Below are positions 1-42,147 of a DNA stretch of 42,147 nucleotides, piece by piece. The number at the start of each line of letters is the position of its first letter. The first letter of the stretch is position 1. Position numbers and translations under genes: made by a program. The notes under the pieces are model-generated. The model worked only from the letters and a program-made list of their open reading frames with translations, had not been told where the DNA came from and ran no database searches. The stretch comes from a virus. Location of the stretch: IMG/VR virus record IMGVR_UViG_3300025362_000020, positions 1 through 42,147 of that record. One strand, written 5' to 3'.

Positions 1-23
1 TTATCAATATCTTGTTGTGTCAT
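1..23 (-). CDS. 5' end of a leftward gene cut by the window edge
   Basis: A minus-strand ATG at 23-21 opens MTQQDID and runs off the window. It lies divergent from the gp4-like gene, and its upstream side is an AT-rich TATATATAAT stretch like other starts here. Only seven codons are visible, so nothing can be said about function. Confidence 0.35.
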
Positions 24-78
24 ATATATTATATATAAAGGTTTTCATATAGTTCTAAATATCTAAACCTATTATAGA

Positions 79-92
79 TATATAAATAAAAA
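79..92 (+). promoter_or_regulatory. T4-late-like promoter box (TATAAATA at 81-88)
   Basis: TATATAAATAAAAAT lies about 14 bases before the ATG of the head-completion gene. TATAAATA is the consensus -10 element of T4 late promoters. The same box recurs at 7223-7238 and 28931-28938 and, reversed, at 7185-7192. There is no -35 match and no Shine-Dalgarno sequence. Promoter identity is inferred from recurrence and position. Confidence 0.55.
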
Positions 93-101
93 TATTTTAA
101 T

Positions 102-713
102 ATGAGTAATGATGCTTATAAAAAATGGCACCGCCCAAATACATCTGACAATGCAAAAACAAAACAAGGATATTATAGAATAAAAAATAATGCAAAATAT
201 ATAGGTGACCCAAACCTTATTATTTATAGAAGTTCATGGGAATTTGCATTTATGAAATGGTGTGATGCTTCTCCTTCTGTTTTAAAATGGTCTTCAGAGC
301 CAATAAAGATCCCGTATTATGATAGAGTTACTAAATTACAAGAATGTAAAAAACAGGGCCTTGATCCAAATAACCCCAGAAATTGGATTATAAAGAATTA
401 TAATACGGATTTTTGGGTTGAAGTAGATAAGGGTACTGAAAAAACAGAAAAATGGTTTATAGAAGTAAAACCTAAATATAAATTAAAGAAACCAATACCT
501 CCAAAACAAAATTCTACTTTAAAAGAACAAAAAAGATTTAATATGTTAGCTAAAGAGTATCTTATTAATGAAGCTAAATTTGCTGCATTAAATGAATGGG
601 CTACTAAATATGGAGCTAAATTTTATATTTTTACAGAAGACATAATGACTAAATTAGGAATATTAGGGGGTAGGTTTGATTACAATAAAGAAAATAATAG
701 ATATCAAAAATAA
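102..713 (+). CDS. Head completion nuclease, T4 gp4-like
   Basis: 203 aa; T4 gp4 is about 150 aa. The N-terminal half carries YRSSWEFAFMKWCD (about 42-55) and WSSEPIKIPYYD (63-74), the pattern I recognise from the T4 gp4 head-completion family, which has a TnsA-like PD-(D/E)XK fold. E47, D103 (in NTDFWVEV) and E121-V-K123 fit the E...D...ExK metal site. In T4 such proteins finish the DNA-filled head before tail joining. It sits behind a TATAAATA box. Its stop codon overlaps the first base of the next ATG, so the two are translationally adjacent. The C-terminal ~70 residues are a lysine-rich extension. Confidence 0.8.
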   Translation: MSNDAYKKWHRPNTSDNAKTKQGYYRIKNNAKYIGDPNLIIYRSSWEFAFMKWCDASPSVLKWSSEPIKIPYYDRVTKLQECKKQGLDPNNPRNWIIKNYNTDFWVEVDKGTEKTEKWFIEVKPKYKLKKPIPPKQNSTLKEQKRFNMLAKEYLINEAKFAALNEWATKYGAKFYIFTEDIMTKLGILGGRFDYNKENNRYQK

Positions 714-2224
714 TGAATATATTTAAGCCAAAATCTAACAAAGAAATATGGGTTAAACTTGATGGTTTAAGTCCTGAACATATATTATTTATGTCATCTA
801 AAATTGGTTTTATAGACGGGGTTAAATCAGCTCTTAAAAACTATTCATATTTACAAAAAGAATTAGATAGTGCATTATGTAAAATTTCTTGGAATGGTAA
901 TAAAGAAATTATTAAAATATTAGTAGATGCAGGAGCTAATATTAATTGTAAAAATGGATTTATGATAAGAATAAATAGTGAAAAAGGGAAACTTAATATT
1001 GTAAATTTTTTAATAGATAATGGTGCTGATATAACAAAAATAAGATTAGAACAATTATATGATTATGAAACTATAAAATTTTTTATAGATAAAGGAGCTG
1101 ATGTGCATATTCTTAATGATGCTCCTTTAAGATTTAATAGTGAAGAAGGTCTTACAGATATTGTTAAATTATTATTAGATTATGGGGCTGATGTTCATGC
1201 TAATAATGAAGAATCAATACAATCAGCAGTTTCAGGTGGATATACTGAAACTGTAAAAGTACTATTAGATGCAGGAGCTAAACCTGGTATTAAAGATAAA
1301 GCGATCGAAAATGCTGTTAAACATGGTTATATTGAAATTTTAAAAATGTTATTAGATGCAGGATTTCCAATTCCACCTAATTATAAAATTAATACTAAAA
1401 GTATTAGAATTGAAAGTTTATTAAAAAATGCTAGAGAAAAAAGAAAAAATGTTAATGAAGGTATTAATGATATTTTAAAACCAAAGAGCAAAGAAGAAAT
1501 AATAGAAATTAAAAAATCATATGTAGACGATTTGCTTATTGATACTAAAAAATCGCTTGATGAATATGGTTATGGTCTTCAAGAATTTACAGTGAATGAA
1601 AAATATGATAAAGTTATAATAATTGTGACACCTGATGCTGCTGATTTTGATCCTGAAAGTGAAATATTTAATGAACATAATATTGATGGATGTTTTATTA
1701 TAGAATTTAAAATTGTTATTGATTTATATGGTGACGGAGTAATGGTAGATATAGACTCATGGATAAGTGTGACACATACAGATATTGATAATTGGTCTTA
1801 TGAACAATATAATGTAAACCATCATAATTTGGAAATAGGGGGGTATATTGAAGAAATTGGAGACAAATTATTTGGTGACAGATATAGCACTAGAGAGTTT
1901 GTTTCAAATGCAGAAGAATATGTAGAATCAAATGTTAATGAATCTATTTTAACTCCAAAAAGTGATCAAGAAATAGATAGAGATTTAGAAAAAGTTTATG
2001 GCGAATTATCGTCTAAATTATGGGCACGAGATTATTTTGATGATTATTTGCTTGCTTATATATATGTAAAAAAAATATCTGGATTTATAAAAAAACAAAT
2101 TCAATATGGTGATGATATAGATGAAGTTTTTAATAAAATAACATGTTCATTTGTAAATGAAAACATAAATAATTTCTTAAAACCTAAAACAAAAGCTGAT
2201 ATTAATAAATTTATATTAAATTAG
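713..2224 (+). CDS. Multi-module ankyrin protein with repeated (V)NE..LKPKS blocks
   Basis: 503 aa. Residues 1-235 start MNIFKPKSNKEI and contain degenerate ankyrin repeats (IVKLLLDYGADVHANN, TVKVLLDAGAKP). Further blocks follow at residues 247-262 (VNEGINDILKPKSKEE), 408-419 (VNESILTPKSDQ) and 481-493 (VNENINNFLKPKT). These copy the N-terminal leader of several other proteins in this window. Each block therefore looks like the start of a former separate protein, or a protease-processed module beginning after V-N-E. The middle module (250-410) is acidic with no domain I recognise. The gene ends in TAG; a 59-codon open extension continues in the +1 frame. Probably an accessory or host-interaction protein; function unknown. 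Confidence 0.7.
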   Translation: MNIFKPKSNKEIWVKLDGLSPEHILFMSSKIGFIDGVKSALKNYSYLQKELDSALCKISWNGNKEIIKILVDAGANINCKNGFMIRINSEKGKLNIVNFLIDNGADITKIRLEQLYDYETIKFFIDKGADVHILNDAPLRFNSEEGLTDIVKLLLDYGADVHANNEESIQSAVSGGYTETVKVLLDAGAKPGIKDKAIENAVKHGYIEILKMLLDAGFPIPPNYKINTKSIRIESLLKNAREKRKNVNEGINDILKPKSKEEIIEIKKSYVDDLLIDTKKSLDEYGYGLQEFTVNEKYDKVIIIVTPDAADFDPESEIFNEHNIDGCFIIEFKIVIDLYGDGVMVDIDSWISVTHTDIDNWSYEQYNVNHHNLEIGGYIEEIGDKLFGDRYSTREFVSNAEEYVESNVNESILTPKSDQEIDRDLEKVYGELSSKLWARDYFDDYLLAYIYVKKISGFIKKQIQYGDDIDEVFNKITCSFVNENINNFLKPKTKADINKFILN

Positions 2225-2402
2225 CAAAGAAATATTTGATAAAATAACTAATGAATTATTAACATATAGAATATTTAATGATATAATTGAAACTAGAAAA
2301 TATGTTGCATCACAAAAATTAATGATTAAATATTTAATCAAGGATAAAATAACAAGTGATATATTTGATTTTGATGGTCATTTGTATCCTAAAAATAATT
2401 AA
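2223..2402 (+). pseudogene. Frameshifted C-terminal tail of the preceding protein
   Basis: In the +1 frame relative to the upstream gene, 59 sense codons run from SKEIFDKIT to LYPKNN and end in TAA TAA. They have no start codon. The composition (Asp/Lys/Ile-rich, no rare codons) is coding-like, and the upstream frame would join it as ...NKFILN-SKEIF... with one base removed. It is either an ancestral C-terminus lost by a single-base indel or an assembly indel. Confidence 0.4.
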
Positions 2403-2407
2403 TAAAA

Positions 2408-2812
2408 ATGAAAGCAAAATTTATAATAGAAAATAAAATACCTAATGAAATTGAAAAAAATTGGGAAGATAAGAATCAACAACAACTTGATGTTGATGAT
2501 GGAAAATATGACCAACTTTGTATATGGCCAGCAACTGAAATTGGAGATCACCCAATTGAGGAATTTATTAATTTTATGAAAAATGAATTAGGTGCCAGAA
2601 TTAAATTTGAACAAGAAGTGGTTACATTACCAGATAATACTGGACCTGGTGGAAGACATGATTTATTTTTTTATGTTCATACAGATGATATAGTTAAATT
2701 TGCTTTAGATAGAATACCTTATGGAATTAGATGGTGGGAAGATGTAATACAAAATAATAGTCACAAACTTTATCCCCAAGAAATTTTAGACAAATATAAA
2801 GCTACTTGGTAA
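2408..2812 (+). CDS. Unknown protein with MKAKFIIE leader
   Basis: 134 aa. It begins MKAKFIIEN, the leader shared by many accessory proteins here; the (I)-I-E site predicts a mature protein starting at Asn9. The rest is acidic and Trp-containing (CIWPATEIGDHPIEEF, RIPYGIRWWEDV), with no family I recognise. The ATG follows AATAAAA. The stop overlaps the next ATG (TAATG), so it is coupled to the downstream ankyrin gene. Confidence 0.65.
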   Translation: MKAKFIIENKIPNEIEKNWEDKNQQQLDVDDGKYDQLCIWPATEIGDHPIEEFINFMKNELGARIKFEQEVVTLPDNTGPGGRHDLFFYVHTDDIVKFALDRIPYGIRWWEDVIQNNSHKLYPQEILDKYKATW

Positions 2813-3696
2813 TGAAAGCAAAATTTATAAGTGAAATTATAGATATTTTAAGACCTAAATCTGAAGATGAAATATTAGATAATATTAAAAATTTAAGTCC
2901 TAACATGATATTAATTAAATCAGCAAAATATGGTTTTACAAAAGGAGTTAAATTAGCTTTAGAAAAAGGCGCTGATGTTCATATTGATGATGATTATGCT
3001 TTAATGTATGCTTCTAGCAATGGTAATACTAAAATTATAAAGGTTTTACTTGATGCTGGGGCTGATGTGCATGCTAATAATGATTATGCTTTAAGATGGG
3101 CTTCTAACAATGGTCATACTAAAATTATAAAGGTTTTACTTGATGCTGGGGCTGATGTGCATGCTAATAATGATTATGCTTTAAGATATGCTTCTAATAA
3201 TGGTAATACTGAAATTGTAAAGGTTTTATTTGATGCTGGGGCTGATGTACATGCTAATAATAATGAAGCTTTAAGATGTGCTTCTGAAAGGGGTTATGCT
3301 GAAGTTGTAAAGATTTTGCTTGATGCTGGGGCTGATGTGCATGCTAGTTATGATTATGTTTTAAGAGAGGCTTCTAGATATGGTCATACTGACGTTGTAA
3401 AAGTTTTGCTTGACGCTGGGGCTAATGTGTATGCTAATGATGATCATGCTTTAAGATGGGCTGTTAGAAATGGTCATACTGACGTTGTAAAAGTTTTGCT
3501 TGACGCTGGGGCTAATGTGCATGCTAATGATGATGCTGCTTTAAGATGGGCTTCTGAAAATGGTCGTGTTGAGATTGTAAAGGTCTTGCTTGATGCTGGG
3601 GCTGATTTGCATGCTAATAATAATGAAGCTTTAAGATGGGCTTCTGAAAATGGTCATACTGAAGTTGTAAAGATATTAAAAAAATATTCAAAATAA
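2812..3696 (+). CDS. Ankyrin-repeat protein with MKAKFISE leader
   Basis: 294 aa. I chose ATG 2812, which overlaps the previous stop, over the in-frame ATG at 2806 because it restores the shared MKAK leader. After the leader comes IIDILRPKSEDEILDNIKNL and an N-cap (KSAKYGFTKGVKLALEKGADVH), then about eight ankyrin units of 30 residues with consensus DxALRWASxNGHTEVVKVLLDAGADVHANx, ending ILKKYSK. Canonical ankyrin repeats are 33 residues; these lack the TPLH turn. Ankyrin arrays bind proteins, so a host-targeting role is plausible but inferred. The repeats are nearly identical at DNA level, pointing to recent duplication or conversion. Confidence 0.85.
   Translation: MKAKFISEIIDILRPKSEDEILDNIKNLSPNMILIKSAKYGFTKGVKLALEKGADVHIDDDYALMYASSNGNTKIIKVLLDAGADVHANNDYALRWASNNGHTKIIKVLLDAGADVHANNDYALRYASNNGNTEIVKVLFDAGADVHANNNEALRCASERGYAEVVKILLDAGADVHASYDYVLREASRYGHTDVVKVLLDAGANVYANDDHALRWAVRNGHTDVVKVLLDAGANVHANDDAALRWASENGRVEIVKVLLDAGADLHANNNEALRWASENGHTEVVKILKKYSK
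2975..3680 (+). repeat. Tandem 90-bp ankyrin-coding repeats
   Basis: About eight in-frame copies of a 90-bp unit whose core reads GTTTTGCTTGATGCTGGGGC followed by GATGTGCATGCTAAT. Adjacent copies differ by only a few bases. The same units occur at 20000-20610 and 29110-29455. Confidence 0.85.
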
Positions 3697-3731
3697 TTTT
3701 TGGTGTCAATAAAAAATAATATATTTGCTAA

Positions 3732-4775
3732 ATGATAAACGAAATACATAATTTTTGCAAAGTAAGAGACGATAACAGAAAATCGTATTCCAATAGAGCT
3801 AAATTTTTAGTTGACTTACTTACTCGTCTTGGTATCGAACATAAAATTGTACGAACAAAGAGCGAACACTTCCAAAAATATTTTTATAATATTTATTGTT
3901 TTGGCACATCAGATAAGTTTTTATCTGCTCATCATGATGTTGTAAACTTACAATCTGATAATGCAAATGATAATAGTGCATCTGTTATTAATTGTATTGC
4001 TTATAAAATAAAAAATCCTGCTATTAATTTACTTATTTTAGATGGTGAAGAACCACCTTATATGGGTGCAGGGTCTAAATATGCTTCTTTATATTTAAAA
4101 AAGAATAATATTTCAGTAAAATGGATATTAAATCTTGAGCTTACTGGATTAGGAAATAACTTTTTTATTGATAATATTCCAACTAGATTTTCTGCTTGCA
4201 TTCAGGATAATTTTCCTAATGCAATTGTTACTTCTACACCATTTAATGATGCAATGATTTTTAGAGAATATGGATTCGAATCAAATGTTTTGACAATGTT
4301 AAATGTTGATGAAAAGGGAAAAGGTGATTACACCCATATGTATCATATGCATACAGTAAAAGATAGTTTATCAACTATATCAACTCAAGATATGCAAGCT
4401 TTTGTTGATGGTCCCTTAGACCAAATAGTTAAATCAGCTACAAATACAGAAAAATATGATTTGCCTCCACCACCACCTCAACCAAGATTTTTTGGAACAC
4501 AAAATGATCTAGCTACAAATCTAAATGAAATGGATATTAAAGAAGCATTAATTTTAGTTAATCAAAATGTTACAGATCCAACAGATGTTATAGAAGTTGC
4601 AAGATGTGTAGCTGATAATTGGGAAGAATTAGTTGGTGAACCACTTTATTTTATGGAATATTTAAGCGATTTACCAGATATTATATTTGATATTTTATAT
4701 AAATTAAAGTTGATGAGTGAAATTAATGATTTTGCCCATGAATTTGTTGTTTATACCGAAAATAAAATAAATTAA
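3732..4775 (+). CDS. M28-family-like zinc metallopeptidase
   Basis: 347 aa. Residues 60-215 show the M28 aminopeptidase metal-ligand order: SAHHDVV (H67/H68, D69), DNANDNSAS (D80), LILDGEEPPYMGAGSKYA (E106/E107, matching the GxEExGLxGS block), LNLELTG (E136) and MHTVKDSL (H207, matching the HtpxD block). FNDAMIFREYGF (171-182) corresponds to the sDhxxFxxxGiP block. The domain is compact, and the C-terminal ~120 residues (after a PPPPPQ linker near 245) are unassigned. There is no signal peptide, so it would act in the host cytoplasm or inside the virion. Such a peptidase is unusual in a phage. Family assignment is by motif only. Confidence 0.7.
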   Translation: MINEIHNFCKVRDDNRKSYSNRAKFLVDLLTRLGIEHKIVRTKSEHFQKYFYNIYCFGTSDKFLSAHHDVVNLQSDNANDNSASVINCIAYKIKNPAINLLILDGEEPPYMGAGSKYASLYLKKNNISVKWILNLELTGLGNNFFIDNIPTRFSACIQDNFPNAIVTSTPFNDAMIFREYGFESNVLTMLNVDEKGKGDYTHMYHMHTVKDSLSTISTQDMQAFVDGPLDQIVKSATNTEKYDLPPPPPQPRFFGTQNDLATNLNEMDIKEALILVNQNVTDPTDVIEVARCVADNWEELVGEPLYFMEYLSDLPDIIFDILYKLKLMSEINDFAHEFVVYTENKIN

Positions 4776-4779
4776 AAAT

Positions 4780-5451
4780 GTGTTAAGTCCAAAAGAAGAA
4801 AATAAATTTCTTAAAAATATTAATGATATAAATGATATTTCTTATTTAACTTTATTTGACAAATATCTTATACAAAATAAAAAGGGTTATAGTAAATTAA
4901 CTGAGATAGAATCTACTGATCAAGAAAGTATTGTTACAACTCATAATGGTGGGTATCCAATACCTGGTATGATTTATACATTTATTTATGGAGAACCAGA
5001 CCAAATACAAATAAGATTTGGCGCTAAAGAATTTATTGACGTGGCGCCAATTTTATTTTGTATTAATAATAAATTAGGGGGATATTCAGGAATTAATTTA
5101 AATATGCTTCCTAATAAAACTAGATTAGATTTTCTTGAATCTTTTTACCAAACATTCAAAGGTTTTTTTAAAGATGTCGAAGCACTTACACAAAATGAAA
5201 AAGTAGCTTTAAATAAACGATTTATTGAGTATGTAAAATCAGGTAAAGGTCAAGATATAATTCGATTATTTAATCGCAAAAATGGTGCTAACTTTAACTA
5301 TGGATATCGTTCTTATAAAGTAGAGAAGGTTAGAAAACTAAGGATGATAGAATATAATGAATGGAATTATATACCATTCTATAATCCTATAAATGCTTTC
5401 CGAAAATTAGATCAACGACAAATTCATAAATTATATTATAATAGTTTATAA
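4780..5451 (+). CDS. Conserved-looking phage protein of unknown function (GTG start)
   Basis: 223 aa. The only start in frame near the 5' end is GTG at 4780, inside AAAATGTGTTAAGTCC; the overlapping ATG at 4778 hits a stop after two codons. The N-terminus MLSPKEENKFLKNI resembles the LSPKS..EI core of the shared leader without its MKAK part. The middle (FGAKEFIDVAPILFCIN, then LGGYSGINLNMLPNKTR) resembles a GxNLNxLPxxxR motif I associate with uncharacterised tailed-phage proteins, but I cannot name the family. The C-terminus is basic and Tyr/Asn-rich. Confidence 0.6.
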   Translation: MLSPKEENKFLKNINDINDISYLTLFDKYLIQNKKGYSKLTEIESTDQESIVTTHNGGYPIPGMIYTFIYGEPDQIQIRFGAKEFIDVAPILFCINNKLGGYSGINLNMLPNKTRLDFLESFYQTFKGFFKDVEALTQNEKVALNKRFIEYVKSGKGQDIIRLFNRKNGANFNYGYRSYKVEKVRKLRMIEYNEWNYIPFYNPINAFRKLDQRQIHKLYYNSL

Positions 5452-5512
5452 TTTTTTAACATTTTTTTAACAAATGTTTTTTATTTCATTAAAAATGTAT
5501 TATATTAGCATT

Positions 5513-5560
5513 ATGAAAGAATTAACATCAGAAAATATAAAAAATATAATACATTATTAA
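5513..5560 (+). CDS. Tiny open frame, possibly a decayed small gene
   Basis: MKELTSENIKNIIHY then TAA. It follows an AT-rich leader with TTATATTAGC. A shift of one base would extend it for about 25 more codons (LLIKLDYSNNCKILFIKEN...), overlapping the next gene start. That fits a frameshifted small gene. Weak evidence. Confidence 0.25.
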   Translation: MKELTSENIKNIIHY

Positions 5561-5608
5561 TTAAATTAGATTATTCTAATAATTGTAAAATTTTATTTAT
5601 AAAAGAAA

Positions 5609-6055
5609 ATGAAAATGAAAAAAATTAAAAACACTAAATTATTTGCAATTTGTCAAGTTATATTGTCATTATTATTGATAATATGTGGTATAGTTTTATT
5701 GTTTAATACATTAATATTGGCGCTTCAATTTGATGGAGTTCCTTATAAATGGACATTAGGAGGTAAAACTGTTTATGATCAAACTGTTGATGGTGGAGCA
5801 TATTATCAAGTTAATGATACACTTAAGATAATGTTTGACGAAAATAAAAATTTTTCTAATTATCAATTATATGAATTAAATACTAATGATAATGAATGGA
5901 AAAAACTTCCGGATATTTTTATGTTTTCTAAACTTATAAATGAAAAAATAAAATTAATTAAATATTTAAGACTTAAATATAATGAACATATTAAAGAAAT
6001 CAAAAAAAATCAAATAAAAATAAATAATTCTAATTTGTTTAATAAAAATATTTGA
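5609..6055 (+). CDS. Single-pass membrane protein, unknown
   Basis: 148 aa. A basic N-terminus (MKMKKIKNTK) is followed by one long hydrophobic helix (about 12-38), a ~60-residue polar domain (GGKTVYDQTVDGGAYYQVND) and a strongly basic helical C-terminus from about 110. The layout is that of an N-terminal anchor, with no lipobox. The ATG at 5615 is equally possible as the start. No family recognised. Confidence 0.6.
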   Translation: MKMKKIKNTKLFAICQVILSLLLIICGIVLLFNTLILALQFDGVPYKWTLGGKTVYDQTVDGGAYYQVNDTLKIMFDENKNFSNYQLYELNTNDNEWKKLPDIFMFSKLINEKIKLIKYLRLKYNEHIKEIKKNQIKINNSNLFNKNI

Positions 6056-6057
6056 TT

Positions 6058-6318
6058 ATGCTATATTCAGAAGAAGATTTAAGGCAAGCTTTTTATAAAG
6101 GTAGAGAACAAGCTAAATTGCCTGATGAGAATGGAACTGTTATGTTTATAAGACCAACATTTAATGGTTATTTAAGAGAACTTAATGGTAATGAGGATCC
6201 TCATGAAAATTGGAAACTTAGAGTACAAAGCTTAATTGATGACAAAGATTATGATTTAGATAAATGGGCATCTATGGATATTTTAAGAAAATTACAGAAA
6301 AAAGAACTTAATAAATAA
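6058..6318 (+). CDS. Small unknown protein
   Basis: 86 aa from ATG 6058. A TTG six bases earlier is in frame, but the ATG directly follows the TGA of the previous gene and is the better start. MLYSEEDLRQAFYKGREQA resembles the short helical N-termini common in small phage proteins. It is charged and soluble, with no named domain. Confidence 0.6.
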   Translation: MLYSEEDLRQAFYKGREQAKLPDENGTVMFIRPTFNGYLRELNGNEDPHENWKLRVQSLIDDKDYDLDKWASMDILRKLQKKELNK

Positions 6319-6322
6319 TATT

Positions 6323-6721
6323 ATGATAACTGGAGTTTTAAGGATTGATTATACAGAACCTAATCAAACTACATATAAAGGTATTAGGTGTAAAATTAAT
6401 AAAAAAGTTAATTTTTTTAATACAGGAAATATAACTGTTGATTTTATTGATTATCTTAAGTGGTTAAGTGAATTTGATTTTGATTTAATTACTTATTCTT
6501 CATCTTGGGATCATTTTTTTATGGATGGAGAAGGATTTGAATTGCTTTATATAAATCACGAAACTGATAAAAATCACGTAACTTCTATTGATGATTATGA
6601 TGGAATGGAAAAATCAATCGGATATCCAATTCCAGTTGGAAATAAAATTAAAACATTTGAAAATATTAAAGATTATTATAAATATCATAAATATATTTTG
6701 AATTTTAAAAATAAGAAATAA
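6323..6721 (+). CDS. Small unknown protein
   Basis: 132 aa, four bases after the previous stop. It is acidic and aromatic-rich (DLITYSSSWDHFFMDGEGFELLY), predicted globular, with a Lys/Tyr-rich C-terminus. No family recognised. It converges on the minus-strand gene ending at 6724. Confidence 0.6.
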   Translation: MITGVLRIDYTEPNQTTYKGIRCKINKKVNFFNTGNITVDFIDYLKWLSEFDFDLITYSSSWDHFFMDGEGFELLYINHETDKNHVTSIDDYDGMEKSIGYPIPVGNKIKTFENIKDYYKYHKYILNFKNKK

Positions 6722-6723
6722 TG

Positions 6724-7173
6724 TTAATATTTAAATCCGTTATATTTATTTAATGCCTTAATTATATTATCCCAATCATCATGCAAATTTCCAATTTGCC
6801 ATCTATTGCCAATAATATTTTTTATTAAAATAGATTCTATTTTTTTAATATTTGGATATTCATAATCACATTCTTCATCATTTTTTAATAAAACAATCTC
6901 TTTATCTTTATTAATTCCCCATATACCAAATTTTGAATGATAGCTAAATTCAATATTATATGTTTCTAATATATCTTTGATATCTTTATTTGTTCCACTT
7001 GTTAATATATAAGTATTATTACCATGTGTTTCGGTAACAGCAAAAAATATAAAATTATTATTTGCTGATATTCCTAATTGAATGTATAATTTTTCTAACT
7101 CCTTTTGTATTTCTTTTTTAGATTTAGGAGATAAAATATCACTAAAATTTTCATTAATTTTTTTAGCTCTCAT
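6724..7173 (-). CDS. Unknown protein with MRAKKINE leader
   Basis: 149 aa. It begins MRAKKINENFSDILSPKSKKEI, the full leader plus LSPKS block, but on the opposite strand to the ankyrin genes. The remainder has no ankyrin repeats (FIFFAVTETHGNNTYILTSG, GNRWQIGNLHDDWDN) and no family I recognise. It has its own reversed TATAAATA box at 7185-7192, divergent from the portal promoter. Confidence 0.7.
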   Translation of the reverse strand: MRAKKINENFSDILSPKSKKEIQKELEKLYIQLGISANNNFIFFAVTETHGNNTYILTSGTNKDIKDILETYNIEFSYHSKFGIWGINKDKEIVLLKNDEECDYEYPNIKKIESILIKNIIGNRWQIGNLHDDWDNIIKALNKYNGFKY

Positions 7174-7184
7174 TTACATGTTTT

Positions 7185-7192
7185 TATTTATA
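7185..7192 (-). promoter_or_regulatory. T4-late-like promoter box, leftward
   Basis: Reads TATAAATA on the minus strand within AATATATAAATAAAAACATG, 12 bases before the MRAKKINE start. Together with 7223-7238 it forms a divergent pair. Confidence 0.5.
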
Positions 7193-7220
7193 TATTATTA
7201 AAACTAAGTCTCTCCCAAAC

Positions 7221-7241
7221 TATATAAATATATAAATAAAA
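7221..7241 (+). promoter_or_regulatory. Double T4-late-like promoter box before the portal gene
   Basis: Two TATAAATA octamers abut at 7223-7230 and 7231-7238, followed by AAAATG and then the portal ATG at 7253. The short leader lacks a Shine-Dalgarno sequence. Confidence 0.55.
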
Positions 7242-7252
7242 ATGTTAATTAA

Positions 7253-9136
7253 ATGGCAGGATTTACACTAAGATCACTCGATAACAAATCTTCTGGATGG
7301 ATAACAAGAATGCAACGAAATATTAGAATGCTTTCTTCATTAGGAATGAAATGGGATCATGAAATAGTACAACAATCAAAAGCAATAGGTATTGCAGAAG
7401 CCCAAATGGATTCCTTATATGGACTTTACTATCAACAGGGACAATATATAGGGTCTGATATAGGACAAAAAGAATTTATAGCATTTTATGATAAAGAATA
7501 TCCTACTCGTAGAGATTTTTTACGTAAATTTGCAATGAATGGCGAAATCGAACATGTTCTTGAAGTTATAGCTGATGAAACAATTATTTATGATAATAAT
7601 AATTATTTTGCATATCCAGCAACACAAGAATTAAAAGCAGTTATTAAACAAGAAAAAGCTAAAGAAATTATAGATAATTTAAATGAAGCTTATAAAAAAG
7701 TTTATTATGCATTCCAATTTAATAAGGGCCATGATGCATGGCATTATTTAAAAAAGTTTTTAATTGATGGATTTTTAGCATATGAAATTATTTATGATGG
7801 TGAAGGAGATAAAGATGCTAAAAATATTATTGGCTTTAAGGAATTAGATCCAGTTTCTTTAGAACCAGAAATTAGAAAAGATGATGATGGTAAAGAATAT
7901 CGAGTTTGGTTTCAATATAGAGGAGATTCAGCAAGACAAAGAGAATTATTAGATTCGAATTTAATTTATATTTCATGGGCAAGGGGAAATTTTATCTCAA
8001 GATTATCATACGTAGAGCGATTAGTTCGTTCATTTAATATGTTAAGAACTCTTGAAAATTCAAGAATTATTTGGAATGTATGGAATGCTCAAATGAGAGT
8101 TAAAATTGTAGTTCCAATAGGTTCTCAATCAGAAGCAAAAGCAAGAACTAGACTTTCTGAGTTAAGAGGTATGTATAAAGAAGAACTTACAATTGATGAT
8201 CAATCTGGAGAAGTTAATTATAATGGACAAGTTCAATTTCCTTTTGCAAAAACATTTGTTATCCCATCAAGAGAAGGACAACAAACTGATATTGATGGAT
8301 TTCAACCTCAAGGATATGATTTATCTAATACTGAAGCTCTTAAATATTTTTGGTTACGTTTTGTTATTGAAACAAAGGTGCCAAGTTCAAGATTTGCAAA
8401 TGAACCTAACAGTGGAGGTGGAGGTGGCTGGTCTTCTGGTGCAGAGGGTGTTGAAAGAGAAGAAATAAGATTTGAGAATTTTATTAATAGAATAAGATCT
8501 ATCTTTCAGGAAATTATATTAAAACCAACATGGTTACAATTTGTAATTAATAATCCTGCTTTCCAGGAAGATGAATCTTTAAAGGGTGCTATTGGACTTA
8601 ATTTTAATGAAGAGCATTTATTTACAGAGGCCAAGGAAAGAGAATTAGCTGAAAAAGCATCAAATACTATATCTACATTAATGAGTATTACTCAACCTAC
8701 CATCAATCCTGATGGCAGTCCTGGTGATGAAAATTACTTTGATCCTAAATTCTTAGTTGAAAAGTTTATGAAGTTAAAAGAATCTGATACTAAATTAAAT
8801 GAGAAATATAAAAAAGCTAGAAGAGAACAAATTCAACGACTTGCAAGAGCATATGCTCGTATAATGGCTGCAAGAGGAGAGGCTGGCGGTGCTGCTGGTG
8901 CTGATGCATTTGGCGGTGAACAAAGCAATGCGATGGGAGGATTTGGAGATATGGGAGCTGATACAGGTTTTGGAGATTTTGGAGGTGAAGCTGGTGAAGA
9001 AGGATTTGGAGATTTTGGCGGAGATGGTGGAAGTGGTGGATTTGATGAATTTGAAGGAGAAGGAATTGAAGATTTTGATGATCTTGATACAGGCGAAGAA
9101 CCAGAAGAAGAAGAAGATGAAAAGGAATCTTTATAA
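7253..9136 (+). CDS. Portal vertex protein, T4 gp20-like
   Basis: 627 aa; T4 gp20 is 524. Landmarks: the N-terminal region FLRKFAMNGEIEHVLEVIADE (about 84-104), the core with VERLVRSFNMLRTLENSRIIWNV (about 255-277), and a Gly-rich loop near 385 followed by EGVEREEIRFENFINRIRSIF, the region equivalent to the GR..EI.RDE..F..FI block of T4-type portals. These match the dodecameric portal that nucleates the head and seats the terminase. The extra length is a low-complexity acidic Gly/Asp/Glu/Phe tail from about 545, perhaps exposed inside the head. It stands apart from the other tail and packaging genes, which lie on the minus strand beyond 25 kb. Confidence 0.85.
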   Translation: MAGFTLRSLDNKSSGWITRMQRNIRMLSSLGMKWDHEIVQQSKAIGIAEAQMDSLYGLYYQQGQYIGSDIGQKEFIAFYDKEYPTRRDFLRKFAMNGEIEHVLEVIADETIIYDNNNYFAYPATQELKAVIKQEKAKEIIDNLNEAYKKVYYAFQFNKGHDAWHYLKKFLIDGFLAYEIIYDGEGDKDAKNIIGFKELDPVSLEPEIRKDDDGKEYRVWFQYRGDSARQRELLDSNLIYISWARGNFISRLSYVERLVRSFNMLRTLENSRIIWNVWNAQMRVKIVVPIGSQSEAKARTRLSELRGMYKEELTIDDQSGEVNYNGQVQFPFAKTFVIPSREGQQTDIDGFQPQGYDLSNTEALKYFWLRFVIETKVPSSRFANEPNSGGGGGWSSGAEGVEREEIRFENFINRIRSIFQEIILKPTWLQFVINNPAFQEDESLKGAIGLNFNEEHLFTEAKERELAEKASNTISTLMSITQPTINPDGSPGDENYFDPKFLVEKFMKLKESDTKLNEKYKKARREQIQRLARAYARIMAARGEAGGAAGADAFGGEQSNAMGGFGDMGADTGFGDFGGEAGEEGFGDFGGDGGSGGFDEFEGEGIEDFDDLDTGEEPEEEEDEKESL

Positions 9137-9137
9137 A

Positions 9138-9308
9138 TTATTTTCCACAATTATTAGTATTTAATTTTGCAAAACTATAACCTAATAAATATCCGCTTGG
9201 TATAGCAAATAACAAATTAAATGGATGATTAATTAAATCTGAAAGGCTTAAAATACATAATAATATACCTAATATTAGGTATATTATTTTTTTGTTATTT
9301 TTTTTCAT
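9138..9308 (-). CDS. Small membrane protein, 56 aa
   Basis: The minus-strand ATG at 9308 gives MKKNNKKIIYLILGILLCIL... ending NTNNCGK. It has a basic N-terminus, a hydrophobic helix at 9-21 and a second weaker one at 32-46. Its start overlaps the stop of the upstream 88-aa gene by four bases and its stop is one base from the portal stop. That tight packing argues it is real. Function unknown. Confidence 0.6.
   Translation of the reverse strand: MKKNNKKIIYLILGILLCILSLSDLINHPFNLLFAIPSGYLLGYSFAKLNTNNCGK
9259..9293 (+). terminator. 30-bp perfect palindrome plus T tract, downstream of portal
   Basis: AATAATATACCTAAT at 9259-9273 is followed without a gap by its exact complement (9274-9288) and then TTTTT. 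On the plus strand this would end the portal transcript. It lies inside the 5' part of the antisense small membrane protein gene. The stem is AT-rich, so strength is uncertain. Confidence 0.5.
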
Positions 9309-9571
9309 ATTTTTATTTTTGATGGTAATTGAGCAAATGTTCTAGTACTAAAATTATAAATAAATCTATAACTATTATTACCTAATATAAAAACATCACC
9401 GAATATATTAGTATATATTTTACATTCTTTGTTAACAATATCAGATACATTATCTAAAGATATAAATTTCATCCCAGGATTATATCTTCTTTTAATTTCT
9501 TCTTCTATTTCTAAAGAAAAAAAATAACCTAACCATTCTGACCAGTATGGTGGTTTATTATTATATGTCAT
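9305..9571 (-). CDS. Small unknown protein, 88 aa
   Basis: MTYNNKPPYWSEWLGYFFSL... is soluble and aromatic-rich, with a hydrophobic patch (YTNIFGDVFILGNNSYRFIY). It overlaps the following 56-aa gene by four bases, so the two form a two-gene leftward unit. No family recognised. Confidence 0.55.
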   Translation of the reverse strand: MTYNNKPPYWSEWLGYFFSLEIEEEIKRRYNPGMKFISLDNVSDIVNKECKIYTNIFGDVFILGNNSYRFIYNFSTRTFAQLPSKIKI

Positions 9572-9620
9572 TTACAAATATAATAAAAAATAATCTAAAA
9601 ATAAAACTTTTAGTTACTTA

Positions 9621-9643
9621 ATATATAAAATATAAAAATAAAA
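9621..9643 (+). promoter_or_regulatory. TATATAAAATA-type promoter box
   Basis: ATATATAAAATATAAAAATA with a downstream A tract, about 11 bases before the ATG at 9654. This is the relaxed form of the TATAAATA box and would also drive the tmRNA downstream. Confidence 0.45.
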
Positions 9644-9653
9644 ACTTTAAAAT

Positions 9654-9902
9654 ATGAAAGATCTTTGGAAAAAAATTAAAGAATGGTTTTTAGCGAAGGC
9701 TTTACCTTGGCTTAAAAAATCATGGATGCAAATAATTAATTTAATTATTGTAATGGGAGCTTATTCTGCATTAGATAATGCTAATTCATCTGCTACATGG
9801 TATGTTGGATTATGGGGATTTGTATTATTAGCTTATTACATTTTTTGGAAATTATTAGGTACAGAAAAAATGATTAAAAAATCAAAAACAAAAAAGAAAT
9901 AA
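9654..9902 (+). CDS. Small two-helix membrane protein (holin-like topology)
   Basis: 82 aa. An amphipathic N-terminus (MKDLWKKIKEWFLAKALPWLKK) is followed by hydrophobic segments at about 25-40 and 48-66 and a very basic C-terminus (KKSKTKKK). Two helices plus a charged tail is the usual holin layout, but there is no lysin next to it and the topology is not specific. It lies directly upstream of the tmRNA and may be cotranscribed with it. Confidence 0.6.
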   Translation: MKDLWKKIKEWFLAKALPWLKKSWMQIINLIIVMGAYSALDNANSSATWYVGLWGFVLLAYYIFWKLLGTEKMIKKSKTKKK

Positions 9903-9982
9903 TAAGAAAATGAGGCCCGTCATGAACATGACTAGTTGTCAGAATAGTATATAAGACGACGGTTCGAACCCGTCCAGCTCCA

Positions 9983-9999
9983 CTAAGATTTTAAAATAT
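9983..9999 (+). other. tmRNA intervening segment
   Basis: CTAAGATTTTAAAATAT separates the mature 3' end of the acceptor piece from the 5' G of the coding piece. In permuted tmRNAs this loop is excised from the precursor, leaving two chains. ATTTTAAAAT within it is self-complementary. Confidence 0.7.
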
Positions 10000-10063
10000 G
10001 GGGTTGACTTGGATTTGATTATATAGGATAGTAGCAATGAGTAAGTCTCAGTAATCGCTAACT

Positions 10064-10099
10064 GGCGAAAATAAAACAGAAATGGCAATGGCTGCCTAA
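10064..10099 (+). other. tmRNA tag reading frame (GENKTEMAMAA)
   Basis: Resume codon GGC at 10064-10066, then GAA AAT AAA ACA GAA ATG GCA ATG GCT GCC and TAA at 10097. The AMAA end resembles the C-terminal ALAA degron read by ClpXP-type proteases. Upstream TAACTGGC parallels the TAGTCGC before the E. coli resume codon. Confidence 0.8.
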
Positions 10100-10123
10100 T
10101 AGGTATTTATTGACAGGAGACTT

Positions 10124-10152
10124 GCCCACAGCCAAAGTGTGGGCTATTTTAA
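10124..10152 (+). terminator. Terminator of the tmRNA transcript
   Basis: GCCCACA (10124-10130) pairs with TGTGGGC (10138-10144) across a 7-base loop, followed by TATTTTAATTTTTTT. It is the most GC-rich stem in the region. Confidence 0.75.
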
Positions 10153-10161
10153 TTTTTTTGA

Positions 10162-10175
10162 ATATATAAAATAAA
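10162..10175 (+). promoter_or_regulatory. TATATAAAATAAA promoter box
   Basis: ATATATAAAATAAA, 7 bases before the ATG of the interrupted MRAK gene and just downstream of the tmRNA terminator. Confidence 0.45.
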
Positions 10176-10182
10176 GTTTATA

Positions 10183-10515
10183 ATGAGAGCAAAACAATTA
10201 AATGAAGGATTAGATGATATTTTAAAATCTAAAACTAAAGAAGAAATATAACAATCATTAGATGAAGTTATATCTAAAGTTAATGTTTATTTTTTTACTA
10301 TTAAGGATTTAAAGGAATTAATAAAAGATTTACCTGATGGATTACCTATAGGATGTAGTGGTCATTTTGGAGAATTTATACCAATGGATAGTGGAGATTT
10401 TTGGTTATCAACATCTAATCCTGTTCCTAGAAATAAAGGATGGAGATCTAAAATAGATATAAACATGCCTATATTTAATATAGATGGTGTTGATTTAGGG
10501 CCATCTCCTGATTAA
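10183..10515 (+). pseudogene. MRAKQLNE-leader gene interrupted by one TAA
   Basis: ATG 10183 begins MRAKQLNEGLDDILKSKTKEEI, the full shared leader, then meets TAA at 10249-10251. The frame then stays open for 87 codons (QSLDEVISKVNVYFFTIK... to GVDLGPSPD) to TAA 10513. The first codon after the stop is CAA, and a CAA-to-TAA change is enough to explain the break. The distal part has coding-like composition and no family I recognise. Promoter and start look intact, so the loss seems recent. Confidence 0.65.
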
Positions 10516-10550
10516 AATATATACATCTCAGATTAAAAAAATTATTAAAG

Positions 10551-10566
10551 ATATATAAAATAAAAT
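10551..10566 (+). promoter_or_regulatory. TATATAAAATAAAA promoter box
   Basis: ATATATAAAATAAAA, about 11 bases before the ATG at 10577. A clear example of the consensus used across this window. Confidence 0.5.
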
Positions 10567-10576
10567 AGATTATAAT

Positions 10577-11113
10577 ATGAAAGTAGGAACCTTTAATATT
10601 CAAGACTACATTGGAAAACTTTATGAAAATGTAGATGAAAACGATTTAAATTCCCAATTAAATGAAGAAGACGGTAAGATGCCTGATACTGAAGGTATGA
10701 TTATACCAGAAGATTCTAAAAAAGCATATGATTGGCTTAAAAAAGAATTTCAAAAGGGTAAAACAGAAGTTAAAGTTGAAGTATCATATCATGACTTTAA
10801 ACCTGGATATAATTTAAGTACTGATGTAAAAACCATCAATAATTTTGAACCTGGTATGTATGGTAAAGTTAAAACTGGGCAAACTGAAGGTGGAACTGCT
10901 GCAAAAACTGTTGCATTTCCTGAAACAAAATTTCCTGGAAGTGATGGAAAAGCTGAAAAAAATGAATCTTCAGAATCAGATGGATTAGGTGGAGAATCTA
11001 AACCTAAAGGTGGAGTTAAAGTTGAAGCAAAAACAACACAAAAACCAAAAGAAGAAGTAAAAGCAGAAGAAAAAGTAGAAACAACAAATAAAAAAGATGA
11101 GGACGATAAATAA
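10577..11113 (+). CDS. Acidic/charged low-complexity protein, unknown
   Basis: 178 aa. MKVGTFNIQDYIGKLYENVDEND opens an acidic ~110-residue region; from about 115 on it is a disordered Lys/Glu/Gly/Ser/Thr tail (KPKEEVKAEEKVETTNKK). The portal-side location and charged composition would suit a prohead core component, as in T4 where small acidic core genes follow gene 20. No motif supports that, so function is unknown. Confidence 0.55.
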   Translation: MKVGTFNIQDYIGKLYENVDENDLNSQLNEEDGKMPDTEGMIIPEDSKKAYDWLKKEFQKGKTEVKVEVSYHDFKPGYNLSTDVKTINNFEPGMYGKVKTGQTEGGTAAKTVAFPETKFPGSDGKAEKNESSESDGLGGESKPKGGVKVEAKTTQKPKEEVKAEEKVETTNKKDEDDK

Positions 11114-11123
11114 TAATAATAAT

Positions 11124-11432
11124 ATGTTACGCGATAATTCTTTAGAAGAAAGATTAAATGCTATTAAACAAGGTGAGGAAATTCCTGTGCCATCAACTAA
11201 TAAACAAAACCCGATAATACAAAAACCTAAAGAAATACCTAAACCTACATATATTGTAAAATATTCTTATATATTAGAAAGTCTAATATCTTCATTGTTT
11301 TATGGTTTCGCTATCAAAACAATATTTGGATTAGACTGGACTATGTTTGGAGCATTCACAGTTGGTTTTTTATTTAATCATGCTATATCTATATTTCCGA
11401 AATACTTATTCCCAAAATATTTTAATAAATAA
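11124..11432 (+). CDS. Small membrane protein
   Basis: 102 aa from ATG 11124. An in-frame ATG at 11097 lies inside the upstream gene and adds a poly-Asn run, so it is less likely. A charged N-terminus of ~50 residues (LEERLNAIKQGEEIPVPS) is followed by two hydrophobic stretches (about 56-75 and 77-95). Function unknown. Confidence 0.55.
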   Translation: MLRDNSLEERLNAIKQGEEIPVPSTNKQNPIIQKPKEIPKPTYIVKYSYILESLISSLFYGFAIKTIFGLDWTMFGAFTVGFLFNHAISIFPKYLFPKYFNK

Positions 11433-11488
11433 TTTTATTTTTCTAAAACTTTAATGTTTTAATACATAAAATTATTAAATAAAAAAAT

Positions 11489-12205
11489 ATGGTGAAAAGA
11501 GGAAAATTAATAGTTCTTGAAGCTTGCGATGGTGGAGGTAAATCTACTCAAGTAAAAATAATAAAAAATTATTTAAAAAATAATAAAAAATTATCATGCC
11601 AAACTTGTCATTTTCCTGCGTATAAACACAATCAATTTTCTGATATTATAGCAAAATTTTTAAGAGGGGAATTTGGGTCAATTAATGAGGTTGATCCATT
11701 ATTCGTTGCTAATATATATGCTATGGATAGATTTAGATTTTCGCCTGAATTAGATAAATATTTAAATGAGTACGATGTAGTTTTGTTAGATAGATATGTT
11801 TATTCTAATATAGCTTATCAATGTGCAAAATTAAATACAGAAGAAGAAATTAAGCAATTAAAAGAATGGATTTTAAAATTTGAATTTGAATTTTTAAAAT
11901 TACATTATCCAGATTTAAATCTTTTTTTAGATGTCCCAATTGAAATTACAAAAACTCGATTACAACAACGGCTTAAAGAAGATAGAGAATATTTAAATGG
12001 TAAACAAGATATTCATGAAGCTGATATAGAATTTCAATCTAAAGTTCGTGATAATTATTTGTCTACTATGAAAAACGCGCCTAATTGTAGAATTATTACA
12101 TGCGCTATTCAAGAAAATAATAATTTAAATATATTAAAACCTGAAGAATTATTTTTAACATATAAAAAATATTTAGATTATGTAATATTTAATATTCCAA
12201 TATAA
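11489..12205 (+). CDS. tmk: Thymidylate kinase
   Basis: 238 aa. The P-loop is EACDGGGKST at residues 11-20. VVLLDRYVYSNIAYQ (97-111) carries the DRY motif that binds dTMP phosphate and the adjacent thymine-site segment. LDVPIE followed by RLKEDREYLNGKQDIHE is the LID region. It phosphorylates dTMP to dTDP and so follows the thymidylate synthase and DHFR encoded at 23.5-24.9 kb. It is slightly longer than bacterial Tmk (about 210 aa). The next gene begins at the very next base. Confidence 0.85.
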   Translation: MVKRGKLIVLEACDGGGKSTQVKIIKNYLKNNKKLSCQTCHFPAYKHNQFSDIIAKFLRGEFGSINEVDPLFVANIYAMDRFRFSPELDKYLNEYDVVLLDRYVYSNIAYQCAKLNTEEEIKQLKEWILKFEFEFLKLHYPDLNLFLDVPIEITKTRLQQRLKEDREYLNGKQDIHEADIEFQSKVRDNYLSTMKNAPNCRIITCAIQENNNLNILKPEELFLTYKKYLDYVIFNIPI

Positions 12206-12457
12206 ATGAAAGATAAAACAATAATTCTTTTTTCAGAAATGTTTGAAGGAAAGGAATTTAAAAAAATTTACAAATTATCAAAACCTAGGTCACCAAAGTT
12301 CATAGAATTTATTACAGATGATGACGATGAATGGCTTATTGATATTATAGAATATAAAAGAAAAACGGGGGTTGTAATAAAACATGTCATTATATTACAA
12401 AAGGACCTTCAAAAAAATTTAGACATATTTAAAAAAGATGGTTTCGTAGAAATTTAA
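12206..12457 (+). CDS. Small unknown protein downstream of tmk
   Basis: 83 aa, with its ATG immediately after the tmk TAA. Acidic centre (FITDDDDEWLIDIIEY) with alternating strands (GVVIKHVIILQKDL). No family recognised; probably cotranscribed with tmk. Confidence 0.6.
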   Translation: MKDKTIILFSEMFEGKEFKKIYKLSKPRSPKFIEFITDDDDEWLIDIIEYKRKTGVVIKHVIILQKDLQKNLDIFKKDGFVEI

Positions 12458-12483
12458 CATAAAATTAACCTTTTTAAAAAAAA

Positions 12484-12549
12484 TTAACAATGTTAACATA
12501 TTATATTAAAACCAAGTCATTTTTTAAATTATTGATATATAAAAATAAA
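12484..12549 (+). promoter_or_regulatory. AT-rich control region: TTAAC-AAT-GTTAA dyad plus TATA-type box
   Basis: The 13-base near-palindrome TTAACAATGTTAA (12484-12496) is followed by TATTATATTA and, at 12533-12549, by GATATATAAAAATAAAA. The dyad is operator-sized and the second box is the usual TATA-type motif. It precedes the 99-aa gene and possibly the sigma factor unit. Confidence 0.4.
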
Positions 12550-12595
12550 ATCATTATTAACTAAAATTAAAATTAAAATTAAATAAATCATTTTT

Positions 12596-12895
12596 ATGAA
12601 AAAAGACGCGAAAATTGAAACAACTCCAGGACTTGATGCAAATCAACAAGTAGAAACTAATGCTTATGTTCCTACATATAAAGTTAAACCTGAATTTAAA
12701 GAAGCTATTGTTAAGGCAATTGGGCAACAACCCTTTAATCAAACAGCAGGAATTATAAATGCTATTAATGTAGAAGTTATTGATCATAATACTTTAACTC
12801 AACTTATTAATGTTATTGGTAATTTTCCTTATATTCAAGTAGCACATTTGCTTACAAATGTTAATACTTATGTAGAACAAATAATTGAAGAGTAA
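12596..12895 (+). CDS. Small helical protein, unknown
   Basis: 99 aa. A disordered N-terminus is followed by a helical domain from about 32 (EFKEAIVKAIGQQPFNQTAG, then LINVIGNFPYIQVAHLL). It stands alone between an upstream control region and a strong terminator, which suggests its own regulated unit and high expression. No family recognised. Confidence 0.65.
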   Translation: MKKDAKIETTPGLDANQQVETNAYVPTYKVKPEFKEAIVKAIGQQPFNQTAGIINAINVEVIDHNTLTQLINVIGNFPYIQVAHLLTNVNTYVEQIIEE

Positions 12896-12921
12896 AATCT
12901 TTAATTTTTTAATGAAATAGT

Positions 12922-12949
12922 AAAGTTGGGGAAAATCCCCAACTTTTTT
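12922..12949 (+). terminator. Strong intrinsic terminator
   Basis: AAAGTTGGGGA (12922-12932) pairs perfectly with TCCCCAACTTT (12936-12946) over an AAA loop, followed by TTTC. It separates the 99-aa gene from the sigma factor gene. Confidence 0.85.
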
Positions 12950-12976
12950 CTAAAATAATTATTGGAATAAAATTAT

Positions 12977-13597
12977 ATGAATAAAAACGAATCAATCCAA
13001 TTATTAGCTTTAAGATTTATTGACAATAAATCTGATTTAAATTTTAAACATTTAGTTGAAAGATTAAAACCAGGTTTATTATTATTTACAAATAAATTTA
13101 TAAGTGATAAAGATCTTTGTCAAGAAGTTGTTTCCCAAACATTTATTAGTATCTGGGAAAAAATTGAACAATATAAAGTAGAATTCCATTTTTCAACATG
13201 GGCTTATGCAATTGCAAGAAATGAAGCTCTTGGTCAATTAAGAATTCTTAAAAGAAATTTATCACATGAACAATTAACTGAAAATCATTCTAAAATTCTA
13301 AAATTATATTCTAATCCTGTTCATTTAGATCTTGAATGTATTGGGCCAAGCGGAGCAGAACTTACTGAGTATTTACATAATCTTACTATTAAAGAAATTG
13401 GTCTTTTAAACGAACCTTATAAAACTGTAATGTTAGAAAGAGAAGTTGAAAAAAAGCAATTACATGATATAGCAGAAGTTTTAAATTGGAATTTAAATAC
13501 AGTTAAAACAAGATTAAGAAAAGCTAGACAAGATGTAGCAGATAATTTATCAAAAAAATATCCTGAACTAATAGAAGCATATAATGAAACAAAATAA
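12977..13597 (+). CDS. ECF-type (sigma-70 family) sigma factor
   Basis: 206 aa. Region 2 spans about 24-92 (LCQEVVSQTFISIWEKI, then FSTWAYAIARNEALGQLR, the core-binding and -10 recognition helices). Region 4 spans about 137-190 (EPYKTVMLEREVEKKQLHDI and LNWNLNTVKTRLRKARQDV, a helix-turn-helix). The length and absence of region 3 fit ECF factors. T4 uses the divergent sigma gp55 for late genes with TATAAATA boxes; this protein could play that part for the similar boxes here, which is inference. Its 3' end overlaps the next gene by 14 bases. Confidence 0.85.
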   Translation: MNKNESIQLLALRFIDNKSDLNFKHLVERLKPGLLLFTNKFISDKDLCQEVVSQTFISIWEKIEQYKVEFHFSTWAYAIARNEALGQLRILKRNLSHEQLTENHSKILKLYSNPVHLDLECIGPSGAELTEYLHNLTIKEIGLLNEPYKTVMLEREVEKKQLHDIAEVLNWNLNTVKTRLRKARQDVADNLSKKYPELIEAYNETK

Positions 13598-14087
13598 AAA
13601 TATATTTAATCCAAAAACTTGGAATATTTGGATGGTTATACAAGATATTAAAAATTACAGAGCTTGGGTAACAGTTATAAAAAAAGAAAAATCAAATCCT
13701 AAATCTTTGTGGCATAAATTTAATATGAAACATAATATTTTTTATATTATTTATTTTATGTTAACATTACCAGAAGAAGATAAAGCATTACCAGATAATG
13801 TAAAAAGAATGAGAGTAGTTGAATCATTGGCTCCTATTCATCGTTATATAGATGAAGATTTACAATTTGCAGAATATATTGTTCCAGAATTTAATCAATT
13901 TTATGATGAAGATGATAATCCAACATTAACATATGGAATTATATATAGATTTGCATTTAAAAAATTATCTCTTAAATGGTTTATTTATCGTACTATATTT
14001 TGGGGTGGATTAACTTTTGTACTTATAAAATATCCAATCATAAGCTTTTTAATAGAACAATTTAATTGGTTAATATCTTTAATTTAA
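13584..14087 (+). CDS. Membrane-anchored protein overlapping the sigma gene
   Basis: 167 aa. The cytoplasmic-type N-terminal ~120 residues are basic then acidic (LPDNVKRMRVVESLAP, EFNQFYDEDDNP). A C-terminal hydrophobic region follows (about 136-166), probably one or two helices. Overlapping a sigma gene with a membrane protein downstream is the classic position of an anti-sigma factor, but no zinc-binding or ASD motif is visible. Its stop overlaps the next start (TAATG). Confidence 0.55.
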   Translation: MKQNKNIFNPKTWNIWMVIQDIKNYRAWVTVIKKEKSNPKSLWHKFNMKHNIFYIIYFMLTLPEEDKALPDNVKRMRVVESLAPIHRYIDEDLQFAEYIVPEFNQFYDEDDNPTLTYGIIYRFAFKKLSLKWFIYRTIFWGGLTFVLIKYPIISFLIEQFNWLISLI

Positions 14088-14851
14088 TGGATTTCTTTTT
14101 TAAAAAAGTAAAATGGTTAGGAGATTATTATGGTAATCCTACAGCATATTATCCTCTAAAAACTCCTGGTGTTACTACTATATTAAGTACTATTCCTGAT
14201 CCAGATTATGAAAGTTTTGTTAAAGACGTTGGAGAAGAAAAAGCAAAAGTAATAACACAAGGAGCATGGGATAGAGGAACTGCATTACATACTTTTCTTG
14301 AACATTTTATAATAGAGTTAGCAAAATCTAAAGACCCTTCTAAAGCATTACAATACACTCAGGTAACATCAAATAAATTATTAAAGGATCAAAACATCCC
14401 ATCAGATAAAATTGATAAGGGCAGAGATTTATTTTTCAATTTTTATTATTCAGATTATGCCAACACTTATATTGATTTAATAGGAACAGAGCTAAATCTT
14501 TATTCGCCTTCTTTATTTTATAGAGGAAAGGCAGATGTATTTTTTAAAGAATCTTATTTTGGACGAGTCATAACTGATTTTAAAACATCTAGTAAACCAG
14601 TAGAAAAAGGAACTGTTAAAGAACGAAAATATAAATTACAATTAGGAGCTTATGCGTTAGCAGCTGAACATATGTTTAAAAATCAAAATGTTAATATAAA
14701 TAAGGCATCTATTTTAGTAATACAGACTAATTCTACTTTAATTCAAGAAATTTGTTGTATTGATGAGGATCTTAAGAATCAAAAAAATGAATTTTCTAAA
14801 TTAGTAAAACAATGGCATATAGATAACAACCAAGATTTTTTATTTAATTAA
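14087..14851 (+). CDS. RecB/Cas4-like PD-(D/E)XK nuclease
   Basis: 254 aa from ATG 14087 (TAATG overlap); a TTG 21 bases earlier is in frame but inside the upstream gene. Motifs in order: WDRGTALHTFLEHF (H68), FYRGKADVFF (D150), VITDFKTSSK (D164, K166) and YKLQLGAYALA (Q185). This is the arrangement of RecB-type exonucleases and Cas4. It has no Fe-S cysteine cluster, so it is closer to the plain exonuclease type. Probable role: processing phage or host DNA ends in replication or recombination. Confidence 0.78.
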   Translation: MDFFFKKVKWLGDYYGNPTAYYPLKTPGVTTILSTIPDPDYESFVKDVGEEKAKVITQGAWDRGTALHTFLEHFIIELAKSKDPSKALQYTQVTSNKLLKDQNIPSDKIDKGRDLFFNFYYSDYANTYIDLIGTELNLYSPSLFYRGKADVFFKESYFGRVITDFKTSSKPVEKGTVKERKYKLQLGAYALAAEHMFKNQNVNINKASILVIQTNSTLIQEICCIDEDLKNQKNEFSKLVKQWHIDNNQDFLFN

Positions 14852-14852
14852 A

Positions 14853-15170
14853 ATGAATATTGAAAAAGTATATGAATATTTAAATAATAATTATAATATT
14901 AAATTAGCATCAGGAGCTTCTGTTTCACATTGGAATGAAATAAAACAATCAACGATGTTTTATGATTTTGATTTATATTATTTTCCAAAAATAAAAAATT
15001 TAGATATTTTTTTAAAAAGTCAGAATATTGATAAAATATATTTAGAGAGTATATTTTATAATGATACAAACGGAAGTAAAAGATTTAAAAAATCTGGATA
15101 TTTAATTAATATGGTTTTAATATCAACAAATGTAAGAGTTCAATTATGTAATATTTATTCAAATGAATAA
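14853..15170 (+). CDS. Small unknown protein, copy 1 of three tandem paralogues
   Basis: 105 aa, MNIEKVYEYLNNNYNIKL... . It shares a pattern with the next two genes: MN-x-x-K-I, a Tyr/Phe-rich strand with F-P-x-(I/L)-x-N/K-L, an I-x-x-(I/C)-Y-(I/L) strand, and a C-terminal strand ending in basic/Leu residues. Two bases follow the nuclease stop. Function unknown. Confidence 0.6.
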   Translation: MNIEKVYEYLNNNYNIKLASGASVSHWNEIKQSTMFYDFDLYYFPKIKNLDIFLKSQNIDKIYLESIFYNDTNGSKRFKKSGYLINMVLISTNVRVQLCNIYSNE

Positions 15171-15465
15171 AGATAAAATAATAAATTTTTTAATATGTAA
15201 AGGTATTGATGTTGTATCTGTAACTGCACCTATTTTTATAATAAATTATATTAAAAATAGACAAGTTTATAATGAATATCATAGTTGTAAAACATATGTT
15301 TTTCCAAATTTAAATGCATTTGTATATTATATAACAAAAACTAATAATATTAAAAAAATATACATATATGATGTAAGTAATGAAAGTCATGGTATTCTAA
15401 TTAAAATGGAAACAATATCAATAAATATAAGAATTAAATTAAAAACTCTTATAAGTCATGAATAA
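15163..15465 (+). CDS. Small unknown protein, copy 2 of three tandem paralogues
   Basis: 100 aa, MNKDKIINFLICKGIDVV... . It overlaps copy 1 by 8 bases and copy 3 by 8 bases. The clearest shared segments are YVFPNLNAFVYY (about 45-56) and IKKIYIYDV. Function unknown. Confidence 0.6.
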   Translation: MNKDKIINFLICKGIDVVSVTAPIFIINYIKNRQVYNEYHSCKTYVFPNLNAFVYYITKTNNIKKIYIYDVSNESHGILIKMETISINIRIKLKTLISHE

Positions 15466-15775
15466 AAAAGATATAGAGGAATGTCTAAATAAAAGATTTC
15501 ATGTTAAAAAACTATTATTTCCAACATTTCGCATTAATAAAACATCGTATGGAGTTTCAACATATACTTTTTCAAATATAAAATTGTTATCTAAATATTT
15601 TAGTAACACAAAGTTAAATTATTGTTATCTATATAATATTGATATAATGACTGTAAAAAATGGATATTTAAATGATAATTTTTGTATTCGTATGGCTCTA
15701 TTTCAATTTAATAAAAGAACTAGTTTAAAAAATTTAAAAAATAAATCAAAACCTAAACAAAAAATATTCATATAA
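15458..15775 (+). CDS. Small unknown protein, copy 3 of three tandem paralogues
   Basis: 105 aa, MNKKDIEECLNKRFHVKK... . It keeps the TYTFSNIKLLSKYF and NYCYLYNIDI segments of the family but has a basic C-terminal extension (KNKSKPKQKIFI). Overlaps copy 2 by 8 bases. Confidence 0.6.
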   Translation: MNKKDIEECLNKRFHVKKLLFPTFRINKTSYGVSTYTFSNIKLLSKYFSNTKLNYCYLYNIDIMTVKNGYLNDNFCIRMALFQFNKRTSLKNLKNKSKPKQKIFI

Positions 15776-15798
15776 TCATATAAAAATAAAATAATAAT

Positions 15799-16425
15799 AT
15801 GTCAAAAGAAGTTAAATTAGAAGTTAATAATAACGATGAGTTAAATGAAAAATTAAATGAATTAACGAAAGACGCATCGATTAATAAACCATCTGAAGAA
15901 GAAGTTGAACAAGCTAAAGTAGAATTTGATGAAGCTGTTGAAAAATGGGGTAAAACTATTTATAATATTGGTACACCTGAACAAGCTGAAGAATTTTGGG
16001 GTTACATTGATCATTTTATTGAAAAAAGAGTTTTTTGGCAAAAAGAAGCTTGGATGGGAGTAATTAAAATGAAAGAAGAACTTGATGCGTCGGCTATTTT
16101 ATTTAGAACTAATAAAGAATCTTTTCAATTAAGTTATCAAGCTCTTGAATTTGCAGTATTTTCTTTACAAAATTTAGGAGGTTTTGGTCTTCAATCAGCG
16201 TTAGATTTCGAATCAGAAAGTGAATTATATATAAAAGTTTTATCTGCAATGGGTGAAGAACTTGAAACATCTAGAAAAAACTTAAAAGATATTGAATTCT
16301 TACAACAAAAATGGGGAGCAATGTCTCAGGGTTTTTATCTTGAAGTTGATGATACATTAGAAGAAAAGGAAGCTGAGGAAGAATTACCTCCAGGTGTTGA
16401 AGAAGATAATAAAAAAGAAGATTAA
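15799..16425 (+). CDS. Unknown acidic helical protein
   Basis: 208 aa. Charged N- and C-terminal tails flank a helical core (about 45-180) with repeated Trp (EFWGYIDHFIEKRVFWQKEAW). No family recognised. It begins behind CATATAAAAATAAAA and ends at a strong terminator, so it closes a transcription unit. Confidence 0.62.
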   Translation: MSKEVKLEVNNNDELNEKLNELTKDASINKPSEEEVEQAKVEFDEAVEKWGKTIYNIGTPEQAEEFWGYIDHFIEKRVFWQKEAWMGVIKMKEELDASAILFRTNKESFQLSYQALEFAVFSLQNLGGFGLQSALDFESESELYIKVLSAMGEELETSRKNLKDIEFLQQKWGAMSQGFYLEVDDTLEEKEAEEELPPGVEEDNKKED

Positions 16426-16437
16426 TTAATTTAATTA

Positions 16438-16469
16438 AATCACTAAAGAATAAATTCTTTAGTGATTTT
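16438..16469 (+). terminator. Strong intrinsic terminator
   Basis: AATCACTAAAGAA (16438-16450) pairs over 13 bp with TTCTTTAGTGATT (16455-16467) around a 4-base loop, then TT. Confidence 0.85.
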
Positions 16470-16493
16470 AAGGAATATATAGAATAAAAATTC

Positions 16494-16928
16494 ATGGAAA
16501 AATTTTTGAAAAAAAATATTAGATATATTTCATTATTATTATTATTTTTATTGTGCATTAAAACGTTTCAAAGTTGTACTAGAAAAATGACAATTAATAA
16601 TAATGAAAAAAAATATAAAACTGAAATTGATTCAGTAGTTAAATCTAAAGATAATACTATTTTTGTAAAAAATAATGAAAGTGATTCACTTAAAAACGAA
16701 ATAACAACAAGAGATTTTCTTATTAAAGATTTAACTAATGAATTAAAAATTGCTGGTGTTAAAGTTAACGCAGCTGAGCGTAGAGCAAACGCTGTTCAAC
16801 AAACAGCAGAAAAAGTAAAAACTAATACAACTATTCAAGTCAGAGGAGTTGAACGTGATACTGTAAAAATTTTAGTAAAAGATACATTAAATAAAGAAAA
16901 TAAAATAGATGAAAAAATTAAATATTAA
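16494..16928 (+). CDS. N-terminally anchored coiled-coil protein (lipoprotein or spanin-like)
   Basis: 144 aa. A basic start and a hydrophobic stretch (about 10-27) end in FQSC at 25-28, which could be a lipobox with C28. A long charged helical region follows (40-110, with DSLKNEITTRDFLIKDLTNELK) typical of coiled coil. This is the layout of spanin-type or lipoprotein phage lysis proteins, but no partner is identified. Its 3' end overlaps the next gene by 20 bases. Confidence 0.55.
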   Translation: MEKFLKKNIRYISLLLLFLLCIKTFQSCTRKMTINNNEKKYKTEIDSVVKSKDNTIFVKNNESDSLKNEITTRDFLIKDLTNELKIAGVKVNAAERRANAVQQTAEKVKTNTTIQVRGVERDTVKILVKDTLNKENKIDEKIKY

Positions 16929-17658
16929 AAATAGAGGTCTTTATTGGGCTCTTATAGGAACATTTGCTACATTATATTTAGCTGTTGCATTTGTATCTAC
17001 TCTTCATGCTGTTACATTTTTTAAATTAGCAAATACTTTAGGTTTAGCTATTTTATTAGGTGGAGCTTATGAAATTGGTCAAGCAGCTGTTTTATTTTCT
17101 ATTCTTATGACAGAAAATAAAAATAGAATGTTAGCTTGGGGAATGATGTTTTTATTAACAGCATTACAAATTACAGCAAATGTTTATGCATCATTTAAAT
17201 TTATAGATGGAAGTGCTTCTATGGATTGGACATATTGGCAACGATCTATATTGTTTGCTGTAAAAGACCAATCACCTGAAGATTACAAAATTATTATATC
17301 ATGGATTTCAGGTGCTTTATTACCAATAGTAGCATTAGGAATGACAGCATTAGTTGCAGATAATATAAGATTAGCTAGAGGTGAAACATTTGATGAACCT
17401 GAAGAACTTGATGAATCTGAAGATCCAATAGAAGAATCAGAACATATAATTATTGAAAAACATAGTGAAAAAATTATAGAACCTATAGAACATAATAATA
17501 TTGTAATACCTATTAAAAAGGATTCTAAAATAACACCGATAAATAAAATTAGAGGTTGGCATTTTATGAAAGAATTTGTAGATGAAAATCATAATGTATT
17601 TGAACGAGGTAAATTTGTTAAAAATGATCCAAACAAAATCCCGTCAAAAAAAGATTAG
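16909..17658 (+). CDS. Multi-pass membrane protein; zero-frame product of a candidate -1 frameshift gene
   Basis: 249 aa. Four hydrophobic segments (about 11-32, 38-66, 73-92 and 128-148) are followed by an acidic then basic cytoplasmic-type tail (EEPEELDESEDPIEESEH; NKIRGWHFMKEF). The frame stops at TAG 17656, inside the stem of a hairpin that follows an A AAA AAA heptamer (17646-17652). A -1 slip there would add about 114 residues (see 17652-17996), giving a ~360-aa product. No family recognised; phage envelope-associated role inferred from topology only. Confidence 0.65.
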   Translation: MKKLNIKNRGLYWALIGTFATLYLAVAFVSTLHAVTFFKLANTLGLAILLGGAYEIGQAAVLFSILMTENKNRMLAWGMMFLLTALQITANVYASFKFIDGSASMDWTYWQRSILFAVKDQSPEDYKIIISWISGALLPIVALGMTALVADNIRLARGETFDEPEELDESEDPIEESEHIIIEKHSEKIIEPIEHNNIVIPIKKDSKITPINKIRGWHFMKEFVDENHNVFERGKFVKNDPNKIPSKKD

Positions 17659-17692
17659 GAACAGGTAAAAAGAAAAGGCTTCCTGTTCCTAA
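17646..17692 (+). promoter_or_regulatory. Candidate programmed -1 ribosomal frameshift element
   Basis: Heptamer A AAA AAA (17646-17652) lies exactly in X XXY YYZ phase with the upstream gene (TCA AAA AAA GAT TAG). Two bases later begins an 11-bp perfect stem, TTAGGAACAGG (17655-17665) with CCTGTTCCTAA (17682-17692), loop 16 bases. The -1 frame is open from here to 17996. It is not a terminator: the stem is followed by A, not T. A single-base homopolymer error could mimic the frame change but would not explain the stem. Confidence 0.6.
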
Positions 17693-17996
17693 AAAATCAG
17701 CCAAAGAAGTTATTGAAGAAATTCGGAAACCATCAAAGGGTGATGAATTGATAGAGAGGATTAAGGAGAATGAAAATCATACAAACATAGATACTAATAT
17801 CAAATTACCAAATGTATCTCCAGTATCCTCAGATGAACCTGACGAACAATCTAATGATGACTTTGCTAGTGTAATAAGAGATGGTGTAGAAGTTGTAGAT
17901 GTTAGGATAATACCAAAGGATGAAATTAATAAAAAACAAACAGTAGATAAGTTTGGAATTCCTGATAGCGGAAGAAGAAATTGGGATAAAATTTAA
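17652..17996 (+). CDS. -1 frame extension domain of the membrane protein
   Basis: The open frame reads RLGTGKKKRLPVPKKSAKEV... to SGRRNWDKI and stops at 17994-17996. It has no ATG near its 5' end; the only near start is TTG 17748, mid-domain. Codon and residue use are coding-like throughout, including before 17748, which favours expression by frameshifting from the upstream gene over an independent start. It is a charged, probably disordered tail with a short ordered end. Confidence 0.6.
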   Translation, partial: RLGTGKKKRLPVPKKSAKEVIEEIRKPSKGDELIERIKENENHTNIDTNIKLPNVSPVSSDEPDEQSNDDFASVIRDGVEVVDVRIIPKDEINKKQTVDKFGIPDSGRRNWDKI

Positions 17997-18019
17997 TAAC
18001 ATAGTTAATATATAAAAAC

Positions 18020-18229
18020 ATGATAGAAAAAAACCAAAAATTTAAAAAAGAATTTGAACCTCAATCAAAAGGAATAAACAAAAATTATTGTTTGTGTTGG
18101 AAAAATTGTAAACATTTTATTCCAGAAAACGAAAAAGAAAATTGTCCTATTGCTCAATCATTACTCAAATTTGATAAAAAATATGGAGTAACTACACCAG
18201 TATGGAAATGCGAAACATATGAAGAATAA
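18020..18229 (+). CDS. Small cysteine-rich protein
   Basis: 69 aa. Cysteines at about 24, 26, 30, 42 and 63 (YCLCWKNCKHF, ENCPIAQ, WKCETYEE) suggest zinc binding or a structural site. It has its own ATATATAAAAAC box directly before the ATG. Function unknown. Confidence 0.6.
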   Translation: MIEKNQKFKKEFEPQSKGINKNYCLCWKNCKHFIPENEKENCPIAQSLLKFDKKYGVTTPVWKCETYEE

Positions 18230-18290
18230 AAAAGATATTTTATAATTTTTTATTTACACATATTACATTATATTTTTTAAATATATAAAA

Positions 18291-18319
18291 AAAGCATACA
18301 TACTTTGTGTATGCTTTTA
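18291..18319 (+). terminator. Hairpin with T tract between a promoter-like box and the next gene
   Basis: AAGCATACA (18292-18300) pairs with TGTATGCTT (18308-18316), loop 7, then TTAT. It would terminate the upstream transcript. A TATATAAAA box (18281-18290) directly precedes it, so transcripts from that box would carry the hairpin at their 5' end. Confidence 0.65.
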
Positions 18320-18337
18320 TAAAATAATTTAAAAAAT

Positions 18338-19396
18338 ATGTCAACTACTACAGATGTTTTTTCAAATCCATCAAATGATTATGTATATCCAGGCTTAGCA
18401 CCATGTACTAATGTTTCTGATGATCAATATTTAAAATGGACTGATGAAGGTTTATCTATAATAAAAGGTACTGAAGAAATTTCAACTATATTGTTTAATG
18501 ATTTAAAGATTCCTATATCAGCTTATAATAAACAACAAATTATTCTTAATTCTGGTGAAGTTACATTTATTCAAGGTTTAACAAAAGGTTTATGTAATAG
18601 AACTCAAGGATTTAGTTTTCCTTCCTTAACATCTACAGATCAAGATTTAAATCAATATTTTATGCAAATTGATTTATCAGTTAATTATTATAAAAATTTT
18701 ACATATACTTATACTAATGTAGAAGCTTCTGCAAATTATGTAGGAAATTTAAGTGTTGCAGATTCTCTTAATTTTGTATTTGATAGCAACGATATAAACA
18801 TACTTTCTACTTATGACCCAAGCGTTATGAGCTTTGAAGGAACAGCTGCTGGATATGATTTTTCAATATCAAATGTAGTTCTTAATATTGTTGATACATC
18901 AACAAATACTAGTTCTCCGTTTGGACACGCAATAAATTCATCTACATTTGAATTAGTTGAAGATACATCATCAGCTATTGCTGCATGTAAATATCCAAAT
19001 ACTGGAATGCAAGGAATTATTCTAAAGGCTTTATATCCTACAGAATTTGATGATGAAGAAATATATGATGTTGATGATTGGATTTATTTAAATCATGTTT
19101 CAGATTATATTACATCTTATACTCCAATTACAATTGATTCGTCCACATATTATGAAAAATGGATAAAGGGTCTTGATATTGGTATGTCTGGATTAAGTAC
19201 AGATGAAATAATGAGTGCTGGAGATTATCTTAATTGGGTAACAGTAAATGATTATTGGAAAAAAGTAGGAGATATGTATATATGGAGTTCTGCTGAAGAT
19301 TCTACGGATTGTACAGTAAAAAACTTAATTGAAGGATTTTATGTATTTAATCCTCACACATTTCCAGTACAAATAGAATATATGGTATTTACATAA
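18338..19396 (+). CDS. Probable virion structural protein
   Basis: 352 aa, beta-rich and Ser/Thr/Asn/Tyr-rich, with few lysines (YYKNFTYTYTNVEASANYVG, TYDPSVMSFEGTAAGYDF). There is no signal peptide and no MKAK leader. Its composition matches tail or head decoration proteins, and it has an isolated transcription unit with a hairpin-bearing leader, typical of an abundant late protein. Fibre, whisker and decoration roles are all possible; no homologue recognised. Confidence 0.6.
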   Translation: MSTTTDVFSNPSNDYVYPGLAPCTNVSDDQYLKWTDEGLSIIKGTEEISTILFNDLKIPISAYNKQQIILNSGEVTFIQGLTKGLCNRTQGFSFPSLTSTDQDLNQYFMQIDLSVNYYKNFTYTYTNVEASANYVGNLSVADSLNFVFDSNDINILSTYDPSVMSFEGTAAGYDFSISNVVLNIVDTSTNTSSPFGHAINSSTFELVEDTSSAIAACKYPNTGMQGIILKALYPTEFDDEEIYDVDDWIYLNHVSDYITSYTPITIDSSTYYEKWIKGLDIGMSGLSTDEIMSAGDYLNWVTVNDYWKKVGDMYIWSSAEDSTDCTVKNLIEGFYVFNPHTFPVQIEYMVFT

Positions 19397-19409
19397 AATA
19401 ATAATAAAT

Positions 19410-19835
19410 ATGAGAGCTAAGTTTATAAATAAAGAAAATAGTATATCAGAATATGGTATTGAAAATATTGATTTTTCACCTGCAACAAGATGGTTTCAAG
19501 ATGAACCAAAAGTTATGTATCGAATCAAAACTAAAAAGGCAGTTGATTTTAAAAGTGATGATGATACTGAATTAGCGCATTTTAAACAAACTTGTTTTAA
19601 ACATGATATCAAATTTACTGAAACTAAAGTTAAAATGAATGAAGCATTGAAATTTGTTGAGAAAATACATCCATGTGCAAAATGTATTAAAGATATTTTA
19701 AAATATCAAGGAAAACCTGAAGATCAACGAAAATCTAAAATAATGTATTCTGAAGAAAATCTTGAAAATCTTGAAGATGAAAAGATTAAAAATATATGGA
19801 GGGAGCTTCACCATCCACAAGGAAGAGCATGGTAA
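19410..19835 (+). CDS. Unknown protein with MRAKFINKE leader
   Basis: 141 aa. The MRAKFINKENSI leader is one residue longer than usual before Glu. It has a C-x-x-C pair in HPCAKCIKDIL and an HHPQGRAW C-terminus. No ankyrin repeat. It lies one base before the next MKAK gene, so the two form a unit. Confidence 0.6.
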   Translation: MRAKFINKENSISEYGIENIDFSPATRWFQDEPKVMYRIKTKKAVDFKSDDDTELAHFKQTCFKHDIKFTETKVKMNEALKFVEKIHPCAKCIKDILKYQGKPEDQRKSKIMYSEENLENLEDEKIKNIWRELHHPQGRAW

Positions 19836-19836
19836 T

Positions 19837-20628
19837 ATGAAAGCTAAATTTGTAAATGAAAGTTTAAGTATTTTAAAACCTAAATCTAATGATGAAATAT
19901 TAGATAATCTTAAAAATTTAAATTCTGATGATTTATTATTTAAATCCTCTGAAATTGGTTTTATAAAGGGTGTTGAATTAGCTTTAGAAAGAGGGGCTGA
20001 TATGCATGCTAATGATGATCATGCTTTAAGATATGCTTCGGGAAATGGTCATGTTGAAGTTGTAAAAGTTTTGCTTGACGCTGGGGCTAATGTGCATGCT
20101 AATGATGATTATGCATTAAGGTGGGCTTCTGAAATTGGTCATGATAAAGTTGTTAAATTATTGCTTAATGCTGGGGCTGATATGCATGCTAATGATGATC
20201 ATGCTTTAAGATATGCTTCGGGAAATGGTCATGTTGAAGTTGTAAAAGTTTTGCTTGACGCTGGGGCTAATGTGCATGCTAATGATGATGTTGCTTTAAG
20301 ATGGGCTTCTGAAAATGGTCATGATAAAGTTGTTAAATTATTGCTTAATGCTGGGGCTGATGTGCATACTAATGATGATCATGCTTTAAGGATGGCTTCT
20401 GAAATTGGTCATGATAAAGTTGTTAAATTATTGCTTAATAATAGGGCAAATGTTCATGCCGGAAATAATGAAGCTTTAAAATATGCTTCTAATAATGGTC
20501 ATGTTGAAGTTGTAAAAGTTTTGCTTGACGCTGGGGCTAATGTGCATGCTAATGATGATGTTGCTTTAAGATGGGCTTCTGAAAATGGTCATGTTGAAGT
20601 TGTAGAATTATTAAAAAAATATATATAA
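19837..20628 (+). CDS. Ankyrin-repeat protein with MKAKFVNE leader
   Basis: 263 aa from ATG 19837; an earlier in-frame ATG at 19762 lies inside the upstream gene. Leader MKAKFVNE, then SLSILKPKSNDEILDNLKNL, an N-cap (KSSEIGFIKGVELALERGADMH), six full 30-residue ankyrin units and a final ELLKKYI cap. It contains a ~115-bp segment repeated identically 180 bp apart. Close paralogue of the genes at 2812 and 28951. Confidence 0.85.
   Translation: MKAKFVNESLSILKPKSNDEILDNLKNLNSDDLLFKSSEIGFIKGVELALERGADMHANDDHALRYASGNGHVEVVKVLLDAGANVHANDDYALRWASEIGHDKVVKLLLNAGADMHANDDHALRYASGNGHVEVVKVLLDAGANVHANDDVALRWASENGHDKVVKLLLNAGADVHTNDDHALRMASEIGHDKVVKLLLNNRANVHAGNNEALKYASNNGHVEVVKVLLDAGANVHANDDVALRWASENGHVEVVELLKKYI
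19995..20600 (+). repeat. Ankyrin-coding direct repeats, including a 180-bp duplication
   Basis: The stretch from GCTGATATGCATGCTAATGA near 19997 through GGTCATGTTGAAGTTGTAAA and on to GCTAATGATGAT recurs unchanged 180 bp later near 20177. It spans two 90-bp ankyrin units. A third partial copy lies at about 20500-20560. Confidence 0.8.
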
Positions 20629-20638
20629 AATAAAAAAT

Positions 20639-21943
20639 ATGAAGGCTAAATCAATAAAAGAAGATATAAATTTTAATTATCCAATATCTCAAAAAGATCG
20701 TTTAAATCGTAATCAAAAAATGAAAAATTATGCGTATGGAATTCAATCTGAATTCAAACGACTTGGATTTGATATTGATTCTACAAATATTAAAGACGGG
20801 TTTTTAATAATTTATTTTGGTGAAAAAGAAAGAATTACGGATGATAATCCAGATATAAAACGTATATTATCTGATTTAAATATTAATAAGTGGACTACTT
20901 TTAAAAACAAAAATGAAAATTATAAACTTATTTGTAATTTAAGAGATGTTGAAATAGCATTAACTGAGAATATTGGTGGTGGTGGAGGAGCTGGATATGC
21001 TGTTTGGGGTGGAGGAGCTGGACGTAGTTTTGGAAATCCTTCTGGTGGTGCAAAATTTGGTGGTAGAGGATTTGGTTTTGGCAGTTCTGGAAATCTTACA
21101 GGCGGTCCAAATCTTATGTATACTTATGATGTAAAACCATTAACTCAAGATTTACAACAAAAACCAACTCCACAAGATGGCGAAGAAGTTATTCATACAG
21201 GAAGTGTTATTAAGGGAAATATTCTAAATAATGGTAAAGAAATAGAAGGTCAAATAACACATATTGAACAAGACGGAGATAATAACATTTTATGGTATAC
21301 TGTTATAGATGATGAACAACGAATTCAAAAAGTTGATCCAACTTCTATTTATTTAATAAATCCAGAAGAATCTGAATTTATAGATATGATAGATCCATTT
21401 GATGAAATTGAAGACCAAAGAGAAATGAAAACTGTTGATGAAAGTTTAAATGAAAGTCCTGACAATATTCCAGGTACAACATATGGATATGAATCCTTAG
21501 ATTCATATCCATTTGGTTCTTCACAACAAGGTAATGTATTTATTGGACCAGAAGGTCAATCTCATGCTAAAATTGATAAAATAGAAGATTTCCCTTATCA
21601 TCAAGGTAGAATATGGGTTAAGCACCAATTTATTTCATTTTGGGAAGCACCTAGTAAAAAGGAATTAATTAATATTTTAAATCAATTAGAATTAAAATTT
21701 GATGATGTATATACATTTTCTATTGAAATCAAAGATGATGACGAAGAATGGAATATTTATACATTAGATTTTTATCCTGATAATATTAAAAATAATATTA
21801 GTATAAATAGAAGTGATCATGTTAAATCACCACTAAATAAAAAAATTAAAAAACTTCCTAAGGGTTTGGGTTCTAATAAATTATTACCTATTCAACAACG
21901 ATTTAAAATGCACCAATACGAAAATTTTTATCCTAATATATAA
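20639..21943 (+). CDS. Gly-rich protein with MKAKSIKE leader
   Basis: 434 aa. Leader MKAKSIKED, a small N-terminal domain to about 110, then a Gly-rich stretch (115-155, with GGGGGAGYAVWGGGAGRSFG and FGGRGFGFG) ending in NLMYTYDVKPL. A beta domain follows (190-240, VIKGNILNNGKEIEGQITHIE). A second internal VDESLNES motif near 273-280 resembles the leader. The C-terminal domain (about 300-434) contains WVKHQFISFWEAPSK. I associate the Gly-rich linker style with large T4-like phages but cannot name the family. Possibly a processed head protein. Confidence 0.6.
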   Translation: MKAKSIKEDINFNYPISQKDRLNRNQKMKNYAYGIQSEFKRLGFDIDSTNIKDGFLIIYFGEKERITDDNPDIKRILSDLNINKWTTFKNKNENYKLICNLRDVEIALTENIGGGGGAGYAVWGGGAGRSFGNPSGGAKFGGRGFGFGSSGNLTGGPNLMYTYDVKPLTQDLQQKPTPQDGEEVIHTGSVIKGNILNNGKEIEGQITHIEQDGDNNILWYTVIDDEQRIQKVDPTSIYLINPEESEFIDMIDPFDEIEDQREMKTVDESLNESPDNIPGTTYGYESLDSYPFGSSQQGNVFIGPEGQSHAKIDKIEDFPYHQGRIWVKHQFISFWEAPSKKELINILNQLELKFDDVYTFSIEIKDDDEEWNIYTLDFYPDNIKNNISINRSDHVKSPLNKKIKKLPKGLGSNKLLPIQQRFKMHQYENFYPNI

Positions 21944-21994
21944 TTTTCTCAATATTTTTTATTATTTTAGCTTTTATAATTAATTTTTATAAAA

Positions 21995-22669
21995 ATGGCT
22001 AATCTTTTAAAACCTAAAAAAATTGCAAATATTTTAGAATTACTTATTACTATGTATGGTACAGATTATGAATCTATATTACAAAAATCTATATCAATTA
22101 ATTCCAGAGCTGGTGTACATTACGCATTTAAATTAATGAAAAAAGAAAATAATAAGTATATTTACGATGCTGATATGGTTTTTGATGCCGTGCAATGTAA
22201 TAATATTTATATGGTTAAATATTTAATAAACAAAACAAATGAATTAGATAATGTAGATTATGATGAATTTCTTGAATATGCAGTAGAATATCATAATTTA
22301 CATATTGTAAAATATTTTTTGGGAAAGGGTGCTAATATAAATTGTAATTTCGGGTTTCCTTTAGAATTAGCTATTGACGAAGAAAATTTTAAAATGGCTA
22401 AATATTTATTAGAACATGGAGCTACAATTAATAATGATACACATTTATTAGATTTTATAGCAGCAGAGTTAAAATGGCCTGAAATATTAATTAAACATAT
22501 CAAAAAAATAAATATGGATTATATATCTTATGGAATCCAAAACAATAATTTAATTTTAATTAAAAAATTAGTACGACATGGTGTTACTATATCATTTGAC
22601 GATGTAATAGAAGCATTAGAATTAGAAAATATTAAAATAGTAAAATATTTAGTAAAACAAATAGATTAA
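21995..22669 (+). CDS. Divergent ankyrin protein lacking the MKAK leader
   Basis: 224 aa. It starts MANLLKPKKIANILELL, reminiscent of the LLKPKS block but without MKAK-x-x-x-E. Five or six degenerate ankyrin units follow (NIYMVKYLINKTNELD, LHIVKYFLGKGANINCN, FKMAKYLLEHGATINND, LILIKKLVRHGVTI). These are far more diverged from one another than the DNA-identical arrays at 2812 and 19837. It converges on the minus-strand glycosyltransferase gene, overlapping it by four bases. Confidence 0.7.
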   Translation: MANLLKPKKIANILELLITMYGTDYESILQKSISINSRAGVHYAFKLMKKENNKYIYDADMVFDAVQCNNIYMVKYLINKTNELDNVDYDEFLEYAVEYHNLHIVKYFLGKGANINCNFGFPLELAIDEENFKMAKYLLEHGATINNDTHLLDFIAAELKWPEILIKHIKKINMDYISYGIQNNNLILIKKLVRHGVTISFDDVIEALELENIKIVKYLVKQID

Positions 22670-23475
22670 ATCCAAGGTATATTAAAGTTATGAATTTTTT
22701 GACTTAATTTTTTAACTTTAACATTATGATCAGGAACATTAAATAACATAATAGCATTTTGCCCTTCTTTCCATGTTTCCCAACGCTCAACAGCTTTATT
22801 AATTAAATCTTTTTCAAAATGATTTTTAGCACTCCAATTAACTAATTTCTTTCTTATATCTTTTCTTATCCAAGCAGCATGACCCATTCTTAAGGTTTCA
22901 TCTGGAAAAACATATGTTCCTAAATTGGATGGGTTATTAATCCTTCTAGTAGGATCTGTAGGTCCTGGAGCTGGACCATTATATGTATAGTTAAAGAATG
23001 TCGAATGAATAAAAGGAACAAATGGTCTAAATGGATAAACTAAATAATGTTCAAAATCTCTATAATAATTTACATAAGAACAATATGTAATACTCCACCC
23101 ATTTTTACTTATTAAATCTTTAGCATTTCGAAATTGAGATGCATCATAAAATTCATCAGCATCAGTCGACATTACATGAGAGATTCCTTTTTTTCGCATT
23201 AATTCTATTCCCATATTTCTTTTATCACATTCTTGTTCTCTAGAATATTTGGAAAAATTAGGTTTAAATTCAATTAATTCATCTATTAATCCAATTTCTT
23301 TAAGACGATACAATTCATCCATATCTTCTTTTGCTATTGGATTTTTCCAATAAGATTTTTGTTGCCAAATAGCATTAACTACATCTACTTGATCTCTTAT
23401 TTCTAATAACAATGGTTCTAATAATTCTGATGCATCAAATGCATTAATATTCATAGCAAGTGATTTAATAGCCAT
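22666..23475 (-). CDS. Glycosyltransferase-like protein (GT-A, DxD)
   Basis: 269 aa. CDKRNMGIELMRKKGISHVMSTDADEFYD (about 83-111) has the helix-strand-DxD arrangement of family-2-like GT-A enzymes; D-A-D would bind metal and nucleotide sugar. HAAWIRKD (about 200) is a plausible acceptor-side loop. Phage enzymes of this type modify DNA bases, virion proteins or host glycans; nothing here distinguishes these. It is the third gene of the thyA-folA unit, so nucleotide or DNA modification is attractive but unproven. Confidence 0.6.
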   Translation of the reverse strand: MAIKSLAMNINAFDASELLEPLLLEIRDQVDVVNAIWQQKSYWKNPIAKEDMDELYRLKEIGLIDELIEFKPNFSKYSREQECDKRNMGIELMRKKGISHVMSTDADEFYDASQFRNAKDLISKNGWSITYCSYVNYYRDFEHYLVYPFRPFVPFIHSTFFNYTYNGPAPGPTDPTRRINNPSNLGTYVFPDETLRMGHAAWIRKDIRKKLVNWSAKNHFEKDLINKAVERWETWKEGQNAIMLFNVPDHNVKVKKLSQKIHNFNIPWI

Positions 23476-23479
23476 ATTT

Positions 23480-23992
23480 TTATTTTTTTATTTTTTTATA
23501 TTCAGTAAATTTATATGAAAATGGTTTTGTTATAATCCAATCAGAGTCATCAATAATTTCAAAATTATTAAATAACTTATCAATCGGGAAACTTTTATTT
23601 GCATTTGGATATAGTTTATTTATCCATGTTATTTCAACATAATCTACCAAATCAATCATAGAATTATATATTTGCTCACCGCCAATAACATAAACATCTT
23701 GATTATCTGTTTTTATTATTTCTGCTTTTTTAATTGCGTCATCAATATTTTTAACAAGATAAATAGATGCAAAAGTAGGGGCATTTATTCTTTTATTAGA
23801 AATAATTATGTATGTTCTATTTTTTAATGCATCAAATGATAATGTATCATAAGTATTTTTACCTACTATACAAATATTTCTGTGAGTTTTTACTTGATAT
23901 TGTTTTAAATCTTCGGGTAAATGCCAAAGTAATTGATTATCATTACCAATTGCTCCGTCAATACTTACTGATGATATCATTTTTAATTTCAT
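23480..23992 (-). CDS. folA: Dihydrofolate reductase
   Basis: 170 aa, the usual bacterial length. MISSVSIDGAIGNDNQLLWHLPEDLKQY carries the DHFR N-terminal block, including the W-H-L-P-E-D substrate loop; the acid is E27 or D28. CIVGKNTYDTL is the NADPH-binding segment, and QDVYVIGGEQIY the GG motif. It regenerates tetrahydrofolate from the dihydrofolate made by the adjacent thymidylate synthase. It starts seven bases after thyA. Confidence 0.9.
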   Translation of the reverse strand: MKLKMISSVSIDGAIGNDNQLLWHLPEDLKQYQVKTHRNICIVGKNTYDTLSFDALKNRTYIIISNKRINAPTFASIYLVKNIDDAIKKAEIIKTDNQDVYVIGGEQIYNSMIDLVDYVEITWINKLYPNANKSFPIDKLFNNFEIIDDSDWIITKPFSYKFTEYKKIKK

Positions 23993-23998
23993 ATATTT

Positions 23999-24922
23999 TT
24001 AAATTGCAACTGTAATATTTTTCCAGTTTGTGTGAGGATTGTAGTTAATTAATTCAAAATCTTTTGGTGTAAAATTCCAAAAACCTTTGTCAGGATTTAA
24101 TATTAATTTAGGGATATTCCCTTTTGAATTTCTAAGTATTTGTTCTTTCACATATACAATATGATCTTCATATAAATGAGCATCACCAGCATTAATGATT
24201 AAATCACCTGGAATCATATTAACTTCTTGAGCCATCATCATTAATAAAATAGCATATGATGCAATATTAAAGGGTCCGCCTAAGAATACATCCCATGATC
24301 TAATATTCATAATCATATCTAGTTTTCTTTTTTCTTCTCCTATATCTGATGTATAAAATTGAAAAGACCAATGACAAGGAGGCAAAGCCATTTTAGTAAT
24401 TTGATCGACATGCCATGCAGATACAATCATTCTTCTGTCATCTGGATTTGTTTTAAGCATGTCAATAATATTTTGGAGTTGATTAATATGATTTTCTTCA
24501 TATTCGCCAATCGGCCATTCTACCTTTTCACTATATGTCCAATTAACCCATTGATGTCCATATATAGGTCCCATTTCTCCAGTTTTATCATCTCCCCATT
24601 CATCCCATATAGTTGTACTATATTTCTCTTTTAGTTCAAATTTATTAGTTGAACCTGAAAGAAACCATAATAATTCACCTATGATTGATTTAAGATGTAC
24701 TTTTTTTGTAGTCAACAAAGGAAACCATTCACCTACGTTATTAAATTTAACCTGAGGACCGAAAACAGAAAGAGTTTTAGTCCCTGTGCGATTTTCTTTC
24801 CATCTACCTTCCTTTAAAATTTGTTGTAATAATCTATCATATGCAGAATCTGTAGGATTTTGTGTATACACTCTATGTTGATGCTCTCTAAAAACCTCAC
24901 CATTCCATTTATTTTTAATCAT
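23999..24922 (-). CDS. thyA: Thymidylate synthase (ThyA type)
   Basis: 307 aa with a ~25-residue N-terminal extension. Signature blocks: GTKTLSVFGPQ (about 47-57), TTKKVHLKSIIGELLWFLSG (71-90), MGPIYGHQW, PDDRRMIVSAWH (160-171, the phosphate arginines), LPPCHWSFQFY with catalytic C183, and GGPFNIASYA. It methylates dUMP to dTMP. First gene of thyA-folA-GT. A TATATAATAATAAAAAATAAA stretch precedes the start, and a bidirectional-looking terminator sits upstream at 24982-25011. Confidence 0.93.
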   Translation of the reverse strand: MIKNKWNGEVFREHQHRVYTQNPTDSAYDRLLQQILKEGRWKENRTGTKTLSVFGPQVKFNNVGEWFPLLTTKKVHLKSIIGELLWFLSGSTNKFELKEKYSTTIWDEWGDDKTGEMGPIYGHQWVNWTYSEKVEWPIGEYEENHINQLQNIIDMLKTNPDDRRMIVSAWHVDQITKMALPPCHWSFQFYTSDIGEEKRKLDMIMNIRSWDVFLGGPFNIASYAILLMMMAQEVNMIPGDLIINAGDAHLYEDHIVYVKEQILRNSKGNIPKLILNPDKGFWNFTPKDFELINYNPHTNWKNITVAI

Positions 24923-24981
24923 AAACGTTTATTTTTTATTATTATATAAAGTTTTGTACTAATTGTTTTAAAAAGGAAAGG

Positions 24982-25011
24982 AAAAAAGACCTAAATTTTT
25001 AGGTCTTTTTT
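24982..25011 (-). terminator. Terminator after the tape-measure gene
   Basis: AAAAAGACCTA (24983-24993) pairs with TAGGTCTTTTT (25000-25010). On the minus strand it ends the 25033-27525 gene with a T tract. It could also work in the plus direction. Confidence 0.8.
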
Positions 25012-25032
25012 AAATGTATATGTATATTTTAA

Positions 25033-27525
25033 TTATGATGGATTCCAATAATAAACTCCTCCACTTTTTGTAGTATCAAATTCAAATACAAATTGGCCAT
25101 TTTTAATAGCAGCAACAACATTTGCTCCTACTTGTTGACCAATCATTTGTGAAATTTCATTCCAATTTTCCCTTTCTGATTTAGATGCTGATGCAGTAGT
25201 TGATTGAGTATTAACGATATTTGAAGATGAATTACTAGATGAAGTATATTCTGGTCTAATATTAGCAGCAGAAGTTTTTTTCATTATTGCAGTTAATTTA
25301 TCAGCATTCAATTTATCTACATTTACAGCTAATACTCCAATTCCTTCGCCTAATTCATTTATTGATTCAGATACTCGTTTTAATCCATCTAATGATCTTG
25401 ATAATTTACTTAATTTTCCAAGTTTATCAGTTAACATTGTAGAAAAAGATGTAATTGTCGAAACAATATTCCCAGCAATTTGTTCTCCTGAAATAGTTCC
25501 TGTTTGATTTCCATCAGCATCTAAAATTGGTAATTCATTATTAACTCCAAATTTAGAAAATGTTTTAAGTACTTCAGCAAATTGAATAACAGCACCTAAA
25601 ATACCGTGTTTACCAACAAGAGCTTTACTCATTCTTTTCATTCTTCTTCGTTGTCTTCCTGAAATGCCAGGTTCACCATCGCCAAATTCTTCTTCTGATC
25701 TACTAAATAATTTATTTGTAAAATAAAGAAATGAATTTACCATATTAGTTGATACTGTGTCAGCCGATACATATTTAGTTACTTCATTTCCCTCTTCATC
25801 GTATGATATATATCCTATTTCATTTTTTTCTCCAAACTCAGCGTAAATTTTAAGTGCACTTGCAAATTGAATAACAGCAGATAAAATACCACGTTTCCCA
25901 GTAAGAGCTCTACCCATTTTTTTGATTTTAAGGGCTTGTCCACTTTCTAATTCTGATGTGCTTGAAATTAAACCTTCTAAGAAACTACTTATTGTTGTGC
26001 TAATATTTGCACCAACATTAGCAACATTTATTTTTTCGCCAAAAATAGGTTCGCCTTTAGAATCCGTACCTTCTATAACTCTCATATTATCTATTTTTGC
26101 AAATGCTGATATAGCTTTAGCAAACATTGATAATGCAACAGACATAGACATAAGAACCCCAACTGCAGCAAATATTTTAACACTATTTTTAATAAATTGA
26201 TAAGCTCTTTGTATAGCATTTCCCTTTCCTGATAAAGAAGAAATACCACCTAAAAATCCTTCAATAGTAGAAGAAATCATAGATTTTATAGTATCTTTAA
26301 CATCCATATCTTGAGTTTCTTTAGCTGCTTTTGCCATTTTAGAAACACTTAAAGATAAAACTAATAATGCAGCAGACATTGCAATTGAAACCCCAACACC
26401 AAGCAAAATTGGAATAGCAGCTAATCCTAATAGTACAAACATTCCAACTGAAGCAAGTACAATTAACCCCATAGTTCCTAATCCACGTAATACCATTTTT
26501 TTATTACTGTCTTTTTCTTCTCCATCAGGTTGTGATCCTAATGATAATTTGCCACCCATTAAATATTTAGCAGCAGTTGCCATTGCTACTAAAGCAGCAG
26601 ACAAAACAACCATTCCTAACGACATCATAAAAACAACAGTAGTTCCCTTTTTAATTAAAGGAGCAGCTAATCCCATTAATGCAAACATACCTACTGCTGC
26701 TGCTACAATTCCCATCATAGTTAATAATGAACCAGCAATACTGCCTCCTGATTCTTCTCCTAATATCATAGGTAAAAATTTTAGTGTTAATGCAAATGCA
26801 ATTATTCCTCCTGCTAATGTTATCATGCCAATTCCAATATCTTTTATTGCATCGCTTCCTCTATCTACAATTTTTCTAGCTAATGCTAATACACCAAACA
26901 TTATAACTAATGATAATATAGTAAATCCTATAAATATTAATGCATCTTTTGGCGTACGTAATTTTAATATTTTACTTGTTAAATACAATGTTCCAGCAAA
27001 TGCTAAAATACCTGCTGATAAATAAAGTAAGAATGAAGAAATCATTCTTAATGGTTTAGCTATTTTTTTCAATGCTCTCCCAATTTTACCAAATAATGTA
27101 GCGGCTCTGCTAACTCTTTTAGCTTTTCTACCATCACCCATTTCATGCATAAATAAATAAAGTTTTCTTAATGTTCCAATTGCTTTATTAACTCTTTTTG
27201 TTTTAGTTCTTCCAAGTTCATTAAGTCCTGTTACAAAATTAGGTAATGCGTTAGAAATAGTAACCATTCCTTCTGCAAAATAATCGAAATTTTTACCTTT
27301 ATCTCCTTCAACTATCTCAGATATATTTTTCATAAAGGATATAAAAGATGTTTTAGTTTTATCTTTTATTAATCCAAATGTTAATAAACTACCAGATAAT
27401 CCACCAAAAATTTTATTGCTAGCTTTTGGTTTATCTTTTGATTTCTCATTACCCCCCATTTTAGCTTCGATTTTCGAAATGGTTGATAATATTCCATGTA
27501 AGAGTTCGTTTGCTGTTTTTGCCAT
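25033..27525 (-). CDS. Tape-measure-like tail protein
   Basis: 830 aa. An Ala/Lys-rich helical N-terminus (about 1-165) is followed by a long region with many hydrophobic helices (about 165-400, e.g. IFIGFTILSLVIMFGVLALA, VVFMMSLGMVVLSAALVAMA), then repeated helical units (KMGRALTGKRGILSAVIQFA and MSKALVGKHGILGAVIQFAE), and a Ser/Thr linker before NGQFVFEFDTTKSGGVYYWNP. Hydrophobic alternating helices and position right after the chaperone pair fit a tail tape measure, which sets tail length and inserts in the host membrane. T4 gp29 is 590 aa. A large membrane-associated internal protein is the alternative. Confidence 0.65.
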   Translation of the reverse strand: MAKTANELLHGILSTISKIEAKMGGNEKSKDKPKASNKIFGGLSGSLLTFGLIKDKTKTSFISFMKNISEIVEGDKGKNFDYFAEGMVTISNALPNFVTGLNELGRTKTKRVNKAIGTLRKLYLFMHEMGDGRKAKRVSRAATLFGKIGRALKKIAKPLRMISSFLLYLSAGILAFAGTLYLTSKILKLRTPKDALIFIGFTILSLVIMFGVLALARKIVDRGSDAIKDIGIGMITLAGGIIAFALTLKFLPMILGEESGGSIAGSLLTMMGIVAAAVGMFALMGLAAPLIKKGTTVVFMMSLGMVVLSAALVAMATAAKYLMGGKLSLGSQPDGEEKDSNKKMVLRGLGTMGLIVLASVGMFVLLGLAAIPILLGVGVSIAMSAALLVLSLSVSKMAKAAKETQDMDVKDTIKSMISSTIEGFLGGISSLSGKGNAIQRAYQFIKNSVKIFAAVGVLMSMSVALSMFAKAISAFAKIDNMRVIEGTDSKGEPIFGEKINVANVGANISTTISSFLEGLISSTSELESGQALKIKKMGRALTGKRGILSAVIQFASALKIYAEFGEKNEIGYISYDEEGNEVTKYVSADTVSTNMVNSFLYFTNKLFSRSEEEFGDGEPGISGRQRRRMKRMSKALVGKHGILGAVIQFAEVLKTFSKFGVNNELPILDADGNQTGTISGEQIAGNIVSTITSFSTMLTDKLGKLSKLSRSLDGLKRVSESINELGEGIGVLAVNVDKLNADKLTAIMKKTSAANIRPEYTSSSNSSSNIVNTQSTTASASKSERENWNEISQMIGQQVGANVVAAIKNGQFVFEFDTTKSGGVYYWNPS

Positions 27526-27533
27526 GTAAACAG

Positions 27534-27552
27534 AATTTTATTTTATATATCT
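27534..27552 (-). promoter_or_regulatory. TATATAAAATAAAA promoter box, leftward
   Basis: On the minus strand AGATATATAAAATAAAAT lies about 10 bases before the tape-measure ATG and directly after a terminator. That gives the gene its own late-type transcript. Confidence 0.5.
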
Positions 27553-27560
27553 AACAAAAT

Positions 27561-27588
27561 AAAAAGGCACTATAAAAATAGTGCCTTT
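27561..27588 (-). terminator. Terminator after the chaperone gene pair
   Basis: AAAGGCACTA (27563-27572) pairs with TAGTGCCTTT (27579-27588), loop 6, with a T tract on the minus strand. Confidence 0.8.
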
Positions 27589-27597
27589 AAAAAATTA

Positions 27598-27951
27598 TTA
27601 AATTTTAGGAAGATTTACTTTAGGAAGACTTACTTTTGGAATTTTAAACCCACCAAAATCAGTATTACCCATTGGAGTATCCGATCCTTGTTTTTGATAG
27701 TCTTTTTGATATTCTTTTTGCTTTCCTTTATATTGTTTTTGTTCTTCATCTAAAGACTCTTCATAATTTTTCAACATATATTCTATTCTATAAAATTCCA
27801 TCTTATCTAAATCTAATGGACTTAAATGTAATTTATACGCTAAAATAAATTCAATTTTAAACCAATTCGTTAAACGGCATTGAAATAAGGAAAATAGATT
27901 TAATCCCGCCTTGAAAAGATAACGGAACAGTCCGTTCAGCTCCTTCCTCAT
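27598..27951 (-). CDS. Tail assembly chaperone, downstream (T-type) frame
   Basis: 117 aa if started at ATG 27951, but that start lies inside the upstream gene and the first ~30 residues look like out-of-frame noise. The convincing part begins near WFKIEFILAYKLHLSPLDLD and continues MEFYRIEYMLKNYEESLDE, then a charged tail. It is in the +1 (or -2) frame relative to the 332-aa gene it overlaps by 95 bases. Two overlapping frames just upstream of the tape measure gene are the standard tail-chaperone (G/GT) arrangement, so it is probably made as a fusion by frameshifting. Confidence 0.6.
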   Translation of the reverse strand: MRKELNGLFRYLFKAGLNLFSLFQCRLTNWFKIEFILAYKLHLSPLDLDKMEFYRIEYMLKNYEESLDEEQKQYKGKQKEYQKDYQKQGSDTPMGNTDFGGFKIPKVSLPKVNLPKI

Positions 27952-28855
27952 CTTTATATTTAACTACTGGTTCTACAGCATCAGCAAATATATTTCTAAT
28001 TTCATTTAACATCGAAATTTCAACTGGCGACCAATTATGTGAATCAATAACAATTTTTGAATATGTGTCATCATTTAATCCTCTCCAATCCATCATTACA
28101 AATGGGGCAAAAGAAATAAAATCTTCATCAATAATTTCATTTAATTGTCTTTTACGTATAATATAATTTTTTAACCAATTTGTTATTCCAACTGATGGAA
28201 TTGTAATAGGTAAAGTTTTACCTGATTTAAATTTTAATATAAATATTCTTTTCTCTTGATCATAATATTTCATTAATCTTGGATCAAATGTAATATAATC
28301 AACCATATCTTTAGTTACATCAACTTTACTAGTTTCAGAAGTTTTAACTTGAAGTTTATTTTCTCCATCAACAAATGTAAATTCTCTTATAGCTAATAAG
28401 ATATAAAATCTATCAATTTCTTTTATATCTTTCCAAGATGACATTTTTTTATTTGGATATTTAATCTTTGCACATCTTTCAATAATATAATTTAACATAT
28501 CATCTAAAGCTGAAAGATCATCTTCATTTAAAGTAGACCAGTGTCTAATTTCTCCAGCAGAAGCAGATCTAATAACGATCTCAGTTCCATCTGGATAAAA
28601 CAAACCCTGAGTAGGTAAATCTTTTATTGATAATTGTTGCCAACCAATCTGATTAGCCATTTGAATTTGATCATCTTTTTTATGCCAAGGTTTGTGAATT
28701 TCAGAAGTATCTTGGATATCTGATCCTACATTAGAAGTAGATACATTAGAAGTAATTGCTGCCGATTGATTTTTTTCAATTTTATCAGCAAATTCTTTTA
28801 ATTTTTCTTCATTTAAATCCTTTGCAGAATCAGGACCATCATAATGTTGTGCCAT
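27857..28855 (-). CDS. Tail assembly chaperone / T4 gp26-like baseplate assembly protein
   Basis: 332 aa. A disordered N-terminal ~75 residues is followed by IKDLPTQGLFYPDGTEIVIRS (about 95-115) and EIRHWSTLNEDDLSALDDML, a pattern I associate with T4 gp26-type proteins and their relatives (LPS-G-x-x-Y-P...). The C-terminus (ISMPFNELV) would join WFKIEF of the overlapping frame after a +1 or -2 shift near its stop. The position before the tape measure supports a tail chaperone. Preceded on the minus strand by TATATAAATTAAAAA. Confidence 0.65.
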   Translation of the reverse strand: MAQHYDGPDSAKDLNEEKLKEFADKIEKNQSAAITSNVSTSNVGSDIQDTSEIHKPWHKKDDQIQMANQIGWQQLSIKDLPTQGLFYPDGTEIVIRSASAGEIRHWSTLNEDDLSALDDMLNYIIERCAKIKYPNKKMSSWKDIKEIDRFYILLAIREFTFVDGENKLQVKTSETSKVDVTKDMVDYITFDPRLMKYYDQEKRIFILKFKSGKTLPITIPSVGITNWLKNYIIRKRQLNEIIDEDFISFAPFVMMDWRGLNDDTYSKIVIDSHNWSPVEISMLNEIRNIFADAVEPVVKYKDEEGAERTVPLSFQGGIKSIFLISMPFNELV

Positions 28856-28880
28856 ATATTTTATTAATTTTAGTTGTTTT

Positions 28881-28894
28881 TAATTTATATATTA
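28881..28894 (-). promoter_or_regulatory. TATATAAATTA promoter box, leftward
   Basis: Reads AATATATAAATTAAAAA on the minus strand, upstream of the chaperone gene and divergent from the box at 28931. Confidence 0.4.
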
Positions 28895-28928
28895 TTATAT
28901 GTTAAAAATACTGCTTGGTTTTTCTAAA

Positions 28929-28942
28929 TATATAAATAAAAA
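28929..28942 (+). promoter_or_regulatory. T4-late-like promoter box (TATAAATA at 28931-28938)
   Basis: AATATATAAATAAAAATAG precedes the ankyrin gene by 12 bases. It is nearly identical to the boxes before the gp4-like and portal genes. Confidence 0.55.
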
Positions 28943-28950
28943 TAGTTTTA

Positions 28951-29475
28951 ATGAAAGCTAAATTAGTTAAAGAAAGTTTAAATAATATTTTAAGTCCTAA
29001 ATCTGAAAATGAAATATTAAATGACATGGTTAAATTAAATCCTGATAATTTGTTAATTAAATCATCTAAAAATGGTTTTACAAAAGGAGTTAAATTAGCT
29101 TTAGAAAAAAGGGCTAATGTGCATGTTAATAATAATGCTGCTTTAAGAGGGGCTTCTGAAAATGGTTATACTGAAATTGTAAAGATTTTGCTTGATGCTA
29201 GGGCTGATGTGCATTCTAAGAATGATTATGCTTTAAGATATGCTTCTGAAAATGGTCGTACTGAAGTTGTAAAACTTTTACTTGACGCTGGGGCTAATAT
29301 TCATGTTATGAATAATTATGCTTTAATATGGGCTTCTAACAATGGTCATACTGAAGTTGTAAAGGTTTTGCTTGATGCTGGGGCTGATGTGCATGCTAAT
29401 GATGATAATGCTTTAAGATGTGCTTCTGAAAGGGGTTATGCTGAAGTTGTAAAGATATTAAAAAAATATATGTAA
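28951..29475 (+). CDS. Ankyrin-repeat protein with MKAKLVKE leader
   Basis: 174 aa. Leader MKAKLVKE, then SLNNILSPKSENEILNDMVKL, N-cap KSSKNGFTKGVKLALEKRANVH, three full 30-residue ankyrin units and the cap ILKKYM. It is the only rightward gene within the leftward tail block, with its own TATAAATA box, which suggests insertion as a cassette. Its last codons (TTA AAA AAA TAT) create an in-phase A AAA AAA heptamer; the -1 frame leads into VNESLFIPKT. Confidence 0.85.
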   Translation: MKAKLVKESLNNILSPKSENEILNDMVKLNPDNLLIKSSKNGFTKGVKLALEKRANVHVNNNAALRGASENGYTEIVKILLDARADVHSKNDYALRYASENGRTEVVKLLLDAGANIHVMNNYALIWASNNGHTEVVKVLLDAGADVHANDDNALRCASERGYAEVVKILKKYM

Positions 29476-29573
29476 ATGAATCATTGTTTATACCAAAAAC
29501 AAGAAAGTCAATTTTAAGTATGGTAAAAAATAAAGAAATAGAAGCTGATACTATATTACATAAATTTTTCTAA
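29472..29573 (+). pseudogene. Leftover VNES..IPKT module after the ankyrin gene
   Basis: In the -1 frame: VNESLFIPKTRKSILSMVKN ... ILHKFF then TAA. It repeats the VNESILTPKS block seen inside the 713-2224 protein. There is no start codon. It is either the remains of a fused module lost by an indel in the A7 run (29460-29466) or a minor frameshift extension. It overlaps the end of the minus-strand gene by 18 bases. Confidence 0.5.
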
Positions 29574-30785
29574 ATACTCTTCTGAAATTATAGTTCCATT
29601 AGCATCTGTTATATGTTTTGTTCCATCTTGTTCAACTGCTATTCCTAACAAATGTTTATATCCTGCTTCAGATTTATCAACAACTAAATAAAAATTATTA
29701 TAATATTTGTTATTATCATTATAATGAGATCTACTAAAACTTTGTATAAATTTTTTAGCATCATCAGGAGATTTAATACTATAAACATTAAAATTAGTTC
29801 CACCTCCTACACGTTCTATACTTTTTATATCATCTATTATTAATTGTACCTTTTTAAAAACTCCCTCATGTGATCTAGGTTTAAAATATGATAATACTTC
29901 TTTATTTTTAAAGTCATTTTTAGCTGCACCATTGTTTGACCGATATTGTATTTCTCTTATTTTTCCATCAACACGTACTGTAGCAGCAATCATTGATTTT
30001 TGATCAGTTGCTGATTTAGTAAAATCAAATACATAATATTGAATACTCCATAAATTTACATAATCATTCCAAAATGACAAATTATTTTGAATACACCATT
30101 TTTCTGCACCAAGATCATTTCCCATCTTATAATCAACTGGTTCCATTATAAGGAGATCTGGTCTTGCAAGCAAAATATTTGCTTTTCCAGAAGAATTTTT
30201 TATTTTTTCTAATGTTGATTTAAGATTATAAGGACCACTAAAATTTTTAGACATTTCAAAAATTACATTATATAACCAATCACTATAATTATTAAATTCT
30301 GGCGGAAGTTTATATATTTTTGAATATTTATTATATCTTCCTCCTGATGTAGAAAAGAAATCAATAAATTCTGTAGCATATTTAGTATTTGCCTCTAATA
30401 ATTTTCGTATTTTAGAATCAACATTTTCTCTTGTTTTTGATGGTATAGATTTTAATATTTGATTAAATTTAATATCGTGTTTTGAATGTGATAAAAAATC
30501 ATATAAATCTTCAAGCTTTTTAAATGTATCTATTTGAGGTATTTTTGTTGGATGATTTTTTATTAATTCATATATTTCTAATATATTTTCAAGGTTTTCA
30601 TTATCTTGAATAAGCCATTTAGTAAATTTTCCAATATACGAAATTTTATTATCATTTAATAATTTTTGTTTAAGTATTTAAAATTCATTGTGATCTAGTG
30701 TTAAATGAGCTTTTTTTAATATAGATCTTGCTTGATCCATATTTTCTGATAAAAAATCATTAAGATTTAATCTAACTATATCCAT
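29556..30785 (-). pseudogene. 409-codon gene broken by one in-frame TAA
   Basis: ATG 30785 gives MDIVRLNLNDFLSENMDQAR... for 35 codons, then TAA at 30680-30678, then open frame to 29556 (374 codons). The present downstream frame could restart at ATG 30254 (232 aa, MSKNFSGPYNLKSTLEKI). A single base change, for example GAA to TAA, explains the break. The distal part has LGAEKWCIQNNLSFWNDYV and QYYVFDFTKSATDQKSMIAA, a W-C/Y-Y pattern I have seen in phage proteins of unknown role. It lies just downstream of a homing endonuclease gene. Confidence 0.7.
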
Positions 30786-30819
30786 CTTTATTAATTTTAT
30801 ATTTTTATATATATTTTCT

Positions 30820-32328
30820 TTAACCCAATTGTTTTTGCCATATATATTTTAAATTTCCAACTCCCCAAATTTTATGAAATTTACGGTCGAGCATTATTTC
30901 AGTTTCAGTTTTATTTTTATCAAAACCTTTTTCAACTAATTTATGTTTCATAAAATTACTTCGATGCATTCTTTTATCATTAGCCCACCAATAATTTATA
31001 GCTGTTAATCCTAAATTTTTAAATCCTAACACCTCATATAAGTTGCCATTACTTATATCTAAATTAGCATATGATATTATTTGAATAGGACTATATGTTT
31101 TAATAAAATTACTAAATAATTTTGATGCTGATCCTCTAATATTATAATTTATTTTATTACAAAATCTTAATAATTCATATTCATCTTCTTTAGATGTTTG
31201 ACCTAATATTTTTCTTTTTTTTCCGAACGTCATTAAAGAAAATAATTTATCTTCATAATAAAGTCCTAAACGAATAGATGACATGCAACTTCCTTGAATA
31301 TGATTTTTATCTAAAAATTGTTTAGATGTAGTATAATCTATATTTCTTATATTACATTTACGAGCATCTCCTTTATTTTTAGTTTTTAATAATGAATTTA
31401 GAATAATTGATTTAATAATATCTTGTTTAAAATTCCAGTCATCTTCCCATATTGTTATAAGTTTTATACCTTTATCATTACACATTTTCCATTTATTTTG
31501 ATGAAAGGTTTTTTCTTTAAATAAACTACTATGCCAATAAAGACCATTAAATTCAATAGCTATTTTTAAATCTGGAATATAAACATCTAATTCTTTACCA
31601 AATTTTCTATAATTAGATTTTACAATTCCATTATAATTTTCCTTAACAAAATTTAAAACATCTATTTCTGGTTTACTTGAAAAGAAAAAGTTTTCATGTT
31701 TACTACAATATAATTTAAATTTTGGATGTAACTTATATAAATCAACATTATTATTACAATTTTTAACTAAACATTTAGGATTGTTATTATTGTGTTTATA
31801 TAATAATATTTTTTTAGAAAAAGAAATTTTAGAATTTTCAGAATGTTTATTAATTATTGTAAAAAAATGGGGTAATATTTTCTTAAAAAACTTTTCAGTA
31901 TAATGATAAGAATTTATAAAATTATGAGTATTTAAAAATTCATTACATAAATCTATATCATCTTGTGATGGTTTATATTTCTCACTTAAATATAAATCTA
32001 TACATTTAGGGCAATATATTTTATATTTTTCATCTACATTTAAAGATTTTTTTCTACCATAAGATTGTATTTTTTGTAAATTATGTATTTTGCAATTTAT
32101 TGTGTATTTTGTAGTTGATGGAATTAATTCGTTCGTTTTTAATCTTTCATCATCTTTCCATACACCAAAACATTTCCCATTTTTATCTCTTGCCGTTACT
32201 ATAAAAGTTTGAGTTTTAACTATATTATTATTATTATTTAAAATTGGATCTTCTTTATATAAATATAAAATTTCTTTAGTTTGTTTATTAACATATTTGT
32301 GTTTTTTATTTATCACTTTATTATCCAT
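30820..32328 (-). CDS. Homing endonuclease, Vsr-like (EDxHD) fold
   Basis: 502 aa. Zinc-type cysteine pairs occur at C106-C109, C186/C191 and C208-H211. The nuclease core at about 218-300 has SKPEIDVLNFV (E221), GKELDVYIPDLKIAIEFNGLYWHSS (D248, E259, H266) and HQNKWKMCNDKGIKLITIWEDDW. This is the very-short-patch-repair-like fold of free-standing phage homing endonucleases. The C-terminal ~170 residues (from about 335) form a probable DNA-binding domain ending WQKQLG. It sits between the tail tube gene and the broken gene, and probably cuts intron- or insert-free relatives at the tail locus. Confidence 0.75.
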   Translation of the reverse strand: MDNKVINKKHKYVNKQTKEILYLYKEDPILNNNNNIVKTQTFIVTARDKNGKCFGVWKDDERLKTNELIPSTTKYTINCKIHNLQKIQSYGRKKSLNVDEKYKIYCPKCIDLYLSEKYKPSQDDIDLCNEFLNTHNFINSYHYTEKFFKKILPHFFTIINKHSENSKISFSKKILLYKHNNNNPKCLVKNCNNNVDLYKLHPKFKLYCSKHENFFFSSKPEIDVLNFVKENYNGIVKSNYRKFGKELDVYIPDLKIAIEFNGLYWHSSLFKEKTFHQNKWKMCNDKGIKLITIWEDDWNFKQDIIKSIILNSLLKTKNKGDARKCNIRNIDYTTSKQFLDKNHIQGSCMSSIRLGLYYEDKLFSLMTFGKKRKILGQTSKEDEYELLRFCNKINYNIRGSASKLFSNFIKTYSPIQIISYANLDISNGNLYEVLGFKNLGLTAINYWWANDKRMHRSNFMKHKLVEKGFDKNKTETEIMLDRKFHKIWGVGNLKYIWQKQLG

Positions 32329-32380
32329 TTTATTTTTTTAATTATATATTAAAAAACGGATTTGGTTTTCTATAACACAC

Positions 32381-32413
32381 AAAAAAAGGAGTTAAAAATT
32401 AAACTCCTTTTTT
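32381..32413 (-). terminator. Terminator after the tail tube gene
   Basis: AAAAAGGAGTT (32383-32393) pairs with AACTCCTTTTT (32402-32412); T tract on the minus strand. Confidence 0.8.
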
Positions 32414-32431
32414 ATAGTTTGTATATAAAAA

Positions 32432-33031
32432 TTAAATAATTGATTCATCCCATGAGTCACATGCAAGAGTAAAGTTTTCAATCTTATATATGTCTTCACT
32501 CATAAATCCTAATTCAGGAGCTGGGATTTGGGACATTGGAAATACATTGTATAATTTCCACTGCCAAAAAGGATTTGCTGCTCTATCATACATTGTAATT
32601 AACATCCATGGAGCCACATAATCAGCTTTTAAACCAGTTCGTCCAGTTAATGGATCATATACTAAATCACACCATTTTCTTAATGTTTTTAGAACATAAG
32701 CACTTGGAGCTCTGTCAAGATTCACTTCAAATGTAATACCAATATCCATAGTAGTTTGATCAGGTTTTGCTCCTGCAAATCTTCTAGTAGCCCACTTATA
32801 TTGTTGTGCTATAGGAGATGTCGGGAAAGAGTGCGATACTAATCCTGAAATAGTTTGCACATTTTCAAGTATTAAATTAGTATTTTCTGTTGTAGAACCA
32901 ACTCCAACAGGCGGTGCTAATTGTATTGTAAAAAGATTTAAATATACTGGTTCGTAAAGTTCGGCCGCAGCCCTTGAATTTTTCCAATGAGGTAATCCAA
33001 ATGAACCTTGACTTTTTGAAAATTCAGCCAT
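32432..33031 (-). CDS. Tail tube protein, T4 gp19-like
   Basis: 199 aa; T4 gp19 is 163. It has the tube fold pattern: an N-terminal strand (YLNLFTIQLAPP), TTMDIGITFEVNLD, LKTLRKWCDLVYDP, then WKLYNVFPMSQIPAPELGFMSEDIYKIENFTLACDSW, in which the late strands and the D-x-W end are typical of T4-type tube proteins. It polymerises into the inner tube inside the sheath. Separated from the sheath gene by a GIY-YIG endonuclease gene. Confidence 0.85.
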   Translation of the reverse strand: MAEFSKSQGSFGLPHWKNSRAAAELYEPVYLNLFTIQLAPPVGVGSTTENTNLILENVQTISGLVSHSFPTSPIAQQYKWATRRFAGAKPDQTTMDIGITFEVNLDRAPSAYVLKTLRKWCDLVYDPLTGRTGLKADYVAPWMLITMYDRAANPFWQWKLYNVFPMSQIPAPELGFMSEDIYKIENFTLACDSWDESII

Positions 33032-33034
33032 AAT

Positions 33035-33733
33035 TTAATTTATATTATTTTTAATTCTTAAGTGTGATTTACTCAAGTTTTTTTTATGCTCTTCAGAAAA
33101 TTTTCGTCCTTTATGAGCATCACTTATTTTTTTCTTTGTTTCTTCTGTATGTTTTCTACCAATCATATATGATTTATCAACCTTTTTATGTGATTCACTC
33201 AAGTTTTTTTTGTGTTCTTCAGAAAATTTTCGTCCTTTATGAATATTACTTATTTTTTTCTTTGTTTCTTCTGTGTGTTTAAATCCTAATACTGAATTTC
33301 TAATTTTTTCTTTAGTTTCATCAGATAATTTTTTTCCATAATTAGGATTATTTTCTCCTATTGTTAATTCACTTCGTCTTTCACAAAAATCTTTATTATG
33401 TTTTTTTCCTAAATGGGAATTTCTAATTTTTTCTTTAGTTTCATCAGAAACTATCCAACCACTATTTCCACCTCCACCATCTGTTAAGTTATATCCATTA
33501 GGCCATTTTGATTGAAATTTCTTTATATAATAAATTTCTCTTTTATTTAACATATATTGATTTTCACAATATTCAACAATTTCCTTAGTAAAATTTATTT
33601 TACCATATTTTTTTAATTTGGCTTTTATTAAAATACCAGACCCCATATAAGAATCTGTTTTTTTAGTTGATATATGTTGACCAACATAATACTTATTATG
33701 TATATTATCTTTTATTTTATAAATATATTTCAT
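33035..33733 (-). CDS. GIY-YIG homing endonuclease with NUMOD3 repeats
   Basis: 232 aa. The GIY-YIG domain is at 1-90: YIYKIKDNIHNKYYVGQH (Y-I-Y ... Y-V-G), with E72 or nearby as the metal acid, and NGYNLTDGGGG at the end. Four to five NUMOD3 DNA-binding repeats follow (SDETKEKIRNSHLGKKH, TEETKKKISNIHKGRKFSEEH). It is SegA/I-TevI-like and free-standing, placed between sheath and tube. Repeats 3 and 4 are nearly identical at DNA level. Confidence 0.88.
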   Translation of the reverse strand: MKYIYKIKDNIHNKYYVGQHISTKKTDSYMGSGILIKAKLKKYGKINFTKEIVEYCENQYMLNKREIYYIKKFQSKWPNGYNLTDGGGGNSGWIVSDETKEKIRNSHLGKKHNKDFCERRSELTIGENNPNYGKKLSDETKEKIRNSVLGFKHTEETKKKISNIHKGRKFSEEHKKNLSESHKKVDKSYMIGRKHTEETKKKISDAHKGRKFSEEHKKNLSKSHLRIKNNIN

Positions 33734-33734
33734 A

Positions 33735-33750
33735 TTTTATTTTATATATT
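33735..33750 (-). promoter_or_regulatory. TATATAAAATAAAA promoter box, leftward
   Basis: On the minus strand GAATATATAAAATAAAATATG runs straight into the start codon of the GIY-YIG gene. This gives an almost leaderless arrangement. Confidence 0.4.
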
Positions 33751-33770
33751 CTTTTTATATGATTTATTTT

Positions 33771-36260
33771 TTAAACTGCTGTAAAACCACCAGAACTTGT
33801 AGTTCCAAGTTTATTTACAGTAATTCTATTAATAATTTTCTCCATTCCTTTATTAATCCATACTCCAATATCGATAATAGCAAAACCTTCATCGATTAAT
33901 TCAGGAGTATTATTTGTTTCATCCATAACAAGTTCATAGTTATAAAGAGCACCAGCATCTTTTATTGATTCAAGAATAGGAGTAATTGAATTAACAATAT
34001 TTAATCTTGAAACTGGAGTGTTATAATCAAATACAAAGTTATTAAGAACATCTTCTACTTGAAGTTCAATTGTATTTAATAATTCTCTTACATGTAAGTA
34101 ATTATAATCATTACTTGTTGTTTGATATGAAGTTCTATTTGAATAAATAAGAACTTGAGCTGTTTGAGGTCTTTCAATAATTGAATTATATCCAAATGGC
34201 TCTAAGTAATTTCTATCTGTTTGATCTACATTATATTCAACTCCACCAACTTTAGAATTTGAAATAATACCATTTTGATTTGCAACTATTGCAAAAGGAT
34301 CTCCACCTAAAAACTTTCTAATAAATGTATTAGAAACATCTGCTGCTGGAGGAACTAAAAATGATTTGTTATTTTCAAAATATCTTAAGTGTGGTCCAAA
34401 TACACCAGAATAATAAGCTCCATTATCTTCTGTAGGTAATGAGAATCTAAATGTTCTAGGCATATCAGGGTTACCTCCTTGAGGGATCCATTTAGTATCA
34501 AAGATTGGTTTTGGATCAGTCCCTGGAATAAATGTATCACTAAAATAAGGATCTTGCGAATTTAAGAATTGTAACATTGATGGTGCACTAATAATAGCAG
34601 TTGTTTTACCACGTGCTTTAGCTAATCTTGATAAATAAACTTTACCACCAAGTTCTGGTTTAAGACCATAAGCCATAGTATCAACTACATATCTGTAATT
34701 AATCATATTTGGATTAGTTAATCCTCTTAAAATACCTTGATCTTCTAACATACTATAAATTTTTTCTAAACCATCTTCTAAACTTGGTGATCCAGTAGTA
34801 GTATATCCTGGTAAATGATTATTAGTAAGTGTTAAACCATCTAAATTTATAAATTTATAATGAGTAGCTATTGATGCATCATCAATAGGTTTTTGTGCAA
34901 TAACATTTGTCGCAGAACCATATCCATAAATAGGTTCAGCTGTTCCATATTGATATACAGAACCATCATAAACTTTAGATGTAATATAAGTTACACCTGG
35001 AGGAACTGTAGTACTTGATGCTTTTTTAACTAATGTTCCAACTGTTAAATAATTTGCTCCAACTGAACTATCAGCATAAAACAATTTACCTGTATCACCA
35101 ACTTCTGTAATAGTAACGCTATTATGAAAAATTGATGCATCTAATGTACTAATATCATAACTTAAGAATGCTTTTTGTATATATGTAGATGTTGAACCAT
35201 CATAATTATTAATTAAATTATGTCCAACTAAATCAATATTATAAGTAGCAGTTTCTTGAGATGAACCATCTCCTAATTCCCAGCTTCCATTACTTGAATC
35301 CCAAATAAGTTGATCAAGGGCTTCATGATTTACATTTAATAATACACCAGTTAATGGTGAAGATGCATTAACAATATCTTCAATAAATTGGTTAGCACCA
35401 GTTTGATCCCTAAATTCAGGTATAATAGTTCCTGTCCAAGATCCAACTAAATTAACTTGTGGAAGATTTATAAAATCAATAAATTTTGTAGGTAAAATAC
35501 CATTTGAATTAAAATAATCAGTATAGAATGGATCTGTTGAAAGAGCTGAATAATCAGTCCAATTACCTTCCACTGCAATTACTTGTACAAAATAATCTTT
35601 TAATAAATCATAAGGGCGTATCCATGGAAATGGAATGTTTGATTCAGACCCATACCAATCTTTAGCATAAATACTAAATCCTTGTAAATTATTCGCTTTA
35701 CGAACAATAAACGAAATATTTTTAGTTCCTATATTTGCTAATTGGAATAACGGAGCTTCATCATTATTAGAAGCTACATATTTATTCGTAACTACACCTT
35801 GTAAATAATCTGAATCTGATTTCCAAAATCTCTCTCTATTAAAGAAATTAATATAAAGATCTTCTTTCATATTAGCAAAATTATCTTCTTGAACTGAAAC
35901 ACTTGAGTCAAGAGATAGTGCAGTAAATCCAACTTGATCTGTATTTATAGAATTATCTGGACTTTCATTAACATTTAATAAATTTATTGCAAACACTGGG
36001 GATTGTAATAAACATGTATCTATCGATCTTTGGAAGAACGAACCTTTTCTTTCTAATTTAAGATCTATATCACCATAAAATTTTTGACGATCACGAGTTG
36101 ATCTAATAAATACCGGTGTATTAAAAGGACCAATCTTAGAAAAACCTGGCACAAGTCGTAAAGATTGTGTTGTAATGGTAATTCTGTCTGATTGATTTAC
36201 TTCTATTGTATAAACTCCTGCAGATTGAAATTGAGAAAGGTCTAGTGCAAGCTTAGCCAT
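33771..36260 (-). CDS. Tail sheath protein, T4 gp18-like
   Basis: 829 aa; T4 gp18 is 659. The N-terminal strand (SQFQSAGVYTIEVNQSDRIT) resembles the start of sheath proteins, and FFNRERFWKSDSDYLQGVV lies near 155. The C-terminal third has the conserved sheath domain: INYRYVVDTMAYGLKPELGGKVYLSRLAKARGKTTAIISAPSM, FGPHLRYFENNKSFLVPPAADVSNTFIR and LNIVNSITPILESIKDAGALYNYELVMDE. The contractile sheath drives the tube through the envelope. The extra ~170 residues fall in the variable middle domains exposed on the surface. Confidence 0.9.
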   Translation of the reverse strand: MAKLALDLSQFQSAGVYTIEVNQSDRITITTQSLRLVPGFSKIGPFNTPVFIRSTRDRQKFYGDIDLKLERKGSFFQRSIDTCLLQSPVFAINLLNVNESPDNSINTDQVGFTALSLDSSVSVQEDNFANMKEDLYINFFNRERFWKSDSDYLQGVVTNKYVASNNDEAPLFQLANIGTKNISFIVRKANNLQGFSIYAKDWYGSESNIPFPWIRPYDLLKDYFVQVIAVEGNWTDYSALSTDPFYTDYFNSNGILPTKFIDFINLPQVNLVGSWTGTIIPEFRDQTGANQFIEDIVNASSPLTGVLLNVNHEALDQLIWDSSNGSWELGDGSSQETATYNIDLVGHNLINNYDGSTSTYIQKAFLSYDISTLDASIFHNSVTITEVGDTGKLFYADSSVGANYLTVGTLVKKASSTTVPPGVTYITSKVYDGSVYQYGTAEPIYGYGSATNVIAQKPIDDASIATHYKFINLDGLTLTNNHLPGYTTTGSPSLEDGLEKIYSMLEDQGILRGLTNPNMINYRYVVDTMAYGLKPELGGKVYLSRLAKARGKTTAIISAPSMLQFLNSQDPYFSDTFIPGTDPKPIFDTKWIPQGGNPDMPRTFRFSLPTEDNGAYYSGVFGPHLRYFENNKSFLVPPAADVSNTFIRKFLGGDPFAIVANQNGIISNSKVGGVEYNVDQTDRNYLEPFGYNSIIERPQTAQVLIYSNRTSYQTTSNDYNYLHVRELLNTIELQVEDVLNNFVFDYNTPVSRLNIVNSITPILESIKDAGALYNYELVMDETNNTPELIDEGFAIIDIGVWINKGMEKIINRITVNKLGTTSSGGFTAV

Positions 36261-36280
36261 ATTAATGTTGTTTATTTTTT

Positions 36281-36295
36281 ATTATTTATTCATAG
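36281..36295 (-). promoter_or_regulatory. TATGAATAAATAAT box, leftward (sheath gene)
   Basis: Reads ACTATGAATAAATAATAAA on the minus strand, about 20 bases before the sheath ATG. A variant of the same box precedes the gene at 41065 (TTTATGAATAAATAAAATAA). Confidence 0.4.
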
Positions 36296-36376
36296 TTTAA
36301 TAAAAATAATTTCTATTTTGTTGATAAAAAGTATTTTTATTATATATCATAATTTTATAAGGTTAATTTTATGATT

Positions 36377-38296
36377 TTATTTAAATGATTCACTTGGTTT
36401 ATATTTGTACTTGTTTTCATTACTCATGTCAAATATTTGTTTAATTTGTTCATCTTCATATAATGTTTTAAACATCTCGTCACTAAATTCAACATCATCA
36501 TCATAAGGTTCTTTTACTATATCCATTGCATATTTTTTTTCTGGTGAATTAGGTAAATCGTCTAAAAAATCATATAACCAATCAGTATAATCTGGTTCTT
36601 GAAATATTCTCGATATATTTAAAATTGCCATTACAGTATCATCATGACGAGCAATACCTTTTAATTTTCCATTTTTTCCTCTACCATATGCATTAAATTC
36701 ACAAAATGTTTCTTCTTCTGTTGGTATAATTGTCTTATTATCAATTAGTTTCTTTGCTAATTTTGCAAAATATTCTTTATCAGATCTAACTTTAAATCCT
36801 AATTTTTTGCGAGGAGGTTTTTCACCTGGAACTGGTGCTGTATGATAAGATTTCATTACAATTCCATCAAAAAATTCTTCATGATTTGTAAATTCTTTTA
36901 AATATGCTTTACCATTAAAATTCATTTCAACAACAAGTTTACAAAGTTCAGGATTTAATTGATCAAATACTATAGATTTAGTAACTTTAGCTAAAATATC
37001 TTCATCTTTTACATTATCTCTATATAATCCAATTTGTTCTATTCTAAATAAATTTTCGATTTGCCATTCATCAGATCTTAATTTCTTTAATTTAGCTAAA
37101 CTTTTTAATTTTACTTGATGAACGGATGCAATACTATAATCATTATCCTTTTTTTCTTCTGGATCTTTACCTTCTGCTATATCAATAGATATAATAAATC
37201 TATCAGTTTTTGGATTTATATCTTTATTAGGATCAAAATCATTACGCCATTTTAAATTTTCGTATAATTCTGAATCTAAATTAGTTTTTTCTAATTCTTG
37301 AAAATCATATGAATACATTTGAGATAAACGTTTCATCCATTTTAATTGGCTTCCAGTTAATAAATTATTGGTTTTTATATCAAATTTTAATTCAAACTCT
37401 TGGGCAAATTCATCATCACCAAAATCTCGCTTCATATCTTTAGCCCATTCATCATCATGCTCATCTACTTCCCAATAATCAACTCTTTTATTATAAAATG
37501 AATTTTGTTTTTTTATTGATTTATCCCATATATCAAAAAATAAATTATCTTGACCATATGGTGTAGAAGAAATAATACATTGTGAAATTTTAGATGAAGA
37601 TAATGTAGGATAAACAGCTCTCCAAAATTCTCTAGCTATACTTTGTTGAATATGTGCAAACTCATCTATATATAATACATGAATAGCAAAACCAAGTACA
37701 GCTGTTTTAGTAGTAGCTTGAGATGTTAACATACATCCATTATCTAACCTCATTCCAGTTTTACCTTGACTCATAATACCAGGTTTTAAAAAGAATGGTA
37801 ATCCTTGGAAAACTTTTATAACTTTATCGACAATTTCGAAGGCTGTAACTTGTTTATTCGCTAATATTGCAAGGTTACGATCTGTGTGGAAACAAAGATA
37901 CCAAGCAAAATAAGCTGCAATAGTCGTCGTTTTACCCGTTTGCCGGCTTGCCATTAAAATAAAATTACGAACTTTAGGTCCAAATTCTTCTAATAATTCT
38001 AAATAAACTTCTTCTCCTAAAACAGTTAAAATATCCCGTTGGAAATCTCTTAAATCAACTGTTGTTCTACCTTTATCAGTCAAAAATTTGCAATATACCC
38101 TAACAAAATGTTCGATATCATCAGAACATCTTATAAATTCCTCTTCTTCTTCTTTAGTTAATTGGAATAATATATTAGGGGCCTTTAAAGTTGGGTTCCT
38201 TTCAAAAAAACACCCTAGATTATTATCAATACCTTGTCTTAATTTTAATATTGTTTCATTAACTGTTTCTGTTGTCCATATTATATTTGAACCCAT
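36377..38296 (-). CDS. Terminase large subunit, T4 gp17-like
   Basis: 639 aa; T4 gp17 is 610. ATPase: Walker A ASRQTGKT (116-123), Walker B VLYIDE (207-212), and CIISSTP coupling motif near 240. Nuclease: IISIDIAEGKD with D about 366-370, VVEMNFNG, and HDDTVMAIL near the end, giving the RNase H-like acidic triad. RDFQRDILTVL (83-93) is the Q-motif-type adenine region. It pumps DNA into the prohead through the portal. The start lies six bases after the TerS candidate stop, so the two are coupled. Confidence 0.92.
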   Translation of the reverse strand: MGSNIIWTTETVNETILKLRQGIDNNLGCFFERNPTLKAPNILFQLTKEEEEEFIRCSDDIEHFVRVYCKFLTDKGRTTVDLRDFQRDILTVLGEEVYLELLEEFGPKVRNFILMASRQTGKTTTIAAYFAWYLCFHTDRNLAILANKQVTAFEIVDKVIKVFQGLPFFLKPGIMSQGKTGMRLDNGCMLTSQATTKTAVLGFAIHVLYIDEFAHIQQSIAREFWRAVYPTLSSSKISQCIISSTPYGQDNLFFDIWDKSIKKQNSFYNKRVDYWEVDEHDDEWAKDMKRDFGDDEFAQEFELKFDIKTNNLLTGSQLKWMKRLSQMYSYDFQELEKTNLDSELYENLKWRNDFDPNKDINPKTDRFIISIDIAEGKDPEEKKDNDYSIASVHQVKLKSLAKLKKLRSDEWQIENLFRIEQIGLYRDNVKDEDILAKVTKSIVFDQLNPELCKLVVEMNFNGKAYLKEFTNHEEFFDGIVMKSYHTAPVPGEKPPRKKLGFKVRSDKEYFAKLAKKLIDNKTIIPTEEETFCEFNAYGRGKNGKLKGIARHDDTVMAILNISRIFQEPDYTDWLYDFLDDLPNSPEKKYAMDIVKEPYDDDVEFSDEMFKTLYEDEQIKQIFDMSNENKYKYKPSESFK

Positions 38297-38302
38297 ATAT
38301 TT

Positions 38303-38932
38303 TTATTCTATTATTTCGGCATCTTCTACTATAGTTTTAGACAATTCTTTTTCTTTTTCAATTTTTATTGTTTTTGTGTGTTTTATTAATTCTTTTGTTC
38401 CTAATGCTAAAACTCCTTTTGAATTTTTTGTAAAATTTCCATCAGTAAGTTGCGCTAATTCTTGATTTTGTTCTCTAATATCTTCTTTAAGATCTCTATA
38501 TGTAATTTTAATAGCTTCCACTGTTTGTAATAATTGTTTATTTAATTCACCTATAGTTTTTGATAATCCTCCAAATACTTCAAACATTCTAGCTGACATT
38601 GCCCCTGATCTTACTTCTTCAACAAGAGCTTTTTGCATAGTTTCATTTAATGAAAGTTGATATAGCATGCCAGTTAACGATAATGTATCAATTGACATTT
38701 TATTTTTTAAATATGAATTTTCTTTAATAAGCTGATCAGATAACATAAAACCTGTTGCATTTTGTATCATTTTCTTTGCCTTTTTATGACATTTTCTTTG
38801 TAATTCTTCAAAATCTACATCAAATGAAGGTTCCATTGCTAATTCAGGATTGTCAAGAGCCTCTTTACCAATAGTTTCAGGACTTTGATTAATCATCTTT
38901 TCTAATTCTACTCGATCTGATTTTATAGTCAT
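38303..38932 (-). CDS. Candidate terminase small subunit
   Basis: 209 aa, mostly helical. An acidic N-terminus to about 45 is followed by KKAKKMIQNATGFML and LSLTGMLYQLSLNETMQKAL, then a coiled coil (about 115-160, KTIGELNKQLLQTVEAIKI) and a basic tail. T4 gp16 is a 164-aa coiled-coil ring protein coded just upstream of gp17, and this gene has that position and build. There is no detectable sequence signature, so the call rests on synteny. Confidence 0.5.
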   Translation of the reverse strand: MTIKSDRVELEKMINQSPETIGKEALDNPELAMEPSFDVDFEELQRKCHKKAKKMIQNATGFMLSDQLIKENSYLKNKMSIDTLSLTGMLYQLSLNETMQKALVEEVRSGAMSARMFEVFGGLSKTIGELNKQLLQTVEAIKITYRDLKEDIREQNQELAQLTDGNFTKNSKGVLALGTKELIKHTKTIKIEKEKELSKTIVEDAEIIE

Positions 38933-38939
38933 AATATTT

Positions 38940-39401
38940 TTATTTGTTTATAAGTAAATGTGTTAGTATATTATTTATCTCGATTTTAGGATAAACAATA
39001 TACATTATTTGATCGTTTGGTCCAGAATCTGTATATTTACATATCATTTTATGTGTTTTTGATGTATAAAAAATACTTTTCCTATTTGAATAATAATTAT
39101 TATTATGAAATGAGTTAGTATCTTGGGGATTTGAATCTTGATAATACCATTTATCCGTATTAGATATAAATGCTTTTTTTAATATATTTGATATAGCTGT
39201 ATTAAATTTTAAAATTTCCATATTTTCTGGTTTAACATTAATATGTGCACATAATGTTTTTAGCATTGTTGCTTCTTTATTGTATATTAATTCAAAATAT
39301 GATGATAATCTATATGATGGTATTTTTATATCCTTTATATATTCTAAAACATCACTATTTGATTTAGGTTTTAATATATCGTGTATTTTTTTAGCTTTCA
39401 T
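38940..39401 (-). CDS. Unknown protein with MKAKKIHDILKPKS leader
   Basis: 153 aa. It begins MKAKKIHDILKPKSNSDV: the MKAK start and LKPKS block are joined directly, with H-D in place of N-E, so the Glu cleavage site is missing or has become Asp. The rest is Asn/Tyr-rich (YYQDSNPQDTNSFHNNNYY) with no family recognised. It is inserted between a large structural gene and the packaging genes. Confidence 0.6.
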   Translation of the reverse strand: MKAKKIHDILKPKSNSDVLEYIKDIKIPSYRLSSYFELIYNKEATMLKTLCAHINVKPENMEILKFNTAISNILKKAFISNTDKWYYQDSNPQDTNSFHNNNYYSNRKSIFYTSKTHKMICKYTDSGPNDQIMYIVYPKIEINNILTHLLINK

Positions 39402-39406
39402 ATTTT

Positions 39407-41065
39407 TTATTTTTGTTTAGAAATATAAGGTGCAGAGAATTTTGCATCAGCATTATCCAAAATTAATGCTTGATCAGCATCCTTTGAAAAATATGATAAT
39501 AATTCTTTTGTTTGTTTTTCTTCTTCTATAGTAGTTTTAAATAATCTAATATTTGTAATATATGCAGGAGAACGATTTAAAGAATATTGATCAATTTGAA
39601 CGTGTTCTGGAGTAAATCGTAAAGTTTCATAAAAATTAATTTTTAATTTTGAATCACTATCAGTTGGATGTTCTTCCCATACATATGTATTATATTGATT
39701 CCAAGTATTTCCTAAGTTTACAACAACTCCATACCATTGATTATCGTTCATTCTGTCATCCATTATTGCAATATGTTCTTGGGCCCCGTATATAACTTTT
39801 ATATATTGATTTGCAAAAATATCAACAGATATTCCAGTATTTGTGTCATTAGTACCTTTAATCATTGAGATTGGAGGTTTTACTTGCATTTTATAACCTT
39901 TTGCATCATACCAATTTGATTTTATAGAAGCTAAATGGTTTACTACTGTTTCATCTATTTGACATGGATAATATGAATAACCAGCTGAAACATCAGTTAC
40001 AATATTAGCATAAAAATTAAGAGCACCAGGTCTTGAAATAACAAGAGTATCATTTACATTTAAATATTCATTTCCATTTACTTTTACTTTTATTTTATAA
40101 TTAGAAGTATATAAAGGATCATCATAAGGTGTTATAGATAATATTTCATGTTGTTTTTCAACTGATTGTGGCATTACCCATTCAATAAGTGATCTGTCAT
40201 AAGTTATTTTAATAACATCTCCTGTTGGATTAATATATTGAACGCCCATAGAATTATCAGTAGTTGCCATATTATAAAAATTTTGAGCTACTATAGTTCC
40301 ATAAAATTCTATATTATTAGATAAAATTGATAAACTGCTATCTAATATTTTATACTTATCTTCAGATGTTGAATTAAAAGGCGACATTTGTTTATCATCA
40401 GTTAGTTTTTCATATTCTGCATTCTGGGCATCTCCAAAAAGTTCTTGTTCACTGGTAGTGTACATATCAATCGTTTCTTGAAGTGCTTCTCCCTCTTTCC
40501 TGGATGCCTCAGACATAAATTTTCTAAGGTTTATTACCCATGTAGTTTCTTGTTCCATAAATCCTCTTTTTAAAAATGAAGATTCTACTTGATATAGCTT
40601 ATTTGGCATTGGTAAATAAACAACATCCTTTTTTTGAGGAGCTGATCCATAACCAGCAATTTCTTCCCAATATTTTTTATCAATATTAATTTCTAAAGGA
40701 ATTTCATATTCTAAACCCATCAAATCAAATTGATATTTTGAATCAGGAAAATTTCCATCAGGTATAATAACCTTTAAACATAATGGTTCTTCTTCAACAC
40801 ATGATAATGTATATTCCTGAAATATAACATCTTTAGATCTTTGTTGAGGAATTGCACGAAACCATCTAGCATCTATTCCAAACATTTTATTAGCTACATT
40901 ATTAAATGTATTATAAGTTTGTAATGCAGATAATGCATAATTTGGATTAAATATATTATCAGAATCTTCTGGAATATTAACCTGTAATGCACCGGCATTT
41001 TCTACCTGATTTTTAAGATTTCCTCCAGTTATATTTTGATTTTTTTGATCTGTACACTTAGCCAT
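39407..41065 (-). CDS. Virion structural protein (neck/baseplate region)
   Basis: 552 aa. The N-terminal part (about 60-190) includes MFGIDARWFRAIPQQRSKDV and LKVIIPDGNFPDSKYQFD. The C-terminal part (about 395-540) has a beta-sandwich pattern with WYGVVVNLGNTWNQYNTYVW and PAYITNIRLFKTTIEEEKQ, reminiscent of LamG/concanavalin-like folds. Place in the terminase-sheath cluster suggests a neck or baseplate part; T4 gp13-gp15 lie in this position, but no direct match is seen. Confidence 0.6.
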   Translation of the reverse strand: MAKCTDQKNQNITGGNLKNQVENAGALQVNIPEDSDNIFNPNYALSALQTYNTFNNVANKMFGIDARWFRAIPQQRSKDVIFQEYTLSCVEEEPLCLKVIIPDGNFPDSKYQFDLMGLEYEIPLEINIDKKYWEEIAGYGSAPQKKDVVYLPMPNKLYQVESSFLKRGFMEQETTWVINLRKFMSEASRKEGEALQETIDMYTTSEQELFGDAQNAEYEKLTDDKQMSPFNSTSEDKYKILDSSLSILSNNIEFYGTIVAQNFYNMATTDNSMGVQYINPTGDVIKITYDRSLIEWVMPQSVEKQHEILSITPYDDPLYTSNYKIKVKVNGNEYLNVNDTLVISRPGALNFYANIVTDVSAGYSYYPCQIDETVVNHLASIKSNWYDAKGYKMQVKPPISMIKGTNDTNTGISVDIFANQYIKVIYGAQEHIAIMDDRMNDNQWYGVVVNLGNTWNQYNTYVWEEHPTDSDSKLKINFYETLRFTPEHVQIDQYSLNRSPAYITNIRLFKTTIEEEKQTKELLSYFSKDADQALILDNADAKFSAPYISKQK

Positions 41066-41097
41066 TTAAATATCTTTATTTTATTTATTCATAAATA

Positions 41098-41125
41098 AAA
41101 AAAGGAGTTATAAAATTAACTCCTT
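41098..41125 (-). terminator. Terminator overlapping the end of the zinc-ribbon gene
   Basis: AAGGAGTTA (41102-41110) pairs with TAACTCCTT (41117-41125). On the minus strand a T tract follows, then the promoter box of the 552-aa gene. Confidence 0.75.
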
Positions 41126-41333
41126 ACCAATAATGTTTAGGACATTTTTCTTTAAAAACCTTTGTTTTTGCTTGAACAAAACATCCACAAATTTTGCAAA
41201 TTTTAAATTTATTTTCTAAAAACACACATTTAGAACAAATCTTATATCTATTATTATATAATTCTTTATTAGTTTTTAAAATATTAAAAATATTTAAAAT
41301 TAAATTAAAAAAACCAATGCATATATTTTTCAT
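41124..41333 (-). CDS. Small zinc-ribbon protein
   Basis: 69 aa. An N-terminal hydrophobic helix (MKNICIGFFNLILNIFNIL) is followed by a zinc ribbon: C33-x-x-C36 and C46-x-x-C49, then GCFVQAKTKVFKEKCPKHYW. The K-C-P-x-x-x-W ending is a pattern I recognise from small phage proteins near tail genes. Function unknown. Confidence 0.65.
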   Translation of the reverse strand: MKNICIGFFNLILNIFNILKTNKELYNNRYKICSKCVFLENKFKICKICGCFVQAKTKVFKEKCPKHYW

Positions 41334-41340
41334 TTATTTA

Positions 41341-41610
41341 TTAATTTTGTAAGTTATTACTATAAGATACTTTGTAATTATTTACATTAGTTGCTATGTC
41401 AAATAATATGGTTCCTAATGGTGAATCAATTGAAGTTGCATTTATTGAAATGTCAATAACTCCATCAGTATTTGTGTCATATTTTTGAGCATAGAAAGAT
41501 GCTGCATATCCTGTCAAATCTAATGCTGTTCCGGAAGCATCTACCACTTGACAATATAATGTTTTACTATTACCTTGAAATATTTCAAGTCTATTTACAT
41601 AAGTACTCAT
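41341..41610 (-). CDS. Small beta-domain protein, baseplate BppU-N-like
   Basis: 89 aa. LEIFQGNSKTLYCQVVDASGTALDLTGYAASFYAQK followed by PLGTILFDIAT resembles the Ig-like N-terminal domain of baseplate upper proteins (F-x-G-(D/N)-x-x-x-x-V-D-x-x-G-x-x-x-D-L-T-G). It probably docks a receptor-binding element. The end (YSNNLQN) is abrupt, so the gene may be truncated. Confidence 0.55.
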   Translation of the reverse strand: MSTYVNRLEIFQGNSKTLYCQVVDASGTALDLTGYAASFYAQKYDTNTDGVIDISINATSIDSPLGTILFDIATNVNNYKVSYSNNLQN

Positions 41611-41612
41611 AA

Positions 41613-41699
41613 TTATATTTTTATTTTAAATTTTATTACCTTGAACTCTTCCCAAGTTGCTTCATCTTGGAAGCTGCATTTATAAATATTTAGTTTCAT
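41613..41699 (-). CDS. Very small protein, 28 aa
   Basis: MKLNIYKCSFQDEATWEEFKVIKFKIKI between two tail-region genes. It resembles the first strand-helix of small phage proteins that are normally longer, so it may be a truncated copy. Weak support. Confidence 0.3.
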   Translation of the reverse strand: MKLNIYKCSFQDEATWEEFKVIKFKIKI

Positions 41700-41702
41700 A
41701 TC

Positions 41703-41828
41703 TTATGGGTTATTTCTGTCTACTGTTATACCTTGTAATTCTAAACTTGCAATCGCTGCCAATACCGTTACACCTCCTGTATGAGCTGCATTATTTCCAG
41801 CTATATTAAGCGGTGAGTAAAAACCCAT
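41703..41828 (-). CDS. Small protein, 41 aa
   Basis: MGFYSPLNIAGNNAAHTGGV... ending TVDRNNP. It overlaps the 3' end of the upstream 72-aa gene by 23 bases. Ala/Gly/Val-rich, and its codons are more GC-rich than those of its neighbours. Plausible tail-region gene; function unknown. Confidence 0.4.
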   Translation of the reverse strand: MGFYSPLNIAGNNAAHTGGVTVLAAIASLELQGITVDRNNP

Positions 41829-42024
41829 TTTTAGAAACAATAGCTTCAATATCTGGTTCGTTAATATCAAACCAAAATTCATCGTAAGTAAACATTATAC
41901 TATCAACTTCCATTTCTGTTCCAATTACTTTTTTGATGTTGAATCGCATAAGTATTCCGCCTTGGGTGTATTCAACTAATATTGGCGATTTATTACTTTC
42001 TGATTTTCTTAATTTGTAGCTCAT
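41806..42024 (-). CDS. Small unknown tail-region protein
   Basis: 72 aa, MSYKLRKSESNKSPILVEYTQGG... with beta character (LMRFNIKKVIGTEMEVDSIM). Compact, soluble, packed between tail genes. No family recognised. Confidence 0.5.
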   Translation of the reverse strand: MSYKLRKSESNKSPILVEYTQGGILMRFNIKKVIGTEMEVDSIMFTYDEFWFDINEPDIEAIVSKNGFLLTA

Positions 42025-42034
42025 AATTTTTATG

Positions 42035-42147
42035 TTAAAGAGTAATATTTGTTTATTTTTCTTATAGTTGCTAAAAATGGTATCTCATCTTTATATTTCG
42101 TAATTTGGTCTATTAACACATTACTACCCGAAAACCAAAATACATCA
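42035..42147 (-). CDS. 3' end of a tail/baseplate gene cut by the window edge
   Basis: The last 37 codons read DVFWFSGSNVLIDQITKYKD... to NKYYSLT, then TAA at 42037-42035. The W-F-S-x-S-N-x-L-I...IPFLATI-x-K pattern looks like the C-terminus of a phage tail protein. The body of the gene is outside the window. Confidence 0.55.

Follow-up and report, generated by a model that had tools for sequence, protein, structure and literature searches.

The window (the whole 42,147-nt stretch of DNA that was analysed) is a 42-kb piece of the genome of a huge myophage related to Lak, and carries a circularly permuted, two-piece tmRNA gene at positions 9905-10160 on the + strand. Judging from its sequence and from those of its homologues, this permuted tmRNA is real and conserved, and very probably functional. 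We are fairly confident that it represents a working phage-encoded ssrA, permuted within the phage lineage, which would use the SmpB and AlaRS of the host.

Permuted tmRNAs are known from three main bacterial clades and from mitochondria. Within phages, a two-piece tmRNA was described in phage Melnitz in 2022, in a study in which 53 of the 133 unique phage tmRNA structures were two-piece, 50 of these 53 being marine or aquatic (PMC9004378). The 2025 tmRNA database holds 97,179 unique sequences, 79 of them from phages and 11,946 permuted, with three main bacterial clades having the permuted form, and tmRNA together with SmpB was noted in huge phages in 2020. Our search of the open-access literature turned up no publication that deals with permuted tmRNA in Bacteroidota or in phages of Bacteroidota; sequences like the permuted gene of the Bacteroidales metagenome-assembled genome (MAG) discussed below may stand unremarked in the tmRNA database. 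The first-pass annotation did not consider the phage permuted tmRNAs described earlier (PMC9004378), and the novelty is lower on that account: the permuted form in phages is itself known, and what is new is a separate phage lineage that carries it.

Structure of the permuted gene

ARAGORN called the gene as tmRNA*, the sole permuted tmRNA in the window, and called no tRNA genes there. The general permuted tmRNA model RF04321 matched it with 59.1 bits (cut-off 47, E=4.3e-9), the only Rfam match above cut-off in the whole window. The first-pass annotation had read the 3' half as encoded before the 5' half and had proposed a search with Rfam covariance models; the ARAGORN call and the RF04321 match agree with that order, put the gene far beyond chance, and all the elements that it described lie where it had placed them. 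The elements of the gene are the following.

9905-9982 (+): 3' (acceptor) piece, first in gene order, with a hairpin-like element as its 5' end; the start at 9905 is an estimate
9958-9974 (+): T arm, GACGG-TTCGAAC-CCGTC
9975-9981 (+): acceptor 3' strand, CAGCTCC, followed by the discriminator A9982
9983-9999 (+): intervening segment, presumed to be removed by processing
10000-10123 (+): 5' (coding) piece, with acceptor strand, D-arm analogue, P2 strand, third-helix strand, resume region, tag, stops and stop-codon hairpin
10000-10006 (+): acceptor 5' strand, GGGGTTG, beginning past 17 nt beyond the discriminator
10019-10025 with 9948-9954: P2, 7 bp across the pieces
10034-10038 with 9935-9939: third helix, across the pieces
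10064-10096 (+): tag frame GENKTEMAMAA, then TAA TAG at 10097-10102
10124-10144 (+): intrinsic-terminator-like hairpin, GCCCACA-loop-TGTGGGC, with a T-rich tail to 10160; presumed 3' end of the precursor

The acceptor stem (7 bp) pairs across both pieces, as does P2; both helices were located in the sequence and covary in 12 homologues, and the tag with its double stop is present as the first-pass annotation had read it. In these 12 homologues the intervening segment, counted after the C next to the discriminator, is 14-185 nt long. Window positions 9983-9985 are CTA, so CCA is not encoded, and none of the 18 distinct homologues encodes it.

The covariation analysis was performed on the pieces of the 12 homologues, rearranged to one-piece order and then aligned. 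The RNAalifold consensus contained 36 pairs, 24 of which had changes on both sides. Paired cells amounted to 91.0% in this alignment versus 73.0% in shuffles, cells with double changes numbered 84 versus 30, and none of 500 shuffles reached the observed value on any measure. Sliding the partners left only 42-46% of cells paired, a comparison that favours the unslid row because the structure was taken from the same alignment. The acceptor stem, P2 and T stem had been named in advance, by the first-pass annotation and ARAGORN, before the alignment-derived structure, and covariation backs the formation of the acceptor stem, P2 and T arm from both pieces. Pair position 5 of the acceptor stem shows four standard pair types among the aligned homologues, while the alanine-identity pair G3-U70 is invariant in 12 of 12 aligned and in six added homologues. 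Helix 5, a small hairpin that surrounds the stop codon, is conserved across homologues, and the terminator-like hairpin corresponds to covarying helix 6. The 9-bp helix that had been proposed to enclose the tag can be drawn in the window, but homologues pair 49% of its cells versus 46% in shuffles; it is therefore probably not functional, and was dropped.

Three permuted tmRNAs on separate sub-branches, L053 (and L054), L055 and L193, have lost the TTCGA T loop and kept the T stem. The GG of the D loop is absent in the same L053, L055 and L193, and the remaining 15 homologues have both GG and T loop, a pattern suggestive of recurrent loss of the elbow contact.

Homologues, gene neighbourhood and host

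At least 18 distinct homologues, the window included, were found in related phage contigs; they sit inside contigs, not at contig ends, and mostly near the same T4-type portal gene. A portal query in IMG/VR returned 13 close relatives (66-82% identity over the best segment) and one distant hit, and RF04321 matched 11 of these 14 portal-related contigs, 9 of them past the cut-off. Four further contigs past the RF04321 cut-off came from a portal-profile scan, and more homologues from a pattern built on the common ATAAACGGCG resume region. A short-spacer pattern found three viral loci, with L003 as the only relative among them; a pattern for alpha-type genes gave no matches, and a nucleotide search of the phage collection with the tmRNA region gave short, weak matches alone (E about 1 or worse). 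Two viral contigs, L002 and L004, carry permuted tmRNAs of other kinds, which had no match when searched against phage records; the apparently long tag of L002 ends in FAMAA and was misread by ARAGORN.

Tags called by ARAGORN among the relatives include GEKQTQFAMAA, GEQFNEYRIAA, GANKQTFAMAA, GETVNEMRMAA and ANNQEMLMAA. Homologue tags end in -AA, with the exception of L194 (-VA). Of the 18 phage genes, 16 have Gly as the resume codon, with L047 and L053 counted at GGC, though the script printed a longer frame for these two. Gene order is largely conserved: portal, the 82-aa membrane protein (in some), tmRNA, ORF10577, ORF11097, thymidylate kinase, sigma factor. The neighbouring genes in the window are the following.

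7253-9136 (+): T4-type portal protein, upstream of the tmRNA (Pfam PF07230, E=1.4e-54; PHROG portal; synteny)
9654-9902 (+): 82-aa probable membrane protein, between portal and tmRNA, also in several relatives
10577-13597 (+): conserved downstream genes ORF10577, ORF11097, thymidylate kinase (11489-12205) and sigma factor (12977-13597)

After the tmRNA, an ORF at 10183-10515 (MRAKQLNE...) has an in-frame TAA where the L003 homologue has CAA, and is either a broken gene or a sequencing error. The window also contains three ankyrin-repeat proteins (713-2224, 19762-20628 and 21995-22669) and a homing-endonuclease-like gene (30820-32328).

By terminase and portal, the nearest named phages are the Lak megaphages of Prevotella (34-43% identity), along with uncultured huge phages such as LR756500. 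Stop-codon reassignment as in Lak was rejected for the window, where table 11 yields long ORFs and TAA is the main stop. The first-pass annotation had read a phage location and a link to Bacteroidota, and both are supported; a Bacteroidota host is likely, since Shine-Dalgarno-like sites are missing from all 39 inspected genes and a Bacteroidales MAG contains a close relative. Absence of Shine-Dalgarno sites is typical of Bacteroidota. The MAG holds a portal relative and, adjoining the end of a portal gene, a permuted tmRNA with the tag GENVYEMNLAA; its own tmRNA is one-piece. Binning of a phage contig into a MAG is weak host evidence by itself, and here the clues agree.

Origin of the permuted form

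On balance we lean towards the view that one lineage of huge phages of Bacteroidota independently turned its own one-piece tmRNA into the permuted form, within viruses. The ancestor of these huge phages would have carried a one-piece tmRNA, and the permutation would have occurred in the common ancestor of the portal clade to which the window belongs, probably by a tandem duplication after which the outer halves were lost, in an event separate from those in alpha-, beta- and cyanobacteria.

The portal tree gathers the permuted rows in a single group of 18 (97/93), of which 15 are permuted and 3 showed no tmRNA, next to the Lak group. Because this tree has a midpoint root and includes some long branches, the permuted group itself is firmer than its relation to Lak. 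All tmRNAs seen within the portal clade of the window are of the permuted kind, and one-piece genes above the cut-off are absent there: the one-piece model RF00023 (gathering 47) gave 14 bits for the window and passed its cut-off in none of 16 clade contigs. One-piece tmRNAs occur in LR756500, Lak-A1, Lak-B1 and LR756504, and all six contigs above 200 kb of a more distant portal group have one-piece genes. ARAGORN missed the one-piece tmRNAs of Lak-A1, Lak-B1 and LR756504 (L018, L019, L020, L056-L058), which accompany an SmpB gene. The one-piece tmRNAs of distant huge phages (L197-L202) have apparently long tag frames, such as ARQEIGASIINMAFANAPVALAA in L198. One of the largest known phages, of 735 kb, has an intron form (L026; LR756501.1, about 718,400): a probable tmRNA whose T loop is interrupted by a group I intron (RF00028, 96 bits).

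Among cellular genomes, a standard one-piece tmRNA was above cut-off in 60 of 61 sampled Bacteroidota genomes. RF04321 exceeded its cut-off in only 2 of 395, namely in the phage contig of the Bacteroidales MAG and in G251, where the permuted gene sits among phage replication genes and the genome also has its own one-piece gene. That locus (L068/L070; G251:C1, about 986,000), on a 1.6-Mb contig with a phage replication module, comprises the permuted tmRNA, with its tag read as GKVIQMNNAPVRLAA, and two tRNA-like genes.

The first-pass annotation had offered two origins, independent permutation or acquisition. The former is favoured over a known permuted bacterial donor by scores below cut-off with the alpha, beta and cyano models, by the Gly-start tags and by the one-piece sister phages. 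Acquisition of a real permuted tmRNA from a bacterium or phage whose gene was already permuted, replacing the phage's one-piece copy, is in our estimation unlikely, yet it is the most serious competitor. Other bacteria, and marine phages too, commonly carry permuted genes, and exchange between phages is possible because a second type of Bacteroidota phage (G251) has a permuted gene. One homologue reached 49.6 bits with the full-length betaproteobacterial model RF01850 (gathering 84), with which the window scored 38.3, and another reached 48 with the cyanobacterial RF01851 (gathering 70), for which no match was listed in the window region. Both values nonetheless fall below their cut-offs, as does the best homologue score with the alphaproteobacterial RF01849 (39.2 bits, partial; gathering 50), a model that gave no match in the window region; the tRNA-like domain is short, which tempers certainty about the origin. 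Against acquisition also stand the resume codons, Gly in most of the phage genes and GCA in the Rfam permuted consensus, and a 16-nt identity at the resume codon between the window and one Bacteroidota one-piece gene, a length reached in none of 300 resampled controls. Moreover, no chromosomal permuted tmRNA was found among the 395 Bacteroidota genomes.

If the swap did arise in the phage lineage, it would be a further independent origin of a rare gene form. A viral origin of the permuted form, with living one-piece relatives, would mean that the event could be placed and reconstructed, and a phage clade among one-piece relatives offers a case in which a change of gene form is traceable on the phage tree.

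Proposed function and relation to known systems

A rescue function fits the sequence and may proceed as follows. A single precursor would be transcribed and end at the terminator, RNase P would cleave before G10000, and trimming and CCA addition would take place at A9982. Host AlaRS would alanylate the product through G3-U70, and host SmpB and EF-Tu would bring it to ribosomes stalled in infection. The nascent chain would receive ...GENKTEMAMAA, the ribosome would be freed, and host proteases would degrade the product. The phage would probably gain by having ribosomes available at a time when mRNAs are degraded, and it may also relabel products with its own tag. An SmpB gene was sought and not found in the window's clade, most contigs of which are fragments. 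A reading in which the RNA serves chiefly as an inhibitor of host tmRNA, or as its decoy by titrating SmpB, and is not itself a working tmRNA, is improbable, and considerably more so than acquisition. There is a precedent in phage DS6A, whose RNA, consisting of the tRNA-like domain only, inhibits tmRNA in E. coli (PMC11915505; PMC4131195), and some relatives of the window have non-canonical T loops. However, conservation extends to the tag frame, its -AA end and the hairpin at the stop codon, none of which a decoy would need. That the gene is a decaying relic, a chance pairing or an assembly artefact is scarcely credible: it is known from metagenomic contigs only and adjoins the ORF with the in-frame TAA at 10183, but 18 distinct sequences have the arrangement in common, with spacers that differ in length and with changes that compensate each other, and covariation in practice refutes this reading. 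On the preferred account, a working tmRNA, huge phages of Bacteroidota would keep their own ribosome-rescue RNA and their own tag, a point relevant to how these phages maintain translation while they infect the cell.

Permuted tmRNAs of alpha-, beta- and cyanobacteria resemble the window's gene in the order 3' piece, spacer, 5' piece, in a tRNA-like domain formed across the pieces and in a tag encoded in the 5' piece. The window and its homologues differ from them in scoring below the cut-off of each lineage, in resuming mostly at Gly, and in being carried by huge phages whose host is probably a member of Bacteroidota. Melnitz and the marine phages (PMC9004378) share with the window a phage-borne permuted ssrA of apparently complete structure. 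The Melnitz gene, however, has its relatives among alphaproteobacterial SAR11 genes and is associated with a glutamine riboswitch, whereas the window passes no lineage model and has no riboswitch, the tmRNA being its only Rfam match above cut-off.

Lak, LR756500 and related huge phages are relatives of the window phage, with portals about 40% identical. Lak has its tmRNA beside the portal, as in the window, although upstream of it in Lak and downstream in the window, a difference that tells against the preferred reading, and the LR756500 tag ends in -RMAA, like those of some permuted relatives. Lak-A1, Lak-B1 and LR756504 differ from the window's clade in having a one-piece tmRNA with an encoded SmpB. 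The one-piece tmRNAs of Bacteroidota themselves have, in several genomes, GGCGAA resume codons and Gly-Glu tags like the window's, and most of the phage tags start with Gly; unlike the window's gene, the Bacteroidota tmRNAs are not permuted, are about 350-400 nt long and contain several pseudoknots.
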